Shown here one piece after another: positions 1 through 64,000 of a stretch of DNA of 64,000 nucleotides. Numbering within the stretch: position 1 is the stretch's first letter; each line of letters starts with the position of its first letter. Source of the DNA: Acidimicrobiia bacterium (lineage in GTDB: Bacteria > Acidobacteriota > Terriglobia > Bryobacterales > Bryobacteraceae); assembly GCA_016871315.1 (NCBI GenBank), contig VFZE01000007.1, positions 62,001-126,000 on the forward strand, in the 5' to 3' direction. Under the pieces are notes generated by a model. It searched no databases and was not told the origin of the DNA. It saw nothing but the letters and a program-made list of their open reading frames with translations. The position numbers and the translations under genes were made by a program.

Positions 1-410
1 AGGTGAGGGCCTACAACCCTTGCGTGCTGCGCATGTTCGACAACGGCACGGTTTCTCCCCAGCCCTTCAGCATTACGCGAGGCTGCGGCACCGATCCGTC
101 CAACTATGTTTGGCTGCAAACGACCACCTTCGCGCCTGGCGTGAACCCGTCACGCAGCGGCCAGATCCGCAAGCAAAGCCTGTTCAACATGGACATGGGC
201 CTGTCGAAGATGACCCAGATCAGCGAGCGAGTCCGCTTCCAGTTCCGGCTGGAGGCTTTCAATGCGACCAACTACTTCTTCTTTGGACGCAACGAGAGCT
301 TCATCACCAACCTGAACGATCCGAACTTTGGCTCTCTGTTCCCGAGCCAGGCATCTACGCAGAACGGGTATCCGCGGCAGGTGCAGCTTGGCTTTAAGGT
401 GTTCTTCTAA
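1..410 (+). CDS. TonB-dependent receptor (Oar-like), C-terminal part, cut by window edge
   Basis: The last ~135 residues of an outer-membrane receptor whose start lies left of the window. The frame is open from base 3. It ends with the beta-strand pattern of this family: RFQFRLEAFNATNYFFFGR, then a closing strand ending in F-F, the usual terminal aromatic for barrel insertion. The same ending, with RLEAFN or RLEVFN, occurs in the two complete receptors of this window. The ligand cannot be inferred. A terminator hairpin follows 26 bases after the stop codon, so this closes a transcription unit. Confidence 0.85.
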   Translation, partial: VRAYNPCVLRMFDNGTVSPQPFSITRGCGTDPSNYVWLQTTTFAPGVNPSRSGQIRKQSLFNMDMGLSKMTQISERVRFQFRLEAFNATNYFFFGRNESFITNLNDPNFGSLFPSQASTQNGYPRQVQLGFKVFF

Positions 411-435
411 AAGAAGTTAGCTGTTCCTAAGAAAC

Positions 436-472
436 CGGGGTGGAGGCGATTGCCCGCCACCCCGATTTTTTT
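436..472 (+). terminator. Rho-independent terminator after the receptor gene
   Basis: A perfect 8-bp stem (CGGGGTGG at 436-443, CCACCCCG at 457-464) is followed by A and seven T. It lies just behind the receptor stop codon at 410. Confidence 0.85.
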
Positions 473-541
473 GCCCGCATGGAGATGAAGGCCCTTTCAT
501 CCCGACGATGATTAACATATACTAACCTTTAAGAATTTTAA

Positions 542-1045
542 GGCAGCTACCGCATCTCGGTGGTCGCATCCGGGTTCAAGCAGTTCCACCGCGAGAACAT
601 CACGCTGCAAGTCGGCCACGCCGCCAATGGCGACCCGATCCGCGCCTACAATCCGTGCGTGTTGCGGCAGTTCAACGATGGCTCTGTGCGGCCTCAGGCG
701 TTCCGTGTCTCGCGCGGGTGCGGGACAGACCCCTCCGCCTACGTCTGGCTAATGACCGCCGACTACGCGGCTCGCATGACCCCGTCCCGCAGCGGGCAGA
801 TCCGCAAACAGGGGCTATTCCACATGGATATGGCACTGGCCAAGATGACGCAGATCACCGAGCGCGTGCGCGTGCAGTTCCGGTTGGAGGCTTTCAACGC
901 CACCAACTACTTCTTCTTCGGGCGCAATGAAAGCTTCAACACCAACCCGAACGATCCGAATTTCGGCACGATGTTCCCGAGCCAGGCGTCCACGCAGAAC
1001 GGCTATCCGCGGCAGGTGCAGATCGGGATCAAGTTCTTCTATTAG
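542..1045 (+). pseudogene. Internally deleted TonB-dependent receptor remnant
   Basis: The frame opens right after an in-frame TAA at 539-541. It starts with GSYRISVVASGFKQFHREN and ITLQVG, which is the end of the N-terminal carboxypeptidase-regulatory domain of an Oar-type receptor. Without a break it then runs into the last ~135 residues of the barrel, closely matching positions 3-410 (both contain RAYNPCVLR and RLEAFNATNYFFFGR). Plug and most of the barrel, some 800-900 residues, are missing, and there is no ATG and no signal peptide; the only start in frame is GTG at 560. It is best read as a paralogue reduced to its two ends by an internal deletion. Its stop codon overlaps that of the convergent CapA-like gene. 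Confidence 0.8.
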
Positions 1046-2361
1046 CGCGGCGAAAGCTTCACAACACCTGCGCCGTTCTGATACTGGATTACGGTTTGGT
1101 AGGGCTCTGACAGCTTCGCCAATCTGCCGATGATCGATTGGGCTTGCGGTTCGGCCGCCGGACGGGGGCGGCCACGCTGCGTGCGTGAAGGGCCGGCGAG
1201 AGTGATGGGGAGCAGCGTCACGCCTTTCAACGTCCGGTCCCCGGCGAAGCTGACCTCCGCGATCACGCTTTCCCAGTTGAGAGGATCGGCGGGGAAGCCG
1301 CGAGTGTCGTTGCGGGAGCGCGCGTCGTAGAAGTCGGCGGGGAGCGCGTCGGGAGGCAGCTGGTATTGCTCGTAGTTCTCCGCCGGCTGATAGAGTACGG
1401 TCTCGTTCTCGAAGATGAAGTTCGCAAGGCTGTAGAAGATGGGCTTGCCTTTGTAGATTTCGACAGCGCGGAGCACGTGAGGGCCGTGGCCGACGAACAG
1501 GTCTGCCCCCGCATCGATGGAGGCTCGCGCGAACTCGATGAGGAAATCGGCGGGCTCTTCGCGGTTGCGCGGCGCGCCTTCGTGCGCGTGAATGGAAACC
1601 ACCACCCAATCGGCTTGGCGGCGGGCTTCCTTGATCGATGCAGTGATGGCGTTCAGGTCCGGCTGGTAGAGTTCGCGCCGTATGCCTGGCGTGTCGCCGG
1701 CGACGAACAGGAATCCGGGCATGCGTAGCCGGTCAGGGCCGTCGGCGGGCGATGCTGGAACAGCCTTGCGGAGAGACTCGAGCCCTGTCTTGTCTATAGT
1801 GATCGTGGTGCTGTAGCGGAGCGGGTTCAAGCCGGGACGGCCGATGAGATCGCGGCGCTGTTCGCCGGCGTTGGAGCCTGGCGGAAACGTGGAGGCGCAG
1901 GAAATCAGCGCCACGCGACCCTTGGCGGTTTCCAGGTAGGCAGGCGCGCGGGCAAGCGCCAGGTTGCGGCCGGCGCCCGCATGCACCAGGCCGGACTCCC
2001 GCAGGTGCCTCAAAGTGGTGAGCAGACCTTCCGGACCGTAGTCCATTACGTGATTGTTCGCCAAACTCACGAAGTCGAATCCGGCCCACTGCAGCTGCCT
2101 CAATGTGGATGGCGGCGAGGCCATGTAGGTGCCCCCTGACTGAGCGGCGGCCGGCATTTCGAAATTGTGAATGAGCGTTTCCAGATTCGTGAAGGCGGCG
2201 TCGGCGGCGCGGATACGCTCGATCATAGAGAGATACGCCGGCTCACCGTGAACCGAGAGGCTGCGGTTGAGGATGGAGTCGCCGGTGAGGGCGAAGCGGA
2301 AGTCCTTGGATTGTTGTGCAAAGCAAGCCAGCGAGAGGAAGAGCAATGACCGTATCGTCAT
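1042..2361 (-). CDS. CapA family (PGA_cap) secreted metallophosphoesterase-like protein
   Basis: 439 aa from ATG at 2361. The longer frame upstream lacks a signal, whereas MTIRSLLFLSLACFAQQ from this start is a good signal peptide. Family motifs are in order: ALTGDSILNR near the N-terminus, FTNLETL, LANNHVMDYG, VVSIHAHEG and GHGPHVLRAVE, the metal-binding Asp, Asn and His positions of the calcineurin-like CapA/PgsA fold. Family members occur in poly-gamma-glutamate capsule synthesis, but no other cap genes are nearby, so a general periplasmic phosphoesterase role is as likely. A minus-strand TATACT lies about 10 nt before the start codon. The gene is convergent with the receptor remnant. Confidence 0.85.
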   Translation of the reverse strand: MTIRSLLFLSLACFAQQSKDFRFALTGDSILNRSLSVHGEPAYLSMIERIRAADAAFTNLETLIHNFEMPAAAQSGGTYMASPPSTLRQLQWAGFDFVSLANNHVMDYGPEGLLTTLRHLRESGLVHAGAGRNLALARAPAYLETAKGRVALISCASTFPPGSNAGEQRRDLIGRPGLNPLRYSTTITIDKTGLESLRKAVPASPADGPDRLRMPGFLFVAGDTPGIRRELYQPDLNAITASIKEARRQADWVVVSIHAHEGAPRNREEPADFLIEFARASIDAGADLFVGHGPHVLRAVEIYKGKPIFYSLANFIFENETVLYQPAENYEQYQLPPDALPADFYDARSRNDTRGFPADPLNWESVIAEVSFAGDRTLKGVTLLPITLAGPSRTQRGRPRPAAEPQAQSIIGRLAKLSEPYQTVIQYQNGAGVVKLSPR

Positions 2362-2514
2362 ATGAACGCGCAGTATACACCGCCCGGCGATGGAACGTGC
2401 AGGAGGCTCGGAGGTTTCGTTTCCTTCATGAAATAGTGGTTTCCGGGGGCGATTGACGATGCCGATCAAGCAGCTATATACTCAGGAAAAGCCTCAGGGG
2501 CTGGAAGGAGAAAT

Positions 2515-5500
2515 ATGAAACATTTTCGAGCAACCGTGTTGTTGGCGTGTTTCACCGCTTCCGCGAGTCTGGCGCAGGTATCTACCGGTTCATTGGCTGG
2601 TTTGATTTCCGATTCCAATGGCGCCTCGATTCCCGCCGCCGCGGTGGCGGCCAGAAACGAAGCCACTGGACAGGAAACCAAGGTCCAGTCGTCGGAGGCG
2701 GGACTCTACCTATTCCCGAACCTGGCCACCGGAATGTACACGGTGACCGTGGAGAAGCCTGGGTTCAAGAAGATGTCCCGTGGGAATATCGAGATCCGCA
2801 TCGCGCAGCGGCTGGATCTGAACTTGCGGTTGGAAGTGGGCGATGTCCAGCAGACCATTACGGTGACCGATTCGGCGCCGCTGCTGGAATCCACCACCGC
2901 GGAGCGGGGACAAAACCTTTCGACGAAGATGATGGACAACCTGCCTCTGTTCACCGGAGGAATCCGCAATCCGCGCGCCTTCATCAACTACATGCCCGGC
3001 GTCACCAACAACGGCGAGCAGAGCGTGTCCGGTTCCGGAGGCCGTGCACAGGAGGTGTTGATTGACGGCGCCAGCGCGCTGAACGTCGAATCCAGCGCTG
3101 TGTTCAACTTCCCCTCCGCGGAAATGTTCAGTGAATTCAAAATGCTGCAATCGAACTACTCGGCCGAGTACGGCCGCGTCGGCGGCGGCATCGAAATCTA
3201 TGTCGCCAAATCGGGCACCAACCTGCTGCATGGCGCGGCCTTCCACAACATGCGCCGCGACATCTGGAACGCCAACGCCTGGGCGCGGAACGCGAACCCG
3301 AATCCCGCGCTGAACTTCCGGCCGAAGGAACGTTTCAACGAAACCGGCGGTTCCATCGGTGGTCCGGTTTTTGTGCCCAAGGCATACGACGGCCGCAACA
3401 GGACTTTCTGGTTTTTCACCTACACCAAGGACATCCGCCCAGCGACAATCAGCTTCCCGGTGATGACGGTGCCGACGGCGGCGATGAAACAGGGCAATTT
3501 CTCTCAGGCCGGGGTGCCGCTGATTTATGACCCCGCCACCACTTCTGGAAATGTCCGGCAGCCTTTCGCGGGCAATATCATCCCGCAGTCGCGGTTCAGC
3601 GCCCGATCGCGCAACGTCGTTCCCCTGATCCCCGACCCTACCCGCTCGAGCCTCATCCAGAATTTCGACTTCGTCAACCAAAGCGTCTTTGAGCGCACCA
3701 TTTGGAGCATGAAATTCGATCATGCGATCACTGCCAGCAACCGTGTGTCGTTCTTTTTCTCCAACGAAGTGCAAACACAGAATGACCTGACCGGATTCGA
3801 CGGCGCGCTCGGCAATGGACTCCAGAACAATCAAAAACCATACAACTACCGCATCAACCACGACTACAATATCCGGCCGAACCTGCTGATGCACACCACC
3901 TATTCCTTTTCGATCACCCGCCAGACCTGGGACAATCCCTATCAGAAGGGCGCGGGCAGCCGGATAGGCTTCAACCTTTCCGGCGATTCCGACGCCACAC
4001 CACGCATCCAATTCAGCGGTCCCGCTTCGCTGTCGCCTTACGGAGTGCAGGACGGCAAGGTGGCCAATGGCGCGCAGTTCAACCGGCAATGGTGGATCAG
4101 CCAGGGCTACACCTGGCTCAGCGGCAAGCACGAATACAAGTTCGGATTCAACTACCGGAAATACTCGACGCGCGGGGAAGATCTGGCCGGCACGAATGGC
4201 CGTTATGTGTTCAACCGCAACCAGACGGCTCTGCCCACGGCCCTGACATCCACCGGTCACGAGTTCGCCAGCATGCTGCTGGGCACGGCCGACGTCGCTT
4301 CCAACGTGGTGCCGCCGGTGCTGTTTGACACTACCTACTATCACGACACGGCCGTCTATTTCCAGGACAACTGGCGCGTCAACGCCAAACTCTCGCTGAA
4401 TCTTGGGCTTCGCTACGAAGTGCCGATCGGCTGGCACGTGCCCGGAGGCAACGGCTATTCGCACGTCGACATCAACGTGGCCAACCCCGCTGCGGGCGGG
4501 CGTCCCGGCGCGCTTGTCTTCTCGGGAACCGGACCGGGCCGCACAGGAGTGAGACGCTTCTACCCCACCGACTTCTCCGCCATCGGGCCTCGTCTTGGCT
4601 TTGCCTATCAGCTTACGCCGAAGACGATTCTGCGCGGCGGCTGGTCGATTTACTACCAGGGCCTGTCGAGCGGCGGCTGCGGCTGCCGGTTCGGCTTCGC
4701 CGGCTCGAACGATTTGCAGAGCGACGGCCTGAATCCGGTGCTCAATTGGGACGGCGGCATTCCGCTGCAGGCCGGCTACCGTCCGCCGCCGATCATCGAC
4801 CCGACGATCGTGAATTTCCAGACCGTCTCCTACCAGGGACCGACGGCCGGACAGCCGGGGCGGATCTACAACTGGAGTTTCAATGTCCAGCATGAGATCA
4901 GAAACTTCCTGCTGGATGTTGCCTACCAGGGCAATCGCGGCAGGCGCTTGAACTCGACGATGGATCTGAACCAGCTGCCCACCAGCATGCTGAGCCGCGG
5001 TTCCGTTCTTCAGTCGCGTATTGACTCCCCGGCCGCCGCCGCCGCAGGCTTCCGCGCTCCGTTCACCGGCTTCCCCGGCAATCTCAGCGTGGCCCAGTCG
5101 TTGCGTCCGTTCCCGCAGTACCTGTCGGTGAACAGCCTCTTCGCCGGCTTCGGCACCAGCTGGTACGACGCTCTTCAGGCCAAGGTGGAACGCCGCTTCG
5201 GAGCCTATCAGCTGATGGCCAACTACACTTGGTCGAAGAGTCTCAGCTACGGTCACTTCCGGCAAGTCTTCTCCCAGGGCGGTCTTGCCGCACCGCAGGA
5301 CTTCCACAATGTGGCCGAAGCAAAGAGCTATATGCCCTTCGATATCCCGCACGTGTTCAACATCCTGTCCACGTTCGACCTTCCCTTCGGCAAGGGCAAG
5401 CGCTTCCTCAACACCAACAACAAGGCTCTGAACGTCGTCGCCAGCGGCTGGACCTTCTCCACCGCGCAGGTATACCGGAAGGGCACTCTCATTCAGGCCG

Positions 5501-5934
5501 TGACCCCAGGCAACCCGCTGGGCAACGGCGTTCTGTTTGCCCCGCAGACCAAGGCGATGCGGAGCAACCTTCCCATTCGCACCGGCATCGACACCTCGAC
5601 GCTGGACCCGAACAATCCGAGCACCCGATTCTTCACGCCCGGCGCCTACACCGCCACGCCCGCATTCACGCTGGGAACCGCGGCATTCTTTGATTCCGAC
5701 TTCCGGCAGCCGGCGGTCTACCAGGAGAACATCTCCCTGGTCAAGCGCACTACGCTGTTCCCGAATGACCACAACCCGATCGTGCTCACGTATCGCGTGG
5801 ATGCTTTCAACCTGTTCAACCGCACCCGGTTCGGCGGCATTGTCGGCACCGTGGGCAACGCCAACTTCGGCCGGCCCACCGGTCCGCAGGTTGGGGCGCG
5901 GCTGGTGACGATGGGTCTCCGGCTGGAGTTCTGA
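2515..5934 (+). CDS. TonB-dependent receptor with carboxypeptidase-regulatory domain (Oar-like)
   Basis: 1139 aa. The signal peptide is MKHFRATVLLACFTASASLA. Residues ~22-115 form a Cna-B/carboxypeptidase-regulatory domain (GSLAGLISDSNGASIPAAAV, then GMYTVTVEKPGFKK). A plug region follows, with EVLIDGASALNVESS and YSAEYGRVGGGIEI. The barrel ends in YRVDAFNLFNRTRFGG and a terminal ...LEF. A Shine-Dalgarno AAGGAG precedes ATG 2515. The length of about 1100 aa is typical of Acidobacteriota Oar-like proteins, which probably import oligosaccharides, peptides or chelates; no ligand can be named. It stands alone with its own terminator. A cysteine pair in GGCGCRFGF in the barrel is unusual. Confidence 0.93.
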   Translation: MKHFRATVLLACFTASASLAQVSTGSLAGLISDSNGASIPAAAVAARNEATGQETKVQSSEAGLYLFPNLATGMYTVTVEKPGFKKMSRGNIEIRIAQRLDLNLRLEVGDVQQTITVTDSAPLLESTTAERGQNLSTKMMDNLPLFTGGIRNPRAFINYMPGVTNNGEQSVSGSGGRAQEVLIDGASALNVESSAVFNFPSAEMFSEFKMLQSNYSAEYGRVGGGIEIYVAKSGTNLLHGAAFHNMRRDIWNANAWARNANPNPALNFRPKERFNETGGSIGGPVFVPKAYDGRNRTFWFFTYTKDIRPATISFPVMTVPTAAMKQGNFSQAGVPLIYDPATTSGNVRQPFAGNIIPQSRFSARSRNVVPLIPDPTRSSLIQNFDFVNQSVFERTIWSMKFDHAITASNRVSFFFSNEVQTQNDLTGFDGALGNGLQNNQKPYNYRINHDYNIRPNLLMHTTYSFSITRQTWDNPYQKGAGSRIGFNLSGDSDATPRIQFSGPASLSPYGVQDGKVANGAQFNRQWWISQGYTWLSGKHEYKFGFNYRKYSTRGEDLAGTNGRYVFNRNQTALPTALTSTGHEFASMLLGTADVASNVVPPVLFDTTYYHDTAVYFQDNWRVNAKLSLNLGLRYEVPIGWHVPGGNGYSHVDINVANPAAGGRPGALVFSGTGPGRTGVRRFYPTDFSAIGPRLGFAYQLTPKTILRGGWSIYYQGLSSGGCGCRFGFAGSNDLQSDGLNPVLNWDGGIPLQAGYRPPPIIDPTIVNFQTVSYQGPTAGQPGRIYNWSFNVQHEIRNFLLDVAYQGNRGRRLNSTMDLNQLPTSMLSRGSVLQSRIDSPAAAAAGFRAPFTGFPGNLSVAQSLRPFPQYLSVNSLFAGFGTSWYDALQAKVERRFGAYQLMANYTWSKSLSYGHFRQVFSQGGLAAPQDFHNVAEAKSYMPFDIPHVFNILSTFDLPFGKGKRFLNTNNKALNVVASGWTFSTAQVYRKGTLIQAVTPGNPLGNGVLFAPQTKAMRSNLPIRTGIDTSTLDPNNPSTRFFTPGAYTATPAFTLGTAAFFDSDFRQPAVYQENISLVKRTTLFPNDHNPIVLTYRVDAFNLFNRTRFGGIVGTVGNANFGRPTGPQVGARLVTMGLRLEF

Positions 5935-5956
5935 CCACCGGACATTTCAAAACAGA

Positions 5957-5994
5957 ACGGGCGGCCCTGCTAGGAGAGCCGCCCGTCGCTTTTT
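5957..5994 (+). terminator. Rho-independent terminator after the receptor
   Basis: A 9-bp perfect stem (ACGGGCGGC 5957-5965, GCCGCCCGT 5978-5986) is followed by CGCTTTTT. On the other strand the hairpin is followed by TCTGTTTTG, so it may also stop transcription from the convergent gene at 6005-6361. Confidence 0.85.
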
Positions 5995-6004
5995 GAAGAT
6001 CGGG

Positions 6005-6361
6005 TTATTCAGCTCGCTTCAGGTTCAGCTGCATCGAGCGCTCACCCATCGAATAGGTGAGCTTCAACTCAGTGCCTTCCAGCTTGCCTTTGTACTGCAT
6101 CTTGACCTCATTGCCCTGGAAGTTGCGCACGACGGCGAAGCTGACATTGTCGCCATCCACTTTGCCTTCCTGGATCGGGGTTTCGCCCTGCCGGCCGCTG
6201 ATGGAACCGGTGAGGTTGGCGCCTTCGGCCTTCAGGGTGAGGGTGGTTTCGCGCGAGCCCTGCGGAGTCTCGACCGTGCCTTTCCACTTGCCAGTGACAT
6301 CGCCCGCGAGGGCAGATGCGGCCAGCAGCAGGGCAACCGCCGTAACTTGCAAAAATTTCAT
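6005..6361 (-). CDS. Small secreted beta-strand protein, unknown function
   Basis: 118 aa from ATG 6361, preceded by AGGAG on the minus strand; the longer upstream reading is not needed. The signal peptide is MKFLQVTAVALLLAASALA. The mature part repeats alternating strands (GKWKGTVETPQGSRETTLTL, LTGSISGRQGETPI, KMQYKGKLEGTELKLTYSMG), a lipocalin-like or jelly-roll layout common in small secreted acidobacterial and planctomycetal proteins. No catalytic residues are evident. It is convergent with the receptor gene, sharing the terminator region. Confidence 0.75.
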   Translation of the reverse strand: MKFLQVTAVALLLAASALAGDVTGKWKGTVETPQGSRETTLTLKAEGANLTGSISGRQGETPIQEGKVDGDNVSFAVVRNFQGNEVKMQYKGKLEGTELKLTYSMGERSMQLNLKRAE

Positions 6362-6442
6362 GGTGTTCTCCTGTGTAGCGGCACAGCCGCCGTCAGTACA
6401 AGACGCCACGCACAGCCGCCGAGGTTACGGCGCGCTGGGTGG

Positions 6443-6664
6443 CTAAATTTCGTACTCGGGAGCTTTCGGCCGGCCATAGGAGATGTTCTGCCAGGCGCGC
6501 TCGTGGATAAAGTAAAGGAGGATCTTGATCAGAGAATCGAGCAGACCGGCGCCGAGAGAAATCGTGAAATCGGAGGTAAAGAACAATACCAGCGCGGCGG
6601 TGGAAAGGGAGCCGAAGAAGCGGTAGGAGATGGCTTTAGCGAGGGAGCGGGCGCGCGTCTCCAT
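6443..6664 (-). CDS. DUF2061 small membrane protein
   Basis: 73 aa from ATG 6664 (METRARSLAKAISYR). It matches the DUF2061 pattern: a basic N-terminus with SLAKAISYRFFGSLST, a hydrophobic stretch, then a second helix with LLDSLIKILLYFIHERAW. Two membrane helices are predicted. The family's function is unknown; some homologues sit beside sulfate-assimilation genes, which are not present here. An upstream in-frame ATG at 6685 is possible but adds nothing conserved. Confidence 0.8.
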   Translation of the reverse strand: METRARSLAKAISYRFFGSLSTAALVLFFTSDFTISLGAGLLDSLIKILLYFIHERAWQNISYGRPKAPEYEI

Positions 6665-6706
6665 GAGGGCAGTGTAACACAACAATCTCGATCAACATTA
6701 GGGTGA

Positions 6707-6735
6707 TTCGCACTCCTCTCCCCCCAAGCTATAAT
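6707..6735 (+). promoter_or_regulatory. Sigma-70-like promoter, leaderless ferredoxin transcript
   Basis: A perfect -10 TATAAT (6730-6735) lies 17 bases after TTCGCA (6707-6712). The GTG start codon at 6742 is only six bases after the -10, where transcription should begin. Confidence 0.6.
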
Positions 6736-6741
6736 GAGGTC

Positions 6742-7131
6742 GTGCCCAAGCTTACCTTTCTCCCGGCCAACGTCACCATCGACTGGGACCCGGACACACT
6801 GCTTTATTCCGAGCATGGTAAGCCGCATTCCATCCTTGACATCTGCATGCACCACGGCTTTCACCTGGAACATGCCTGTGGGGGCAATTGCGCCTGCACG
6901 ACCTGCCACGTCGTGGTCAAACAAGGCGAATCCAACACAAGCGAGATGGAAGACGACGAGATGGACCGCGTCGAGGAGGCAGCCGATCTTCAACTCGGTT
7001 CGCGCCTCGGCTGCCAGGTGGTCGTGACGGGCGACGTCGTGGTGGAAATCCCCGACTGGAACCGCAACTACGTGAGCGAAGGCGGCGGATCGATGAATCT
7101 GGGCGACGCGATTCCGGCCGCCAAGCGCTAG
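6742..7131 (+). CDS. [2Fe-2S] ferredoxin, adrenodoxin/Isc type
   Basis: 129 aa from GTG 6742; an upstream in-frame ATG at 6703 would lie before the promoter. The cluster ligands are Cys46, Cys52, Cys55 (C-x5-C-x2-C in CGGNCACTTCH) and Cys91 in SRLGCQV, the adrenodoxin/Fdx spacing. The extra Cys50 inside the first loop is not a usual ligand. NLGDAIPAAKR forms a polar tail. The family donates electrons in iron-sulfur cluster assembly or to hydroxylases; no isc genes adjoin, so the partner is unknown. The start codon coincides with the predicted transcription start. Confidence 0.9.
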   Translation: MPKLTFLPANVTIDWDPDTLLYSEHGKPHSILDICMHHGFHLEHACGGNCACTTCHVVVKQGESNTSEMEDDEMDRVEEAADLQLGSRLGCQVVVTGDVVVEIPDWNRNYVSEGGGSMNLGDAIPAAKR

Positions 7132-7132
7132 C

Positions 7133-7563
7133 TTACTTATCCAGAAAAGCCCGATCGAGCACGTCGAGCGTTGCCGGATCCAGGCGGAACAGCAAAGGCG
7201 TGGCGGTGGGGATCCTCCAGCCTCTCGCCTTCCCCGCGGCGCAGGATCTCGTCCAGCGCCCGGATCGTGTTCCCATGCGCCACCACCAGTGGGCGCCGTG
7301 AGCCGCGAAGGTCAGGGTAGAGGTGCTGTTCCAAAAACGGCTGCAGCCGGACCGCCACATCCTCCATGCTTTCCCCTCCGGGCGGCCGTTTGCCCCATAG
7401 CCAGGGCTGGCCCCAATCGGGACCGTAGCGCGTGCTGGACGCGGCGCGAAAGACCCTCTTCGGATAGTCCCCGGGTCAGCCTTTCGACATCGGCGGCCAG
7501 CTCACGAAGGCGGCGCACCAAGCCCATGTGGGCATCATGCTTTTGGTGAGGATGTGCGGACAC
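7133..7563 (-). pseudogene. Decayed phosphoglycerate-mutase-like gene, 5' end possibly from a DinB-like gene
   Basis: From ~7475 down to 7133 the minus strand encodes the last third of a histidine-phosphatase phosphoglycerate mutase: WGKRPPGGESMEDVAVRL, then LVVAHGNTIRALDEIL carrying the second catalytic His. A one-base shift at about 7205-7240 moves the frame before the typical ending IPTATPLLFRLDP. The RHGE-containing N-terminus is absent. An in-frame TGA sits at 7476-7478. Upstream, another frame reads GLVRRLRELAADVERLTRGL and SEEGLSRR, which resembles the first helix of DinB-family proteins; that assignment is tentative. The locus cannot make an active mutase. Confidence 0.75.
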
Positions 7564-7580
7564 ACCTCAATGATAAGGCG

Positions 7581-8036
7581 CTACTCCTTGTTGAGGACGG
7601 TCTTCATGTCGAGATCGCCGAAGGAGCCGCTGATCTTGGAGTTGATCGTGGTCACCTTGCCATCCTCGGACAACGCCCAGCGCTCTTCCACGTTGATTTC
7701 GCCCTGCTGCGTTTCGCGCTTATAGGTCACGACAAGCGTATCGCCATCCCACTTCACGACGCTTTTCACTTCCGCGCCGCGTAGCGTGTTCACCGACTCT
7801 TTGCCGTCGGTGGTGTACTTCATCTTCGAAGTCACCTCGCCCTGGCGGCCCGACTGCGTCGTGTCCACTTCCAGATTCGGCTCCTCGTGGTTGATGGAGC
7901 GCTTGAAGACTTCCGGCACCGGCAGCGGGCCGAAGTCGCTCTTTGCCGGATCCAGCTTCCACTTGCCGCCGAAGTTGGGCGCGGCGGCGCAAGGAAGAGC
8001 CGCGGCAAGAGCAATCAAAATGGTTCTGCGAAACAT
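7581..8036 (-). CDS. Secreted protein of the GxWKxDPAKSDFG family, copy 1
   Basis: 151 aa. The signal peptide is MFRRTILIALAAALPCAAA. The mature protein starts with NFGGKWKLDPAKSDFGPLP and continues in strand-rich segments with YTTDGKESVNTLRGAEVKS and WALSEDGKVTTI. It is a paralogue of the next gene upstream: the same order of motifs, about 40-50 percent identical by eye, and a similar ending (MKTVLNKE against MKTVLVKQ). Function is unknown; a lipocalin-like ligand-binding fold is an inference. The two copies lie 20 bases apart and probably share an mRNA. Confidence 0.8.
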   Translation of the reverse strand: MFRRTILIALAAALPCAAAPNFGGKWKLDPAKSDFGPLPVPEVFKRSINHEEPNLEVDTTQSGRQGEVTSKMKYTTDGKESVNTLRGAEVKSVVKWDGDTLVVTYKRETQQGEINVEERWALSEDGKVTTINSKISGSFGDLDMKTVLNKE

Positions 8037-8056
8037 GGATTGGATACTCCTTGGTT

Positions 8057-8524
8057 TTACTGCTTCACCAGCACGGTCTTCATGGGGAACTCACCCTGCG
8101 CGCTGGAGATGTTACGGTCGATGGTGAGCGTTTTGCCGTCTTCCGATAGCGTCCACTTGTCGTCAAGGGTGACGTCGTTGCCCTGGAAGTTCAGCTTGCT
8201 GACCATGCGCAGCACTTCGCCTTCCCAGGTGACGGTGCTTTTCACTTCCGTGCTCCGGATCGTGTTGACGCATTCCTTGCCGTCGGTGGTGTACTTGGAA
8301 TCGCCTTCCATTTCCCCCTGCACGCTCACCTGGTGCGATTTCACCTCGACAGCCGGTTCCTCATGCTTGATCTTCATCGTCAGGGTTTCCGGCGGCGGCA
8401 TCGGGCCGAAATCGCTCTTGGCCGGGTCCATCTTCCAGTCGCCGGAAAAGTTCGGTTTGGCCAGCGCCATCCCGGTGGAGAGGGCCGCGGCCAAGACAAC
8501 ACAGAAAAATCGGGTGCGGGTCAT
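8057..8524 (-). CDS. Secreted protein of the GxWKxDPAKSDFG family, copy 2
   Basis: 155 aa from ATG 8524 (MTRTRFFCVVLAAALSTGMA, a signal peptide). The motif NFSGDWKMDPAKSDFGPMP opens the mature domain, followed by YTTDGKECVNTIRSTEVKS, WTLSEDGKTLTI and a conserved end. It is the upstream, probably promoter-proximal member of a tandem duplicate with the gene at 7581-8036. It has one Cys in the middle (KECVN) that the other copy lacks. Function unknown. Confidence 0.8.
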   Translation of the reverse strand: MTRTRFFCVVLAAALSTGMALAKPNFSGDWKMDPAKSDFGPMPPPETLTMKIKHEEPAVEVKSHQVSVQGEMEGDSKYTTDGKECVNTIRSTEVKSTVTWEGEVLRMVSKLNFQGNDVTLDDKWTLSEDGKTLTIDRNISSAQGEFPMKTVLVKQ

Positions 8525-8563
8525 TCCTAGAATATACCGCACCCGAATTCCACTTAGTAGCGC

Positions 8564-9097
8564 TTACCGGGGACCGCGGCCAAATCGGGGGCCTCCACCG
8601 GGCATCCCCATCATGCCGGGCGCGCCTTCCCCGCGTTCCGGCGGCGCCAACAAAGCGAGCGCCATCGCTTGCCGGATCTCATCCTGCAGTTTGGCCGCCT
8701 CCTCCAGCGCCTTTAACTTTGTTTTTTGGTCCGGAGTAAGGACATTGGTTGTTTGCGCAGGCAAAGCCGAGCGGGAATCCCGCAGCCGGTTGTGCAAAGC
8801 CTGGATCTCTTGAACGAGCCGGCCGACAGCGGCAGGATCGGGATTGGCAGACCGCTGCAGCTGGCGCAGTTCCTGCTGCTTCTGCCGGATCTGGTCGAAC
8901 AGAGGCTGGTTGGCCTGGGAATGCTGTTGGTGGAGCTGCTGCAGGGACTGAAGCTGAGTATCGCTCAACGCCAAGTAGGATTTCAAGGAATCAAAGTTCG
9001 GCTGCCGGCCTTCGCCTCCGGGGCGGTTACCCGGTCGCGGGCCTTGTGCCAGACATGTGGCCAGTCCGGCAATGGCGAAAAAAGTCGCGAGTTTCAT
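8564..9097 (-). CDS. Spy/CpxP-like periplasmic helical protein
   Basis: 177 aa. The signal peptide is MKLATFFAIAGLATCLAQG. A Gly/Pro/Arg-rich linker leads to a long helical region (LSDTQLQSLQQLHQQHSQAN to LTPDQKTKLKALEEAAKLQ) with the paired L-T/S-x-x-Q layout of Spy/CpxP/LTXXQ proteins, and a Gly/Pro/Met-rich tail. Such proteins are ATP-independent chaperones or stress/metal sensors that feed back on a sensor kinase. It is divergent from a histidine kinase gene, which fits that role. The regulatory link is inference. Confidence 0.75.
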   Translation of the reverse strand: MKLATFFAIAGLATCLAQGPRPGNRPGGEGRQPNFDSLKSYLALSDTQLQSLQQLHQQHSQANQPLFDQIRQKQQELRQLQRSANPDPAAVGRLVQEIQALHNRLRDSRSALPAQTTNVLTPDQKTKLKALEEAAKLQDEIRQAMALALLAPPERGEGAPGMMGMPGGGPRFGRGPR

Positions 9098-9156
9098 GTT
9101 TTGGGTCTCCTTTTCGTTTCACTGTGGCCGGGATGTTTTCCCTGGCTGCTTGTGTA

Positions 9157-9179
9157 AACCCCGCGATACCCGCGGGGTT
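9157..9179. promoter_or_regulatory. Perfect inverted repeat between Spy-like gene and kinase gene
   Basis: AACCCCGCG (9157-9165) and CGCGGGGTT (9171-9179) form a 9-bp perfect palindrome with a 5-base centre. No T-run follows on either strand, so an operator for one of the two divergent genes is more likely than a terminator. The binding protein is unknown; the response regulator at 11116-11802 is a candidate. Confidence 0.5.
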
Positions 9180-9274
9180 GGTTAAGATTATGAAAAACAG
9201 AGCTTTACGTTCTTAACAATCGCCGGAACCCGCTGCTTTCTATGCTAATCTGAACGTGGATTGATGGAGCCTTT

Positions 9275-11137
9275 ATGAAGCGGCGAATGTCAGGCGGCAT
9301 GGGCGAGCGAAAAGGGGTAACGGTTGGCCTCATCATTGCCTTGACGGCTATGCTGCCCGCGCTGGCCTACTTGCAGTACCGCTGGATCGGTCAAGTCAGC
9401 GAAGCCGAGCGCCAGCGCATGCTGGATGGCTTACGCTCGGCCGGAGTGCGTTTTTCGCAAGACTTCAATAACGAGATCGGCGGGATTTTCCGCGCCGTTG
9501 CGGGTGGCCGCGCTGGCGCGGAAAACGACGCGGATGCCATCGCCGAACGCATCCACGATTGGCGCGAGAATAGCCCCGACCGCAACCTTGTTCGCGACTT
9601 TTACCTCTCTCGCGGCGGCCCCGCCGGCATCGAGGAGATCCTCCGCTTCTCCAAGGACACCGGCTACTTCGAGCCCGAGCAATCCCCCGAGCATATGGAG
9701 CGCGTACGGGAGGGAATCCAAAACCGCATCCGGACCGGTTTCCGGGCGGGCATGCCGCCCGATGCCAGCTGGTCCACCATCGTTGTGCCACGCGGGCAGC
9801 CGGTTTTCCGGCGTCCGGGTGACGGACCTCCGGAGGCGCCGCCGGAAGGAGCCGGCCAAGGCCGGATGGGCCAGAGGATGGGCCAGAGGATGGGCCAGAG
9901 GATGGGCATGATGCGCCCGCCAGGCCCATTCTCCTTTCAACTTTCCGGATGGGTGATCGTCGAGTTCGATGAAGACTATGTCACGCGCCAGATGCTGCCC
10001 CGGTTGGTGCGGCGCCACTACCGCGGGGACTACCAGGTGGATATTGTCAGCCGCGTGGTTGACGGGAAGGTGATCTACCGCTCTGATCCTCAATCGCCTC
10101 CCATCGATGAACCGGACGCGACCACCGGTCTTTTCCGCGGACTCGGTCCCGGCGGCCCTCCGCCGATGGCCTTCCGCGGCGGCCTTGAAGGCGAGCCCAA
10201 GGGCCCCGGCCCCGGACGCGGCGGCGGCCGTCCGGAAGAAGGCGGGCGCTGGGAGGTTCGCGTCAAGCACCGCGCCGGATCATTGGATGCGGCGGTTGCC
10301 GCGATACGCCACCGCAACATGGCGATCAGCGGCGCCATCCTGCTGCTGATGGCAGGCAGCATCGCGATGCTGACGATCACGACGCGGCGCGCGCAGAAAC
10401 TGGCTCGATTGCAGATGGAGTTTGTGGCCGGCGTATCCCATGAGCTGCGTACGCCGCTGACCGTCATCTGCTCGGCCGCCGACAACCTCGCCGACGGCGT
10501 GGTGGGCGGGGAGGAGCAAGTGCAGCGCTACGGCTCCGTGATCCGCGATGAAGGCCGCCGGCTGTCGGACATGGTGGAGCAGATCCTGCGTTTCGCCGGC
10601 ATCCAGTCCGGACGCGTGCGTTATGACGTGCAGGCCGTCGAGGTGGAAGACGTGGTGAAGCGTGCGATCAATGTCTGCGGCCCGGCGCTGCAACAGTCCG
10701 GCTGCCGGCTGGAACAGGATATTGATCCAAGCCTGCCGATGGTGATGGCCGACCCGACGGCGCTGACCCACTGCCTCAGCAACCTGATAGGTAACGCACT
10801 GAAGTATGGAAGTGAAGGAGGCTGGGTGGGGGTGGATGCGCGCTTGGCGGAGGAGGCCGGCGGCCGGCGGCAGGTGGAGATCCGCGTGCGCGACCGCGGC
10901 CGCGGCATCGAAGGCGACGACCTGCAGCATATCTTCGAGCCTTTCTACCGCGGTGGGCGGGCCATCTCGGACCAGATACAAGGCGCCGGCATGGGGCTGA
11001 GCCTGGTGAAGAGAATCGTGGAGGCGCATTCCGGTTCCATCGGGGTGGAGAGCGCGCCCGGCCAAGGCGCCTGCTTCCGCCTCCGCATTCCCGCCGCGAC
11101 CGACGAACAGATCCCATGGGACAAAGAATTCTCCTGA
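9275..11137 (+). CDS. Membrane sensor histidine kinase
   Basis: 620 aa. The order is: basic N-terminus, TM1 (~16-36), a large periplasmic part (~37-348) rich in Pro/Gly with a MGQR repeat, TM2 (~350-370), HisKA with SHELRTPL (phospho-acceptor His389), then HATPase_c with the N-box NLIGNALKYG, G1 RDRGRGIEGDDLQHIFEPFY and G2 GAGMGLSLVKRIVEAHSG. No clear HAMP domain is seen between TM2 and HisKA. A GGAG lies before ATG 9275; ATG 9299 is an alternative. The 3' end overlaps the response regulator by 22 bases, so the pair is co-translated. The signal may be envelope stress, inferred only from the divergent Spy-like gene. Confidence 0.92.
   Translation: MKRRMSGGMGERKGVTVGLIIALTAMLPALAYLQYRWIGQVSEAERQRMLDGLRSAGVRFSQDFNNEIGGIFRAVAGGRAGAENDADAIAERIHDWRENSPDRNLVRDFYLSRGGPAGIEEILRFSKDTGYFEPEQSPEHMERVREGIQNRIRTGFRAGMPPDASWSTIVVPRGQPVFRRPGDGPPEAPPEGAGQGRMGQRMGQRMGQRMGMMRPPGPFSFQLSGWVIVEFDEDYVTRQMLPRLVRRHYRGDYQVDIVSRVVDGKVIYRSDPQSPPIDEPDATTGLFRGLGPGGPPPMAFRGGLEGEPKGPGPGRGGGRPEEGGRWEVRVKHRAGSLDAAVAAIRHRNMAISGAILLLMAGSIAMLTITTRRAQKLARLQMEFVAGVSHELRTPLTVICSAADNLADGVVGGEEQVQRYGSVIRDEGRRLSDMVEQILRFAGIQSGRVRYDVQAVEVEDVVKRAINVCGPALQQSGCRLEQDIDPSLPMVMADPTALTHCLSNLIGNALKYGSEGGWVGVDARLAEEAGGRRQVEIRVRDRGRGIEGDDLQHIFEPFYRGGRAISDQIQGAGMGLSLVKRIVEAHSGSIGVESAPGQGACFRLRIPAATDEQIPWDKEFS
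9866..9901 (+). repeat. Three tandem 12-bp units inside the kinase gene
   Basis: ATGGGCCAGAGG occurs three times head to tail at 9866, 9878 and 9890, and a fourth copy decays. It encodes MGQR repeats in the extracytoplasmic domain. The unit is a multiple of three, so copy-number change would keep the frame. Confidence 0.9.
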
Positions 11138-11802
11138 TCGAAGACGAAAAAGGCCTGGTGATGACGATGACCGACCGCTTGCAGCGGGAAGGGTACGCCG
11201 TCGACAGCTGCGGCGACGGCGAATCCGGCTACAACCAGGCCTGCGCACAGCCCTACGACCTGATTCTGCTCGACGTGATGATGCCCAAGCGCAGCGGCTT
11301 TGACGTCTGCCGGGACTTGCGTCAAAAGGGCATCGAGACGCCCATTCTGATGCTCACCGCGCGCGACCAGACGGTGGACAAGGTGGTGGGCTTGAAGCTC
11401 GGCGCCGATGATTACGTCACCAAGCCGTTCGACATGATGGAGCTGTTGGCGCGCGTGGAGGCGCTGCTGCGCCGCTCCCCGGCCAAGCCGGATCCGGCCG
11501 CGGGGAGCTTTGAGTTCGGTGAGGTGAAGGCCGACTTCCGCGCCGCGGAGGTGACTCGCGACGGAACACAGGTGGCCCTATCGGCGAAGGAATTCCAGCT
11601 GCTTCGCTTTCTTGTCGAGAACAAGGGCGAGGCGCATTCGCGCGAGAAATTGCTGAGCGAAGTCTGGGGATACGAGGCGGCGATGAACACGCGCACGGTG
11701 GACGTGCACATGGCCTGGCTTCGTCAGAAGCTGGAACAGAATCCGAAGTTCCCGCGCCACTTGGTTACAGTGCGCGGGATCGGCTACAAATTCGTCGACT
11801 AG
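11116..11802 (+). CDS. OmpR/PhoB-type response regulator
   Basis: 228 aa. The receiver domain (residues 4-115) has IEDE, phospho-acceptor Asp53 in LILLDVMMPKRSGFD, Thr82 in MLTARD and Lys103 in VTKPFD. The C-terminal winged helix has LSAKEFQLLRFLVENKGEAH, LLSEVWGYE, NTRTVDVHMAWLRQKLE and VRGIGYKFVD. It starts inside the kinase gene, giving a fixed kinase-regulator pair. Likely targets are its own operon and the divergent Spy-like gene, by analogy with Cpx-like circuits. Confidence 0.95.
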   Translation: MGQRILLIEDEKGLVMTMTDRLQREGYAVDSCGDGESGYNQACAQPYDLILLDVMMPKRSGFDVCRDLRQKGIETPILMLTARDQTVDKVVGLKLGADDYVTKPFDMMELLARVEALLRRSPAKPDPAAGSFEFGEVKADFRAAEVTRDGTQVALSAKEFQLLRFLVENKGEAHSREKLLSEVWGYEAAMNTRTVDVHMAWLRQKLEQNPKFPRHLVTVRGIGYKFVD

Positions 11803-11812
11803 AGTCTGGAGA

Positions 11813-12124
11813 TTACCAGCGGGAACCGCGTCCGCCGCCGCGCCCGCCACGGCCGCCGCCGCCGCCACCGCCCCCGGCCGGCTTCGGCCTGGCTTCGTTC
11901 ACATTGATGGCGCGGCCCTTCATGTCGCTGCCGTTCAGTCCGTTGATCGCCGCTTCGGCTTCATTGCGGTTGGACATTTCCACAAACGCAAAACCGCGGG
12001 GCTGGCCCGTGTCGCGGTCTGTCACAATATGCACGCGCTCGACGGCGCCATAAGCCGAAAATGCCGCCAGCAACTCATCCTGAGTGACTTGGTAGCTGAG
12101 GTTTCCTACGAAAATATTCGTCAT
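11813..12124 (-). CDS. RRM-type RNA-binding protein with glycine-rich tail
   Basis: 103 aa. A single RRM has RNP2 IFVGNLSY at residues 4-11 and RNP1 RGFAFVEM at 43-50, followed by a PKPAGGGGGGGGRGGRGGG tail. This matches the cyanobacterial/proteobacterial Rbp family, whose members bind RNA and are often cold-induced. AAAGGA lies nine bases before the ATG. About 110 bases of 5' region with no other gene separate it from the next locus; a long leader would suit cold regulation, which is inference. Confidence 0.92.
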   Translation of the reverse strand: MTNIFVGNLSYQVTQDELLAAFSAYGAVERVHIVTDRDTGQPRGFAFVEMSNRNEAEAAINGLNGSDMKGRAINVNEARPKPAGGGGGGGGRGGRGGGRGSRW

Positions 12125-12237
12125 CGGTTGATCCTTTCAAAAATGGGCGTCTCTGTCAGACTGTAGTCGTAGGTAGGAACTACCGGCCGGAAAGCATTCG
12201 CGGATAAACGCATGCGGGCAAAGACCCCTTTATTGTA

Positions 12238-12715
12238 TCACCGGGCAACGCCCCCGGTGATAGCCTCAACGACCCGCCGCAAGAATTCCGGATAGAAATC
12301 CAGGTTCGAATTCAAAGCCCTTTGCGAGCCCAGCCGCACCACGACCATGTCCAGGCTGGGAATGATCCAGCATGCCTGCATCCCATAGCCGGACATAAAG
12401 GTGCCGCCACGCGAAATCGTCGGGCGTGAGGCGGCCGGACGTGAACAGTTTCGCCAGCGCAACGCCGGTCAGCGACTTGGTGCAGGAAGCGATGCCGCGC
12501 GGATCCTCGAAGTTGAGCCACTCCGCGGCAATCCAGCCGTTACGGATGATCAGCACGCTGTGCGGGCCCTCAAACCGCAGGCAGTAGCGCCACGCTTCTT
12601 CCAGCCGGGCGCGATCGAAACCTGCCTCCGCCGCTCCGCTTCTCCAGCCACCTTCGGATTCCGGCGGCGGAAAGTAGGCGGCCGACAGCAGCAGCAGCGC
12701 GAATGCGGTGTTCAT
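12238..12715 (-). pseudogene. Serine hydrolase (beta-lactamase family), internally deleted and frameshifted
   Basis: From ATG 12715 the frame gives a signal peptide (MNTAFALLLLSAAYF), then HSVLIIRNGWIAAEWL and ASCTKSLTGVALAKL, which holds the S-x-x-K nucleophile motif. Soon after RLTPDDF the sense continues in another frame with SRGGTFMSGYGMQACWIIPS and LDMVVVRLGSQ, the final strands of the fold. The intervening ~200 residues with the Tyr-x-Asn motif are absent. The product would be non-functional. It is divergent from the O-methyltransferase gene. Confidence 0.8.
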
Positions 12716-12740
12716 CGGTCGTTTTCCGGCTCGCATTGTA

Positions 12741-12746
12741 TATAGT
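12741..12746 (+). promoter_or_regulatory. -10 box placed for a leaderless methyltransferase mRNA
   Basis: TATAGT ends six bases before ATG 12753. No Shine-Dalgarno is present in GGATAG. No convincing -35 was seen. Confidence 0.45.
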
Positions 12747-12752
12747 GGATAG

Positions 12753-13778
12753 ATGTCTTCCACAGGCGCGCCCACGCAGGGCCCTTCACCCGCTTTGTTT
12801 TTTGAGACCGTCAACTCCTACCAGCGCACCGCGGCATTGAAAGCCGCCATTGAATTGGAGGTTTTCACGGCCATTGGCGCCGACGCGTCCACCGCCGAAG
12901 CGATTGCCGGCCAAGTCGGCGGTACCGTGCGCGCAACACGGATCTTGTGCGATTACCTTGTCGTCATCGGCCTTCTTTTGAAGAACGGAGACCGGTACGA
13001 GCTGACCGGGGATTCCGCCCTCTTCCTCGACAAGAAATCCCCGGCCTACATGGGCGGAGCCGCATTGTTCCTGCTATCCCCCACCGTGTTGGAGGCCTTC
13101 GGCGATCTCGCGCGTGTCGTGCGAACCGGCAAGACCGTGCTCGACGGCCAGGGCACCGTGGAACCCGATCACCCGGTCTGGCGGGAATTCGCCCGCTCCA
13201 TGGCGCCGATGATGGCGCTGCCGGCCGATCTGATCGCCTCCCGCCTCGCCGCACAGGACAAGCCGCAGAAGATTCTCGACATTGCCGCCGGACACGGGCT
13301 GTTCGGCATCGCCTTCGCGAAGAAGAATCCGCAGGCTTTTATCCATGCACTCGACTGGCCCAAGGTGCTGGAAGTCGCCAGGCAGAACGCCGGCGCCGCC
13401 GGAATCTCCAACCGCTACAGCACCATGGAAGGCGACGCCTTTCAAGTGGAGTTCGGCAATGGCTACGACGTCGTGCTGCTCACCAATTTCCTTCATCACT
13501 TCGATTTCGAAACCTGCGTCGGCATCCTGCGGAAGATCCATGGATCGCTGAACCCCGGCGGCGTCTGCGCCACGCTGGAATTCGTGCCCAACGAGGACCG
13601 CGTGACGCCCGCCGTCCCCGCGGCATTCGCCATGATGATGCTCGGCACCACCGCCAAGGGCGACGCCTATACTTTCGCCGAGCTCGACAGCATGGCGTCT
13701 CAAGCCGGTTTTGCCCGTTCCGAGTGGGCCGGCCTTGACCCCAGTCCGCAGAGCGTTGTCGTCTCCTACAAGGCATGA
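12753..13778 (+). CDS. SAM-dependent O-methyltransferase, acetylserotonin-OMT type
   Basis: 341 aa. Residues ~15-100 form the winged-helix dimerisation domain (FFETVNSYQRTAALKAAIEL, YLVVIGLLLKNGDRYELT). The Rossmann domain has the SAM-binding motif I ILDIAAGHGLFGIAFA, the acidic end of strand 2 in IHALDWPKV, and LLTNFLHHFD, where the catalytic His of plant-type O-methyltransferases would lie. Homologues methylate phenolic or polyketide hydroxyls. It shares ATGA with the glycolate-oxidase-like gene downstream, so they are co-translated; a link to oxidation of a hydroxyacid is possible but unproven. Confidence 0.88.
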   Translation: MSSTGAPTQGPSPALFFETVNSYQRTAALKAAIELEVFTAIGADASTAEAIAGQVGGTVRATRILCDYLVVIGLLLKNGDRYELTGDSALFLDKKSPAYMGGAALFLLSPTVLEAFGDLARVVRTGKTVLDGQGTVEPDHPVWREFARSMAPMMALPADLIASRLAAQDKPQKILDIAAGHGLFGIAFAKKNPQAFIHALDWPKVLEVARQNAGAAGISNRYSTMEGDAFQVEFGNGYDVVLLTNFLHHFDFETCVGILRKIHGSLNPGGVCATLEFVPNEDRVTPAVPAAFAMMMLGTTAKGDAYTFAELDSMASQAGFARSEWAGLDPSPQSVVVSYKA

Positions 13779-14920
13779 CGCAAGCTCACCCAGATTCGAA
13801 GGAGGCGCTCGCACACCAACTTCGCCAATCGAGCGACGCGGGAAGCCGCTTACGGCTTTCCGGGGCCGGCAGCAAGCGCCGCATGGGCGGCCCCGTGCTC
13901 GAAGCCGACATCCAGATCACCACGGCGGCGCTCAACAAAGTTCTTCAATACGAGCCGAAGGATCTCACCATCAGCGTCGAGGCGGGCCTGCCGTGGAGTC
14001 GGCTGCAACGCATGCTCGCCGCCGAACGCCAGATGATCCCGCTTGACCCTCCCTATTTCGAACAAGCAACCGTCGGCGGCGTTGTGGCTTCCAACACCTG
14101 TGGCCCCCGGCGCAGGCTGTACGGCAGCGCTCGCGATCACGTCATCGGCATGCAGTTTGTCACACTCGAGGGCAAGATCATTCAAAGCGGCGGCATGGTG
14201 GTGAAAAACGTCGCCGGCCTCGACATGGGCAAGCTCATGATCGGCAGCTTCGGCACGCTCGCTGCCCTCGCCGTAGTGAATTTCAAGCTCACCCCGATGC
14301 CTCCGGCCAGCCGCACTTTTCTGTTCCAGTCCGATTCCGCCGATGAGGCCGTCGATCGCCGCGATGAGATCCTCCGCGGAGTCCTGCAACCATGCGCCGT
14401 GGATTTGTTGAACCCGCATGCCGCCGCGCAGCTTGGTCTGGAAGGCTACACGCTGGCCGTACAGGCCGTGGGCAGCGAAAAGGTGGTGGAACGTTACCGG
14501 CGCGATTTGGCCGGCTGGCGCGAATGGGAAGGCAGTCCGGAATCCACCCTCTGGGAGTCGATCCGCGAATTCACCCCAAGCTTCCTGGCGGAACGGGAAG
14601 ATGGCGCCGTCGTCAGGCTTTCGGGAGCCCTCGATCAGTTGCGCCAGATCTGCGAGGACGCGAAGGTGCCCTTCGTGGCGCGCGCGGGCAATGGTGTGGG
14701 TTATGGCTACTTCCCCGACGCCGAGTCGGCCGTGAGCTGTCTGGGCGAATGCGTGCAGAAAGGCTGGCGCGGCGTGGTGGAGCACTTGCCGAACCGCTCG
14801 ATTACCGCCGAAGAGCAATGGCCGGCGCCGGGCGATGATTTTGCCGTAATGGAAAAGATCAAGAATATGATGGACCCGAAGGGGCTGCTCAACAAGGGGC
14901 GATTGTATGGACGCATCTGA
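13775..14920 (+). CDS. glcE: FAD-binding subunit of glycolate-oxidase-like complex
   Basis: 381 aa. It is a PCMH-type FAD-binding protein: LRLSGAGSKRRMGG, SVEAGLPWSRLQRML, PPYFEQATVGGVVASNTCGP, then GGMVVKNVAGLDMGKLMIGSFGTLA, the canonical FAD loop of GlcE. Its length is close to GlcE (~350-400). It overlaps the preceding methyltransferase by four bases and glcF by 14. The larger flavin subunit glcD is not in this window, so it must act with a GlcD encoded elsewhere or be part of a different 2-hydroxyacid oxidase. Electrons would pass to GlcF at the inner membrane. Confidence 0.87.
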   Translation: MTQAHPDSKEALAHQLRQSSDAGSRLRLSGAGSKRRMGGPVLEADIQITTAALNKVLQYEPKDLTISVEAGLPWSRLQRMLAAERQMIPLDPPYFEQATVGGVVASNTCGPRRRLYGSARDHVIGMQFVTLEGKIIQSGGMVVKNVAGLDMGKLMIGSFGTLAALAVVNFKLTPMPPASRTFLFQSDSADEAVDRRDEILRGVLQPCAVDLLNPHAAAQLGLEGYTLAVQAVGSEKVVERYRRDLAGWREWEGSPESTLWESIREFTPSFLAEREDGAVVRLSGALDQLRQICEDAKVPFVARAGNGVGYGYFPDAESAVSCLGECVQKGWRGVVEHLPNRSITAEEQWPAPGDDFAVMEKIKNMMDPKGLLNKGRLYGRI

Positions 14921-16193
14921 ACTGCTCCAGTTGGACCGCCCGCAGCAGAAAGACCTCGACCGCTGCGTGCATTGCGGTCTCTGCCTCAACGCCTGCCCCA
15001 CCTATCGCGAGAATGGCCTCGAAATGGATTCCCCGCGCGGGCGTATCTATCAGATGAACCTTGTCGCCGGCGGCGCCGAAATCGGCCCCAGCTATCTCGA
15101 ACACATCGAGCTGTGCCTCGCCTGCCGCGCCTGCGAAACCGCCTGTCCTAGCGGCGTCCAATACGGCCGTCTCATGGAAGCCGCCCGCGCCGAGATTGAG
15201 CAACGCGTTCACAGACCCTGGACCGTGCGCCTGGCGCGCTCCGTCGTCTTCGGCTGGCTGCTTCCTTCGCGCACCGGTTTGCGCATGGCCGCGGGCATGT
15301 TGTGGGCCTATCGCAAACTGGGTATCCAGGCGCTGGTGCGGTCGGTTGGACTGCTGCGATTGTTCGGAAAACTGGGCGAACTGGAGCAGTTGGCTCCCGA
15401 TGCCGAATTGCCAACCTTCTTCTCGCAGTATGGAAAGGTGTTCCCCGCCGAAGGCGGCCGCCGCTACCGTGTCGCGCTGCTGGGAGGCTGCATCGCCAAC
15501 ATCAGCTTCGCCCGCCTGAATGAGGCCACCGTCCGCGTGCTGCAAAAGAACGGCTGCGAGGTCACCGTCCCAGACGGCCAGACCTGCTGCGGCGCTTTGC
15601 ACATGCACTCCGGAATCCGCGATCAGGCCCGCGAACTGGCCCGCCAGAACATCGCCGCCCTGATGCAAGGCAACTACGACGCGATCATCACCAACGCCGC
15701 CGGCTGCGGCTCCACGCTGAAGGAATACGGCGAGCTGCTCGAACATGACAACGGTTCCGCCGCGGCGGCGCAGGAATTCTCCCGCAAGGTAAAGGATGTC
15801 ACCGAATTCCTCGCGTCCATGGAATTGACGCCGCCTCGCGGCAAACTGAACGTCAAGGTCACCTACCAGGACTCCTGCCACCTCGCCCACGGCCAGAAGG
15901 TTAAGGCCGCTCCGCGCCAGCTGCTCCGCGCCATTCCCGGACTGCAGCTGAAGGAGATGATGGCCGCCGACATCTGCTGCGGCAGCGCAGGCATCTACAA
16001 CGTCGTGCAGAACGAGATGTCGATGGCCGTGCTGGAAAAGAAAATGGCGAACGTCAACCGCACCGGCGCTGCCGTCATCGCCACCGCCAATCCCGGCTGC
16101 ATGCTGCAACTCCGCGCCGGCGCCTGCCTGCATGGGGACGGCCAGCGCGTGGCACACGTCGTGGAATTGCTGGACGAAGCCTACCGCGCTTAG
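14907..16193 (+). CDS. glcF: Iron-sulfur subunit of glycolate-oxidase-like complex
   Basis: 428 aa. Two 4Fe-4S motifs are present: Cys20, 23, 26, 30 (CVHCGLCLNACPTY) and Cys70, 73, 76, 80 (CLACRACETACPSG). Two CCG domains follow: LLGGCIANISFARLNE ... GQTCCGALHMHSG, and YQDSCHLAHGQ ... ADICCGSAGIYN. This order and length match GlcF and related hydroxyacid oxidase Fe-S subunits. It should transfer electrons from the flavin subunit to the quinone pool. It is the third gene in an overlapping run and ends five bases before a convergent gene. Confidence 0.92.
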   Translation: MDASELLQLDRPQQKDLDRCVHCGLCLNACPTYRENGLEMDSPRGRIYQMNLVAGGAEIGPSYLEHIELCLACRACETACPSGVQYGRLMEAARAEIEQRVHRPWTVRLARSVVFGWLLPSRTGLRMAAGMLWAYRKLGIQALVRSVGLLRLFGKLGELEQLAPDAELPTFFSQYGKVFPAEGGRRYRVALLGGCIANISFARLNEATVRVLQKNGCEVTVPDGQTCCGALHMHSGIRDQARELARQNIAALMQGNYDAIITNAAGCGSTLKEYGELLEHDNGSAAAAQEFSRKVKDVTEFLASMELTPPRGKLNVKVTYQDSCHLAHGQKVKAAPRQLLRAIPGLQLKEMMAADICCGSAGIYNVVQNEMSMAVLEKKMANVNRTGAAVIATANPGCMLQLRAGACLHGDGQRVAHVVELLDEAYRA

Positions 16194-16198
16194 TCCGG

Positions 16199-17032
16199 CT
16201 ATCTCGACTCCAGCCGCCGCAGCGTGAGTTGCGCCTGTTGCTGGATCTGATCGTTCGGGTTGCGTAGAAAGCGGCGGACGGCATCGGCGTCCTCGCGCCT
16301 CCCGACAAGAAACAGCGCGCGCAAAGCCTCCCAGGCGTGCTGGTCGTCGGCGGCCAGTTCCATCAGCGGCTGCCCGGCATCCACTGCCGATTCATCGGGA
16401 ACCAGCCGGGAGCGAATCGCGCCGGGCAGTTCGCATCGAACCTCGGCATCATCGATCCGCGCCACCAACGTTCCGGCATTCGTGTATTCGCCTTCCTGCA
16501 GGCGGAACTTTACGCGCCCCGAACGTGGCGCCTTCACCTCGGATGGCTCCAGCATCGCCCGGATTTCATCAACCCCGGCATCGTCGCGGAACGCGGCCAG
16601 AGCCAGCGCCGCGTTGCGCCGCACCAGCGGGACCTCATCCTTCAGCAGTCCATGCAGCGCCGCGCGGAACGGCTCATGCGTGCGGTCCTGGCCCATGATC
16701 CAGGCAACGCTCTGCCGCAGCTCCGGATTGGAGTGGCCGGCCAGCTCGGCAATGCGCGGATAGTACCGCCGCGCGGAGCGGTCGCTGCGCGCCATCTTCT
16801 CACCGATCTGCACCAGCGCCTGCTGCATGCGCCGCGGCCGCTGCTCGTTGGCCAGGTACTCTTCCATCGCGGCGTCGGTCAGCCGCCGGCCGAACCAGGA
16901 GTCATACCAGAACCAGAACGGCAGCGCCACCATCGCCACCGCGATTCCCGTGATGAGAAGGTAGGCGCGCCGGCTCGGACGTTTGCCCACCGGCCGCCCG
17001 CTCCAGCTGGTCTCTTGCGGCATCTGTTCCAT
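16199..17032 (-). CDS. Membrane-anchored HEAT-repeat protein with a lipoyl/HlyD-like insert
   Basis: 277 aa. One TM helix spans ~23-42. HEAT-like helices cover ~65-165 (LRQSVAWIMGQ, PLVRRNAALALAAFRDD). At ~166-228 comes VKAPRSGRVKFRLQEGEYTN, then AGTLVARIDDAEV ... VDAGQPLMELA, the double-psi, G-x-V-x-G layout of biotinyl/lipoyl and HlyD barrel-sandwich domains without the biotinylated Lys. HEAT-like helices resume to the end. The order HEAT-lipoyl-HEAT is unusual. It is likely an envelope scaffold, but no partner transporter is adjacent. Confidence 0.7.
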   Translation of the reverse strand: MEQMPQETSWSGRPVGKRPSRRAYLLITGIAVAMVALPFWFWYDSWFGRRLTDAAMEEYLANEQRPRRMQQALVQIGEKMARSDRSARRYYPRIAELAGHSNPELRQSVAWIMGQDRTHEPFRAALHGLLKDEVPLVRRNAALALAAFRDDAGVDEIRAMLEPSEVKAPRSGRVKFRLQEGEYTNAGTLVARIDDAEVRCELPGAIRSRLVPDESAVDAGQPLMELAADDQHAWEALRALFLVGRREDADAVRRFLRNPNDQIQQQAQLTLRRLESR

Positions 17033-17053
17033 GTGTGGAAGTTCAGCTTTGCA

Positions 17054-17887
17054 TTATACGTCGCAGATGCGCAGCGCCTCGTCGAGCGACGTGAGGGCGT
17101 CCTTGAGCGGCGTGTACTCATGCGCCACCCATCCGCTGAACTTCAATTCGGCGATGGACCGCGCGATCCCCAGATAGTTCATCTCCTGCGTGTCGTCGAA
17201 CTCGTGCCGCCCCGGATTGCCGGCAGTATGAAAGTGCGCGATGTGCTGGAAATTGTCGCGGATCGTCCGGATGATGTCGCCTTCCATGATCTGCGCATGA
17301 TAGATGTCATAGAGAATCTTCACTCGCGGTGAATTCACGCGCTTGCAGATCTCCACGCCGAATTTCATCCGGTCAAACTGGTAGTCCGGATGGTTCACCT
17401 TCGAGTTCAGGTACTCCATGCAGATGTTGACGCCCTTGTCCTCGGCGTGCGCCTTCACCTTGTTCAAAAAGGCGGCGCAGTTGTCGATCGCCTCCTCATC
17501 GGAGATGCCGGCACGATTGCCGGAAAAGGTGATGACGTTCGGAACCCCATTGGCGGCGGCCTTGTCGAGGTTCGAGCGCATCACCGCCTCCAGTTTTTCG
17601 TGATTCTCCTTCCGGTTCAGCGCATCCCGGATGGAACCGGCTCCAGGCGCCATGGTCGGCACCAGTCCATGTTTTTTCAGCGTGGGCCAGTCGGCCTCCC
17701 CGATCAGGTCGAAGCCGGTGGCGCCGAGCCGCGCCGCATGATGCGCCATCTCATCGAGTGAAAAATTGGTGCCGCGGAAACAGCCGCGCGTCACGGCCTG
17801 CTTCAGCCGGCCTTTCCGTTGCGCCCGGGTCTGCTGCGCCGCCAATGGCAGCGCCGCCAGCGTGGGAACAAAGTTTCTGCGGTTCAT
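17054..17887 (-). CDS. Hydroxypyruvate-isomerase-like TIM barrel, exported
   Basis: 277 aa. The N-terminus MNRRNFVPTLAALPLAAQQ is a Tat-like signal. The body is an AP-endonuclease-2/xylose-isomerase-like barrel: LGATGFDLIGEADW, NVITFSGNRAG, INICMEYLNSK-like strand (VNICMEYLNSKVNHPDY), ILYDIYHAQIMEGD and HFHTAGNPGRHEFDD, with the metal ligands Glu, Asp, His and Glu of Hyi/IolI-like isomerases. Exported homologues are common in Acidobacteriota and Planctomycetes; their substrates are mostly unknown sugars. The methyltransferase gene lies four bases upstream on the same strand. Confidence 0.85.
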   Translation of the reverse strand: MNRRNFVPTLAALPLAAQQTRAQRKGRLKQAVTRGCFRGTNFSLDEMAHHAARLGATGFDLIGEADWPTLKKHGLVPTMAPGAGSIRDALNRKENHEKLEAVMRSNLDKAAANGVPNVITFSGNRAGISDEEAIDNCAAFLNKVKAHAEDKGVNICMEYLNSKVNHPDYQFDRMKFGVEICKRVNSPRVKILYDIYHAQIMEGDIIRTIRDNFQHIAHFHTAGNPGRHEFDDTQEMNYLGIARSIAELKFSGWVAHEYTPLKDALTSLDEALRICDV

Positions 17888-17891
17888 GCCC

Positions 17892-18710
17892 TTATCCTAC
17901 TCTCTTTACGCCAACCGCGATCCATGCGCTGCGCCGGTGCTCCATCCTCTCCGGAAAATTCTTTGCCAGCGCCTCTCGCGCCTGTTCGCGGAAGCGATTC
18001 CACTGGTCCTCGTCCAGGTTGCTGCGGAGAAATCGCGTTTGCGTGGAAGCTTCGCGCATCGCGAGAAAATCCTCCCGGTCCACTCTCATGATGTTTTCCA
18101 CCCGCCGCACGGTGACCGAGTCCAGCCCGGCTCCCGCCAACGCCTGCTCCAACTGCACCGGATCGGTATATCGATCCTCCGACGGCAGCGCCGCCTGCAA
18201 AGCCTCCCTCCACCGATCCGGCTGGACGAACGAATCGGCCACCTCCTGCCACAGCTTGCGCGGCGGATCCTGCTCATCGGTCCAGGCGGTCACTCCCAGA
18301 CGTCCGCCCGGCCGCAACACCCGCACCATATCGAGAAGCGCCGATTCGGCGTCGGCGATATGAGAAATCACAAAGTTGGCAAACACCCGGTCAAACAGCC
18401 CGTCGCGGAACGGAATTCCCGGCGCCACGGCGTGCACCACGCGGTCGATCCCTTTCCCGCGGGCCACACGCAGCATCACAAGCGACGGGTCAATCGCCGC
18501 GACGATGCCTGCCTCCCCAACCTTTTCCTTTGCGATCAATGCCGCCACGCCGGTTCCTGTTCCCACGTCCAGCGTCCGCGCACCCGGAGGGATCTCCAGC
18601 GCCCCGATCATCTCCCGCGCTGGCGGCTCAAAAAGCAAGCCCGCCGAGAGCCGCTCGTGCGTCGCGGCCACCGAATCGTAGGATTTCCAGGACTGCATCC
18701 TTGACACCAA
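17892..18710 (-). CDS. Class I SAM-dependent methyltransferase
   Basis: 272 aa. Motif I is LDVGTGTGVAALIAKEKVG; IDPSLVMLRVARG ends strand 2; GLFDRVFANFVISHIAD is motif post-I; and LRPGGRLGVTAWTDE is motif III, a UbiE/Methyltransf_11 pattern. GTG 18710 is preferred over ATG 18698 because AAAGGAG (minus strand, 18713-18719) is correctly spaced only for the GTG. The substrate is unknown. It is transcribed with the isomerase-like gene downstream and divergent from the amidohydrolase gene, with overlapping control regions. Confidence 0.85.
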   Translation of the reverse strand: MVSRMQSWKSYDSVAATHERLSAGLLFEPPAREMIGALEIPPGARTLDVGTGTGVAALIAKEKVGEAGIVAAIDPSLVMLRVARGKGIDRVVHAVAPGIPFRDGLFDRVFANFVISHIADAESALLDMVRVLRPGGRLGVTAWTDEQDPPRKLWQEVADSFVQPDRWREALQAALPSEDRYTDPVQLEQALAGAGLDSVTVRRVENIMRVDREDFLAMREASTQTRFLRSNLDEDQWNRFREQAREALAKNFPERMEHRRSAWIAVGVKRVG

Positions 18711-18728
18711 TCTCCTTTAACATATGAT
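18701..18728 (+). promoter_or_regulatory. Near-consensus sigma-70 promoter, leaderless amidohydrolase mRNA
   Basis: TTGACA (18701-18706), 16-base spacer, TATGAT (18723-18728). Transcription should start at 18735-18736, exactly at ATG 18736. The upstream ATGs at 18724 and 18727 lie within the -10 itself and cannot be used. The -35 overlaps the 5' end of the divergent methyltransferase gene. Confidence 0.75.
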
Positions 18729-18735
18729 GCTCAAG

Positions 18736-19611
18736 ATGGATACCACGCGCCGCCAGTTCTTGTCCGGGCTCGCCGCGGCGGCTCTGCACGCCGCCGAGCC
18801 GGTCATCGACATTCATCAGCACACCAACTATTCCGGCCGCTCCGATGAAGCGCTTCTCGCGCACCAGCAGACGATGGGCATCACAAAGACCGTCCTGCTG
18901 CCGGCCGGCTCGCGCTTCGGCCTGGAAGCGCAGGCCCATGGAAATGACTCCGTCCTGCAACTGGCACGCCTCCATCCCGGCAAGTTTCTTTTCTTCGCCA
19001 ACGAAGTCACCTGGCTGCCGGAGGCGCCCGCGGTCATCGAAAAATACTTGAAGCTGGGCGCTATCGGCATCGGCGAGCAAAAGTTCTTTGTCGATTCCTC
19101 CGCCTCCACGCTCGACGCCATCTGCGGTCTTGCTCGCGACTACCGCGTTCCGGTTCTCTTGCACTTTCAGCACGAGCGCTACAACGTCAACTTCGACGGC
19201 TTCCACAAACTGCTCGAGCGATTCCCCCAGGTGAATTTCATCGGTCACGCCCAGACTTGGTGGGGCAACATTGACCGCAACCACCGGCAGGAGGTCATGT
19301 ATCCCAACACGAAGGTGACCCCGGGCGGCATCACCGACCGCTATCTGCGCGACTACGGAAACATGTTCGGCGACCTGTCGGCCGGTTCCGGACTCAACGC
19401 GCTGTTGCGCGATGAAGACCACGCCCGTGGGTTTCTTGAGCGCCACCAGAACAAACTGCTCTACGGAAGCGATTGCAATGATTCGCTCGGCGCCGGCGAC
19501 AAGTGCAGCGGCTCCAAACAAATCGCCGCCGTCAGACGCCTGGCTTCCGCCGATGTGGCCCGCAAGATCCTTTACGCCAACGCGGCTCGCCTGCTGCGGC
19601 TTACCTTGTAG
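18736..19611 (+). CDS. Amidohydrolase-2 family metal-dependent hydrolase, Tat-exported
   Basis: 291 aa from ATG 18736, chosen from the promoter position. The twin-arginine signal is TTRRQFLSGLAAAALHAAEP. The catalytic barrel opens with VIDIHQHTNYSG (H-x-H metal pair) and continues with VPVLLHFQHERYN, NFIGHAQTWWGNID and KLLYGSDCND with the final Asp. It is a periplasmic member of the family that hydrolyses or decarboxylates cyclic or aromatic substrates; the exact reaction is unknown. It ends 11 bases inside the convergent radical SAM gene. Confidence 0.85.
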   Translation: MDTTRRQFLSGLAAAALHAAEPVIDIHQHTNYSGRSDEALLAHQQTMGITKTVLLPAGSRFGLEAQAHGNDSVLQLARLHPGKFLFFANEVTWLPEAPAVIEKYLKLGAIGIGEQKFFVDSSASTLDAICGLARDYRVPVLLHFQHERYNVNFDGFHKLLERFPQVNFIGHAQTWWGNIDRNHRQEVMYPNTKVTPGGITDRYLRDYGNMFGDLSAGSGLNALLRDEDHARGFLERHQNKLLYGSDCNDSLGAGDKCSGSKQIAAVRRLASADVARKILYANAARLLRLTL

Positions 19612-20638
19612 GCGCCGGCATCCCGATCCGCACCAGCGGTTGTTCCGCCAGAACCTCTTCGTGAAACCGGTCGCACCCGATGCACAGATTCCGGTACACA
19701 CGCCCCGATTCCAGCACCTTCTCCGACTCCTTCAAGAATCTCTCCACGCTCCAACCGCGGCTGATCCCCATCCGCTCCGGATGCCCCATGGAAATCGCCT
19801 CATACACCGGGTTCCCCCGCAGCCGCTCCAGAATCTCTTCCAGCGGCTCCTCCAGCAGATTCCCCACCGGCAGCTTCGTCTTCACGCAGCACGGATACAC
19901 GTTCCCCGCCGGATCCACCGACACCTCCGATCCCGAATGCCGGTGATCCAGAAAATTCAGCCCGCCCGACCACCGGTTGCAGAAATTGTCCCTGATCCCG
20001 GCCACGCTCAGCTCGTTCTCCCACGCCCTCCCCCGCGGCCAAAGCTTCCCGATCCAGCTGTCCGGCGTCGCCCCGAAAAAATGATAGAAGGGTCCCTCTC
20101 CGGCCGCGTCACGCGCCTCTCCGGCCACCGGTGCGAAATGCCGTACTCCCTGCTCTTCAAACATCTCCGTCAGCTTTTGTACCAGCTCCTCCCGCGCGCT
20201 CTCCTCCTCCAGCCCGGCGTGATATTCGTCGATCCCCGACACAGAGATCATCCATACTTTCCTCTCGATCAGATCCTTCAGCACTGGCGCCGTCAGCACA
20301 TCTCCCGTCGTCTGCACAATCAGCTTCACCCCGCCCCGCTCCCGGTACTTGTCTTGCAGCAGTCTCAGCGCTGGGTACAATACCGTCTCCCGCACTGGCT
20401 CCAGCAGTATCTCCCCGCCTGCCAGAATCACGCTCCCCGCCTTTTCCTCGCCGCCGTGCTCCACGTCCAAATACGTCATCCGCTCCGGAAAATTCCCGAT
20501 CACCCGCGCGTAGTTTGCCCGCGACTCCTCCACTACCTGCACCAGTTCCTCCCCGTGATACGGCCGGAACCGGTCTTCATAGCAATGCGCACATCGCCGG
20601 TGACACAGCCAGCTCATTACGTAGTAGATCGATTCCAT
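19601..20638 (-). CDS. Radical SAM/SPASM-type protein
   Basis: 345 aa from ATG 20638, which has GGAGGT five bases upstream on the minus strand (this overlaps the alternative ATG 20650). The radical SAM cluster motif is Cys12-x3-Cys16-x2-Cys19 (CHRRCAHC). VILAGGEILLEP is the G-G-E motif. C-terminal cysteines in YPCCVKTKLPVGNL and LCIGCDRFHEEV suggest an auxiliary cluster of SPASM type. Such enzymes mature peptides or modify small molecules; no precursor peptide gene was found next to it. Function open. Confidence 0.82.
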   Translation of the reverse strand: MESIYYVMSWLCHRRCAHCYEDRFRPYHGEELVQVVEESRANYARVIGNFPERMTYLDVEHGGEEKAGSVILAGGEILLEPVRETVLYPALRLLQDKYRERGGVKLIVQTTGDVLTAPVLKDLIERKVWMISVSGIDEYHAGLEEESAREELVQKLTEMFEEQGVRHFAPVAGEARDAAGEGPFYHFFGATPDSWIGKLWPRGRAWENELSVAGIRDNFCNRWSGGLNFLDHRHSGSEVSVDPAGNVYPCCVKTKLPVGNLLEEPLEEILERLRGNPVYEAISMGHPERMGISRGWSVERFLKESEKVLESGRVYRNLCIGCDRFHEEVLAEQPLVRIGMPAPTR

Positions 20639-20834
20639 TGGTACCTCCATCCTACATCCGTTTGGCCAGTCCCCAGGTTACGCTGGTACTTCCCCTCTGC
20701 TTGTTGTCTTTGGGCGGATTGCCGCATAGCCTAAGGCGCTAGCCCCCTCAAACGGGATGAAGTTGCGCTGAATCAGCCAAATAGGTTTACATTGGCATAA
20801 GAGTATTCTTTTGGAAAACTAAGGGCGCCTTGCA

Positions 20835-20863
20835 TTGACCTGGTACTAGGACGCCTATACAAT
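20835..20863 (+). promoter_or_regulatory. Promoter of the NarL-type regulator, flanked by small palindromes
   Basis: TTGACC (20835-20840), 17-base spacer, TACAAT (20858-20863). The spacer contains CCTGGTACTAGG and the leader contains TGGTACCAGG, two related palindromic elements about 30 bases apart that could bind a dimeric regulator, perhaps the encoded protein itself. Confidence 0.65.
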
Positions 20864-20886
20864 TTGGTCGTGGTACCAGGAGTTGT

Positions 20887-21684
20887 ATGAGGGAGGAAAT
20901 GAATCTGAAATCCAATACCGAGGTTGCCGGCCTGGCTGAGTTGGCTTCCTCCACGGCGCTGGTCTCTGAGGACCAGCCCGCATCTCAGGACGAGGCTGCC
21001 GCGCCGGTTAAGATCCGCATTGCCATCATCGACGATCATCCTATCGTCCGCGACGGCCTGCGCAAGCTGCTTGAACTGGAGGACGACTTCCAGGTCGTCG
21101 CCGAGGGCGACAACGGCCGCCAGGCGCTGGAGATCATTGAAGACCTTCAACCGGACGTCATGCTGCTTGATCTGAAAATGCCCGGCGTCGACGGTCTAAC
21201 CGCGCTGCAAAGCCTGCAGCACACCCCGCACAAGACCCGCATCATCGTGCTCACCGCCTCTGAAGATAAGAACGAATGGGTGCAGGCCATGAAGCTCGGC
21301 TGTTCCGGGATCGTCATCAAGCAGACACAACCGGATCTCATCGTAAAGAGCATCCGCAAGGTCCAAACCGGTGAGATCTGGCTCGATTCTCACACCACCG
21401 CCGCCGTCATGCGCCAGTTCGCCTCACCCGCCGATCATCTTGCCGCCGCCGGTCCTAAGGGCCGAGAACGTTCCCCGCTCTCCAACCGCGAACGGGAAAT
21501 CGTCGCTCTGGTCGCGCAAGGCTACAAGAACAAGGAAATGGCCGAGAAGATGTTCATCAGTGAGCAGACCGTGAAGAACCATCTGCACAACATCTTTGAT
21601 AAGCTCGGCGTTTCAGACCGCCTGGAACTCGCACTCTACGCCATCCATAAAGGACTACACCTCGGCCAAGAAGCCAAACAGTAG
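20887..21684 (+). CDS. NarL/FixJ-type response regulator
   Basis: 265 aa. An unconserved ~40-residue N-terminal extension precedes the receiver domain (IRIAIIDDHPIVRDGLRKLL; phospho-acceptor Asp95 in VMLLDLKMPG; Thr in VLTASEDK; Lys in IVIKQTQ). The LuxR-type HTH at ~198-255 has LSNREREIVALVAQGYKNKE and ISEQTVKNHLHNIFDKLGVS. AGGAG lies four bases before ATG 20887. No kinase gene adjoins, so it is an orphan regulator in this window. Confidence 0.92.
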   Translation: MREEMNLKSNTEVAGLAELASSTALVSEDQPASQDEAAAPVKIRIAIIDDHPIVRDGLRKLLELEDDFQVVAEGDNGRQALEIIEDLQPDVMLLDLKMPGVDGLTALQSLQHTPHKTRIIVLTASEDKNEWVQAMKLGCSGIVIKQTQPDLIVKSIRKVQTGEIWLDSHTTAAVMRQFASPADHLAAAGPKGRERSPLSNREREIVALVAQGYKNKEMAEKMFISEQTVKNHLHNIFDKLGVSDRLELALYAIHKGLHLGQEAKQ

Positions 21685-21781
21685 TCTTCGCGTCTCTCGG
21701 TGCGCCCCTGCTACGCTCGAAGAAAATAGTTATTCAGCGGAACAAAACAGACGCCTGACACGTACGTCTAATTAATCGAGG

Positions 21782-21841
21782 AAAAAACGTCTCCGCGCGA
21801 GCACCCTTTCCCCAACCATCCAATGTTCCGCGCGGAGACGT
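21782..21841 (-). terminator. Long-stem terminator for the minus strand
   Basis: ACGTCTCCGCGCG (21787-21799) and CGCGCGGAGACGT (21829-21841) are a perfect 13-bp inverted repeat with a 29-base loop. Read on the minus strand the stem is followed directly by TTTTTT (21782-21787), so it terminates transcription coming from the decayed DUF2461 gene. It may also serve the plus-strand regulator, though no T-run follows on that side. Confidence 0.75.
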
Positions 21842-21954
21842 CCTCGGGTTCTAATACACCTGCAATCATAATTCCCAATTGCTGTCCGCGCAACAAGATT
21901 TTACACCCCGCCACTCTCTGCTGTAATTCACCACAGGCACCACCCCGGTGTGTA

Positions 21955-22414
21955 TCACCGCCGGAACGCCGCCGCCTTCCTCTCCTTCTTCCTCCCAGCT
22001 TGCAATGGCTCGTTCATGAAATCTAGAAATGGCATCATTACTTCGAACCGCGTCCACAATTCCCCATACAAGCCCGCCTGTCCCGCCAGCTTTCCTTCCA
22101 GCGTCACATAAAAATACCACTGCTTCCGCCGCAGCAATTCCTCCGCCGGATGCTCCGCGGCAAATCCTTTCGGGACTCTCCGCAGTTGCTCCCCATGCAA
22201 CTCACCCATCAGATGCTTCACCGCCTTCGCACCCGTCAACCGCTCAAACTCCTCATGCTCCTCGGCCAGCATCCCGCGCAGGATCCGCAGTTCATCGGGC
22301 CCCGGTATATACACCCCCCAGCGCAGGGCTGTACTTCAGCGTGTCGCCGGGCATGCTTGCCCAGGCTACGGTGCCGGAACGTCGCCGCGATATGGGTCTT
22401 GTGAATCGTGCCAT
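21955..22414 (-). pseudogene. DUF2461 family gene remnant
   Basis: The C-terminal half is open from ~22314: VYIPGPDELRILRGMLAEEH, LHGEQLRRVPKGFAAEHPAE, ELLRRKQWYFYVTLEG, matching the conserved end of DUF2461 (TIGR02453). Upstream, in a second frame, HKTHIAATFRHRSLGKHA is the preceding family motif, and a third frame supplies SPALGGVY just before the join. At least two frameshifts and loss of the first ~70 residues make it inactive. GAGGAGG before ATG 22414 may be the original ribosome site or chance. The remnant keeps its terminator at 21782-21841. Confidence 0.75.
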
Positions 22415-22435
22415 CGGTTCCTCCTCTTCTCTCGC

Positions 22436-22441
22436 TATAAT
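22436..22441 (+). promoter_or_regulatory. TATAAT box six bases before the murB start
   Basis: A consensus -10 TATAAT ends six bases before TTG 22448, the most upstream start of the murB frame. This suggests a leaderless mRNA with an unusual TTG start; TTG 22490 is an alternative. Confidence 0.5.
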
Positions 22442-22447
22442 CGGTGC

Positions 22448-23446
22448 TTGCCGGCCAGCGTTCCTCCATCTTACCGTCCGTCTCCCGCCTTGGACCAGAT
22501 TGCCGCTCAGCTCCGCGCTATCCCCGATCTTCTCGTGCGGGAAAATGAGCCCCTCCGGCTCCACACCCGTTTCGGCATCGGCGGTCCCGCCGCCCTGTTC
22601 GCCGACTGCGCCACCGAAGATGCCTTCGCCACCGCCATGCGTGCCGCCTCTCTCGCCCAAATCCCGCTCACCGTCATTGGCGGCGGCTCCAATCTTGTCG
22701 TCTCCGATAAGGGTTTAGACGGCGTTGTCATCCGCTACCGCGCCGAATCCATCCGCGCCGATGGCCTCCACCTCCACGCCGATGCCGGAGCTGAGCTGCA
22801 AACCCTCGTCGACTTCTCCATCGCCCAGGGCCTCAAGGGCCTGGAAACCATGACCGGCATTCCCGGCTGGGTCGGCGCAGCCATCTACGGCAACGCAGGG
22901 GCCTACGGCCATTCCATCTCCGAGCGCGTCCACCACATACGCTTCTGGGACGGCGAATCCATCCGCGAATTCCCGAACGCCGAATGCCAGTTCGCCTACC
23001 GCGAAAGCATCTTCAAGCGCCACAAAGCCTGGATCATCTTCTCCGCCGAGCTCCTCATGGATCGCGCCGATCCATCCGACCTCCGCCGCATCGCCGAGGA
23101 GATCCGCCAGATCCGCGATGCCAAGTATCCCCCCTCCATGAAATGCGCCGGCAGCATTTTCAAAAACTGTCTCTTTGCCCAGTTGCCCGCCGCCGCCGCC
23201 GCCGAAGTTCCTCCGCACGTGGTCCGCGAAGGCAAGGTCCCCTCCGCCTGGTTCCTCGAACAGGTAGGAGCCAAGGGCATGCGGCGCGGCCACATCCACG
23301 TCGCCGATTACCACGCCAATCTCGTCTACAACGCCGGCGCTGGCGCCGCCGCCGACCTCTGCGCACTCATCGCCGAACTCAAGCAAAAAGTCCGCGCCCG
23401 TTTCGGCTTCGATCTCGAAGAGGAGGTCCAATATGTCGGCTTTTAG
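22448..23446 (+). CDS. murB: UDP-N-acetylenolpyruvoylglucosamine reductase
   Basis: 332 aa. It makes UDP-MurNAc with NADPH and FAD in the cytoplasm. Motifs in order: HTRFGIGGPAALFADC, VIGGGSNLVVSDKGLDGVVI, TMTGIPGWVGAAIYGNAGAYG, FAYRESIFKRHKAWIIF, GSIFKNC near the active-site Ser, SAWFLEQVGAKGMRRGHIHV and a C-terminal Glu-rich EEEVQYVGF. The start is uncertain: TTG 22448 follows a TATAAT box, TTG 22490 would give a more usual N-terminus. No other mur genes adjoin. It overlaps the next gene by 14 bases. Confidence 0.92.
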   Translation: MPASVPPSYRPSPALDQIAAQLRAIPDLLVRENEPLRLHTRFGIGGPAALFADCATEDAFATAMRAASLAQIPLTVIGGGSNLVVSDKGLDGVVIRYRAESIRADGLHLHADAGAELQTLVDFSIAQGLKGLETMTGIPGWVGAAIYGNAGAYGHSISERVHHIRFWDGESIREFPNAECQFAYRESIFKRHKAWIIFSAELLMDRADPSDLRRIAEEIRQIRDAKYPPSMKCAGSIFKNCLFAQLPAAAAAEVPPHVVREGKVPSAWFLEQVGAKGMRRGHIHVADYHANLVYNAGAGAAADLCALIAELKQKVRARFGFDLEEEVQYVGF

Positions 23447-24569
23447 CCGCGCTCTCCCGCTCGCCCTTGCCGCCGCGCTTTCTCTCTGCGCCCAACCACG
23501 CTCACGCGCGCGCGATCTCGGTATCCCTTTCGACGGCCAGCCCGGCCGCTTCAACGCCATCACCGACGTCGCCGGCGTCGAGGTCGGCCACAGCACCATC
23601 ATCCAGGGCGACGGCCCTCTCCCAGTCGGCAAAGGACCAGTCCGCACTGGCGTCACCGCCGTGCTCCCACGCGGCCGCGGCGGCGTCATGGACCCCGTCT
23701 TCGCCGGATGGTTCCCGCTCAACGGCAACGGGGAAATCACCGGAACCGCCTGGCTCGAGGAAAGCGGCTTCCTCGAAGGCCCGGTCCTCATCACCAACAC
23801 CCACAGCGTCGGCGTCGTCCGCGACGCCGTCATTGAATGGCAGATCCGCCGCGGCCTTCGCGATCCCGCACGCGGCTGGTTCGCCCTCCCCGTCGTCGCC
23901 GAAACCTACGACGGCTACCTGAACGACATCAACGGATTTCATGTCCGCCCGCAACACGCCTTTCAAGCTCTTGACTCCGCCCGCGGCGAAGCGGTCGCCG
24001 AAGGCAGCGTCGGCGGTGGCACCGGCATGATCTGCCATGAATTCAAGGGCGGCATCGGCGCCTCTTCCCGAATCGCCGGCCCCTACACCGTCGGCGTACT
24101 CGTCCAATGCAACTACGGCCGCAGAAGCCAGCTTCGCGTTGCCGGCCTCCCCGTCGGCCGCGAAATCACCGAAGGCAGTTGGCGCGGAACCGAACAAGGC
24201 TCCATTATTATCCTGGTCGCCACCGACGCTCCGCTTCTCCCGCACCAGCTCAAGCGCCTCGCACGCCGCGCCGCCATGGGACTCGCACGCAACGGCAGCG
24301 TCGCCGGCAACAGCTCCGGCGATCTCCTGCTCGCTTTCTCCACAGCCAACCCCGGCGCAGCCTCCGCCGCCACCCTCCGCATGCTCCCCAACGAAAACAT
24401 GGACCCGCTTTTTGAAGCCACCATCCAGGCCACCGAGGAAGCCATCATCAACGCCATGGCCGCCTCCGATACCATGACCGGCGTCAACGGCCGCAAAGTC
24501 CTCGGACTTCCCCACAACCGCCTTCGCGACATCCTCAAAAAATACAACAGGCTCACCCCTGCCAATTAG
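23433..24569 (+). CDS. P1 family (DmpA/BapA-type) serine aminopeptidase, secreted
   Basis: 378 aa. The signal-like N-terminus is MSAFSRALPLALAAALSLCA. Family motifs: ARDLGIPFDGQPGRFNAITD, GVEVGHSTIIQGDG, RTGVTAVLPRG, NTHSVGVVRDAVIEW, GGGTGMICHEFKGGIGASSR, and the autoprocessing site GNSSGDLLLAFS with nucleophile at Ser294/295. P1 enzymes release N-terminal D-Ala, Gly or beta-amino residues after self-cleavage. Translation is coupled to murB by a 14-base overlap; a role in trimming wall peptides is conceivable but inferred. Confidence 0.9.
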   Translation: MSAFSRALPLALAAALSLCAQPRSRARDLGIPFDGQPGRFNAITDVAGVEVGHSTIIQGDGPLPVGKGPVRTGVTAVLPRGRGGVMDPVFAGWFPLNGNGEITGTAWLEESGFLEGPVLITNTHSVGVVRDAVIEWQIRRGLRDPARGWFALPVVAETYDGYLNDINGFHVRPQHAFQALDSARGEAVAEGSVGGGTGMICHEFKGGIGASSRIAGPYTVGVLVQCNYGRRSQLRVAGLPVGREITEGSWRGTEQGSIIILVATDAPLLPHQLKRLARRAAMGLARNGSVAGNSSGDLLLAFSTANPGAASAATLRMLPNENMDPLFEATIQATEEAIINAMAASDTMTGVNGRKVLGLPHNRLRDILKKYNRLTPAN

Positions 24570-25774
24570 CTCAACTCCCGCCGCCCCGTCTCCGGCAGCG
24601 CCATCATCAGCGCTGCCGCCACCGCAAAGAACGCCGAGTTGATCAGCAGCCCATGACTCAGCCCGTGCGCGTCGGCCACCGCGCCCACCGCCCACGGCGC
24701 CGCCGCCGATATCGCCCGCCCGAAGTTGTAAGCGAACCCCATCCCCGCCCCCCGGCTCGCCGTCGGAAACAGCTCCGCCAGCATCGCGCCGAACAGCGAA
24801 AAGTATCCCGACCCGAAAAATCCCATCAGCGGAGCCAGCACCAGCAACGCCGCCGCGGCCGAGTCTCCCGCCCACTGCGGAGCCAGTCCATACACCGGCG
24901 TTAGCGCCGCCGCCGCGCCCATATAAAACAGGAACACCGGCCGCCTCCCGAACCGGTCCGCCATCCACCCGAACGTCAGGTATCCCGCCAGCGCCCCGCA
25001 CTGCATCGCGAACATCCACGCGCTTCCCGCCGACAGCCCCAGTCCCGCTCCCCCCGCCTCCCGCGGCGCCGAAAGAAAACTCGGCAGCCACGTGAACAGC
25101 CCCCAATATCCCAGCAGCACCGCCGTCGCCACCGACGTCCCCAGCAGCGTGTTCCTCCTCAGCGGTTCCCGGAACAATGCGCTCAGCGGAGCCGCCTTCT
25201 CCTGCTTCAGCCACGCCTCCGGCTCCGACACCTTCCGCCGGATTCCCACCGTCACCAGCGCCGGCAGCACTCCCACCAGAAACAACGCCCGCCACCCCCA
25301 CGTCGGCAGAATCAACGCCGCCAGCACCGCCGCCAGCATGTAGCCCAGCGCCCACCCAGACTGCATCACACCGATCGCCCTCGCCCGCTGATGCGCCGGC
25401 CACCATTCCGCCACCAACACCGCCCCCGCCGACCATTCCCCCCCCCGCCCCCGCCCCCCCAAAAAACGCCACGCCAGCAGCGATCCCAATCCCGTCGACA
25501 GCGCCGTCCCGCCCGACGCCAGCGAATAAACCAGAATCGTCAGAATCAGCGTCCGCCTCCTCCCGATCCGGTCCGCCAGCATCCCCGCGCCCACTCCTCC
25601 CACGGAGGAGGCGACCAGTGTGAACCCGCTCACCAGCCCCGCCTGCGCCGCGCTCAGCCCGAACTCCTCCCTAATCGACTGAATCGCAAACACATAAAGC
25701 AGCACATCGCAGGCATCCAGCAAGAACCCAACCGTCGCCGCCCACAGCGCCATCCACTTTGGCTCGCTCTTCAT
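24566..25774 (-). CDS. MFS transporter, metabolite:H+ symporter type
   Basis: 402 aa from ATG 25774 (MKSEPKWMALWAATVGFLLD). About twelve TM helices. The inter-helix motif LADRIGRRRTLILTILVYSL and its second-half repeat GWMADRFGRRPVFLFYMG are the sugar/aromatic acid MFS signatures; a Gly-rich G-G-E-W stretch is in TM4. That stretch is encoded by runs of 9, 5 and 7 C on the plus strand (25438-25460), giving the odd reading GGRGRGG. It overlaps the P1 peptidase gene tail to tail by four bases. Substrate unknown. Confidence 0.87.
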   Translation of the reverse strand: MKSEPKWMALWAATVGFLLDACDVLLYVFAIQSIREEFGLSAAQAGLVSGFTLVASSVGGVGAGMLADRIGRRRTLILTILVYSLASGGTALSTGLGSLLAWRFLGGRGRGGEWSAGAVLVAEWWPAHQRARAIGVMQSGWALGYMLAAVLAALILPTWGWRALFLVGVLPALVTVGIRRKVSEPEAWLKQEKAAPLSALFREPLRRNTLLGTSVATAVLLGYWGLFTWLPSFLSAPREAGGAGLGLSAGSAWMFAMQCGALAGYLTFGWMADRFGRRPVFLFYMGAAAALTPVYGLAPQWAGDSAAAALLVLAPLMGFFGSGYFSLFGAMLAELFPTASRGAGMGFAYNFGRAISAAAPWAVGAVADAHGLSHGLLINSAFFAVAAALMMALPETGRRELS

Positions 25775-25926
25775 CAACCCGGCAAGTATAACGAAAAAAA
25801 GTAACCCCTCCACCCTAAACTACGCCTTTTCAATCGACGCGCTCTTCCGCTATCCTATGGGAAGCCTGTACCGCGTTTCTGAGCCGCGACCGTAGGGAGC
25901 GGTTTTCACACGGAGAGAGGTCAACT

Positions 25927-27270
25927 ATGTCCGCTATCGGCAATCCGCGAATTTCACCCGTTGAGGCTCCCCCTTCCCACAGCGCTCCCGCCGCTCAGCC
26001 CACTCCCGGCGGCAAGTTCCCTCGGAAACTCTCGCTCCTCTCTCTGCTCATCCTCGCCGGCGCTCTCGCTGCCTGGCAATCCTGGCTCAAGCCCGCCGCC
26101 CCAGACCCCGCCACCGCCGCGATTTCTCTCATCCGTACCACCCGTGTCGCTACCGCCAATCTCGACCACACTCTCCGCATCTCCGGTCAAACCTCCTCCC
26201 GCGAATACCAGAACATCACCGCGTCCATCATGCGCGGCCCCGATGCTGGCCGCGAGATGATCCTTCTGTTTCTCATCCAATCCGGTAAACAGGTCAAGAA
26301 GGGCGACCTGCTCGCACAGATCGATTCCAAGTCGCTCGAGGACCACGTCGACGACATCGCCGCCGACATCACCAACGCCGAGGCCGATATCCGCAAGCGC
26401 AAGGCCGAGCAGGCCGTCGATCTCGAGAATCTCAATCAGACCATCCGCGTCGCCAAGTCCGACCTCGAACGCGCTACTCTCGATGCCAAGCCCAGTGAAG
26501 TCCGCACTCCCATCGATCAGGAGTTGCTCAAGCTCGCCGTCGATGAAGCCGCCGCCCGCTACAAGCAGGCGCAGTCCGACGTCGAGCACAAACTCGTCGG
26601 CTACAAGTCCGAAATCCGCATCCTCGAAATCACCAAGTGGCGTCACGAAAACCATCGAGAACGCCACAGGATTGACCTCGTCCGGTTCACAATTCGCTCT
26701 CCCATGGACGGCCTCGCCGTCGTCCAAGCCACCTTCCGCGGCGGGGAATGGAATCTCATCCAGCAGGGCGATCAGCTCTTCCCCGGCCAACTCTTCATGA
26801 AGGTCGTCAATCCTGCCAACATGCAGGTCGAGGCCCTCATGAATCAGTCTGAAAGCGACCTCGTCCGCATTTCCCAGAAAACCAGCATCCAGTTCGACGC
26901 CTTCGCCGGCATGAAGTTCCCCGGCAAGATCTACACCATTGGCGCTCTCGCCACCGGCGGCTTCCGCCAGAACAACTATATCCGCAGTATCCCCGTCCGC
27001 ATCTCCATCGATGGCTCTGACCCACGCCTCATCCCCGACCTCTCCGCCTCCGTCGACATCCTTCTCAAGCGCGAGGAAAACGTCACCAGAGTCCCGCTCG
27101 GCGCGGTCTTCCAGGATGGCAGCCAGGACGTTGTCTTCGTCAAGTCCGCCGGCAAGTTCCAGAAGCGCCCCGTAACCCTCGGCGCCAAGAACGCCACTCA
27201 CGCACGCGTCATCTCCGGCCTCTCCTCCGGCGAGGAAATCGCACTCTCCCGCCCGCCCTCGGGCGTATAG
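25927..27270 (+). CDS. HlyD/RND-type membrane fusion protein
   Basis: 447 aa. A TM anchor lies at ~33-52. A half-lipoyl motif has IQSGKQVKKGDLLAQIDSKS, followed by a coiled-coil hairpin (~135-230), the second half-lipoyl with IRSPMDGLAVVQATF, a beta-barrel (VNPANMQVEALMNQSESDLV) and a membrane-proximal end (VSGLSSGEEIAL-like, VISGLSSGEEIAL). GAGAGAGG lies before ATG 25927. Such adaptors link an inner-membrane pump to an outer-membrane channel; neither is encoded nearby, so it is an orphan here. Part of its 3' end is repeated, degenerate, ~230 bases downstream. Confidence 0.85.
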   Translation: MSAIGNPRISPVEAPPSHSAPAAQPTPGGKFPRKLSLLSLLILAGALAAWQSWLKPAAPDPATAAISLIRTTRVATANLDHTLRISGQTSSREYQNITASIMRGPDAGREMILLFLIQSGKQVKKGDLLAQIDSKSLEDHVDDIAADITNAEADIRKRKAEQAVDLENLNQTIRVAKSDLERATLDAKPSEVRTPIDQELLKLAVDEAAARYKQAQSDVEHKLVGYKSEIRILEITKWRHENHRERHRIDLVRFTIRSPMDGLAVVQATFRGGEWNLIQQGDQLFPGQLFMKVVNPANMQVEALMNQSESDLVRISQKTSIQFDAFAGMKFPGKIYTIGALATGGFRQNNYIRSIPVRISIDGSDPRLIPDLSASVDILLKREENVTRVPLGAVFQDGSQDVVFVKSAGKFQKRPVTLGAKNATHARVISGLSSGEEIALSRPPSGV

Positions 27271-27425
27271 GGTAGCGTAGCGCCGGAATCCGCGTGGGGC
27301 GGGCCTTCAGCCTCGCCCGCTTAAAGTGGGCAGGCCGGCAAGGTCAGCCGCTTCCATTTCCGCCTGCCGAAAGTGGATATGCACGCCGCTACTTGGCTGT
27401 ATCACGCACAAACCGGACTGACCCA

Positions 27426-27487
27426 ACTCACGCACCCGTCATCGCTGGCCCAGGAAATCGCACCTCTCCAGCCCGCCCTCGGGCGTC
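27426..27487 (+). repeat. Degenerate copy of the adaptor gene's 3' end
   Basis: ACTCACGCACCCGTCATC, then GGAAATCGCAC and GCCCGCCCTCGGGCGT, match the last ~75 bases of the adaptor gene (27195-27267) with a ~12-base gap and a few changes. The frame is lost. No full adaptor copy follows, so it is a leftover of a past tandem duplication. Confidence 0.7.
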
Positions 27488-27507
27488 CAAAGCTGCCGCC
27501 ACCAGCC

Positions 27508-27605
27508 CCACCAACTCCGTCCAGGGCCATCCAGCAGGCCAGCATGTATGTCCCCATCCGCGCCCAGCAGCGATCGCGTCCGCTTCACCAGTTCCGCGTC
27601 TTCTC
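27508..27605 (-). pseudogene. Short fragment of an enolase-superfamily gene
   Basis: On the minus strand this reads ELVKRTRSLLGADGDI, then after a small insertion a frame with M-L-x-C-W-M-A. The same segment occurs intact in the rhamnonate-dehydratase-like gene at 30065-30170, where the DNA is about 80 percent identical by eye. Nothing else of the gene is recognisable on either side, so only this ~100-base piece has survived. Confidence 0.65.
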
Positions 27606-27951
27606 CTCACACACCGGGGCAACCCGGTCGCGCGTCTGGAGCCGGTAACACTGACCACCAGTGTGATCAGCAATACTCTGAGCGGATGACGCGCCATCCT
27701 AAGTCGACCCCGCCGAGGCGAGCCCCGGTCGAATTGCGACGGTGTTAGGCTACGGCTGTCAATCCCATCTTCGACGTCGCTGCATGAGCTCTGGGCCATC
27801 GGCAAAAGCGCGGCGTGTCTTCGCCGCGCTGAAGCGTATCGGCTGGCGTCATGATCGCACGGAGATGTGGCCTCGCCCGCCATTGTGGCTGGAAAACGGG
27901 CCATCAGGAAGTTAGCCCTCGCCGAGCATGTCGTCCATTAAGCGCCGCTGA
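27606..27951. other. Gene-poor stretch without recognisable content
   Basis: Open frames here on both strands lack family motifs, ribosome sites and normal residue make-up. Together with 27271-27425 it looks like decayed DNA between the adaptor gene and the CmcI-like gene. No terminator hairpin was found. Confidence 0.5.
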
Positions 27952-29142
27952 TCATTTCCTGCGAAGCCATCCGCCTGGATACGACGTCATTACCAGGGCC
28001 TCGCGGCTGAAGTCCTGCTCGAAGTCGTTCGAGCCGCCTTCCTTCAGGAACTGGCGCACGGCCGCCATGGGTCCAGGGCCTTGCTCCGGATGCGTCGGCA
28101 CCCCATCGAGGTGGGTGTCCTCGACCAGGATGTAGCTGCCCTTCGATACCATAGGCGCGTACATTTTCAGTTCCTCGAGCACGTGGGGCATCGAGTGATC
28201 CGAGTCGAGGTTGACGATCACCCGCTTGCCTTTCACCCGCTCAAGAGTCGCAGCTACTATTTTGGGATCCGTCGATGAGCCGAGCGAAAACGTCACGTAC
28301 TTCCTCCAAAGGGCCTGCTTCGACGCCGCTGCCGTCAGATTCTGGATGTCGACCGTCAACACACGCGAATTCTCAAGGCCCGCGCCATCGAGCGTTTGCG
28401 CCCACCACAAAGCCGAGCCGCCTTGCCACGTGCCCGTCTCTACGATGTAATCCGGCTTCACTTCCCAGGCGATCTGTTGCAGCATCCACAGATCGAGCGG
28501 ATTCTTGATGATCCGCACGCCGTGAAACGTGAGCGATTCCCAGATCGGGAGTTCATGGAACAGCCGCATGAGCTCCTTCTGGCGCTCGATCGGGAATTTC
28601 AGATCGCGCTGCTTCAGGACTTCCTGATACGCCGTTTGCGCCACCTCGAGCTGCGCTTTCCCGAACGCTGCCGTCTGCTCGTACGGTTTTAATCCAATCG
28701 AAACGAAGATAAGGGATTTTGTTTTGCCATCGGCTTCGAAGTGGAGGTCTGTCGAGACGCTCACCTCGACTGGCAGGTGCCGCAACGCTTCCGCCGGAAC
28801 TTGCGCGGATACCAATTGCGGCCCTGGCTTGTCGAAGGAGTGGCGCATCGCTTCCACTTCGTTCACGCGCGCGATGAGAGTGCCAGGGCCCTTGGCGTCG
28901 GCCATCAATTCATCCGGAATCGTGAACTCGAGTTCCAAATAAACCGGCTTTATCGACGGCGGATCGAGGCGAAAGGCGAATTGGGGGCCGGTCCACAACC
29001 AATCGGAAGTGCCCGCATAGATGCCTCCGGTGATGCGCGCCTGTTGGGCTCCGCCGGAGGCTCGCACTTCAGATACTTTCACACCTCTGCCACGGCATCC
29101 GACCAGGCAGAGCAACGCGACAACAACACGGAACAGGCGCAC
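27952..29142 (-). CDS. Lipoprotein with cephalosporin-hydroxylase (CmcI)-like methyltransferase domain
   Basis: 396 aa from GTG 29142. The N-terminus MRLFRVVVALLCLVGCRG carries a lipobox (L-V-G-Cys16). Residues ~25-160 are a beta-rich domain of unknown type. From ~190 the CmcI/Rossmann pattern follows: NPLDLWMLQQIAWEVKPDYI, VETGTWQGGSALWWA (SAM-binding), VLTVDIQNL, VIVNLDSDHSMPHVLEEL, YILVEDTHLDGVP and GPGPMAAVRQFL. CmcI-type proteins act on antibiotics or on sugars such as rhamnosyl residues. An envelope-anchored version is unusual and its SAM source would be unclear, so a non-enzymatic role is possible. The start codon lies six bases after a TATACT box. Confidence 0.8.
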   Translation of the reverse strand: MRLFRVVVALLCLVGCRGRGVKVSEVRASGGAQQARITGGIYAGTSDWLWTGPQFAFRLDPPSIKPVYLELEFTIPDELMADAKGPGTLIARVNEVEAMRHSFDKPGPQLVSAQVPAEALRHLPVEVSVSTDLHFEADGKTKSLIFVSIGLKPYEQTAAFGKAQLEVAQTAYQEVLKQRDLKFPIERQKELMRLFHELPIWESLTFHGVRIIKNPLDLWMLQQIAWEVKPDYIVETGTWQGGSALWWAQTLDGAGLENSRVLTVDIQNLTAAASKQALWRKYVTFSLGSSTDPKIVAATLERVKGKRVIVNLDSDHSMPHVLEELKMYAPMVSKGSYILVEDTHLDGVPTHPEQGPGPMAAVRQFLKEGGSNDFEQDFSREALVMTSYPGGWLRRK

Positions 29143-29148
29143 GCCTTA

Positions 29149-29154
29149 GTATAG
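29149..29154 (-). promoter_or_regulatory. -10 box for the CmcI-like gene
   Basis: TATACT on the minus strand ends six bases before GTG 29142, with no Shine-Dalgarno in between, again a leaderless layout. No good -35 was seen. Confidence 0.45.
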
Positions 29155-29349
29155 CTCCGCGGCCTTCCGGATTCGTGCCCATCTGTTCCGATCTTCTTGA
29201 AGTGCAGCGAGGGGGTGCGCTGGGTTTCCTTCACCAGCTCAAAGTTCCGTTGCGCCAGTCTCTGGACAGGCCCCCGGGCCACCGAAAACGGCCCCCCACG
29301 CGCCGAAATGGGCCGCTCGCCTGCGGCTCCCTTCCGGCGTTTTTCTTTT

Positions 29350-29565
29350 TCCCAAGGAGACCTAGAATGCAACCGTCCCCTCGACAGAATTCGACACACC
29401 GCGGAAATCGACTATCTCCGCGCATCCGATTCGCTCGAACAGCGTGAAAAGGCCATCGAAAACGCCCCTCGCAACGCGCCCTGCCCCTGCGGCAGCGGCA
29501 GAAAGTACAAGCGCTGCTGCGGCGTCCATGCCGCTCCCGTACTCGGCGCTCCCCGCGCCGCATGA
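29350..29565 (+). pseudogene. Fragment ending in a SEC-C zinc motif
   Basis: The frame ends with EKAIENAPRNAPCPCGSG and RKYKRCCG, the SEC-C zinc-binding motif (CPCGSG-x-KYKRCC) known from the SecA C-terminus and many small proteins. The upstream part of the frame has no conserved sequence and no ribosome site: the nearest ATG behind AAGGAG (29367) is in another frame. It is read as the tail of a broken gene. Its stop lies five bases before the convergent rhamnonate-dehydratase-like gene ends. Confidence 0.5.
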
Positions 29566-29570
29566 GCCGC

Positions 29571-30833
29571 CTACGCCGGTCCCGCCGCCTCAAAATCGAA
29601 CCCGAACCCTGGCTGCTCCGAAGGCCGCGTGTAAATCCCCTCCGGCCCCTTCGTCAGGTTGTTATCCTCCTGGTACCGCTCATACACTACGGCCGGTCCA
29701 CCCGGCGCCGGCATGAACATCTCCGCCCACGGACTGTTCGTCGCCGCCATGATCCAGTGCACGCTGTCCCGCTGCCCGCCGCTATGCGGAATCACAGGAA
29801 TATCGTATGCCGACGCCAGCGCGCCAATCCGCCGCAGCTCCGTCAGGCCGCCGCACCATTTAATGTCCGGCTGCCAGATCTCCGCCGCGTTGTGCGCCAG
29901 CAGCTGCCGGAACCCGTAGCGCGTGTACTCATGCTCGCCCGTCACGATCCGCGTCGATTTGATCTGCTGCCGCAACCGCCCGAACCCTTCGTAGTCATGC
30001 GGCTGCAAGCACTCCTCCATCCAGTACACCTTGTATGGCTCCAGCAGCTCCGCCATCTCCAGCGTGTACCGCTCTGTCCACGCCATCCAGCAGTCGAGCA
30101 TGATGTCCCCATCGGCGCCCAAAAGCGAACGCGTCCTCTTCACCAGCTCCACGTTCTTCCGCTGCCCCTCCTTCCCATCCGCCGGACCATGCGGCATCGC
30201 CAGCTTCAACCTCTTATAGCCGAACTCAATATGCTGCTCCAGGTCGTTCCCCGTGCAGTAGCAGGGAATCCGCGCCTTCGTCTCCCCGCCCAACAACTTA
30301 TACACCGGCATGCCCAGCGCCTTTCCCACGATGTCCCACACCGCGATGTCCACTCCGCTGATCGCGTTAATCACCGCCCCCTTCCGCCCGTAATACATCG
30401 TCGACCGCCACAGGATGTCCCAGATACGCTCCACGTTGAACGGGTCCTCTCCCATCAGCAGCTTCTTCAGATGCCCCTCCACAATCGGTCCGCCCGCCAT
30501 CCCGCCGCTACCCAGCCCGCTCACTCCTTTATCCGTCTGGATCTCCACCGTGAACGAACCCAGCCCGCCCGGGTCCGGGTAAAACAGGCTTCGCGTCGCC
30601 TTGTACTCCGGGTAAATCGACATCGGGTTGGCCACTTCCACCCCGCCCGTCGACCATGACCCCGGTGCCGGCTGATAGCTCGGAACGGGCCGCTTCGCCC
30701 GCGTCCGCACCAGCCGCACGCCGCGGATCTTCAGTTTCGACTTCTCCCCGCTAAATGGAAGATTCGATTGAGGGTTAGCCGGAACCTGCGCTGCCAGTCC
30801 CGCCCCCGCCGCAAGGAAGCTTCTTCTCTTCAT
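29571..30833 (-). CDS. Enolase-superfamily dehydratase, L-rhamnonate-dehydratase-like, exported
   Basis: 420 aa from ATG 30833. The signal is MKRRSFLAAGAGLAAQ with twin Arg. RhmD-like features: VEVANPMSIYPEYKATRSLF, GGLGSFTVEIQTDKG, GVDIAVWDIVGKALGMPVYK, MLDCWMAW (metal Asp), VYWMEECLQPHDYEGF (metal Glu), TGEHEYTRYGF and WQPDIKWCGGLTELRRIG, then IPHSGGQ with the late His. The enzyme would dehydrate a sugar acid to a 2-keto-3-deoxy acid; rhamnonate is the best guess. Export is odd for a catabolic enzyme but common for this group in Acidobacteriota. It is divergent from the secreted operon at 30937-40118. Confidence 0.85.
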   Translation of the reverse strand: MKRRSFLAAGAGLAAQVPANPQSNLPFSGEKSKLKIRGVRLVRTRAKRPVPSYQPAPGSWSTGGVEVANPMSIYPEYKATRSLFYPDPGGLGSFTVEIQTDKGVSGLGSGGMAGGPIVEGHLKKLLMGEDPFNVERIWDILWRSTMYYGRKGAVINAISGVDIAVWDIVGKALGMPVYKLLGGETKARIPCYCTGNDLEQHIEFGYKRLKLAMPHGPADGKEGQRKNVELVKRTRSLLGADGDIMLDCWMAWTERYTLEMAELLEPYKVYWMEECLQPHDYEGFGRLRQQIKSTRIVTGEHEYTRYGFRQLLAHNAAEIWQPDIKWCGGLTELRRIGALASAYDIPVIPHSGGQRDSVHWIMAATNSPWAEMFMPAPGGPAVVYERYQEDNNLTKGPEGIYTRPSEQPGFGFDFEAAGPA

Positions 30834-30840
30834 GTTCACA

Positions 30841-30869
30841 ACTATATTGCCATCTAAAGATAACGGCAA
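30841..30869 (-). promoter_or_regulatory. Promoter for a leaderless dehydratase mRNA
   Basis: On the minus strand TTGCCG (30864-30869), 17-base spacer, TATAGT (30841-30846), then seven bases to ATG 30833. No ribosome-binding site lies between. Confidence 0.65.
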
Positions 30870-30936
30870 CCCCGGCCGATTAACGTGCTGGGTTCATGCA
30901 TAGTCAACGTGTTTGCCTAACTTGGCTGGAGGACAG

Positions 30937-33372
30937 ATGAAACGGGTCATAGTGATCTCCCTATTGGTGTTCGCAATCTTGCTGCTTTGGGCACAGCCGG
31001 TTGCCGCGCAGGTCTCCAGCGTCCGCGTCATCGCCAGCAACCCTGGCGCCCGTTTCCGCGTCGATGGCACCGAATTCTGGGGTACCGCCAGTTTCCTCTG
31101 GCCACGCGGCAGCAAACACATTCTCGAGTTTCCCGCCGACGAGGAAGGCAGGCAGTTGAACGCTCTTTTCAACACGCGCTACCGCTTCAATGCCTGGAAC
31201 GATAACAAGGGCCTCCTTGCCAGCAGCGGTTCCCGCGTGGTCACCGTCACGGCCGATCCCGAGATCACAACCTATAACCTTACCGTCACCACCGAGTACC
31301 GCGTACTGATCAACTTCTTCAATGAAATCCAGAGTCCCTCCGGCAACCCTATTCCAACCGTCTCCCCGGCCGCTTGTGGCACGCCGGGCAACGGCTCGGA
31401 ATTCCGTCCCGGTCTCGTCTTTGTTAACGGCGTTTGCTATTGGGGCAGTGTCGATTTGTGGGTGGATGAGGGCGAAGTGACACTCAACGCCTTTCCTTTC
31501 CCGGGCTTCGTCTTCGTCGGCTGGGCTGCCGATACCAGGCCCCCCGATCCCTTCTTGAGGACCCTGCGCATCAACCGTGCCATGGTCATTCACCCACGCT
31601 TCTCACCAGCCAAGCGGGTCACTTTCCGCACTAACCCTCCAGGGTTCAAGGTGCGTGTCGATCGCGCCGAGATCTCTACCACCGATACCGAACCCTGCAT
31701 CCCCGCCGAAATCCTGCCTCCTTACGTCGCCCCTCTCGGCGTCAAGCCCCTTTGCCTGGGTGAGTTCGACTTCCTGCCCGGTTCTTCTCACTTGATCGGC
31801 GCTCCCTCGCCGCAGCAGGATCAGGCCGGCAGAACCTGGATCTTCGATGGCTTCAGCAACGGACTCGGCAATAACGACATTTACGTCACTCCAACCAATA
31901 CCAACTCCGCCGAGTTGATCATCGCCCGCTTTTCGCGCGGCGTCGGTGTCAGCTTTGCCACCAATCCTCCAGGCCTCAAGATCAATGTGAACGGCCGCGA
32001 CAATTGGCCCTCCCTGCACTTCTTCTACGCTCCCGGCTCCAGGCAAACCGCCTCGGCGCCCTCCGAACAGGAGTTCCAAGGCCGCAAATACGTCTTCCGC
32101 CGCTGGTCCAATGGCGGCTCACAGACCCAGGAGATCGCCGTTCCCAATACGCCGGATGCTCCGACACTTCAGATCACCGCCGAATACGACCTGCTCAGCC
32201 AGGTCGTGATCCGCTCCCAGCCCGCCGGTGTACCCGTCACCGTCGATGGCGCTGCTTGCCCCACTCCCTGCCGCATTGACCGCACCGACGGCACTGACGT
32301 AAGGCTCGCCGCTCCATCCATTCACTCGCTCTCCGACGTCCACCGCATGCAGTTCGTCTCCTGGTCCGACAACAGTCCGCGCGAACGCACCCTCAAGCTC
32401 GCCGGGCCCAACTCCTCCTCGGCCACCATGAACTTTGTCACCGCCTTTAGGTTGCTTGCCGCCGCTGATCCGCCGGAGGCCGCCCGCTTCACCTTCGATC
32501 CGCCCTCTCCGGACGGCTACTTCCCCGAAGGCAGCTTCCTCACCGTCACCGCCGGCGAGGCGCCGGGCTTCAAGTTCCGCCGCTGGGACATTGACATCGA
32601 GGGCACTTCCCGCACCTCCACCCTCCACATGTCCAAGCCCCGCACCATTCTTGCCCGTTATGATCAGGTTCCCTTCGTCTCTCCCGCCGGCATCCGCAAC
32701 GCCGCTGCAGAAACTCCCGACGGCCTTGTCGCGCCCGGCTCCTTGATCACCGTCTTCGGCGCCAACCTCGCCTCGCGCTATGAGGTTGGGCCCTCCTCGC
32801 CGCTCTCCCAATCTCTGGCGGGCGTTTCCATCACTGTCGGCAATCGCATTCTGCCTCTTCTCTTCGTCTCTCCGGATCAGATCAATGCTCAACTGCCGCG
32901 CGATCTCGCCCCCGGCGAACACACGCTCGTCATCAAGCGCGTCGGCCAACCCGATGTCTCCGGAAAGTTCACCGTCGCCGTCTGCGCTCCGGGCCTCTTC
33001 AGCCAGACTCATGACTCCCAGGCTTTCGCCCTCGCACAGCATGAGGACGGCTCGCCGATTACGCCCTCCAGCCCCGCGCGCCGCGGCGAGCTCGTCACCC
33101 TCTTCGGCACAGGCTTCGGACGCTACACGCTCAACGCGCCGGAAGGCTTCGCTATCCCGTCCTCACCCGCCTTCACTCTTGACCACGCCGTTCTCATTGA
33201 AGCCGGCGACGCTCGCCCTGAATCGCTCTGGGCCGGAGCCGCCACCGGTTTCGTCGGCATGGACGTTGTCCGCTTCCGCGTAGGCGATGACATGAGCGCT
33301 GGCGCCAACTTGCAGCTCATCATTCAGGTCGACGGCCACCGCTCCAACACCGTACTCTTGCCTGTCGAATAA
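30937..33372 (+). CDS. Secreted repeat protein with C-terminal TIGR03437 domain
   Basis: 811 aa from ATG 30937, which has GGAGG at the right distance. The signal peptide is MKRVIVISLLVFAILLLWAQ. At least four PEGA/InlB-B-like repeats follow, each with N-P-P/A-G-x-x-V-x-V-D/N and a closing W-S/N-x-G-x (NPPGFKVRVDRAEIS, TNPPGLKINVNG with FRRWSNGGSQ, SQPAGVPVTVDGAACPTPCR). From ~595 comes the Solibacter-type TIGR03437 region: SPAGIRNAAAETPDGLVAPG, SLITVFGANLA, LLFVSPDQINAQLP, and RRGELVTLFGTGFG. It is a cell-surface binding or adhesion candidate and the first gene of a run of four. Confidence 0.85.
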   Translation: MKRVIVISLLVFAILLLWAQPVAAQVSSVRVIASNPGARFRVDGTEFWGTASFLWPRGSKHILEFPADEEGRQLNALFNTRYRFNAWNDNKGLLASSGSRVVTVTADPEITTYNLTVTTEYRVLINFFNEIQSPSGNPIPTVSPAACGTPGNGSEFRPGLVFVNGVCYWGSVDLWVDEGEVTLNAFPFPGFVFVGWAADTRPPDPFLRTLRINRAMVIHPRFSPAKRVTFRTNPPGFKVRVDRAEISTTDTEPCIPAEILPPYVAPLGVKPLCLGEFDFLPGSSHLIGAPSPQQDQAGRTWIFDGFSNGLGNNDIYVTPTNTNSAELIIARFSRGVGVSFATNPPGLKINVNGRDNWPSLHFFYAPGSRQTASAPSEQEFQGRKYVFRRWSNGGSQTQEIAVPNTPDAPTLQITAEYDLLSQVVIRSQPAGVPVTVDGAACPTPCRIDRTDGTDVRLAAPSIHSLSDVHRMQFVSWSDNSPRERTLKLAGPNSSSATMNFVTAFRLLAAADPPEAARFTFDPPSPDGYFPEGSFLTVTAGEAPGFKFRRWDIDIEGTSRTSTLHMSKPRTILARYDQVPFVSPAGIRNAAAETPDGLVAPGSLITVFGANLASRYEVGPSSPLSQSLAGVSITVGNRILPLLFVSPDQINAQLPRDLAPGEHTLVIKRVGQPDVSGKFTVAVCAPGLFSQTHDSQAFALAQHEDGSPITPSSPARRGELVTLFGTGFGRYTLNAPEGFAIPSSPAFTLDHAVLIEAGDARPESLWAGAATGFVGMDVVRFRVGDDMSAGANLQLIIQVDGHRSNTVLLPVE

Positions 33373-33394
33373 CTTTCGATACCATAGGGACAAC

Positions 33395-36300
33395 ATGCTC
33401 CCTAGGGTTACGTGGTTCACCTTCTGTCTGCTGCTTCTGCTCAAGGGAGGCGAAGCCCGCCGCGAGTTCCACGCGCAGCCTGGTCAGCTCTATCAGTTGC
33501 TCGTCACCGCCACTGACCCTGCCACCCTGCCGGATACCGTCCAGGTCACCGTCAGCGATTCCCATGGCCCCCTGCTCTCCAAGCCTCTTCACAAGGCTGA
33601 TGGCGACCTCTTCGCCATCCTCCAGCCACGCGCCGCCGGCAAAGTAGTCGTCGATTTGAAGCCCCCTTCCCCGCAGCTCAAAGTCACCTGGATCCACGCC
33701 GGACCCGCCGCCTCTGAATACGCCCAGCTCGCCTCCGCCGGTCACAACTCCTGGCTGACCGCCGAACCCATCCAGCTAGGCCGCACCGTCTACGCCTCCG
33801 CCGACGACCGCCCTTACATCCCCGCGCCCTCCGAACCCAAGCAACAGTTCACTCAACTCATGGCCGGCATCCACTGGTACAAGCTCGACTACAAAGGCCC
33901 CGCCGACCGCCTCGTCCACTTCAACATCGACATCCTTGACCGTGACGTCCCCGCCGGCATCGCCATCTTCACCGTCGCCGATGGTAAGCCCGTCGAATAC
34001 ACCCGCGGCCGCGAACGCTACGAAACAGAGCGCTCCACCAATTTCCACGGCCTCCAGAAGTTCGAACCGCGCATCCTCGTCCCCGGCGCCTACTACATCC
34101 GCGTCATGGGCAACCATCCTTTCTTTAAGCTTGAAACCCCCAACTATCCGCCCCCGCCCTACGACGATCCCCGCCTCGCCATTCGCGCCGCCATGGACTA
34201 CATCGTCCGCAAGGGCGACAGCTGGCACGCCAACGTCCCCCGCAAAGGCGCCGTCGCCCGCCGCGATTCCAATCCACTCCAGGAAACCAAGCTTTGCATC
34301 AGCTGCCATCCCACCCACTTCTCCATGCGTGGCGCGATGTTCGCCCTTGAAGCCGGCTATCCTGTCCATGCACGCTCCTCCGTCCAGTTCCTCGCAGAGC
34401 GTCTCTACAACAACCCCCGCCCCATCTACGGCAAGCCCGATGCCTCCTGGGCGCGCATGATTCACGCTCCCGGCAACGTCTTCAGCCGCCTCGCCTATCT
34501 CACATCCGCCTATGACCGCCTGCTCAACTCCGAACGCCGCGAAGAACTCTACCGCGGCATCGCCGCCTACCTCGAAATGTACTGGCCCGGCATGACAGAG
34601 CCGTCGCATGAATCCAACGGCAACCTCCCCCGCATCTCCGGCTTCGAAGTCGCTCTCCACAACGCCATGCTCTTTGAGGATCTGCACAAGCGCACCGGCG
34701 AACCCAAATACAAGGACCTGCGCGGCCAGATCGAACGCGTCGCCCTCGCCGGCAAACCCGTCGACATGCTCGACCTTTGCTGGAAGCTTGACCTGCTCGT
34801 CTGGCTCGGCCGCGACAACTACGCCGCCCAGATCGCCGAGCTTCGCGATCAGATCTTCTCCCACCAGCAGCCCGACGGCCGCTGGCCCATGCCCTTCGGC
34901 ATGGAAGAGATCCAGTACGACTTCCGCTCCCGGAAGGTCCAAGTCCGCAAGCTCCCCACCCTTGCCGGCCAGAGCGGCCCGCGCGCTTCCGACTTCCAGA
35001 CCTGGCACGCCATCTACGCCCTCGCCCGCGCCGGCGTCACGCTCGACGACCCGCGCCTCGCCAAGGCCGTCAAGCTCTGCCTCTCCAAGCAAACCCCCAG
35101 CGGCGCCTGGCAAGGCAATCCCGACTACAAGAACTTCGACACGCCCTTCCGCGACACCCAGTACGCCCTCATGGCCCTCTCTACCCTCTACGAAGATCCC
35201 AAGGGCCGTGGCTTGCCCGCTCCCCCATCCCGGTTCAACGAATCCAGCGCCGTCGAAACCATCGCCGCTCTCGATCAACACTGGGACCGTCCTGCCGATC
35301 CAATCACCGCCCGCATCCGCAAGCAACTCGACTCCCGCTTCGTCCTCGTCCGCTATCAGGCCGCCGTGACCCTCGGCCGCTTCGCCGACGCCGGCTCCCT
35401 CGATGCCCTTACCGCCCGCCTCGCCGACGACAGCAAACTCGTCCAGCGCGCCGCAGCCTGGGCGCTCCGCCAGATCGGCTCCCGCAACAGCGCCGCCCGC
35501 GAGGCTGCCATCGCATCCATCGCCAAGGCGCTCGACTCCCCCCACGAGCGCACCCGCTGGGGCGCAACGCGCATCTTCAATCAGCACTTCAAGTACCTGA
35601 GCGAGGAGTGGTCGCTTGGCCGCCGTCTCATCCACATCGCCTCCGCCGACCCTTCCCCCGCCGTCAAGACGGCCGCCGTCCAGGCGCTCTATCAATGGTG
35701 GTACTGGGATCGCGACGCCTCGCACAAGGAAGCCATCGAACTCGCCCTCCTCGATGGCCTCGGCCGCGAAGAACACCCTATCGTCCGCCGCAACTTCATC
35801 GAAGCCTACTACCTTGTCCTCGATGACAACACACGCTACCTCTACGGCTCCTGGATCCCCCGCGTCAAGCGCGCCGAGGACAAGCATGCCATCGAGCAGG
35901 GCCACAAGGAAAACGTCCGCCTGCAAGCCCTGCGCTACCGCGACGCCATGCGCAAAGCCAATCCCCTCGGCCGCGACGGCCTGCTCCGCGCCCTCTACAC
36001 GCACCACATCCGCGAAGGTCTGCCCGATATTTCCGCCCTCTCCTCCGCCGCGCCGCCCGACACCGTCGAAGGCCACTGGGTCAACGGCTACCGCTTCGCC
36101 GCGCTCTATGATCCGCTCACTGGCGGCTCGGCCGGCTTCACCTCTATCGGCAACGACGCCGAACCACCCGTCTTCTATGCCGACTCCGGCCCCATCATGA
36201 ACGAGGCTTTCCTCGCCGCGCTCGATCAACCGGCGCCCGAACACATCCGCGGCGCCATGCGCGCCCTCTCCTTCCTCCGCGGGATCGAAATCGGCACGCA

Positions 36301-37345
36301 GCTTGCCGATCGCATCCTGGCACTGGTCACCGAAGCTCCCGCCGATGTACGATCCGACGTCGCCCAAGTCGCAAAGTCGCAGTTGCGCGGCAAGAAGCTC
36401 GACACCACCCGCCTGGCACACATGGCCGCCGAAGGCGACGCCATCACGCTCGATGTCCTCGCCGCACTCGGCGCAAAAGTCGATGTCTCCGAGCGCCTCG
36501 CCCGCACGCCTGTCGAAGACCGCGCCTTCCCGAACCTGGTCTCCCTCGCCGCCCCCTCGCAGGCCGAATTCGTCCGCGCCGGCTTCTACAGTAAGCGTCC
36601 GCAGCCGCAGCAGTCCGCTCTGCGCTTCCATCTCGCCAACAAGCTGCCCGTGCCGGACGACTATCCGGAGGCGCAAGGCCCGTTCCCCATCGGCGGCGCC
36701 CTTTCGGTCATCGGTTCTCTCGATTACTCCGCCGGCCGCTACAAGGATTCGATGCCCGAGATCCGCCGCATCCTGCTCGCCGGACTCAATAGCGAAATCC
36801 ACACTCTCCGCGCCCAGGCCCTCACCGTGTTGCGCAGCATTCAGCCGCTTCATCAGGACGCCGCCATCCTCGATCGCGTCCGTGCGCTGAAGCGCGATCC
36901 GGAAGCCGCCGTCCGCGCCTCCGCGCTCGCTTTTGAAACCTCGAAAATGGCCCGCTCCGGCCGCGGAGCGCGCGCCGCCGACATCGCCGACTACTTCTAC
37001 TTCAAGGAACACGTCGAGCCCATCCTGCTCAAGAAGGCCGCCGACGGCCAGTCCTGCGCCGCCTGCCACGCCAACCACACGCTGCTTAAGCTCCAGGACG
37101 CCGACGAGTACGGCGTCGTCACTCTCGCCCAGTCACGCGCCAACTACAACGCCATCCTTTCCATGATCAACGTCCAGGACCCCGAGCAAAGCCTGCTGCT
37201 CAACAAGCCCCTTGCCCCGCTCGATGATGCTGGCATCGGCGACAGCCAGGCCCTCTCCCACGGCGGCGGCATCCGCTGGTCCGACGCCAGGCGCAGCCCC
37301 GAATTCTTGACCATCCTCCGCTGGATTCAAGGAGCGCGCCTCTGA
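33395..37345 (+). CDS. Giant secreted protein with two heme c motifs and HEAT repeats
   Basis: 1316 aa. The signal-like N-terminus is MLPRVTWFTFCLLLLLKGG. Residues ~20-270 are beta-rich. A first heme motif is Cys301-I-S-Cys304-His305. A helical alpha/alpha-toroid-like section spans ~310-620 (SERREELYRGIAAYLEMYWP, LAGQSGPRASDFQTWHAIYA, WQGNPDYKNFDTPFRDTQYA), like prenyltransferase/squalene-cyclase repeats. HEAT repeats follow at ~635-800 and again ~1140-1210. The second heme motif is Cys1221-A-A-Cys1224-His1225 in a cytochrome-like tail. Planctomycetal and acidobacterial relatives of this size carry out unknown oxidations or bind polymers. A possible -10 (TACCAT) lies nine bases before ATG; it abuts the next gene (TGATG). 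Confidence 0.75.
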   Translation: MLPRVTWFTFCLLLLLKGGEARREFHAQPGQLYQLLVTATDPATLPDTVQVTVSDSHGPLLSKPLHKADGDLFAILQPRAAGKVVVDLKPPSPQLKVTWIHAGPAASEYAQLASAGHNSWLTAEPIQLGRTVYASADDRPYIPAPSEPKQQFTQLMAGIHWYKLDYKGPADRLVHFNIDILDRDVPAGIAIFTVADGKPVEYTRGRERYETERSTNFHGLQKFEPRILVPGAYYIRVMGNHPFFKLETPNYPPPPYDDPRLAIRAAMDYIVRKGDSWHANVPRKGAVARRDSNPLQETKLCISCHPTHFSMRGAMFALEAGYPVHARSSVQFLAERLYNNPRPIYGKPDASWARMIHAPGNVFSRLAYLTSAYDRLLNSERREELYRGIAAYLEMYWPGMTEPSHESNGNLPRISGFEVALHNAMLFEDLHKRTGEPKYKDLRGQIERVALAGKPVDMLDLCWKLDLLVWLGRDNYAAQIAELRDQIFSHQQPDGRWPMPFGMEEIQYDFRSRKVQVRKLPTLAGQSGPRASDFQTWHAIYALARAGVTLDDPRLAKAVKLCLSKQTPSGAWQGNPDYKNFDTPFRDTQYALMALSTLYEDPKGRGLPAPPSRFNESSAVETIAALDQHWDRPADPITARIRKQLDSRFVLVRYQAAVTLGRFADAGSLDALTARLADDSKLVQRAAAWALRQIGSRNSAAREAAIASIAKALDSPHERTRWGATRIFNQHFKYLSEEWSLGRRLIHIASADPSPAVKTAAVQALYQWWYWDRDASHKEAIELALLDGLGREEHPIVRRNFIEAYYLVLDDNTRYLYGSWIPRVKRAEDKHAIEQGHKENVRLQALRYRDAMRKANPLGRDGLLRALYTHHIREGLPDISALSSAAPPDTVEGHWVNGYRFAALYDPLTGGSAGFTSIGNDAEPPVFYADSGPIMNEAFLAALDQPAPEHIRGAMRALSFLRGIEIGTQLADRILALVTEAPADVRSDVAQVAKSQLRGKKLDTTRLAHMAAEGDAITLDVLAALGAKVDVSERLARTPVEDRAFPNLVSLAAPSQAEFVRAGFYSKRPQPQQSALRFHLANKLPVPDDYPEAQGPFPIGGALSVIGSLDYSAGRYKDSMPEIRRILLAGLNSEIHTLRAQALTVLRSIQPLHQDAAILDRVRALKRDPEAAVRASALAFETSKMARSGRGARAADIADYFYFKEHVEPILLKKAADGQSCAACHANHTLLKLQDADEYGVVTLAQSRANYNAILSMINVQDPEQSLLLNKPLAPLDDAGIGDSQALSHGGGIRWSDARRSPEFLTILRWIQGARL

Positions 37346-39345
37346 TGCGCACCGCTTGCCTCCTCCTCACAGCCTCGCTCTGCTTCTCCGCCGATCTGTT
37401 CCGCGATGACTTCTCGCGTTTTCCCGCCGGCTGGCTCTCGAATCCCATCGGCCAGCTGAACGGCGCCATCCAGGAATATCATTACATCGAGCATCGCGGC
37501 GTGCGCACGCATCCATGGCGCAACCCCATTGTCCACCTCGATAGCTGGGTCGTCAGCGAGGAAGACGGCAAGCCCTACATCGAACAGCACCTGGTCAACG
37601 ACATGCCTGGCCGCACCACGCCGCTGTTCGTCACCGGCGACGAGGAATGGTCATCCTACACCGCGGAAGTCAGCATGAAGCCGCTCTCGCTCGCCGAGCG
37701 CGCCGGCATCGCCTTCCGCTATCACACTTCGCGCCACTACTTTCTGTTCGCCCTCACCTCCGGCAAGCAAGCCGTGCTCGAAGTCCGGCAGCCCATCGAA
37801 AAGGTCCTCCGTCAAGCCGAATGGCGGAGCATCGCCGCTGCCGATTTCGCCTATTCGACCGAGCAGTACTACCGCCTGAAGGTGGAAAACGAAGGCGAGA
37901 AGATCCGCGCCTACATCGACGGCCAGCTCGTGCTCGAAGCAACCGACGCCGAACTTACCAAGGGCCAGGCGGGACTCATGGCCAACGTTCCCGCCCGTTT
38001 CATGAGCTTCGCCGTCACTGCATCGGACGATGCAAAGAAAGCAATCGACGCCCGCATCACTCAGCGCGAAGCCGAACTCAAGAGCCTGCGCGGCGCCAAT
38101 CCCAAGCCCGTCCTCTGGCGCCGCTTCCACACCCCCCTCTTCGGCGCCGGGCGCAACACGCGCTTCGGCGATCTCGACGGCGACGGCCGGCTCGACATGC
38201 TGATCGCGCAGAACATTCCGCGCGTCCGCGGCGACGCATTCGATCACATCAGCTGCCTCACCGCCGTCACGCTCGACGGCCGCATCCTCTGGCAGCTCGG
38301 CAAACCCGATCCGCGCAACGGGCTGCTCACCAACGACACTCCGTTTCAGATTTACGACCTCGACGGCGACGGCAGGAACGAAGTCGTGCTCGTCCGCGAC
38401 TTCAAGCTCCAGGTGCTCGAAGGCGCAACCGGCAAGCTGAAGCAGTGGACCTGGATGCCGCGCGCTGCTCCCGATAATAAGGAGCGTCCCTATGAGCGCA
38501 ACAACGGTGACTCCATCGCTTTCGTCAACGGCGAAATCCTCATCAAGGACCGCTACCGCTGGTTCTGGCTCTTCGACAAGGATCTCAAGCTGAAGTGGCA
38601 GGGCGAAGGCCAGACCGGCCACTATCCCTATCCGGTCGACACCGACAACGACGGCAAGCAGGAGTTCATCATCGGCTTCTCGCTTTGGAGCCACTTGGGC
38701 AAGCGCCTCTGGAGCCACGATCAAACCCTGAAAGACCACGCCGATGCGATATCGGCCGGCAGCTTCGGCCCCGATCCGAAAGCGCCCGTACGCTTCTATG
38801 CCTGTTCCTCCGATGAAGGCTTCGTCGTCTTCAACGCCGATGGTGGCATCCTCAAGCACGTCCTGCTCGGCCATGCGCAGACGCAGAGCGTCGGCAAGTT
38901 TCGCCCGGAAACGCCCGGCTTGCAGATCTTCATCGCCAACTTCTGGCGCAGCCCGGGCATCGTCACGCTGTTTGATTGGGAAGCCAATATCCTCGCCCAA
39001 AAAGAGATGGCTCCCGGCTCCACCCATCTCGCGCCCGTTAACTGGCGCGGCGACGGCAATGAGTTCGCCCTGCTCAGCGCCAACACGCGCGATGGCGGCA
39101 TGATCGACGGCCAACTGCGCCGCGTCGTCATGTTCCCCGGCGACGGCCATCCCGACCTCGCCTATCACGTTGCCAACGTCACCGGCGATGCACGCGATGA
39201 GATCATCCTCTGGGATCGCGACCGCGTCTGGATCTACACGCAGGACCGCCCGTTCACCGGGCAGCGCATCTACTCGCCCCGCCGCAATCCCGATTTCAAC
39301 GACTCCAACTACCGCGCCACCGTGTCGCTGCCCGATTGGAAGTAA
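37345..39345 (+). CDS. Secreted concanavalin-like plus beta-propeller protein (PL11-like)
   Basis: 666 aa. The signal peptide is MRTACLLLTASLCFSADLF. Residues ~17-235 form a LamG/DUF1080-like jelly roll (WSSYTAEVSMKPLSLAERAG, YYRLKVENEGEKIRAYIDGQ). From ~255 it is a propeller with calcium-type loops DLDGDGRLDM, DLDGDGRNEV and DTDNDGKQEF, the FG-GAP/VCBS and rhamnogalacturonan-lyase PL11 pattern. Lyase catalytic residues could not be placed, so binding without cleavage is possible. It overlaps its upstream neighbour by one base. With the rhamnonate-dehydratase-like gene nearby, a pectin-type substrate is a reasonable but unproven idea. Confidence 0.75.
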   Translation: MRTACLLLTASLCFSADLFRDDFSRFPAGWLSNPIGQLNGAIQEYHYIEHRGVRTHPWRNPIVHLDSWVVSEEDGKPYIEQHLVNDMPGRTTPLFVTGDEEWSSYTAEVSMKPLSLAERAGIAFRYHTSRHYFLFALTSGKQAVLEVRQPIEKVLRQAEWRSIAAADFAYSTEQYYRLKVENEGEKIRAYIDGQLVLEATDAELTKGQAGLMANVPARFMSFAVTASDDAKKAIDARITQREAELKSLRGANPKPVLWRRFHTPLFGAGRNTRFGDLDGDGRLDMLIAQNIPRVRGDAFDHISCLTAVTLDGRILWQLGKPDPRNGLLTNDTPFQIYDLDGDGRNEVVLVRDFKLQVLEGATGKLKQWTWMPRAAPDNKERPYERNNGDSIAFVNGEILIKDRYRWFWLFDKDLKLKWQGEGQTGHYPYPVDTDNDGKQEFIIGFSLWSHLGKRLWSHDQTLKDHADAISAGSFGPDPKAPVRFYACSSDEGFVVFNADGGILKHVLLGHAQTQSVGKFRPETPGLQIFIANFWRSPGIVTLFDWEANILAQKEMAPGSTHLAPVNWRGDGNEFALLSANTRDGGMIDGQLRRVVMFPGDGHPDLAYHVANVTGDARDEIILWDRDRVWIYTQDRPFTGQRIYSPRRNPDFNDSNYRATVSLPDWK

Positions 39346-39347
39346 CC

Positions 39348-40118
39348 ATGCTCGCGTGCCTGCTCCTGCTGGCGGCTCAAGGATTCATCGAGGAAGGCAT
39401 CAAGCTATTCCAGGCCGGCCAGCTCCAGCAAGCCGCCGCGCAGTTCCAGCGCGCCGCCGAACAGGAGCCGGAAAACGCGCTCGCTTGGAAGCTGCTCGGC
39501 ACCTCCTTCGCCGCCCTTGGTGATCACGAACAGGCGCGCGAGCCGCTGCGCAAGGCATGCGCGCTCAACCCCAAGCTCCCCGACGCCTGCTTCTACCACG
39601 CCCGAAACCTGTATCTGGTGAACCGCTTTGAGGAGTCCCGCAAGCTCTTCGAGTCGCTGCTAGCCTCTGACCCCCAGCCGTGGCGCATAGAGAACGGTCT
39701 TGGCCTCGCGCTCGAAGCGCTCGGTAAGGCCGAAGACGCCGAAGCCCGCTACCGCAAGTCGGCTTCTCTCAACCCCTCCTCACACCCCAACGAGCATCCG
39801 CTCATCAACCTCGGCGTTCTGCTCGGCCGTCAGGGCCGTACCGCCGGTGCCGAGAGAGTGTTGCGGACCGCCGTCGAAAAAGCCCCTCAATCCACCCGCG
39901 CCTGGTTTGAACTCGGCCGCATGCTTCAGGAATTAGGCCGCAATCCCGAATCCGCCGCCGCGCTCGAAAAATCCATCGCCATCGATCCCCGCCACTGGGC
40001 CGCACATGCGCTGCTTGGCAAAGTCTACTTACGCCTCGGCCGCACAGAGGACGGTCGGCGGCACCTCGAAACGGGCAGCAAGGGACTCACCCAATCCCAA
40101 ACGCCTCCGCATATCTGA
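39348..40118 (+). CDS. Tetratricopeptide-repeat protein, last gene of the secreted cluster
   Basis: 256 aa from ATG 39348, two bases after the previous stop; a TTG at 39336 is an alternative. A short hydrophobic start (MLACLLLLAAQG) may be a signal peptide. About six TPR units follow, for example LQQAAAQFQRAAEQEPENAL, HEQAREPLRKACALNPKLPD, RTAGAERVLRTAVEKAPQST and NPESAAALEKSIAIDPRHWA. It is a protein-protein scaffold, probably acting with the heme/HEAT and propeller proteins encoded before it. Its 3' end overlaps the convergent acetyltransferase gene by 32 bases. Confidence 0.85.
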   Translation: MLACLLLLAAQGFIEEGIKLFQAGQLQQAAAQFQRAAEQEPENALAWKLLGTSFAALGDHEQAREPLRKACALNPKLPDACFYHARNLYLVNRFEESRKLFESLLASDPQPWRIENGLGLALEALGKAEDAEARYRKSASLNPSSHPNEHPLINLGVLLGRQGRTAGAERVLRTAVEKAPQSTRAWFELGRMLQELGRNPESAAALEKSIAIDPRHWAAHALLGKVYLRLGRTEDGRRHLETGSKGLTQSQTPPHI

Positions 40119-40581
40119 CCTTCCCGCGCACACCCTCCAACGCCCCGGGCTGAAGCTCCAGCGCCATGAAACCCTCCCGCGGAAACGGACTTTCAAGTCC
40201 ACTCGCAAGTGCCGTTGAAAACCCAAACCGCGGATAGTAGTTCGCATGCCCCACTACAATCACGATCCGCTCGTCTTGGAGTAGCCGCAGTCCTTCTCGA
40301 ATCAGTTTTCCCCCGATGCCGCTCCGCTGATATTCCGGCAGCACCGCCATGGGCGCTAGCGCAGCCGCCTCCAACGCCCCAGCCTCCGTGTCAATCCACA
40401 TCCTGCTGAACAGAATGTGTCCGCGAATCTCTCCATCCTCCACCGCCACAAGCGATAGAAGCACGGCGCCCTCCGCCCGCAGCCGCTCCATCAAGTCAGC
40501 CTCATCTCGTCCCCCAAACGCTGCCTCGTTCACCTTGCGGATGGACGCCTCATCCACGGCAATCTCAGCCCGGATCATCAT
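40087..40581 (-). CDS. GNAT family N-acetyltransferase (YhbS-like)
   Basis: 164 aa. The acetyl-CoA site is seen in LAPMAVLPEYQRSGIGGKLI (R/Q-x-x-G-x-G/A), preceded by VLLSLVAVEDGEIRGHILFS and followed by IVIVVGHANYYPRFGFSTA, a YhbS hallmark. The substrate is unknown. Its ATG overlaps the stop of the decayed peptidase-like gene upstream (ATGA), so it was once translationally coupled to it and may now depend on its own weak signals. Confidence 0.87.
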   Translation of the reverse strand: MMIRAEIAVDEASIRKVNEAAFGGRDEADLMERLRAEGAVLLSLVAVEDGEIRGHILFSRMWIDTEAGALEAAALAPMAVLPEYQRSGIGGKLIREGLRLLQDERIVIVVGHANYYPRFGFSTALASGLESPFPREGFMALELQPGALEGVRGKVRYAEAFGIG

Positions 40582-41111
40582 CGAAACTCAATATAGCGGA
40601 TCCGCCCCTTGACGCCCGCCAGTTCCGCCGACTCCTGGTAGCCAACCACCACCGCCCGCTTCTGCGGCTGCCCGCCAGTTTCGATAACCGCGCGTACTCC
40701 CTGGCCGCCTGCGGCCGCGCCGGGCCGGAAACCGCGATCGTCAGCCGCGCCAGCTCCTGCTCGATCACCGGGATCTTGCGCGACTCCACTTTTTGATTCA
40801 CCTCGCCCGGCGGCTTCAACATCTCGGTCGGAAACTTCCTTTGCCTGTACCAGGCACGCGCGTCATCGCCGAACTGTGGTGCCGTTTTCCCGTAAATCTC
40901 CCGCAGCGCCTTTTCCGTCGGCACGCCGCCTGCCATCGCGGCGCTGAATTCCTCGAATTTGTCCCGATATGTGGGCGAAAGCCGCATCATATGCACGTAC
41001 AGTCCCGCCTGCGCGTAGAACTTCTGTCCCGCTTCCGGATTCGGCAGACTGGCGCTCCAAAGTGGCGTAGTATTCGGCCAGACCCTCGTTGTAACGGCTC
41101 GCCACTCCTCC
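40578..41111 (-). pseudogene. DUF1570/MA-clan peptidase-like gene remnant
   Basis: On the minus strand the piece begins within RYNEGLAEYYATLE, the N-E-G-L-A-E-Y-Y helix that follows the H-E-x-x-H zinc site in this family, but the zinc site itself is missing. After a frameshift near 41040 it continues as GQKFYAQAGLYVHMMRLSPT and ALREIYGKTAPQFGDDARAW. A second shift near 40670 leads to RAVVVGYQESAELAGVKGRI and the stop. The 5' half is lost and replaced by the promoter region of the cytochrome/HhH gene. Confidence 0.7.
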
Positions 41112-41138
41112 CCGCTTCGCTACAATGCAGGAAAGATC

Positions 41139-41600
41139 ATGAAAAGCCTGTTCGGAATCGTCCTGCCGCTCGCCCTGCTTGCTTCCTTGCCTCTGCGCGC
41201 GGAGTTGCCCGCCGGGCCGGGCAGGCCGGAAACGGAAAAACTCTGCAAGAACTGCCACGAGATCGAGAAGTCGGTCTCCCTCCGGCAGGACCGCCAGGCG
41301 TGGGAAGCCACGCTTGCCAAGATGAAGGCGCTCGGCACGCGCGGTACCGATGCGGAATTCGGTGCCGTCCTTGATTACCTCGCCAAGCACTTCCCCGCGG
41401 GAGAACTCGCGCCCCTCAACATCAACAAAGCCACCGCCATTGAACTGGAAAGCCGCCTCTCGCTTCGGCGCTCTCAGGCAGCCGCGGTCCTTGCCTACCG
41501 TGCCAAGCAGGGCAAGATCAAAGACCTCGAAGACCTGAAGAGCATCCCCGGACTCGACCCGGAAAAAATCGCCGCCAGAAAAGACCAAATCGTTTTCTAA
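41139..41600 (+). CDS. Secreted heme c plus helix-hairpin-helix (ComEA-like) protein
   Basis: 153 aa. The signal peptide is MKSLFGIVLPLALLASLPLRA. One heme c motif, Cys36-K-N-Cys39-His40, lies in a short cytochrome-like region (EKLCKNCHEIEKSVSLRQDR). From ~93 a ComEA-type double HhH follows: LNINKATAIELESRLSLRRS and IKDLEDLKSIPGLDPEKIAA. ComEA binds DNA at the surface; linking that fold to a heme site is unusual, and the HhH might serve protein contacts instead. AGGAAAG precedes ATG, and a TACAAT lies further upstream at 41113-41118. Confidence 0.8.
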   Translation: MKSLFGIVLPLALLASLPLRAELPAGPGRPETEKLCKNCHEIEKSVSLRQDRQAWEATLAKMKALGTRGTDAEFGAVLDYLAKHFPAGELAPLNINKATAIELESRLSLRRSQAAAVLAYRAKQGKIKDLEDLKSIPGLDPEKIAARKDQIVF

Positions 41601-41722
41601 CCGGCCGCGTCCGCAGATTCTCACAAAACCAGCCGTTTCTGTTCTATCTCCTGGAACTTGGCTTAGGGTTTCGGCTAGAATTATGAATAGACCTCTCGTG
41701 CGTGCACCCGGTGAGTTTTGGC

Positions 41723-42586
41723 ATGAATCTATTGACGGCTCCGCTGTTTCCATCCTGGCCCAAACTCACCCTTCTTGCCGTCATTGACATCCTCGTAACC
41801 GCCTTTCTCATCTATCAATTCCTCATCATCATTCGCGGCCGCCGCGCGGCCAATATCCTCAGCGGCGTCTTTGTCCTCATCGCCATCTATCTTGCCTCCC
41901 TCTACGCAGGCCTCGAGATGCTCCCCACCCTGATGGCCACCCTCGCCCCCTACACCGCCTTCGCCCTCATCGTCCTGTTCCAATCGGAAATCCGCCGCAT
42001 GCTTGCCCGCATGGGCCGCCGCAACTGGATGGGGCTCGGAACCCGCCTCAAGCGCCGGGAATTCATTGAAGAGATCCTGCTCGCGCTTGATCAGCTATCC
42101 AGGACCCGCACCGGCGCGCTCATCGTGCTTGAGCGCGATATCGGGCTGCGCACCTTCGTCGAAAGCGGCGTCCTGCTGGAAGCCGTGGTCAGCCGCGACC
42201 TGCTGGTCTCCATCTTTCATCCCGGTAATGCCCTCCACGACGGCGCCGTCATTATCATTGGCGACCGTGCCGCTGCCGCCGCCTGCTTCCTTCCTCTCAG
42301 CATGAACCCCGCGCTGATGAACACGCTCGGAACCCGGCACCGTGCCGCCATTGGCATCACCGAAGAGACGGATTGCCTTTCCATCGTCGTCAGTGAAGAG
42401 ACCGGCAAGATCTCCATAGCCAGTTTCGGAGAAATTGAAGGCGACGTCAGTTTGGAGAAGGCCGGATTCCGCATCTCGGCTCACCTTGGCGGCGCCGAGC
42501 GTCATTCCATTTCTTCCCCGCCGGTCGCCGACGCTGAGCCGGCCGAGCCACCGCGGCAGAAACTGCGAACCCAGGAGCGGCCCTGA
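41723..42586 (+). CDS. cdaA: Diadenylate cyclase, membrane-bound CdaA type
   Basis: 287 aa from ATG 41723; GTG 41702 is an alternative. Three TM helices lie in residues ~15-85. The DAC domain has the Asp173-Gly-Ala catalytic motif in NALHDGAVIIIGDR and Arg205-His-Arg in LGTRHRAAIGITEETD, with IVVSEETGKIS. It makes c-di-AMP from two ATP at the inner membrane. The order cdaA-cdaR-glmM matches the conserved Firmicutes arrangement, in which CdaR and GlmM control the cyclase. A possible -10 TAGAAT sits ~45 bases upstream. Confidence 0.95.
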   Translation: MNLLTAPLFPSWPKLTLLAVIDILVTAFLIYQFLIIIRGRRAANILSGVFVLIAIYLASLYAGLEMLPTLMATLAPYTAFALIVLFQSEIRRMLARMGRRNWMGLGTRLKRREFIEEILLALDQLSRTRTGALIVLERDIGLRTFVESGVLLEAVVSRDLLVSIFHPGNALHDGAVIIIGDRAAAAACFLPLSMNPALMNTLGTRHRAAIGITEETDCLSIVVSEETGKISIASFGEIEGDVSLEKAGFRISAHLGGAERHSISSPPVADAEPAEPPRQKLRTQERP

Positions 42587-43245
42587 TGTCCTGGGTCACG
42601 CGGAACTTCGGCTGGAAACTCTCCTCGCTTGCCCTCGCCAGCCTTATCTACGTCGCCATGCACATCGATCCGCCCGTGGCCACTTCCATTGCCGTCCCCG
42701 TGCAATACCGCAACATCCCGCGCGAGCTGGAGAGGAGCGAAGACGCCGTTGACAGAGTGCAACTGGAGGTCCGCGGCCCTTCCGGCCGCCTCAGCCAGGC
42801 CAGCCTCGCCGACACCGCCGTCGTGCTCGATCTCTCCACCGTCGCCCAGCCCGGCGAAAGAACTTTTCCTGTGCAGGAGGCCCAGATCCTGCTTCCGCCC
42901 GGAGTCACCCTCCAGCGATCCGTCCCTAATCAAATACGGCTTTTCTTCGAAAAGCGGCTGGTGCGCGACGTCCCCGTGGAAATCCGCATCGGAACGCCGC
43001 CGCCGCCCGGATACGTCGTCTTCTCCCAGCGTGTCGAGCCGCCCCGGCTCCGCGTCGTCGGCCCCGAACGCCGCGTCGGCGAACTTTCCGTGGTGGAAAC
43101 AGATCCTCTCGACCTCGGCGGCGTCGTCGGCTCCGCCCGCTTTTCTGTTCATGCCTATATCTCCGACCCCCGCGTGCGTTTCGAGACGAGTGGCCGCGTC
43201 ACCGCCATCATTGAGGTGAGAAAGTCGGAGCCACCGGAGGACTGA
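42586..43245 (+). CDS. cdaR: YbbR-domain protein, CdaR-like regulator of the cyclase
   Basis: 219 aa. An N-terminal TM helix (WKLSSLALASLIYVAMHI) is followed by two YbbR-like beta modules outside the membrane (DRVQLEVRGPSGRLSQA; VPVEIRIGTPPPPGYVVFSQ with VEPPRLRVVGPERRV). Firmicutes CdaR has up to four modules, so this is a short form. TGATG links it to cdaA by one shared base. It should modulate CdaA through the membrane, by analogy. Confidence 0.85.
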   Translation: MSWVTRNFGWKLSSLALASLIYVAMHIDPPVATSIAVPVQYRNIPRELERSEDAVDRVQLEVRGPSGRLSQASLADTAVVLDLSTVAQPGERTFPVQEAQILLPPGVTLQRSVPNQIRLFFEKRLVRDVPVEIRIGTPPPPGYVVFSQRVEPPRLRVVGPERRVGELSVVETDPLDLGGVVGSARFSVHAYISDPRVRFETSGRVTAIIEVRKSEPPED

Positions 43246-43251
43246 TTTAAC

Positions 43252-44601
43252 GTGGCCAAACAACTCTTCGGCACTGACGGCATCCGCGGTGTCGCCGGCG
43301 AATACCCCCTCGATCCCCAAACCGTTCATGCCTTTGGCGCCGCTCTCGGCCGGTGGTGCAAGAGCCATACGCCCTCCTCACAGGTCCTCATCGGCATGGA
43401 CACCCGCGAATCTGGCTCGGCCATCGCCGCTCAGGTGGCTGCCGGCCTCGCGCTCCAAGGCGTGCGTACCCGCTTTGCCGGACTCATCTCTACGCCCGGC
43501 GTCGCCCATCTCACCAAGGAAGGCGATTTCGCCGCCGGGGTCATGATCTCCGCATCCCACAATCCCTACCAGGACAACGGACTCAAGCTGTTCAGCCACT
43601 CCGGCTACAAACTGCCCGATCAGGAAGAGCACGCGCTGGAACAAGAGATCCTCCACCTGCGCGGGCAGTTGGGTCCATCGCCCGAAAACATGAAATCCGA
43701 ATGGGACTGGGCCGAGCGCTACCTGGATCATCTGGCCTCAACCTTTCCGGCCCGCCTCGATGGTATGCACCTTGCCGTGGACTGTGGGCACGGCGCGGCA
43801 ACTCATCTCGCGCCTGCTGTGCTTGAGCGCCTTGGCGCGCGCGTCTCCCGGATCGGCTGCTTCCCGAATGGGCGCAACATCAATCTCGATTGTGGCGCCC
43901 TTCACCTGGAGACGCTCAGCCGTTTTGTCCTGGAAACCGGCGCCGCGGCCGGCTTCGCCTTCGATGGCGACGCCGACCGCTGCATCGCCGTCACCGCGTC
44001 CGGCCGCGTGCTGGATGGCGATTTCCTGATGCTCATCTGCGCCAGGCATATGCGGGCCACCGGCGCCTGGCCTCGCACGGACGGCCCGCCCACTCTGGTC
44101 TCCACCGTCATGTCGAATCTCGGCCTGGAAATAGCGCTTGCCGAATCCGGTATCCGCATGGTTCGCACCGCCGTCGGAGACAAGTACGTGCTCGAAGAGA
44201 TGCTCCGCATTCAATCTCCCATCGGCGGTGAGCAGTCCGGCCACCTGATCTTCAGCCAGCATGCCACCACGGGGGACGGCCTGCTTACGGCGCTTCGCGT
44301 ACTCGAAGTCATGGCACACACCGCCGCGCCCCTGGAAGAGCTCGCCTCCGGTATGAACCTCTTTCCTCAGAAGCTGGTCAACGTGCGCATCAAGGCGCGC
44401 AAGCCGCTCGCCGAGCTTCCTTCCGTCGCCGTGCAGATCCAGCTCGCCGAAAAGACGCTCGGCGCCGACGGCCGCGTGCTCGTGCGCTTCTCCGGCACCG
44501 AACCTCTTGCCCGCGTCATGGTGGAAGGCCCGACAACGGAAACCGTGGACCAGCTTACTGCGCAAATCGCCTCCGCCATCCAGTCCGAAATCGGCGGCTG
44601 A
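43252..44601 (+). CDS. glmM: Phosphoglucosamine mutase
   Basis: 449 aa from GTG 43252, six bases after cdaR. The active-site Ser102 is in MISASHNPYQDNGLKLF; metal-binding AFDGDADRCIAV; substrate loop GEQSGHLI; phosphate-binding RFSGTEPLARVMVEG. It converts glucosamine-6-P to glucosamine-1-P for peptidoglycan and LPS precursors. Being in one operon with cdaA ties wall precursor supply to c-di-AMP; in Firmicutes GlmM binds and inhibits CdaA. Confidence 0.96.
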   Translation: MAKQLFGTDGIRGVAGEYPLDPQTVHAFGAALGRWCKSHTPSSQVLIGMDTRESGSAIAAQVAAGLALQGVRTRFAGLISTPGVAHLTKEGDFAAGVMISASHNPYQDNGLKLFSHSGYKLPDQEEHALEQEILHLRGQLGPSPENMKSEWDWAERYLDHLASTFPARLDGMHLAVDCGHGAATHLAPAVLERLGARVSRIGCFPNGRNINLDCGALHLETLSRFVLETGAAAGFAFDGDADRCIAVTASGRVLDGDFLMLICARHMRATGAWPRTDGPPTLVSTVMSNLGLEIALAESGIRMVRTAVGDKYVLEEMLRIQSPIGGEQSGHLIFSQHATTGDGLLTALRVLEVMAHTAAPLEELASGMNLFPQKLVNVRIKARKPLAELPSVAVQIQLAEKTLGADGRVLVRFSGTEPLARVMVEGPTTETVDQLTAQIASAIQSEIGG

Positions 44602-44610
44602 ACGCCCAAC

Positions 44611-44616
44611 TATAAT
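44611..44616 (+). promoter_or_regulatory. TATAAT box seven bases before the DUF1080 gene
   Basis: A consensus -10 just after the glmM stop ends seven bases before ATG 44624. The earlier in-frame ATG 44615 overlaps the box. This again fits a leaderless mRNA. Confidence 0.55.
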
Positions 44617-44623
44617 GGGTTCC

Positions 44624-45253
44624 ATGGCTCGAACCAAACTGTTGCTGCTTTTTCTGGCCGTGAGTTCCGCCTTCGCCCAGCGCTCCACCAAGCCCGGCGA
44701 AGACTGGGTGGCCTTGTTCAACGGAAAGGATCTCACCGGATGGGTGGAGGTGGGCAAGGAGAAGTGGGTTGTCGCGGATGGCTCCATTCACGGCCAAGCC
44801 ATCAGCAAAGAGTATGGCTACCTGAAGACGGATAAGAACTACAAGGATTTCCACCTCTCCATCCGCTTCAAGTGCGAAGGCGACGGCAACAGCGGCCTCT
44901 TCTTCCACGTCGATTTCAAGCCGGGAACTCCCAACGTCAGCCAGGGTCTCCAGTTTGAAATCGACTGCAGCATCAACCGCCACACCGGCGGCATCTATGG
45001 CGACGGCCGCCAGTGGATCGTCTGGCCCTCACCGGAAAATGAAGGCGTCGTCCGGCAGAACGACTGGAACGACATGCAGGTGAAAGTGGAAGGCAACCGC
45101 TACGTCAGCCGCCTCAACGGCGTGCTCATGGTCGACTTTACCGATCCCAGCCCGCGCTCGCACGACGGCGCCATCGCGCTGCAGCTGCACTCCGGCGGCC
45201 AAGGCAACATGCGCTTCAAGGACATCTATATTCGCGATCTCAGCAAACGCTGA
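44624..45253 (+). CDS. Secreted DUF1080 (3-keto-disaccharide hydrolase-like) protein
   Basis: 209 aa. The signal peptide is MARTKLLLLFLAVSSAFAQ. DUF1080 motifs: WVALFNGKDLTGWVEVG, HGQAISKEYGYLKTDKNYKD, FHLSIRFKCEGDGNSGLFFH, NDWNDMQVKVEGNRYVSRLNG and HDGAIALQLHSGGQGNMRFK with a final DIYIRDL. The fold is a concanavalin-like jelly roll; some members hydrolyse 3-keto-glycosides. Substrate unproven here. It has its own predicted promoter behind glmM. Confidence 0.88.
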   Translation: MARTKLLLLFLAVSSAFAQRSTKPGEDWVALFNGKDLTGWVEVGKEKWVVADGSIHGQAISKEYGYLKTDKNYKDFHLSIRFKCEGDGNSGLFFHVDFKPGTPNVSQGLQFEIDCSINRHTGGIYGDGRQWIVWPSPENEGVVRQNDWNDMQVKVEGNRYVSRLNGVLMVDFTDPSPRSHDGAIALQLHSGGQGNMRFKDIYIRDLSKR

Positions 45254-45267
45254 GCCGCTTCCTTACA

Positions 45268-45297
45268 TTGCCATCACCGGCTTCCAACAGGTAAACT
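45268..45297 (+). promoter_or_regulatory. Promoter of the polyprenyl synthase gene
   Basis: TTGCCA (45268-45273), 18-base spacer, TAAACT (45292-45297). ATG 45309 is 11 bases downstream, so the leader would be about 4-6 bases without a Shine-Dalgarno. Confidence 0.5.
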
Positions 45298-45308
45298 GGT
45301 TCACTTCC

Positions 45309-46310
45309 ATGGCTTTTAGCCGCATCGGGCGGGCCCTCTCCGCCAGGGAAATCCGCGACCTCGTCTCCGCCGACCTGGAAAAGGTCGAAAGCGAAATCCA
45401 TCTGGAGTCCATCGCTTCCGTGGACGCCGTTACCGCCATCTCCAAGTACCTTCATGGCAACGGCGGCAAACGCCTGCGGCCGACGCTGCTCCTGCTTTGC
45501 AACAAGCTGATCGGCGAAACCACTCCCGGCGCCATCCGCCTCGCCGCCGTCGTCGAGATGATCCACACGGCAACTCTCGTTCACGACGATGTCATTGACT
45601 ACTCGCAGACGCGCCGCGGCAAACCCTCCGCCAACGTCCTGTGGGGCAACCATACCTGCGTGCTGGCCGGCGACTGGCTCTACATGCAGGCCTTTCAGAT
45701 CGCCCTGCGCGAGCGCAATTTCCGCATCCTTGACATTCTTATTTCGCTCACCCAGATGATGGTGGAAGGCGAGCTGCTGCAATTGGAGCGTATCGGTAAG
45801 ATCGACATCACCGAAGGCGACTACATGGAACTGGTCGACCGCAAAACCGCCAGCCTGTTTTCTGCCTGCGCCCGGCTCGGCGCATTGATCGCCGGCGCTG
45901 ACGAAAACACCGAATCCAATCTTTCCGACTTCGCATGGAACCTCGGCATGGCCTTTCAGTTGATCGACGATGTGCTCGATTTCACCTCGCGCGAATCCGT
46001 GCTCGGCAAGCCCGTCGGAAACGATCTCCGCGAAGGCAAGGTTACTCTCTCGCTCATCTACGCACTTTCCGATGCCGCGCCCGATGAGCGCCAGCAGGTG
46101 GAAACCGTTCTTCGCGACGCCAACTACGGCCGCGTCGGACTCGACCGTATCCTCGCCATGATCGAGCGTCATCAGGGTGTGGAACGGGCGCGCCAGCGCG
46201 CGCAAGTCTTCACCGACAAGGCCCGCGAGATCATAGCCGATTTTCCCGAATCCCCCTATCAGCGTGCCCTGCTCACGTTAACCGATCTCATCACCGAACG
46301 CGAATTCTGA
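45309..46310 (+). CDS. Trans-polyprenyl diphosphate synthase
   Basis: 333 aa. The first Asp-rich motif is DDVID (93-97) followed by TRRGKPS; the second is DDVLD (220-224) in FQLIDDVLDF. NGGKRLRPTLLLL carries the IPP-binding Arg residues. The residues before the first motif (EMIHTATLVHDD) include small side chains, as in long-chain enzymes, so an octaprenyl- or similar quinone side chain is likely (IspB type). A beta-lactamase-like gene starts seven bases downstream and is probably in the same mRNA. Confidence 0.93.
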   Translation: MAFSRIGRALSAREIRDLVSADLEKVESEIHLESIASVDAVTAISKYLHGNGGKRLRPTLLLLCNKLIGETTPGAIRLAAVVEMIHTATLVHDDVIDYSQTRRGKPSANVLWGNHTCVLAGDWLYMQAFQIALRERNFRILDILISLTQMMVEGELLQLERIGKIDITEGDYMELVDRKTASLFSACARLGALIAGADENTESNLSDFAWNLGMAFQLIDDVLDFTSRESVLGKPVGNDLREGKVTLSLIYALSDAAPDERQQVETVLRDANYGRVGLDRILAMIERHQGVERARQRAQVFTDKAREIIADFPESPYQRALLTLTDLITEREF

Positions 46311-46316
46311 GGTGTC

Positions 46317-47291
46317 ATGATGCGCATCGTTGTTCTCCTCCTGGCTGCCTCTGCCGCCTTCTCCGCCGACCAATCACTAGCCAAGCTGGAAGCCGAGATG
46401 GCGCGGGTCGCCACGGTCGGCGGAGGTATCGCCGGCGCCACCGCCATTCACATCGAGTCCGCCCGCACTGCCTCCCTGCGCGCCTCCGAACCATTCCCCA
46501 TGGCCAGCACCTATAAGGTGCCCATCGCCGTTCAGCTGCTTCATCTCGTCGATCAAGGAGCCGAGCGGCTCGACCGCATGGTCACGCTGCTGCCATCCGA
46601 TCTTCACCCAGGCTCCGGCACGCTCACCGAGCTCTTCAACAAACCAGGCGTCGCCCTCTCCGTCCGCAATTTGCTGGAGCTGATGCTGCTCATCAGCGAC
46701 AACTCCGCCACCGACGTCCTGCTTCGCCTCGCAGGTGGTCCTGATGCCGTCAACGCCCGCCTCCGCGCCATCTCCATCGATGGCATCCGCGTCGATCGGC
46801 CCACCGCCCTGCTCATTGCCGACTGGGCCGGCGCAACCAATCTTCCGCGGCAGCAGGACTGGAGCCCCGATCTGTTCCGCAAGCTGATGCGCGAAGTTCC
46901 CGAGGCGGACCGCAGGGCCGCCGCGGCACGCTTCGACCGTGACCCGCGCGACACGGCGACACCGGACGCCATGGCCCGTTTGCTTGTCCGCATCCACAAG
47001 AAGGAGATCCTCAGGCCGGACACGGCGGAACTCTTGTTGGACATCCTCCGCCGTTGTCAGACCGGTCAGGCGCGGCTCAAGGGAATTCTCCCTGCCGGCA
47101 CCGTCGTCGCTCACAAAACCGGCACCATCGGCGGCTCAACCAACGACGTTGGCATTATGTCGCTACCCGCGCAAGCTGGCCATGTGGCCATCGCCGTTTT
47201 CCTCAAATCCTCCGACAAACCCGCCGCCGAGCGCGAGCGCGCCATTGCCGAAATCGCCCGCACCGTCCACGACTTCTTTCTCTACTTCTGA
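46317..47291 (+). CDS. Class A beta-lactamase-like serine hydrolase with altered omega loop
   Basis: 324 aa. The signal peptide is MMRIVVLLLAASAAFSADQ. Motifs: Ser64-T-Y-Lys67 (MASTYKVP), Ser126-Asp-Asn (ISDNSATDVLL) and Lys266-Thr-Gly (AHKTGTIGG). The segment equal to R-L-D-R-W-E166-P-E-L-N170 of TEM reads RVDRPTALLI, so Glu166 and Asn170 appear replaced by Thr and Ile, and ~45 residues precede PRDTATPDAM instead of ~13. Either a different Glu (192 or 195) serves, or deacylation is poor and it is a penicillin-binding or esterase-like protein. Resistance cannot be claimed. ATG 46320 is an alternative start. Confidence 0.85.
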   Translation: MMRIVVLLLAASAAFSADQSLAKLEAEMARVATVGGGIAGATAIHIESARTASLRASEPFPMASTYKVPIAVQLLHLVDQGAERLDRMVTLLPSDLHPGSGTLTELFNKPGVALSVRNLLELMLLISDNSATDVLLRLAGGPDAVNARLRAISIDGIRVDRPTALLIADWAGATNLPRQQDWSPDLFRKLMREVPEADRRAAAARFDRDPRDTATPDAMARLLVRIHKKEILRPDTAELLLDILRRCQTGQARLKGILPAGTVVAHKTGTIGGSTNDVGIMSLPAQAGHVAIAVFLKSSDKPAAERERAIAEIARTVHDFFLYF

Positions 47292-47845
47292 TCCGCAATC
47301 ACGAGGTGCTTAGGGACAGGATCCGTCGATCTTTCGTAGGCAGTGCGAAACTCCTCGCCCAACGCCGCCAATCCGTGATTCACGGAGTCGAGATACGTGG
47401 ACCGGATGGCCGCTTCCCGCGGACCGCTCACTTCGCTCTTCCGATAGTGCGGCCGGCAAACGTACGCGTACACAGGGCCTCCCTCGACGCGAGTCTCCAG
47501 GCTCGATCCCACCTCGACACGATCGTAAATCGACTCATCCTCATCGATCCGGCACAGTTCCTCCGCGCTCACCGCAAACACGGATCCGTTGAGGACGGTC
47601 CCCGTATCCGGCGCGATGTTCAGATACAGTATGCTCTCCGGATACATCCGCCCTGCCGCCGTCTCCGTGTAGTAGCTCTGGTTCGGCATCGCCGCCTCCC
47701 ACTTCCGCCGCCATCCCCGCAGCTGGCTCATCACGAACGGTCCGCGATAGCTCTTTCCCAGCGTCTCCTCCAGCGCGGCCACAGACAGTAGTGACCCGTA
47801 GCCGAACAACGCCACTTGCCCCGGCTCAAACCTGATCGTGTCCAC
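47282..47845 (-). CDS. Gamma-glutamylcyclotransferase-like protein
   Basis: 187 aa from GTG 47845. The N-terminal substrate loop is VALFGYGSLLSVAALEETLG (Y-G-S-x motif). Strand LNGSVFAVSAEELCRIDEDE supplies the acidic position usual for the catalytic Glu, and VYAYVCRPHYR ends the barrel. It fits the GGCT-like/AIG2-like fold, acting on gamma-glutamyl amines or related compounds; substrate unknown. The gene overlaps the beta-lactamase-like gene tail to tail by 10 bases and begins inside the end of a decayed membrane-protein gene. Confidence 0.8.
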   Translation of the reverse strand: MDTIRFEPGQVALFGYGSLLSVAALEETLGKSYRGPFVMSQLRGWRRKWEAAMPNQSYYTETAAGRMYPESILYLNIAPDTGTVLNGSVFAVSAEELCRIDEDESIYDRVEVGSSLETRVEGGPVYAYVCRPHYRKSEVSGPREAAIRSTYLDSVNHGLAALGEEFRTAYERSTDPVPKHLVIADQK

Positions 47846-48152
47846 CCTGATATGCTAGCTCGGCTTTCCGATGCGGCCGCACAGCCACGGCAAGAAACGC
47901 CAACCCCGCCATCGTCCATCCGAAGAAGACACTGTTGTCGCCCGAAAGCAGGGGAACCACCGCGCCGATCAACGACGTCAGCTACGTTGCCTGCCCGCTG
48001 TGTAGTTCCGATGCCTGAAACTGCATCCACGGCAACCCCTGCCACGCCGCGTCCGGATGATCCATCCCCCGGTACTGATTTGTCAGCGTGAACTTCCGGA
48101 AAAAGCCGATGCAGATCCCAAGCAGCGCCGCGGCGGGCCAGATTCTTTTCAT
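47826..48152 (-). pseudogene. Membrane-protein remnant retaining first and last helices
   Basis: From ATG 48152 the frame gives MKRIWPAAALLGICIGFF and then TNQYRGMDHPDAAWQGLPW, typical of the first helix and loop of large multi-TM glycosyltransferase/YfhO-like proteins. An in-frame TAG at 47982-47984 follows. After it the same frame resumes with LTSLIGAVVPLLSGDNS and VFFGWTMAGLAFLAVAV, a last pair of helices. A protein of this type should be 500-800 aa; here 108 codons remain, so the middle was deleted. It sits directly after the glycosyltransferase gene. Confidence 0.6.
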
Positions 48153-48160
48153 TCCGGGGA

Positions 48161-49168
48161 CTAAGACCCGGGAAGGCCTCCCGGCAACGACGGCGAATCA
48201 AACCAATGTTCCAGATATGGATCACTCACCCGCCGCCGCCGCATGATCTCCTTGCGCCAGGCCAGCGCCCGCCGGACGCCGCTCCACACCAGCCCGAAGG
48301 CGCGCAGCGACGATCTCTCCCAGAACAGGCACGCCCCGATCACCACCACGTCGCGGCCTGTGATCTGCCACCAATGCCGCCGGTAAACCGCACCCGTCAC
48401 ATTCTTGATCCGCATCAGGAACCGGTTCTTCACCGAATGCATGTTCACGGTCTGCGAAACTCCTCGCCGATTCGCCGCCGTCAGCCTGCGAACATGCCAT
48501 GCCACCGCGTCCGGCGTATACAGGCAACGCCACCCGAGAAGCTGCGCCCGCCACGCCACATCGGCATCTTCCCGGTAGGAAAAAAACTGCTCATCGAAGA
48601 ACTCTTCGTTCACCGAAACATCCTCGATCATCGCCCGCCGGTACAGCGCCGCCGCGCCGCTCGCCCCGCATACGTATTCCTCGCGGTCGTATCGGCCGTC
48701 GTCGGGGTCGTTCCACCCGCGGTCGAAATGCCGCAGCGACGGACTGAAATATATGCCCACCGAATCGATCCGCCGCTCCTGATAAAAAGTAAAATCCGGC
48801 CGGATCCGCAGCAGCTTTCCGCACCCGGCGCCGACGCGCGGATCTCTTTGGCATGCCTCCACCAGTGTTCGCGCGAACTCCGGCGTCAACAGCACGTCGG
48901 GATTCAGTGTCAGCACCCAGTCCCCGCTGCTCGAACGGATTGCCAGGTTCTGCCCCGCTGCGAATCCGGTGTTCTGCCCGTGATAAATCACGCACGCCCG
49001 GTCCTGGTACTTCTCCAAAACCTCCTGCGTACCGTCGGTGGAGGCGTTGTCCACCACAATTACCTCCAGCGAAACGCCTTCCTGGCCCAGCACCGAATCC
49101 AGGCACGGCCCAATCCAGGCCCGGCTGTTATAACTGACTATCGTTACGCTTACCGTCGGGGCCGTCAC
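48161..49168 (-). CDS. Family 2 glycosyltransferase, rhamnosyltransferase-like
   Basis: 335 aa from GTG 49168. The GT-A fold is clear: VSVTIVSYNSRAWIGPCLDS, VIVVDNASTDGTQEVLEKY, NTGFAAGQNLAIRSSSGDWV, LNPDVLLTPE, the family's N-P-D motif, then CGASGAAALYRRAMIEDV and FFDEQFFSYREDADVAWRAQ with an E-D catalytic pair. It resembles dTDP-rhamnosyl transferases of O-antigen or exopolysaccharide synthesis. It is divergent from the sigma factor gene and followed by a decayed membrane-protein gene that may once have belonged to the same cluster. Confidence 0.9.
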   Translation of the reverse strand: MTAPTVSVTIVSYNSRAWIGPCLDSVLGQEGVSLEVIVVDNASTDGTQEVLEKYQDRACVIYHGQNTGFAAGQNLAIRSSSGDWVLTLNPDVLLTPEFARTLVEACQRDPRVGAGCGKLLRIRPDFTFYQERRIDSVGIYFSPSLRHFDRGWNDPDDGRYDREEYVCGASGAAALYRRAMIEDVSVNEEFFDEQFFSYREDADVAWRAQLLGWRCLYTPDAVAWHVRRLTAANRRGVSQTVNMHSVKNRFLMRIKNVTGAVYRRHWWQITGRDVVVIGACLFWERSSLRAFGLVWSGVRRALAWRKEIMRRRRVSDPYLEHWFDSPSLPGGLPGS

Positions 49169-49270
49169 AACCTCTAAGACCCGCCGCCGGCCACGCCAAC
49201 GACGCCTGAATAAAATATTTTCATCCCCTGTCGTTGTTTCCGCCCCCGCGTGGTCTTAGGATCGTATCTA

Positions 49271-49852
49271 GTGGCCCCTGCCACGAAGCCTATGTACTTC
49301 CACGCACCTGAGGAGCAATGGGATGAAGTCCTGCGGCTGGACCGTGCGAAGGTGACCTTACAGGATAAGGTAACCCGGCTCTACGAAGAGGCCCGCGATG
49401 ATGTCTATCGCTACCTGTTACTTCTCGGCCTGACGCCTCCGCAAGCTCAGGAAGCCGCTCAGGAGGTCTTTCTTCGCCTTTACGTCACCCTCAGTAAAGG
49501 AGAGGAAATCCACAGCCCCCGCGGCTGGATCTTCCGTGTCGCCCATAATCTCGGCCTCAAGCTGCGCGCGAAAAACTCTGCTCAGCTCCCCTTCGATCCC
49601 GAACTCGAGGCCCGCCTGCGCGACCCCGACGTCAGCCATGAGCAGAGTCTGCTGGAACGCGAACGTTGGATTCTCCTCCACCGCGGCATCGAGTCGCTTT
49701 CCGAACAACAACGCCGCTGCCTGTTTTTGCGCATGGAGGGGCTTCGCTACCCGGAAATCGGCGAGGCGCTCGGTATCAGCGCCTCCTCCGTGGCGGAGTT
49801 TTTGCGCCGCGCCATCGCGCGGTTGAGAAAGGTCTGTCATGAGTCGCCTTGA
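49271..49852 (+). CDS. ECF-like sigma-70 family RNA polymerase sigma factor
   Basis: 193 aa from GTG 49271; GTG 49250 and ATG 49292 remain possible. GTG 49271 lies eight bases after TAGGAT, which is 17 bases from TTGTTT (49234-49239). Region 2 is DDVYRYLLLLGLTPPQAQEA and AQEVFLRLYVTL, with PRGWIFRVAHN; region 4 is LSEQQRRCLFLRMEGLRYPE and IGEALGISASSVAEFLRRAI. It has no extra domains. It overlaps the zinc anti-sigma gene by 14 bases, which is followed by a TonB receptor, suggesting surface signalling. Confidence 0.9.
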   Translation: MAPATKPMYFHAPEEQWDEVLRLDRAKVTLQDKVTRLYEEARDDVYRYLLLLGLTPPQAQEAAQEVFLRLYVTLSKGEEIHSPRGWIFRVAHNLGLKLRAKNSAQLPFDPELEARLRDPDVSHEQSLLERERWILLHRGIESLSEQQRRCLFLRMEGLRYPEIGEALGISASSVAEFLRRAIARLRKVCHESP

Positions 49853-51452
49853 AACGCGCCATCTTTCCCAGGAGGAGATGCTCAAGCTTGCCGACGGAGA
49901 GCTGCCGGGCTCGGCCCAGGCGCGTGCTCACCTGGAAGCCTGTTGGCAGTGCCGCGCTGATTTCGAAGAACTGCAAGCCTCCATCGGCGAACTGATCCGC
50001 TACCGCAAGTCCGCCTGGCAGCCTTACGCGCCTCCGCCTCCGGCGCCCTGGGCGGATCTGCGCCCGCGGTTCCAGCAAGCCGATGCGGGCCTCGCAAACC
50101 GGCCGTTGTTCACCAGGCTCGCCGGCTGGTTCTCTTCCACCTTTCGCCCTCCCACCCGCTGGGCGCCCGCCGCGGTCGCCATGCTCGCCATGGCCGCCAT
50201 CATTTATCAGTTCTGGGATACACCCCGTGTCGAGGCAGCCGTCATCCTTCGCAAGGCGGTCGACGCCGCCGCCGTGCGGCCCGCTTCCGCAAAGCGTCTC
50301 GACATCCGCCAGGGCGGGCGTCCCGCCGAGCCCGCCGCCGTGGAAGCTCTCTTCCGCGCCGCTCATTACGATTGGCGGAATCCGCTCAGCGCCAAAGCTT
50401 ATCTGGACTGGTTCGATCAGCTTTCCCAAAAACAGGAAGAGGTCATCTCCGATCCCGATTCGGCTTCCGCCCCCGCCTGGCTCATCCGCACCACTACCCG
50501 ACACAGTGAGCTTGTCCAGGCCACTCTCCTCCTTAGCCGCGATGACTGGCAGGCGCTCGAAGGCACCTTTCAGTTCCGCGGCCAGGAACTGATCCGGATT
50601 CGCGAACTCGCCGCCGAACCCGCCGCGGAGACTCTCTCGACGGCTGCCGCGCCTCCGCCGCCCGCCGCCGGCGCCCCTGCCGCGCCGCCCTCCAGAACCG
50701 CTTCCCCGTCCCCCGGCGATGAGCTTCGCGTTACCGCCGCGCTTCACCGCATCTCCGCCGATCTGGGTGACCCCGTCGACATTGCGCGCTCTTTCGAGCG
50801 TATCCTGATAACTGGTGTCGGTATTCCCGCCGAACGACGGCGTCAGATCCAGGAGGCCGTGGGCGCCATGCCTTTCGTCGAGCTTCAGTTCCAGGAGCCT
50901 GCCGCTTCCTCCTCCTTGCCGTCGGCATCCCGGCGCATCTCTTCCACCAGACGAGCCTCTCCCTTCCAACAACAGCTGGAACAGCAGCTCGGCGGCCGGC
51001 CCGCGCTGGATCAGTTCACCGACCTGATTCTCGATGCCACGGACCAGATGATGTCCCAGGCGCACGCTCTGCGCCGCCTCGCCGAACGCTTCCCGCGCGC
51101 CGTGGAAACCTCGCTGCCGCCGGAGGATCGCGCATTGCTCGACAAGCTCCGCGGTGAGCACGCTGCGGCCCTGCGCGAACTCCTCGCCCGCATTCACGCC
51201 GACGCCAGTCCTGTTCTTCGCGCTCTGTCGGCTCAGCCCTCACCTGCACCCGCGCCGCAGCTACAGGACTGGCAGGCCTCCACCTCGCGCTTCTTTGAAA
51301 CCGCGCGGCGGATGGAGCGGCTCTTTACTATCCTGCTCGGCGGCGCCACCGCCGACTCCGGCGCACCGGATGAAGCCGGCCTTCCCTCTGAGTTGCTTGC
51401 TTCTCTCCATCAGTTGACCCAGCTCGGCCAAGCCCTGGAGCCGCGCCCGTGA
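49839..51452 (+). CDS. Zinc-type anti-sigma factor with large periplasmic domain
   Basis: 537 aa. Residues 1-60 are an anti-sigma zinc domain with His31-x3-Cys35-x2-Cys38 (HLEACWQC). One TM helix lies at ~108-126 (WAPAAVAMLAMAAIIYQFW). The remaining ~410 residues face the periplasm: a strand/helix part (~130-260), a Pro/Ala-rich linker (~270-300), then a helical domain with many Glu/Arg pairs (ILDATDQMMSQAHALRRLAE). The periplasmic part resembles no domain I can name. Overlaps of 14 and 4 bases with its neighbours couple sigma, anti-sigma and receptor. Confidence 0.82.
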   Translation: MSRLETRHLSQEEMLKLADGELPGSAQARAHLEACWQCRADFEELQASIGELIRYRKSAWQPYAPPPPAPWADLRPRFQQADAGLANRPLFTRLAGWFSSTFRPPTRWAPAAVAMLAMAAIIYQFWDTPRVEAAVILRKAVDAAAVRPASAKRLDIRQGGRPAEPAAVEALFRAAHYDWRNPLSAKAYLDWFDQLSQKQEEVISDPDSASAPAWLIRTTTRHSELVQATLLLSRDDWQALEGTFQFRGQELIRIRELAAEPAAETLSTAAAPPPPAAGAPAAPPSRTASPSPGDELRVTAALHRISADLGDPVDIARSFERILITGVGIPAERRRQIQEAVGAMPFVELQFQEPAASSSLPSASRRISSTRRASPFQQQLEQQLGGRPALDQFTDLILDATDQMMSQAHALRRLAERFPRAVETSLPPEDRALLDKLRGEHAAALRELLARIHADASPVLRALSAQPSPAPAPQLQDWQASTSRFFETARRMERLFTILLGGATADSGAPDEAGLPSELLASLHQLTQLGQALEPRP

Positions 51453-54445
51453 CCGCTTCCAGCAGGCAGTTCTGGATGCTGCTGGGCCTGCTTTGCTCCA
51501 TTCCGCTTCTCGCCCAGCAATTCAGCCAGATCTCAGGCTTGATCCGCGATCCTTCCGACGCCTCCGTGCCCGGCGCCACCGTCACCGTCGTCAGCGAGGA
51601 TACCGGCTTCCGCCGCGTCGCGCTGTCCCAATCAAGCGGCGCCTATGTCGTCGCTTCGCTGCATCCGGGCCTCTATCGCATCACCGTCCGTAAGCCCGGT
51701 TTCCGCACCGTCGTTCATCTCGGCGTCAAACTCGACGTCGCCAGTTCCGCACGCGTCGATTTCTTGCTCCAAGTCGGCAGCCTCCAGGAACAGATCACCG
51801 TCGACGGCTCCTCCATCAGCCTTCCTCATGAGGACTCCGCTTCCGGCGCCCTCGTCGGACGCGACTGGATTGACCGCCTTCCTCTCAACGGCAGAGGCTT
51901 GCTCGGACTCCTCGAACTCGCCCCAGGCGCACTGATCACCCCCGCCACGCGCGGCGAAGCAGGCCAGTTCACCGTCAACGGCCAGCGTCCCAATACGCAC
52001 TCGTTCACTGTCGACGGCCTCACCGTCAACAACGGCGTCACCGGCGGCGGACAGCAGGCGCAATCCACCGGCGGCTCCCTGCCCGGACTTACCGCCTTCG
52101 GAAGCTTTCACCACTTGCTCTCCACCGAAGCCCTCGACGAGTTCCGCATCCAAACCTCCACCTTCGCTCCCGACTTCGGCAAACTCCCCGGCGCCCAGGT
52201 TTCCCTCAGCAGCCGCGCCGGCGCCAATCAGTTCCACGGCTCCTTCTACCATTTCCGCCGCCAGCACCAGCTCGACGCCAATGACTGGTTCGCCAACCGC
52301 GCCGGTCTGCGCGACACCGGCTCCCGTTTCAATGATTCCGGAGCCACCCTCGGCGGCCCGCTCGCCAGAAACCGCGCTTTCTTCTTCCTCTCCTATGAAC
52401 GGCTGCGCCTCCGCCAGCCGCTTCTGTGGCGCTCCCCGGTGCCGTCGGCCGACACCAGGAATCGGGCGCCGGCTTGGGTCGGGCCGTTATTTGATCTCTT
52501 CCCTCCTTCCTCCGGCGCGGCTCTTGGGGATGGCTTGAACGATTGGGCCGGACTGAGCCAGCGTCCCTCCCGCCTCGATACCCGCGCCGCCCGGCTCGAT
52601 TACGCCCTCACTTCCCGCATCACCCTCTTCTCGCGCATCACCGAAGCTCCTTCACGCTCCGAGTTCGGCAATACCCAGGTCAATCGCCTCATCATTCGTT
52701 CCGCCAATCTTTCCGGCGGCCTCAATGCCACCCTCGGGCCGCAATTCATCAACGATTTCCGCTTCGGCTTCAACCGCACCCGCGGCGACTCCACCTGGCG
52801 CATTGATCGTCCGCTCCCGGACTGCTACCTCCCCACGATTCCTTTCCTCGAATCCACTCGCGGCGTCTCCTGTGATTCCTTCTTTCAGATTTCCATTGCC
52901 GGGCTGGAACGCCTGATCTCCGGCCGCGAAAGCCAGAACAGGCAGGTTCAATGGCAACTGCTCGAGTCCGTCGCCCTCACCCGGGGCTCTCATCACCTCC
53001 GCTTCGGGGTCGACTACCGCAGAATCACACCCGAACGCACACGCCCCGTTTGGAACGTCCAGGTGATGGCCGAAAACCTCGCCGATTTTCAGGCCGGCCG
53101 TAATGTCTGGGTCGTCACCACCGCCCCCGAGCAAGGCCGCATCCTGATGTCGGAATACTCCGCCTATGCGATGGATAGCTTCCGCGCCAGCAGCAAGCTC
53201 ACTCTCACCTACGGTCTGCGCTGGGAGTTCAACCCCTCACCCATTTCCTTTAAACCAGTCTTCGGCCTCGAGCCCACCGGCAGCGTTTTCTCGCCTTCCA
53301 AGGGCATTCCCATCTGGCGCGCCGCTTATTCCAACCTTGCCCCACGCGCCGGTTTCGCCTATCGCCTCCACAACCACACGGCCACGATTCTCCGTGCCGG
53401 CATCGGTGTCTATTACGACTCCAGCCTCGCCGCCGCCACCGATCTCGTCAACGGCGGCCCATTCAACATCTGGCAGCTCGGCAGTCCCGCCTCTCCCGCC
53501 ACCGGGCCCATACGCACCATTCTCAACTTCGGCTTCTCCCCCGAACTGCACTGGCCTGTCGTGCGCCACTGGAACCTCTCGCTTGAACAGCCACTGTCCG
53601 GCGCCGATTCCTTCACCGCCACCTACCTCGGTTCCGCCGGCCGCTCTCTCCTCCGCCGCGAAATCTCCGGCGACGCCTACAACAGCCTCATCCGCGTCGC
53701 GCTCACCGCCAATCACGCCGTCTCCGACTATCACGCTCTGCAACTCCAATACCGCCGCCGCATGGCCCGCCGCCTGCAGATGCTCGCCACCTATACCTGG
53801 TCCCATTCCATCGACACCGGCTCTTCCGATTCCGCCCTCCACTGGCTCGGCCACAACCACTGGTCGCTCATCGATCGCGGCAACTCCGATTTCGACGTCC
53901 GCCATTCCCTCAACCTCGCCTTCTCTCTTCCCCTCCGACGCTGGTCGCTCGACGGCATCTATCGCGCCCGCACCGGATTCCCCATCAACGTGCTTCACGC
54001 CGAGCATGCCATGGGCGTCGCCTTCGCCAACGTCTTCCGGCCTGACCGCGCCCCCGGCGTTCCTCTCTGGTCCCCTGATGCTTCCGCCCCAGGCGGCCGC
54101 CGCCTCCATCGCAACGCTTTCCTCTCGCGACCCCCGCTGGAACAAGGCAACCTCGGCCGCAACTCCGTCCCCGGCTTCGGCATGTCACAGCTCGATCTTT
54201 CCCTACGCCGCGAGTTTCCCCTCACCGAACGCACCGCCCTCCGCTTCCGCCTGGAAGTTTTTAACGTCTTCAATCAGGCAAACTTCGCCGACCCGGTCCG
54301 CTTCCTCACCAGTCCCTTGTTCGGCGAATCAGCCTCCATGCTCAACCTGCTGCTCGGCAGCGGCACTGCCGGTTCCGGTCTCGCTCCCATGCTCCAGATC
54401 GGCGCTCCGCGCTCCTTACAATTCTCGTTCGGCTTCCACTTTTAA
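51449..54445 (+). CDS. TonB-dependent receptor (Oar-like) of the sigma/anti-sigma unit
   Basis: 998 aa. The signal peptide is MTASSRQFWMLLGLLCSIPLLAQ. A carboxypeptidase-regulatory domain occupies ~27-115 (SGLIRDPSDASVPGATVTVV, GLYRITVRKPGFR). The plug has RLPLNGRGLLGLLELAPGAL and FTVNGQRPNTHSFTVDGLTV, and the barrel ends in RFRLEVFNVFNQANFADPVR with a terminal F-G-F-H-F. No FecA-type STN signalling domain precedes the plug, so the regulatory domain would have to contact the anti-sigma protein. It overlaps the anti-sigma gene by four bases. Confidence 0.92.
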   Translation: MTASSRQFWMLLGLLCSIPLLAQQFSQISGLIRDPSDASVPGATVTVVSEDTGFRRVALSQSSGAYVVASLHPGLYRITVRKPGFRTVVHLGVKLDVASSARVDFLLQVGSLQEQITVDGSSISLPHEDSASGALVGRDWIDRLPLNGRGLLGLLELAPGALITPATRGEAGQFTVNGQRPNTHSFTVDGLTVNNGVTGGGQQAQSTGGSLPGLTAFGSFHHLLSTEALDEFRIQTSTFAPDFGKLPGAQVSLSSRAGANQFHGSFYHFRRQHQLDANDWFANRAGLRDTGSRFNDSGATLGGPLARNRAFFFLSYERLRLRQPLLWRSPVPSADTRNRAPAWVGPLFDLFPPSSGAALGDGLNDWAGLSQRPSRLDTRAARLDYALTSRITLFSRITEAPSRSEFGNTQVNRLIIRSANLSGGLNATLGPQFINDFRFGFNRTRGDSTWRIDRPLPDCYLPTIPFLESTRGVSCDSFFQISIAGLERLISGRESQNRQVQWQLLESVALTRGSHHLRFGVDYRRITPERTRPVWNVQVMAENLADFQAGRNVWVVTTAPEQGRILMSEYSAYAMDSFRASSKLTLTYGLRWEFNPSPISFKPVFGLEPTGSVFSPSKGIPIWRAAYSNLAPRAGFAYRLHNHTATILRAGIGVYYDSSLAAATDLVNGGPFNIWQLGSPASPATGPIRTILNFGFSPELHWPVVRHWNLSLEQPLSGADSFTATYLGSAGRSLLRREISGDAYNSLIRVALTANHAVSDYHALQLQYRRRMARRLQMLATYTWSHSIDTGSSDSALHWLGHNHWSLIDRGNSDFDVRHSLNLAFSLPLRRWSLDGIYRARTGFPINVLHAEHAMGVAFANVFRPDRAPGVPLWSPDASAPGGRRLHRNAFLSRPPLEQGNLGRNSVPGFGMSQLDLSLRREFPLTERTALRFRLEVFNVFNQANFADPVRFLTSPLFGESASMLNLLLGSGTAGSGLAPMLQIGAPRSLQFSFGFHF

Positions 54446-54502
54446 TCTCCGCGCCGTGGCAGTTCCGTTTCCGGAAAGCTCTTAGTCATTGAGGAACGCA
54501 CC

Positions 54503-54577
54503 ATGAGAATAAGGCCCCTGCTGGTCCTTTATCTTCTGATTGTCCGAGTCGCTTACGCGGTGTGGCGCGCGCTCTAG
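54503..54577 (+). CDS. Tiny hydrophobic ORF (24 aa) after the receptor
   Basis: ATG 54503 has GAGGAA nine bases upstream. The peptide [20 protein letters not shown] plus four residues is one membrane-spanning helix with basic ends. It lies 57 bases after the receptor stop and its stop overlaps the convergent ispG end. It could be a small membrane peptide of the signalling unit or chance; conservation would decide. Confidence 0.4.
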
Positions 54578-55809
54578 GAAACCGCCGCTTCGCGCCGCCC
54601 GTACCGCGCCGTCACGTAGTCGTTCAGGATCGCGATGAACTCTTCCACAATCCGCTCCCCGCGCAGCGTGCGCGTCAACCGCCCATCCACATACACCGGC
54701 GCCACCGGCTCCTCGAACGTCCCCGGCAACGAAATCCCGATGTTGGAGTGTTTCGATTCACCCGGCCCGTTCACCACGCAGCCCATCACCGCCACCGTCA
54801 TCTCCTCCACGCCCGCGTGGCTTTCCTTCCACACCGGCATCTGCTCTTTCAAATACCGCTGGATCTGATCCGCCATCTCCTGGAAGAACGTGCTCGTCGT
54901 GCGCCCGCAGCCCGGACACGCCGTCACCTGCGGCGTGAAGCTCCGCAGCCCCAGCGATTGCAGCACCTGCTGGCACACGATCACTTCCTCCGTGCGGTCC
55001 CCGTTCGGCATCGGCGTCAGCGAAGCGCGGATCGTATCGCCGATCCCTTCCTGCAATAGCACCGCCAGCGCCGCCGTCGTCGCCACGATTCCCTTCGAAC
55101 CCATCCCCGCCTCGGTTAGCCCCACATGCAGCGGATACTCGCACCGCGCCGCCAGGTCGCGATACACCGCGATCAGGTCCTGCACCTTGCTCACCTTCGC
55201 GCTCAGGATGATCTGGTCCGGCCGCAATCCGTAACTCACCGCCGCCTCCGCCGACAGCAGCGCGCTCGCCACAATCGCGTTCCGCGTCACTTCGTTCGCG
55301 TCCAGCGGTTCGCTCAGCGCCGAATTCTCGTCCATCATCCGCGTTAGCAGCGCCTGGTCGAGCGACCCCCAGTTCACGCCGATCCGCACCGGCTTGTCAT
55401 ACTCAATCGCGCATTCGATCATCGTCCGGAAATTATCATCGTGCTTCTTGCCGATATTCACGTTGCCAGGATTGATCCGGTATTTAGCCAGCGCTCGAGC
55501 GCACTCCGGATACTTCTTCAGCAACAAATGCCCGTTGTAGTGAAAGTCGCCCACGATCGGAACCTCCACCCCGAACATCTGGAGCGCCGCAACGATCTTC
55601 GGCACTGCCGCCGCTGCTTCTTCCGTGTTCACCGTCACACGCACCAGCTCGGAGCCGGCCTGCGCCAGCGCCATCACCTGGTTCACCGTTCCGGTCACAT
55701 CCGCCGTGTCCGTGTTTGTCATCGACTGCACGACGATCGGATGAGTCCCGCCCACCTTCACGCCGCCTACCTCCGCTACGATTGATTTCCGGCGCGCAAT
55801 TGCCGCCAT
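54574..55809 (-). CDS. ispG: 4-hydroxy-3-methylbut-2-enyl diphosphate synthase
   Basis: 411 aa. It reduces MEcPP to HMBPP in the MEP isoprenoid pathway with a 4Fe-4S cluster. N-terminal [20 protein letters not shown], substrate barrel motifs ([11 protein letters not shown]), cluster cysteines in [14 protein letters not shown] and [20 protein letters not shown] with the following Glu. Its length matches the common bacterial form. It stands alone; the polyprenyl synthase of the window uses its downstream products. Confidence 0.96.
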
Positions 55810-55853
55810 TCGACCTCCAATTCCGAATTGTAACGCGAGACAATGGTAGCTTC

Positions 55854-56808
55854 ATGCCCAAACCCGAGGACTTCCTTGTCACCCAGCTCGGCGAGCCGCG
55901 TTTTGTCAACCCGCTCTCCCGCCAGTCGGCCGCCGACGGCGCAGGCGTTCGCTTCATCTCCGACGACACCCGCATTCCTCTCGAAATCGAAGTCGTCCCC
56001 GGCCGCCCCTACCGCCCCGAACTCTCCTTTCAAAAAGCCGGCCCGCTCGAGCGCATCTACTTCGACCCCGCCTCAACCCGCCATCGTCACCTGCGGCGGC
56101 CTCTGCCCCGGCCTCCACAACGTCATCCGCTCTATCGTCATGCAGCTCTATCACGGCTTTGGCGTCCAAGACGTCGTCGGCATCCGCTACGGCTACAAAG
56201 GCCTCGACCCGGCCAGCGGCATCCATCCCATCCCGCTCCGCCCGCAGCACGTCGCCGATATTCACTAGCTCGGCGGCACCATGCTCGGCACCTCGCGTGG
56301 ACCCGCTGACCTCCCCTCGATGGTCAATTTCCTCCGCAACAACCGCATCCAAATCCTCTTCACTATTGGCGGCGACGGCACCCAGCGCGGCGCGCACGCC
56401 CTTGGCCAGGAGGCCGCCCGCCAGAACCACCCGCTCTCGGTCATCGGCATCCCCAAGACCATCGATAACGACATCCCCTTCGTCTGGCGCTCCTTCGGTT
56501 ATGAAACCGCGCTCGAAAAATCCCGCGAAGTTGTCGAGTGCGCCCACAACGAGGCTATCGGCCACCGCAATGGCATCGGGCTCGTAAAGCTCATGGGCCG
56601 CGAGGCCGGATTCGTCGCCGCCGGCGCCACGCTCGCCTCCGGCGACGTCAACTACTGCCTCGTTCCCGAAGTCCCCTTCGACCTTGATGGCGAAGCCGGC
56701 CTCCTCGCCCACCTCCGCAGGCGCATTGAAACCCGCGGCCACGCCGTCATCGTCGTGGCCGAAGGGGCCGGGCAGGATCGTCATCGGCATCTGGAGGTCG
56801 TTTCGCCC
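55854..56808 (+). pseudogene. 6-phosphofructokinase-family gene, frameshifted, interrupted and truncated
   Basis: From ATG 55854 (MPKPEDFLVTQLGEPRFVNP) the frame is lost near 56065-56080. It continues in another frame with IVTCGGLCPGLHNVIRSIVM and GIRYGYKGL up to an in-frame TAG at 56266-56268. After the stop a third segment reads GTSRGPADL, LFTIGGDGTQRGAHALGQEA and IGIPKTIDNDIPF with PFK catalytic residues, then FVAAGATLASGDVNYCLVPE and ends at VIVVAEGAGQD. The last ~130 residues are gone. The layout matches the long PPi/ATP PFK family of plants and spirochaetes. The third segment stays open straight into the CBS gene. Confidence 0.85.
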
Positions 56809-56810
56809 TG

Positions 56811-56819
56811 TGCTACAAT
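56811..56819 (+). promoter_or_regulatory. Extended -10 promoter of the CBS gene
   Basis: TGCTACAAT is an extended -10 (TG-n-TACAAT) inside the end of the dead PFK frame. Transcription would start near 56826, leaving about 16 bases with GGGG before GTG 56842. Confidence 0.55.
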
Positions 56820-56841
56820 ACCCGCAGTTTGGGGACGCTCA

Positions 56842-57291
56842 GTGAAACTCCACGACCCAGTCGAGCTCATTGTGAAACAGAAGGGCTCGCAGGTTCATGC
56901 GATCGCTCCTCAATTGACCGTCTACGACGCGCTCCAGAAGATGGCGGACCTGGGCGTCGGCGCTCTGTTGGTGATGGACGGAAACGAACTCGTTGGGATG
57001 GTCTCTGAGCGCGACTATGCCCGCAAGGTGATTCTGGCCGGGCGCTCCTCAAAAGAAATGAAAGTCCGGGAACTGATGACCAGTCCGGCGGTGACCGTTA
57101 CTCCGGCGATTACTGTGGATGCCTGCATGCAAATGATGACGGAAAGGCGATGCCGTCACCTGCCGGTCGTCGAGGGGGGCCGAGTTGTCGGCGTGGTCTC
57201 CATCGGCGACCTAGTGCATTGGATTATCACCGTGCAGGATCAGACGATCCGCCAGCTCGAGGATTACATCTCCGGCAAATACCCTGCCTGA
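56842..57291 (+). CDS. Two-CBS-domain protein
   Basis: 149 aa from GTG 56842 (VKLHDPVELIVKQKG), chosen over the longer frame that reads back into the PFK remnant. CBS1: APQLTVYDALQKMADLGVGA, LLVMDGNELVGMVSERDYAR. CBS2: SPAVTVTPAITVDACMQMMT, HLPVVEGGRVVGVVSIGDLV. It ends with IRQLEDYISGKYPA. Stand-alone CBS pairs bind adenine nucleotides and regulate partners; none is evident. It lies 60 bases before the complex I operon. Confidence 0.9.
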   Translation: MKLHDPVELIVKQKGSQVHAIAPQLTVYDALQKMADLGVGALLVMDGNELVGMVSERDYARKVILAGRSSKEMKVRELMTSPAVTVTPAITVDACMQMMTERRCRHLPVVEGGRVVGVVSIGDLVHWIITVQDQTIRQLEDYISGKYPA

Positions 57292-57336
57292 GAACCGCCC
57301 TCTGAAGACCCACCCTTTGCGTCCTGGAATTGTTGA

Positions 57337-57342
57337 TACAAT
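57337..57342 (+). promoter_or_regulatory. -10 box of the complex I operon part
   Basis: TACAAT (57337-57342) lies nine bases before ATG 57352 of nuoJ with no Shine-Dalgarno in between. A matching -35 is weak. Confidence 0.45.
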
Positions 57343-57351
57343 CAGTGCCCT

Positions 57352-57867
57352 ATGGCAATCTCCGCCGGTCAGATTGTCTTTTATTATCTTGCGGCCGCCG
57401 GCATTGCGAGCGCAATTCTCGCGGTGACACGACGCAATCCGGTGCATAGCGTCCTTTGGGTGCTCTCTCTCTTCCTGCACGTTGCGGGGCTTTTCCTTCT
57501 TGCCGGTGCCGAATTCCTCGCAGCCGTGCAGATCATTGTGTACGCCGGAGCCATTCTGGTCGTGTACGTGTTCTTTCTCATGCTGGTTGACCTTCCCAAG
57601 GAAGAGGCCGGCCCTCGATTCGGTGCGCACTGGCCTCTCTGCCTGATGGTAGGACTCGGATTCGCAGCCATCGCCTTGTGGGTTCGCGTACCGGGGCTGC
57701 AGACGGCGGCGCCGGCGCCGGCAGCTGCCCCCAATACCGGAAGCGTCGAGAGTTTTGGATCCGCGTTATTCAAGCAGTTCGTACTCCCGTTCGAGATCCT
57801 CTCCCTGGTGCTTTTGGCGGCTATCGTCGGCGCTGTAGTTGTCGGCAGGAGAAGGACGGAGGCCTGA
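57352..57867 (+). CDS. nuoJ: NADH-quinone oxidoreductase subunit J
   Basis: 171 aa, five TM helices. The NuoJ signature VTRRNPVHSVLWVLSLFLHV and LLAGAEFLAAVQIIVYAGAI, LVVYVFFLMLVD is intact, including the pi-bulge region of TM3. A Pro/Ala-rich loop precedes the last helix. It is the first gene of the membrane-arm run here; nuoA-I are not in this window, so this is a split operon. The next gene starts directly at its stop codon. Confidence 0.94.
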   Translation: MAISAGQIVFYYLAAAGIASAILAVTRRNPVHSVLWVLSLFLHVAGLFLLAGAEFLAAVQIIVYAGAILVVYVFFLMLVDLPKEEAGPRFGAHWPLCLMVGLGFAAIALWVRVPGLQTAAPAPAAAPNTGSVESFGSALFKQFVLPFEILSLVLLAAIVGAVVVGRRRTEA

Positions 57868-58170
57868 ATGGCTCCTCCCGGTGCCTATCTGGTGGTTAGC
57901 GCCGTCCTGTTTGCCATTGGCATGATCGGCTTTCTCTCGCGCCGCAATATTATCCTTATGCTGGTCTCGGCTGAGATCATGCTGAACGCGGTCAATGTTA
58001 GTCTGGCCGGCTTCAGCCACCAGATGCAGGATCACCGCGGACAGATTCTCGCACTCTTCGTCATCGCCGTGGCAGCCGCCGAACTGGCGGCGGGGTTGGC
58101 GCTCATGATCGCGCTGACTCGCAACCGGCCGGGAGTGCAAGTCGAAGAGCTGACTCAGTTGAAGTGGTGA
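57868..58170 (+). CDS. nuoK: NADH-quinone oxidoreductase subunit K
   Basis: 100 aa, three TM helices. The antiporter-like NuoK/MrpC motif is present: GFLSRRNIILMLVSAEIMLN with the conserved membrane Glu, AVNVSLAGFS, and the second Glu in AVAAAELAAGLALMIALTRN. It starts with no gap after nuoJ. It forms part of the proton channel between NuoJ and NuoN. Confidence 0.95.
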   Translation: MAPPGAYLVVSAVLFAIGMIGFLSRRNIILMLVSAEIMLNAVNVSLAGFSHQMQDHRGQILALFVIAVAAAELAAGLALMIALTRNRPGVQVEELTQLKW

Positions 58171-58177
58171 CGAGGCC

Positions 58178-59656
58178 ATGGCGCCGGCAGCCGCATACTC
58201 AATCAAACCAGTGTTGGCGATTCTGGTTTCGTTGGCTGGCGCGCTGCTAATCGCCCGTACCGGAGAGGCCAGGGCCAACCTGCGGGAGTTTTGGTCGGTG
58301 GCGGCGGGCGTGCTGAAACTGGCCCTTGTCGGCTCGATGATTCCCGACGTGGTAGGGGGAAGGGCGCCCCAATGCCTCTTGTTTGAAATCCTGCCGGGCA
58401 TGGATCTGGCATTTCGCGTGGACGCGTTGGGCCTGCTCTTCGCTCTCGGCGCTTCGGTTCTCTGGATCGCGACTTCGCTTTACTCCATCGGCTACATGCG
58501 CAAGCTCGGAGAGCACGCCCAAACACGTTACTTCGCCTGCTTTTCCCTTGCGCTTTCCGCCACTCTGGGAGTGGCCTTCTCCGCGAATCTGTTCACCTTG
58601 TTCCTCTTCTATGAAGCGTTGACTTTGGCCACTTATCCGCTTGTGGCTCATAAGCAGACCGCCGAAGCCAAGGCGGGCGCGCGCAAGTACATTATTTATC
58701 TGCTGGGCTCGGCCAAGTTGTTCCTGCTGACCGCGATTATTCTCACCTACAACCTGGCGGGAACTCTGCAATTTCGCGGCGAGGGAATCTTTCCGGAAAC
58801 GGTCGTGCACAATCAGCCCACGCTGCTGTGGGTTGTGTTCGCGTTGTTCCTGTACGGTTTCGCCAAGAATGCCTTGATGCCGCTCCATAGCTGGCTGCCT
58901 GCAGCGATGGTTGCCCCGACCCCTGTCAGCGCGCTCCTGCATGCGGTGGCCGTCGTGAAGACGGGCGTCTTCTCCACTGTCAGGGTTTTTGTTTTCGTCT
59001 TCGGAGGAGGTGCGATGGGAACTCTCGGCGTGGATCAACTGGCGCTGGGTGTTTCCGCGCTCACCATTCTTGGCGGCGGGCTGCTGGCGCTACGCCAGGA
59101 CAACTTGAAGGCCCGTCTTGCCTTTTCCACCGTCAGCCAGCTTTCTTATATTGTTCTGGGGACGGCGCTGCTGAGTTCCAGCGGACTGCTGGGCGGCGTT
59201 GCTCATATCACCAGTCACGCGTTTACTAAGATCACTCTGTTCCTCTGCGCCGGTTCGATTTATGTTTCGGCTCATAAGACTCAAGTAAGCCAGCTGTCCG
59301 GAATCGCTAGGCGGATGCCGTGGACTATGGGTGCATTCTCGCTTGCATCGTTCAGCCTCGTGGGAATTCCACCCGCAAGTGGATTCGTCTCCAAGTGGTA
59401 CCTGGCCGTGGGCGCGGTCGAACGGGGCAATGGCTGGCTGCTCGGGGTCCTGCTGGTCAGTTCGCTGCTGACCGCCGCTTACTTGGGGCCGGTCCTCTAC
59501 AAGGCCTATTTCGAGCAAGCAGCCGATTCCGGCCATGACGAGATTCGTGAAGTGCCCTGGATGGTTATTCCGCTGGTGTTCAGCGCGGCCGCCAGCTTGC
59601 TCCTCGGCTTGTACCCGGACGCTTTCTTGAAGCTGGCTGCGAGAGTGACGTGGTGA
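58178..59656 (+). CDS. MrpD/NuoM-like antiporter subunit, first copy
   Basis: 492 aa, about 14 TM helices, Proton_antipo_M domain. Key charged residues: Glu in LFLFYEALTLATYPLVAHKQ, Lys in FAKNALMPLHSWLPAAMVAP, His in ALLHAVAVVKTGVF and Lys in VSKWYLAVGAVERG. The sequence is nearer to MrpD/HyfB-like subunits than to canonical NuoL: it lacks the long C-terminal lateral helix and stops right after TM14. It stands where nuoL normally is. Confidence 0.85.
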   Translation: MAPAAAYSIKPVLAILVSLAGALLIARTGEARANLREFWSVAAGVLKLALVGSMIPDVVGGRAPQCLLFEILPGMDLAFRVDALGLLFALGASVLWIATSLYSIGYMRKLGEHAQTRYFACFSLALSATLGVAFSANLFTLFLFYEALTLATYPLVAHKQTAEAKAGARKYIIYLLGSAKLFLLTAIILTYNLAGTLQFRGEGIFPETVVHNQPTLLWVVFALFLYGFAKNALMPLHSWLPAAMVAPTPVSALLHAVAVVKTGVFSTVRVFVFVFGGGAMGTLGVDQLALGVSALTILGGGLLALRQDNLKARLAFSTVSQLSYIVLGTALLSSSGLLGGVAHITSHAFTKITLFLCAGSIYVSAHKTQVSQLSGIARRMPWTMGAFSLASFSLVGIPPASGFVSKWYLAVGAVERGNGWLLGVLLVSSLLTAAYLGPVLYKAYFEQAADSGHDEIREVPWMVIPLVFSAAASLLLGLYPDAFLKLAARVTW

Positions 59657-59874
59657 AACCGAAGCGCTGGCTTTATGCGGGTCTGGCTGCGCTCGCCTTG
59701 GGCGAGATCGCGATACCGCGCCTGTTGGCCCCGGAGAAGGCCCATTTCTGGTTTGAGGATCTGCCGGCCTGGGGAGCAATCTACGGCCTCGTCTCCTGCG
59801 TGGCGATCATTGTGATCTCCAAGCTGCTTGGCAAGCTGTGGCTGACGCGCCGGGAGGACTACTATGACTCCTGA
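59653..59874 (+). CDS. 73-aa membrane protein between two antiporter subunits
   Basis: Start GTG 59653 overlaps the previous stop (GTGA). Two TM helices (LYAGLAALALGEIAIPRLLA; WGAIYGLVSCVAIIVISKLL) flank a short aromatic loop AHFWFEDLP, and the tail is RREDYYDS. It overlaps the next gene by 11 bases. I do not recognise the family. Its position and coupling suggest a subunit or assembly factor of the complex I membrane arm. Confidence 0.7.
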   Translation: MKPKRWLYAGLAALALGEIAIPRLLAPEKAHFWFEDLPAWGAIYGLVSCVAIIVISKLLGKLWLTRREDYYDS

Positions 59875-61627
59875 GTGGGTTCATCCGGGCCTCTTGCTGA
59901 TCGCCGGCGCCTGCCTTGTGCCGTTGCTGAAGGGCCGCGCCAGGCGCCTTGCGATTTTGCTGCTGCCTGCTGCGGCATTCCTGATCTGTGCAGCGATGAA
60001 GCCCGGAACTTATGGCGTGGTGAGCTTCCTTGGCCAGGAGTTGGTCTTCGGACGCGTCGACAAGCTGAGCCTCGTGTTTGCCTACGTGTTCTCTCTGCTG
60101 GCTTTTGTCGGTATGGTTTACTCACTGCACACCGGTGACGCCGCGGAGCATGCGACCGCGCTCACCTATGCCGGAGGCGCGCTGGGAGTTGTGTTCGCCG
60201 GGGACTTCTTGTCGCTGTTCCTGTTCTGGGAGTTGACGGCTGTTGCCGCTGCCCTGCTGGTCTGGCTTCGCCGCGAGCCGCGCGCTGTCGCTGCGGGCTT
60301 TCGCTATCTGCTGGTTCACTTGTTCGGAGGACTGTGCCTGCTGGGAGGAATCGTGATGCATTGCTCGCAGACAGGATCGATCGCCTTCGCGGACATGTCG
60401 CCTCATGCCGGCGGCGCGGGGTTTGTTTTGATCCTGGCGGCATTCCTGCTCAACGCCGCTGTTCCGCCGTTGGGCGCCTGGCTTCCGGACGCTTATCCGG
60501 AGGCGACCGCTACAGGAGCGGTGTTCCTTACGGCATTCACCACAAAGTCCGCGGTGTACGCGCTCATCCGGGGATACGCGGGCACGGAAATGCTGGTGTG
60601 GCTGGGAGCTGCGATGGCGGTCTACGGCGTCGTGTACGCAGTGCTCGAGAATGACGCCCGAAGACTCCTTGCCTATCACATTATCAGCCAAGTCGGCTAC
60701 ATGGTCTGCGGCGTGGGAATTGGAACCGACCTGGCTTTGAACGGCGCCGCATCCCACGCTTTCGCCCATATCCTTTATAAGGCTCTGCTGTTCATGGGAG
60801 CGGGAGCGGTTCTGCACGTCACCGGCTTGCGCAAGTTGAATGAGATGGGCGGACTGTACCGGACAATGCCCCTCACGCTCAGCCTCTACATGATCGGCGC
60901 CTTCGCGATTTCCGCGGTGCCGCTGTTCAGCGGCTTTGTAAGCAAGGCGATGGTGGTATCCGCGGCGGCCGAATCGCACCTCACCGCCATCTTCCTCCTG
61001 CTGACGCTGGCCTCCGCGGGCACCTTTCTGCATACGGGGCTGAAGCTTCCCTATTACATGTTCTTCGGACCGGATCGCGCGTTGCGTGCGCAGGAGCCGC
61101 CAAGGAACATGCTTGCAGCAATGGGCCTGGCCGCGGCTGCCTGCGTTTTCATCGGAGTTTTCCCGGGCCTGCTCTACCGCCATCTGCCGTTTGCCGCGGA
61201 CTATGCGCCCTACACCGTCAGGCACGTCACCTCTACGCTCACCCTGCTGGGCTTCACCGCTTTGGGCTTCTTTCTGTTGCTGAAGCACTTGGACCCGGAC
61301 CCTACGCTCAGCCTGGATACGGACTGGATCTACCGCCGAGGCCCTTCGTCTTCTCTCGCGTTGGCTCACGCCTGGCTCGTCAGGCTGGAGGATCTGGTGG
61401 CGCGGATTTCCGATTTCCTGCTGCGGCGCCCGGTGCTGGGAACAGCCGCGCTGCTGAGTAAACTGGACGCGCGCGTCATCGACGCCTCGGCGGTCGGTGT
61501 CGCGCAATTGACGAAGACGCTGAGCCAGGAGGCTCGAACCAAGGTAAGCGGCCATGCCCAGCACTACGCCCTGCTGATGGCGGCGGGCATTCTGGCCGCG
61601 ATTGCGATGGCGGTGCTGATCAAGTGA
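59864..61627 (+). CDS. MrpD/NuoL-like antiporter subunit, second copy
   Basis: 587 aa. The antiporter module has FLFWELTAVAAALLVWLRRE (Glu), LNAAVPPLGAWLPDAYPEAT, FTTKSAVYALIRGYAG (Lys) and HAFAHILYKALLFMGAGAVL (His, Lys). After TM14 a ~115-residue tail follows: LDTDWIYRRGPSSSLALAHA, amphipathic helices, and a last TM (LLMAAGILAAIAMAVLI). The tail resembles in layout the NuoL lateral arm plus anchor, so it may fill the NuoL place at the distal end. Its sequence is otherwise MrpD-like. Confidence 0.83.
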   Translation: MTPEWVHPGLLLIAGACLVPLLKGRARRLAILLLPAAAFLICAAMKPGTYGVVSFLGQELVFGRVDKLSLVFAYVFSLLAFVGMVYSLHTGDAAEHATALTYAGGALGVVFAGDFLSLFLFWELTAVAAALLVWLRREPRAVAAGFRYLLVHLFGGLCLLGGIVMHCSQTGSIAFADMSPHAGGAGFVLILAAFLLNAAVPPLGAWLPDAYPEATATGAVFLTAFTTKSAVYALIRGYAGTEMLVWLGAAMAVYGVVYAVLENDARRLLAYHIISQVGYMVCGVGIGTDLALNGAASHAFAHILYKALLFMGAGAVLHVTGLRKLNEMGGLYRTMPLTLSLYMIGAFAISAVPLFSGFVSKAMVVSAAAESHLTAIFLLLTLASAGTFLHTGLKLPYYMFFGPDRALRAQEPPRNMLAAMGLAAAACVFIGVFPGLLYRHLPFAADYAPYTVRHVTSTLTLLGFTALGFFLLLKHLDPDPTLSLDTDWIYRRGPSSSLALAHAWLVRLEDLVARISDFLLRRPVLGTAALLSKLDARVIDASAVGVAQLTKTLSQEARTKVSGHAQHYALLMAAGILAAIAMAVLIK

Positions 61628-63078
61628 GCGCGTACCCCATCCTGTCCGTGATCACTTTCCTGCCATTGGCGGGAGCGGCGGTCATCCTGCTGACAGGCCA
61701 GCGGCCCGCCCGCTGGATCGCGCTGGTGACCACCGTCGCCACCCTTGGGTTGTCAATGCCTCTCTATCAAGCCTTCGACAAGAGTTCCGGCGCGATGCAG
61801 TTCGCCGAATCCAGACCCTGGATTCCCGCGTGGAGCGTTGTTTACGGGATGGGCGTGGACGGAATCAGCCTGCCCTTCATCTTCCTTTCCGTCGTGCTGT
61901 GCGTTTTGTGCGTAGCCGCCTCCTGGACGGCGATTCAGGAGCGGCCCAGGGAGTTCTACTCCGCCCTGCTGGTGGCCGAAACCGCGATGATCGGGCTGTT
62001 CGCTGCCACCAATCTTTTTCTCTTTTACGTTTTCTGGGAGATCATGATCGTCCCCATGTTCCTGCTGATCGGCGTCTGGGGCGGGGCAGCGCGGATCTTC
62101 GCCGCGTTCAAGTTCTTGCTGTTCACTTTGGCGGGGAGCTTGTTGATGCTGGTGGGCCTGGTCGGGCTGCTGCACACCACCGGGACGCTGGACTTTCAGG
62201 CGCTCACTACTGGTACAAAGCTGAACCCTCAGTTGCAGGCATGGCTTTTCATCGCATTTACCGCTGCCTTCGCCGTGAAGGTTCCGATGTTCCCCGTGCA
62301 CACCTGGCTGCCCGATGCCCACACGGAGGCGCCGACCGCGGGCAGCGTGATCCTGGCCGGCATCCTGCTCAAGATGGGCGGCTACGGGTTGCTGCGCGTG
62401 GCCCTGCCGATCCTGCCCGACGCGGTCCAGCTTTTCTTGAAACCGATGCTGGCGCTCTCCATCATCGCCATCGTCTACGGCGCCTACGTAACTCTCGCGC
62501 AGACTGACGTCAAGCGGCTGATCGCCTATTCCAGCATCAGCCACATGGGCTTCGTCACCTTGGGGATTTTCACTCTCAACCGCGCGGGCGTCGAGGGCGC
62601 GATTCTCCAGATGATCAATCACGGGATCATCACCGGAGCGCTGTTCCTGTGTGTCGGAATGATTTATGAACGCACCCATACCCGAGAGATCGCCGATTAC
62701 GGCGGGCTGTCGAAAGCCGCGCCTGTCTACTCCACGCTGCTGGCGCTATTCTGTCTTGCCGCCGCGGGATTCCCCGGCCTCAACGCCTTTGTCGGCGAAT
62801 TCCTCATCATCGGCGGCGCATTCCGCACCTGGGCCTGGCTGGGCGCCCTGGCAGTCTTCGGAGTGCTGCTGGGCACCACCTACCTGCTTTGGCTGTACTA
62901 TCGCGTGGTCCTGGGCGAGTTGAATCCTGGACTGCGGGGTTTGCGGCTCGAACTCAACGCGCGCGAAGTGATTACGCTGGCCCCGCTGATCTTTCTTGTC
63001 CTGCTGCTCGGCCTTTATCCGGAATCGGTGCTCGGCTATCTCCGGGCCTCGGTGGCGAATCTTCTGGAGGGGCGGTAG
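61624..63078 (+). CDS. nuoM: NADH-quinone oxidoreductase subunit M
   Basis: 484 aa from GTG 61624 (GTGA overlap). Canonical NuoM: MGVDGISLPFIFLSVVLCVL, FYVFWEIMIVPMFLLIGVWG (Glu), VKVPMFPVHTWLPDAHTEAP (Lys), GSVILAGILLKMGGYGLLRV, YSSISHMGFVTLGIFTLN and LFLCVGMIYERTHTREI. It is one of the three proton-pumping antiporter subunits of complex I. Confidence 0.96.
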   Translation: MSAYPILSVITFLPLAGAAVILLTGQRPARWIALVTTVATLGLSMPLYQAFDKSSGAMQFAESRPWIPAWSVVYGMGVDGISLPFIFLSVVLCVLCVAASWTAIQERPREFYSALLVAETAMIGLFAATNLFLFYVFWEIMIVPMFLLIGVWGGAARIFAAFKFLLFTLAGSLLMLVGLVGLLHTTGTLDFQALTTGTKLNPQLQAWLFIAFTAAFAVKVPMFPVHTWLPDAHTEAPTAGSVILAGILLKMGGYGLLRVALPILPDAVQLFLKPMLALSIIAIVYGAYVTLAQTDVKRLIAYSSISHMGFVTLGIFTLNRAGVEGAILQMINHGIITGALFLCVGMIYERTHTREIADYGGLSKAAPVYSTLLALFCLAAAGFPGLNAFVGEFLIIGGAFRTWAWLGALAVFGVLLGTTYLLWLYYRVVLGELNPGLRGLRLELNAREVITLAPLIFLVLLLGLYPESVLGYLRASVANLLEGR

Positions 63079-63081
63079 CCT

Positions 63082-64000
63082 GTGACCGATCTGATCCTGC
63101 TGGCTCCGGAGTTAATCCTTGTCGGCGCGGCATTGACACTGATCCTGACGGCGCGTCATGTTCGGCGCGCCCAGCCGGCGGCCGTGGTCGCGCTGGTGGC
63201 GGCGGTAGGGGCGGCGGGTTTTGGCGTCACCGTCCCGCTGCAAGAATTCGCCGTGGCGTTTGAAGGAATCATCGTACGCGACGGCTATGCGCGATTCTTT
63301 AACGTCGTGTTCACGGCCAACCTGGCCTTGGTAACGCTTCTTTCCGTCAGGCATCTAAATGCCGAGCGAGTCCGGCCCGCCGAGTACCATGCTCTGCTCC
63401 TGCTGGCCACCACCGGCATGATGCTGGCAGGTTCAGCCGTCGATGTGTTGATCCTCTACCTCGGACTGGAATTGATGACCCTCTGCTCGTACTTCCTGGT
63501 GGGGATTACGCGCGACAATCCGATGTCCAACGAGGCGGCCATCAAGTATTTCCTGCTCGGCTCCTTCGCCTCCGCTGTGCTGCTGTACGGAATCGCGCTT
63601 GTCTACGGCGCCACCGGAGCCACGGACTTCGCCGCCATATCCGCAGCCGTCTCGCTTGGACAATCGCCGCTTCTGCTGGCGGGCGTCGCGCTGGTGATCG
63701 GCGGGCTCGGCTTCAAGATCGCCGCGGCGCCGTTTCACGCTTGGGCGCCGGACGCATATCAGGGAGCCAGCCCACCCGTGGCGGCCTTCCTGGCCGCCGG
63801 ATCCAAAGCTGCAGGCCTGGCCGCGCTGGTGCGTCTCTGCCTCTCAGGCTTCGGCCCGGAGCCGGGCATGTGGCGTGGAATCCTTGTGGCTCTGGCGGTG
63901 CTTTCGATGACCATCGGCAGCCTGCTGGCAGTCTCCCAATCCGATATGAAGCGTCTGCTCGCTTATTCTTCCATCGCCCATGCCGGTTATGCCTTGCTTG
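63082..64000 (+). CDS. nuoN: NADH-quinone oxidoreductase subunit N, cut by the window edge
   Basis: 306 residues are visible from GTG 63082, with GGAGGGG upstream; the gene continues to the right. NuoN features: LILYLGLELMTLCSYFLVGI (Glu), AIKYFLLGSFASAVLLYGIA, GLGFKIAAAPFHAWAPDAYQ with GASPPVAAFLAAGSKAAG (Lys), and SQSDMKRLLAYSSIAHAGYA at the edge. It is the last usual gene of nuo operons and starts three bases after nuoM. Confidence 0.95.
   Translation, partial: MTDLILLAPELILVGAALTLILTARHVRRAQPAAVVALVAAVGAAGFGVTVPLQEFAVAFEGIIVRDGYARFFNVVFTANLALVTLLSVRHLNAERVRPAEYHALLLLATTGMMLAGSAVDVLILYLGLELMTLCSYFLVGITRDNPMSNEAAIKYFLLGSFASAVLLYGIALVYGATGATDFAAISAAVSLGQSPLLLAGVALVIGGLGFKIAAAPFHAWAPDAYQGASPPVAAFLAAGSKAAGLAALVRLCLSGFGPEPGMWRGILVALAVLSMTIGSLLAVSQSDMKRLLAYSSIAHAGYALL

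Follow-up and report, generated by a model that had tools for sequence, protein, structure and literature searches.

An ECF sigma, zinc anti-sigma and Oar-type receptor unit conserved in Acidobacteriota: a candidate autoregulated envelope switch

Analysis of a 64,000-nucleotide stretch of DNA (hereafter the window) suggests that three overlapping genes encode an autoregulated switch, formed by an ECF sigma factor and a transmembrane anti-sigma protein, that is coupled to an Oar-type outer-membrane receptor; we rate this reading a little above an even chance. Its least certain part is whether the receptor feeds a signal in or is a product of the switch only, and on this the balance is about even. 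The core of the unit is as follows:

49271..49852, forward strand: ECF sigma gene (193 aa from GTG 49271; ATG 49292 is a possible start)
49839..51452, forward strand: transmembrane ZAS anti-sigma gene (537 aa; 14-nt overlap with the sigma gene)
51449..54445, forward strand: Oar-type outer-membrane receptor gene (998 aa; 4-nt overlap with the anti-sigma gene)

The reading frames and starts are as described in an earlier sequence-only reading of this DNA, including the overlaps of 14 bases (sigma/anti-sigma) and 4 bases (anti-sigma/receptor, GTGA). Given that overlap and gene order both recur in dozens of genomes, they appear to reflect more than chance. The sigma product is recovered over cut-off by Sigma70_r2 and Sigma70_r4_2 (Pfam) and by TIGR02937, which places it, with regions 2 and 4, among the ECF sigma factors. 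The possible start at 49292 is aligned with the starts of many sigma orthologues, which are 57-75% identical to the window sigma when two distant copies (L049 and L050, 38-42%) are set aside. Sigma factor, anti-sigma protein and TonB-type receptor are encoded together, as in FecR/FecA-style systems. Rfam at gathering score gave no match in window positions 46000-56000, and RNA model R1, run with filters off over 47000-55000, yielded a best E of 0.2 and no accepted candidate.

The anti-sigma protein can be divided into five regions:

49860..50027, forward strand: zinc anti-sigma domain, residues 8-63 (candidate ligands H8, H31, C35 and C38)
50151..50216, forward strand: single membrane helix, residues 105-126 (a helix in the model, hydrophobic in sequence)
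50226..50648, forward strand: predicted LolA/RseB/MucB-like domain, residues 130-270 (VIA-align, Foldseek)
50691..50918, forward strand: predicted BON-like domain, residues 285-360 (VIA-align)
50961..51449, forward strand: predicted helical bundle, residues 375-537 (model block pLDDT mostly 76-95, one 68)

Anti-sigma orthologues align nearly full length at about 33-45% identity, and H8 together with H31-x3-C35-x2-C38 is invariant in all 17 that were aligned, the window's included. Residues 11-63 are helical in an AlphaFold2 model built on 17 sequences (mean pLDDT 79.3, pTM 0.47); with the H-x3-C-x2-C signature, the upstream histidine and a helical N-terminal domain, the protein can be classed, by motif, as a ZAS anti-sigma. 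At E<=1, Pfam zf-HC2 recognised 16 of these 17 sequences and missed the window's own copy; the best PDB sequence match of the zinc domain is RsiW (5wuq, E 0.0012), that to ChrR being weak as well. C-terminal to the membrane helix lie 411 residues, which bears out the layout first read from the sequence, namely a ZAS motif, one transmembrane helix and a periplasmic part of about 410 residues. That reading had called the periplasmic domain unknown; it is now predicted to comprise, in order, a LolA/RseB/MucB-like domain, a BON-like one and a bundle of helices. Residues 130-270 align with the LolA-fold structure 4mxt (VIA-align Z 12.6, rmsd 6.2, 120 aligned), with RseB 2p4b (Z 9.7, rmsd 7.4) and with MucB 6in8 (Z 8.1, rmsd 5.5), and residues 285-360 with BonA 6v4v (Z 8.1, 73 aligned, rmsd 4.0) and DolP (Z 6.3). 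Since the fold matches of the model are modest, with a best Foldseek E of 0.011 and high rmsd (4-7 A), these assignments are a good lead and not proof.

The predicted RseB/MucB-type domain, fused into the anti-sigma protein, may offer an input that needs no receptor. This is the starting point of an alternative that we consider possible, though well short of even: an envelope-stress switch of the RseA/RseB kind, in which the fused domain binds lipid or mislocalised envelope material and the receptor is an output only, carrying no signal of its own. The modest fold matches count against it, as does the fact that the RseB of E. coli is a protein separate from the anti-sigma. The predicted fold itself speaks for it, and in PMC7400510 MucB and RseB are described as sensors of lipid A of LPS that shield the anti-sigma from proteolysis, with lipid releasing it.

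The N-terminus of the receptor is hydrophobic and resembles a signal peptide, and the protein is matched over cut-off by OMP_b-brl_4 (2.7e-116) and CarboxypepD_reg (1e-17), a combination of carboxypeptidase-regulatory domain and outer-membrane barrel that makes it Oar-type. Two further features belong here:

51527..51769, forward strand: carboxypeptidase-regulatory-like domain, receptor residues 27-107 (PF13620)
54503..54577, forward strand: 24-aa hydrophobic ORF (not conserved; no role assigned)

Plug is detected at E<=1 in all nine triplet receptors, with the window copy below cut-off (17.4 vs 23.9 bits); an AlphaFold2 model of the receptor on nine sequences reached pLDDT 47. Outer-membrane barrels often end in F, as do 34 of 36 complete receptors here, which suits the envelope-stress alternative. 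A Pfam scan at E<=1 found the STN domain in none of the nine triplet receptors and the FecR domain in none of the 17 anti-sigma sequences, in agreement with the sequence-only view of a receptor without FecA's STN domain and an anti-sigma unlike FecR. Because these two defining domains were looked for and are absent, the unit is, by its domains, not a FecR/FecA system, although it could operate in a similar way. A classical FecI/FecR/FecA surface-signalling system with diverged domains would account for an operon with the same three gene types and for the single membrane helix of the anti-sigma; with both domains missing, a zinc motif in place of FecR and periplasmic folds predicted to be different, it is very improbable. 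The receptor side, where Pfam finds no STN, fits the proposal that signal transfer would use parts other than those of Fec-type systems; on the anti-sigma side, where an STN-like C-terminal subdomain was looked for, BON-like rows were among the fold matches listed.

It had also been proposed that the carboxypeptidase-regulatory domain takes the place of STN. The domain is indeed present, but as a special signalling add-on it was rejected: all eight non-triplet Oars scanned from the window's genome carry CarboxypepD_reg over cut-off, so that it is not particular to triplets, as the envelope-stress alternative would have it. The 24-aa membrane ORF noted 3' of the receptor exists, but has no conserved counterpart. 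Among 37 complete-receptor loci, window included, a short hydrophobic ORF in the 130 nt past the receptor occurs, besides the window, at L066 only, where its sequence is different; with no counterpart of like sequence within 130 nt in the 36 other loci, the ORF was rejected as part of the system.

With the anti-sigma query, matches at E<=1e-3 were obtained in 123 of 200 genomes of the family, many over the N-terminal part only, the best matches coming from Bryobacterales, Bryobacteraceae and Solibacter MAGs (Acidobacteriota). Sixty-one orthologue loci were taken, 56 of them distinct and the window not among these 56; some are close relatives of one another. Five duplicates, namely the window itself (L001) with L076, L082, L088 and L089, and the loci with a distant sigma (L049 and L050) were left out of the gene-order and promoter-box counts. 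In 53 readable pairs, the sigma and anti-sigma genes overlap by 8 nt (37 pairs), 4 nt (12) or 11 nt (1), two pairs are 22 nt apart and one was scored 127 via an unsure start. The receptor gene lies within 200 nt of the anti-sigma gene at 39 of 47 Bryobacteraceae orthologue loci, these being loci where a receptor was found or at least 1.5 kb of downstream sequence exists; it is 385-3842 nt away at three others, and five have none. Seven loci too short downstream were set aside, among them L062, which shows a receptor start.

Loss of the receptor at the receptor-less loci was considered and rejected: in all six genomes searched whole (those of the five receptor-less loci and of the short locus L072), a full-length receptor orthologue of 43-48% identity is encoded elsewhere. 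None of these six relocated orthologues has an upstream promoter box (described below) in the available flank of 0.1 to 1.5 kb, and hence the coupling of the sigma/anti-sigma pair to the receptor is not obligatory. That sigma and anti-sigma stay while the receptor is unlinked and box-less fits the envelope-stress alternative. The sequence-only proposal of the receptor as sensor does not as yet gain support: the predicted RseB/MucB-type domain could be the input, and the receptor is unlinked in six genomes.

Beyond the orthologue group, the anti-sigma profile finds matches in 89 of 299 genomes across the class at 1e-6, in many cases through N-terminal similarity alone. Fifteen further loci were hand-picked from the family and class anti-sigma matches, and 12 have sigma, anti-sigma and Oar in order; one of these loci, L174, is a member of the orthologue group. 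At L173 the profile matches twice in tandem between sigma and receptor, making it a 13th in-order locus if so placed; L164 is without receptor and L165 without detectable sigma. Phylum-wide, 17 of 396 genomes match at 1e-10. Five of these lie beyond the class; each has an Oar gene after the anti-sigma, and three have the full triplet, with sigma seen. The sequence-only reading was to be abandoned if triplets proved not to be conserved elsewhere, and it survives on this point, with the receptor adjacent at most orthologue loci and triplets across the phylum.

The window receptor shares about 44-54% identity with triplet receptors of other genera and 40% at best with the Oars found in its own genome. 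FastTree trees, which carry SH-like support only and have several long branches flagged, were built with 37 and then 51 other Oars, the latter comprising 48 from the window's genome and three triplet neighbours elsewhere. The 37 orthologues and six relocated receptors, all 43, fall in one branch (SH-like 100). This branch also takes in two of the 51 other Oars, one of these being the neighbour of a triplet, and 10 of the 18 receptors encoded after a different related anti-sigma gene. The remaining eight of the 18 are scattered among other Oars, and a single exclusive lineage of triplet receptors was accordingly rejected. For L165, L237 and L238 among the 18 no sigma was detected, and at L232 none was looked for. 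With caution over long branches, related sigma/anti-sigma pairs have probably joined Oars of different branches more than once. The anti-sigma query matches once in the window's genome, and a sigma-type gene lies near three of its 48 Oars (L155, L156 and L158).

These results bear on the role of the receptor in two ways. An input role is favoured because anti-sigma and Oar have stayed adjacent throughout the phylum, the Oars coming from different branches; seen across classes, this exceeds what a mere target would need and argues against the envelope-stress alternative. A sensor of envelope state with the receptor as product is favoured by the RseB-like fold, by the six box-less unlinked receptors and by the absence of any known receptor domain particular to triplets.

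When upstream sequences were compared side by side, a bipartite box emerged 5' of the sigma gene, with consensus TGTAGTTG-N15/16-GGTCTTW and a mirrored copy further up:

49229..49258, forward strand: candidate sigma-operon promoter (TGTCGTTG...GGTCTTA; one of three sites in the genome)
49175..49204, reverse strand: candidate promoter in mirror orientation, directed at the divergent GT2 gene (CGTCGTTG...GGTCTTA)
48162..48192, reverse strand: third occurrence of the box, within the 3' end of GT2 itself
48161..49168, reverse strand: GT2 glycosyltransferase gene (PF00535, 2.7e-29; true start maybe a few codons downstream)

The divergent GT2 gene and its mirror box were absent from the sequence-only reading, which had suggested mapping sigma-specific sites; candidates for such sites are now in hand 5' of both sigma and GT2. 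Under the pattern YGTMG-N18/19-GGTCTTW within 400 nt, the forward box is present in 42 of 51 relatives and absent in nine, the mirror box is present in 35 and both are in 32, a count that also left out L080, whose contig lacks a sigma, and L031 and L036, with <420 nt upstream. Upstream sequences shuffled with single-base composition kept gave the forward box at a mean of 0.02 of 51 loci and at most one. The box having been found in the same sequences, the 42 of 51 is not an independent count, and genome-wide scans are the fairer tests. Information content is 1.66-1.79 bits per box column as against 0.38-0.47 in spacer and flanks.

In the 6.25-Mb genome of the window, YGTMGT-N17/18-GGTCTTW occurs at three sites, all within 1.1 kb (window 48162-49258), as compared to six sites across the genome for the reversed control, so that position and clustering are telling while the count is not above chance. 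The stretch following the third site was discarded as a conserved protein, since it has an in-frame stop and its only other match among the loci examined has E 0.09. Among 15 relatives, selected because they have the locus, TGTMGTDG-N15/16-GGTCTTW is found at 34 sites versus three for the reversed control, with 21 at the sigma locus and 13 elsewhere; two of the 15 show no site. Four of these 13 precede Soli_cterm (TIGR03437) secreted proteins (twice in G036, once each in G020 and G163), and two precede polytopic membrane proteins resembling glycosyltransferases, the first with a sub-threshold PMT match and the second 35% identical to an enzyme-like protein after the receptor in L038. Another lies 26 nt upstream of a relocated GT2 orthologue (56% to the window's GT2) in G163, a genome whose sigma locus showed no GT2; one is 5' of an SBBP protein, one 5' of a protein whose outer-membrane match is sub-threshold, and four have no clear target. 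As for paralogous sigma genes, the box was found within 450 nt upstream in none of the 16 outside the orthologue group; the one case among 17, L174, is itself of that group (65% sigma identity), and a box at paralogous sigmas was rejected.

A divergent GT2 orthologue (52-62% identity) is present at 40 of 45 loci with >1.5 kb upstream and at 45 of 51 overall, and we predict that the GT2 gene is a member of the regulon. Together, these observations point to a likely small envelope regulon under an autoregulated ECF module. Boxes at envelope genes in relatives would also suit the envelope-stress alternative. Alternatively, the unit might serve secretion or surface assembly, with the Oar exporting or displaying proteins and the sigma/anti-sigma pair sensing export load; the boxes 5' of the four Soli_cterm proteins and likely glycosyltransferases in relatives are in keeping with this, as is the requirement of Oar for PopC secretion in Myxococcus described in PMC6434023. 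We nevertheless consider it unlikely, in that all three boxes of the window's genome are at the operon and no Soli_cterm gene elsewhere in that genome has a box.

Returning to the preferred reading of an autoregulated switch coupled to the Oar receptor, the gene order, domains, conserved box with its neighbours and an RseP-family gene of the genome (TIGR00054, 301.5 bits vs a cut-off of 147.55) are all directly apparent in the sequence. We infer that this sigma reads the box, that the anti-sigma acts on it and that proteolysis is involved. The cytoplasmic ZAS domain would tether the sigma factor at the inner membrane, and the predicted periplasmic RseB/MucB-like, BON-like and bundle domains would constitute a sensing half that is exposed or shielded by the state of the outer membrane or of the receptor. 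The likely partner of this half would be the Oar receptor, perhaps via its carboxypeptidase-regulatory domain. A signal would set off stepwise proteolysis, with an RseP protease acting last, and the freed sigma would transcribe from TGTMGTTG-N15/16-GGTCTTW boxes its own operon, receptor included, and the divergent GT2 gene; in relatives the regulon would extend to further likely glycosyltransferases and secreted proteins. Tentatively, and at somewhat less than an even chance, the unit could represent a separate kind of receptor-coupled signalling in Acidobacteriota that tunes surface glycosylation and secreted proteins, in which the STN-STN handshake has been replaced on both sides, by the carboxypeptidase-regulatory domain of the receptor and by the fused RseB-like, BON-like and helical-bundle reader of the anti-sigma.

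Soils are rich in Acidobacteria, whose genomes may encode dozens of Oar-type receptors without a known purpose; the window's genome alone has at least 65 PF25183 matches. A conserved sigma/anti-sigma/Oar unit with a readable box could provide a direct route to learning what Oars sense or transport. Should the receptor prove to be the input, the unit would be a second solution to signalling from outer membrane to cytoplasm, one that dispenses with FecR and STN; otherwise, it would be a one-piece analogue of RseA-RseB.

A search of openly available literature over titles and the starts of abstracts yielded, among the matches listed, no description of a sigma/ZAS/Oar unit. Several known systems share parts of it. 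The zinc anti-sigmas of the ChrR/RsiW type have the same H...H-x3-C-x2-C motif, compared here by the zinc-ligand numbering of ChrR, and are weakly matched in PDB sequence searches; the window protein differs from them in its very large multi-domain periplasmic part and in the receptor of its operon. Oar of Myxococcus and other CarboxypepD_reg TonB-dependent receptors show the same order of CarboxypepD_reg, plug and barrel, whereas the receptor described here is locked to a sigma/anti-sigma pair. The ECF/anti-sigma/SusC-D loci of Bacteroidota likewise cluster a sigma factor, an anti-sigma and a CarboxypepD-type receptor, but unlike the window unit they use FecR-type anti-sigmas and STN-bearing SusC transducers. 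The RpoE-RseA-RseB and AlgU-MucA-MucB systems resemble it in having a transmembrane anti-sigma, an RseB/MucB-type domain of LolA fold, a likeness that on our side is of predicted fold only, and an RseP-family gene; here the sensor appears to be fused into the anti-sigma, together with BON-like and helical domains, a zinc motif and a linked Oar. Systems of the FecI-FecR-FecA type (Fec, Fpv, Fox and Pup) similarly bring together an ECF sigma, a single-pass anti-sigma and a TonB-type receptor. In Fox and Pup, according to PMC11637429, signalling involves binding between the receptor's STN domain and an STN-like anti-sigma subdomain, and against the β-solenoid and STN-like subdomain of FoxR described there the window anti-sigma is predicted to present RseB-like, BON-like and bundle domains. 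In contrast to the Fec type, the present unit combines a zinc motif in place of a FecR domain with a receptor that has CarboxypepD_reg instead of STN, and is flanked by a divergent GT2 gene with its own mirror box.

In three genomes of genus g24, an additional copy of the sigma-type box is found directly past the GT2 glycosyltransferase gene, and the roughly 120 nt that come after this box are conserved:

L222:1893-2014, + strand, conserved stretch after the extra box, genus g24
L223:1993-2108, + strand, conserved stretch after the extra box, genus g24
L039:1937-2055, - strand, conserved stretch after the extra box, genus g24

This stretch is apparently non-coding and displays a UCCUU loop along with a long terminator-like hairpin, with fold z-scores of -4.6 (L222), -1.0 (L223) and -4.2 (L039); a search of Rfam with it recovered no match. 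It is present in 3 of 200 family genomes, all belonging to g24. The stretch is a candidate for a small RNA that depends on the sigma factor. G117 also carries a second Oar gene, different from the first (L222:2116-5604, +), about 220 nt past the third box and this RNA candidate.

In the window itself (47844-48192, -), an ORF that starts with hydrophobic residues lies within about 15 nt of the third box, on its downstream side, and reaches a stop after 56 codons; beyond this stop the same frame contains a hydrophobic stretch. The region is perhaps a decayed membrane protein gene. Elsewhere, at four loci from three genomes (L208, L210, L214 and L220), the first gene past a sigma-type box codes for a Soli_cterm (TIGR03437) protein, at a distance of 7 to 216 nt from the box. 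This placement is a possible first hint at how Soli_cterm genes are regulated.

The window's own genome (G000, 6.25 Mb; loci L091-L120 and others) codes for at least 65 PF25183 (Oar-type) receptors, not counting that of the window, and has 33 sigma70-ECF matches over the cut-off; the window's anti-sigma protein, used as a query, recovered a single match there. Further sigma/anti-sigma/Oar neighborhoods were also observed. A genome from the same order carries a tandem pair of such triplets (L173:4625-18178, +). The own genome contains a second sigma/anti-sigma-like/Oar neighborhood (C2, L155:1609-6906, +) with the gene order ECF sigma, 155-aa protein, 164-aa protein and Oar; the 155-aa protein combines an H-x3-C-x2-C motif with a single hydrophobic helix, and the neighborhood is built differently from the window's triplet.
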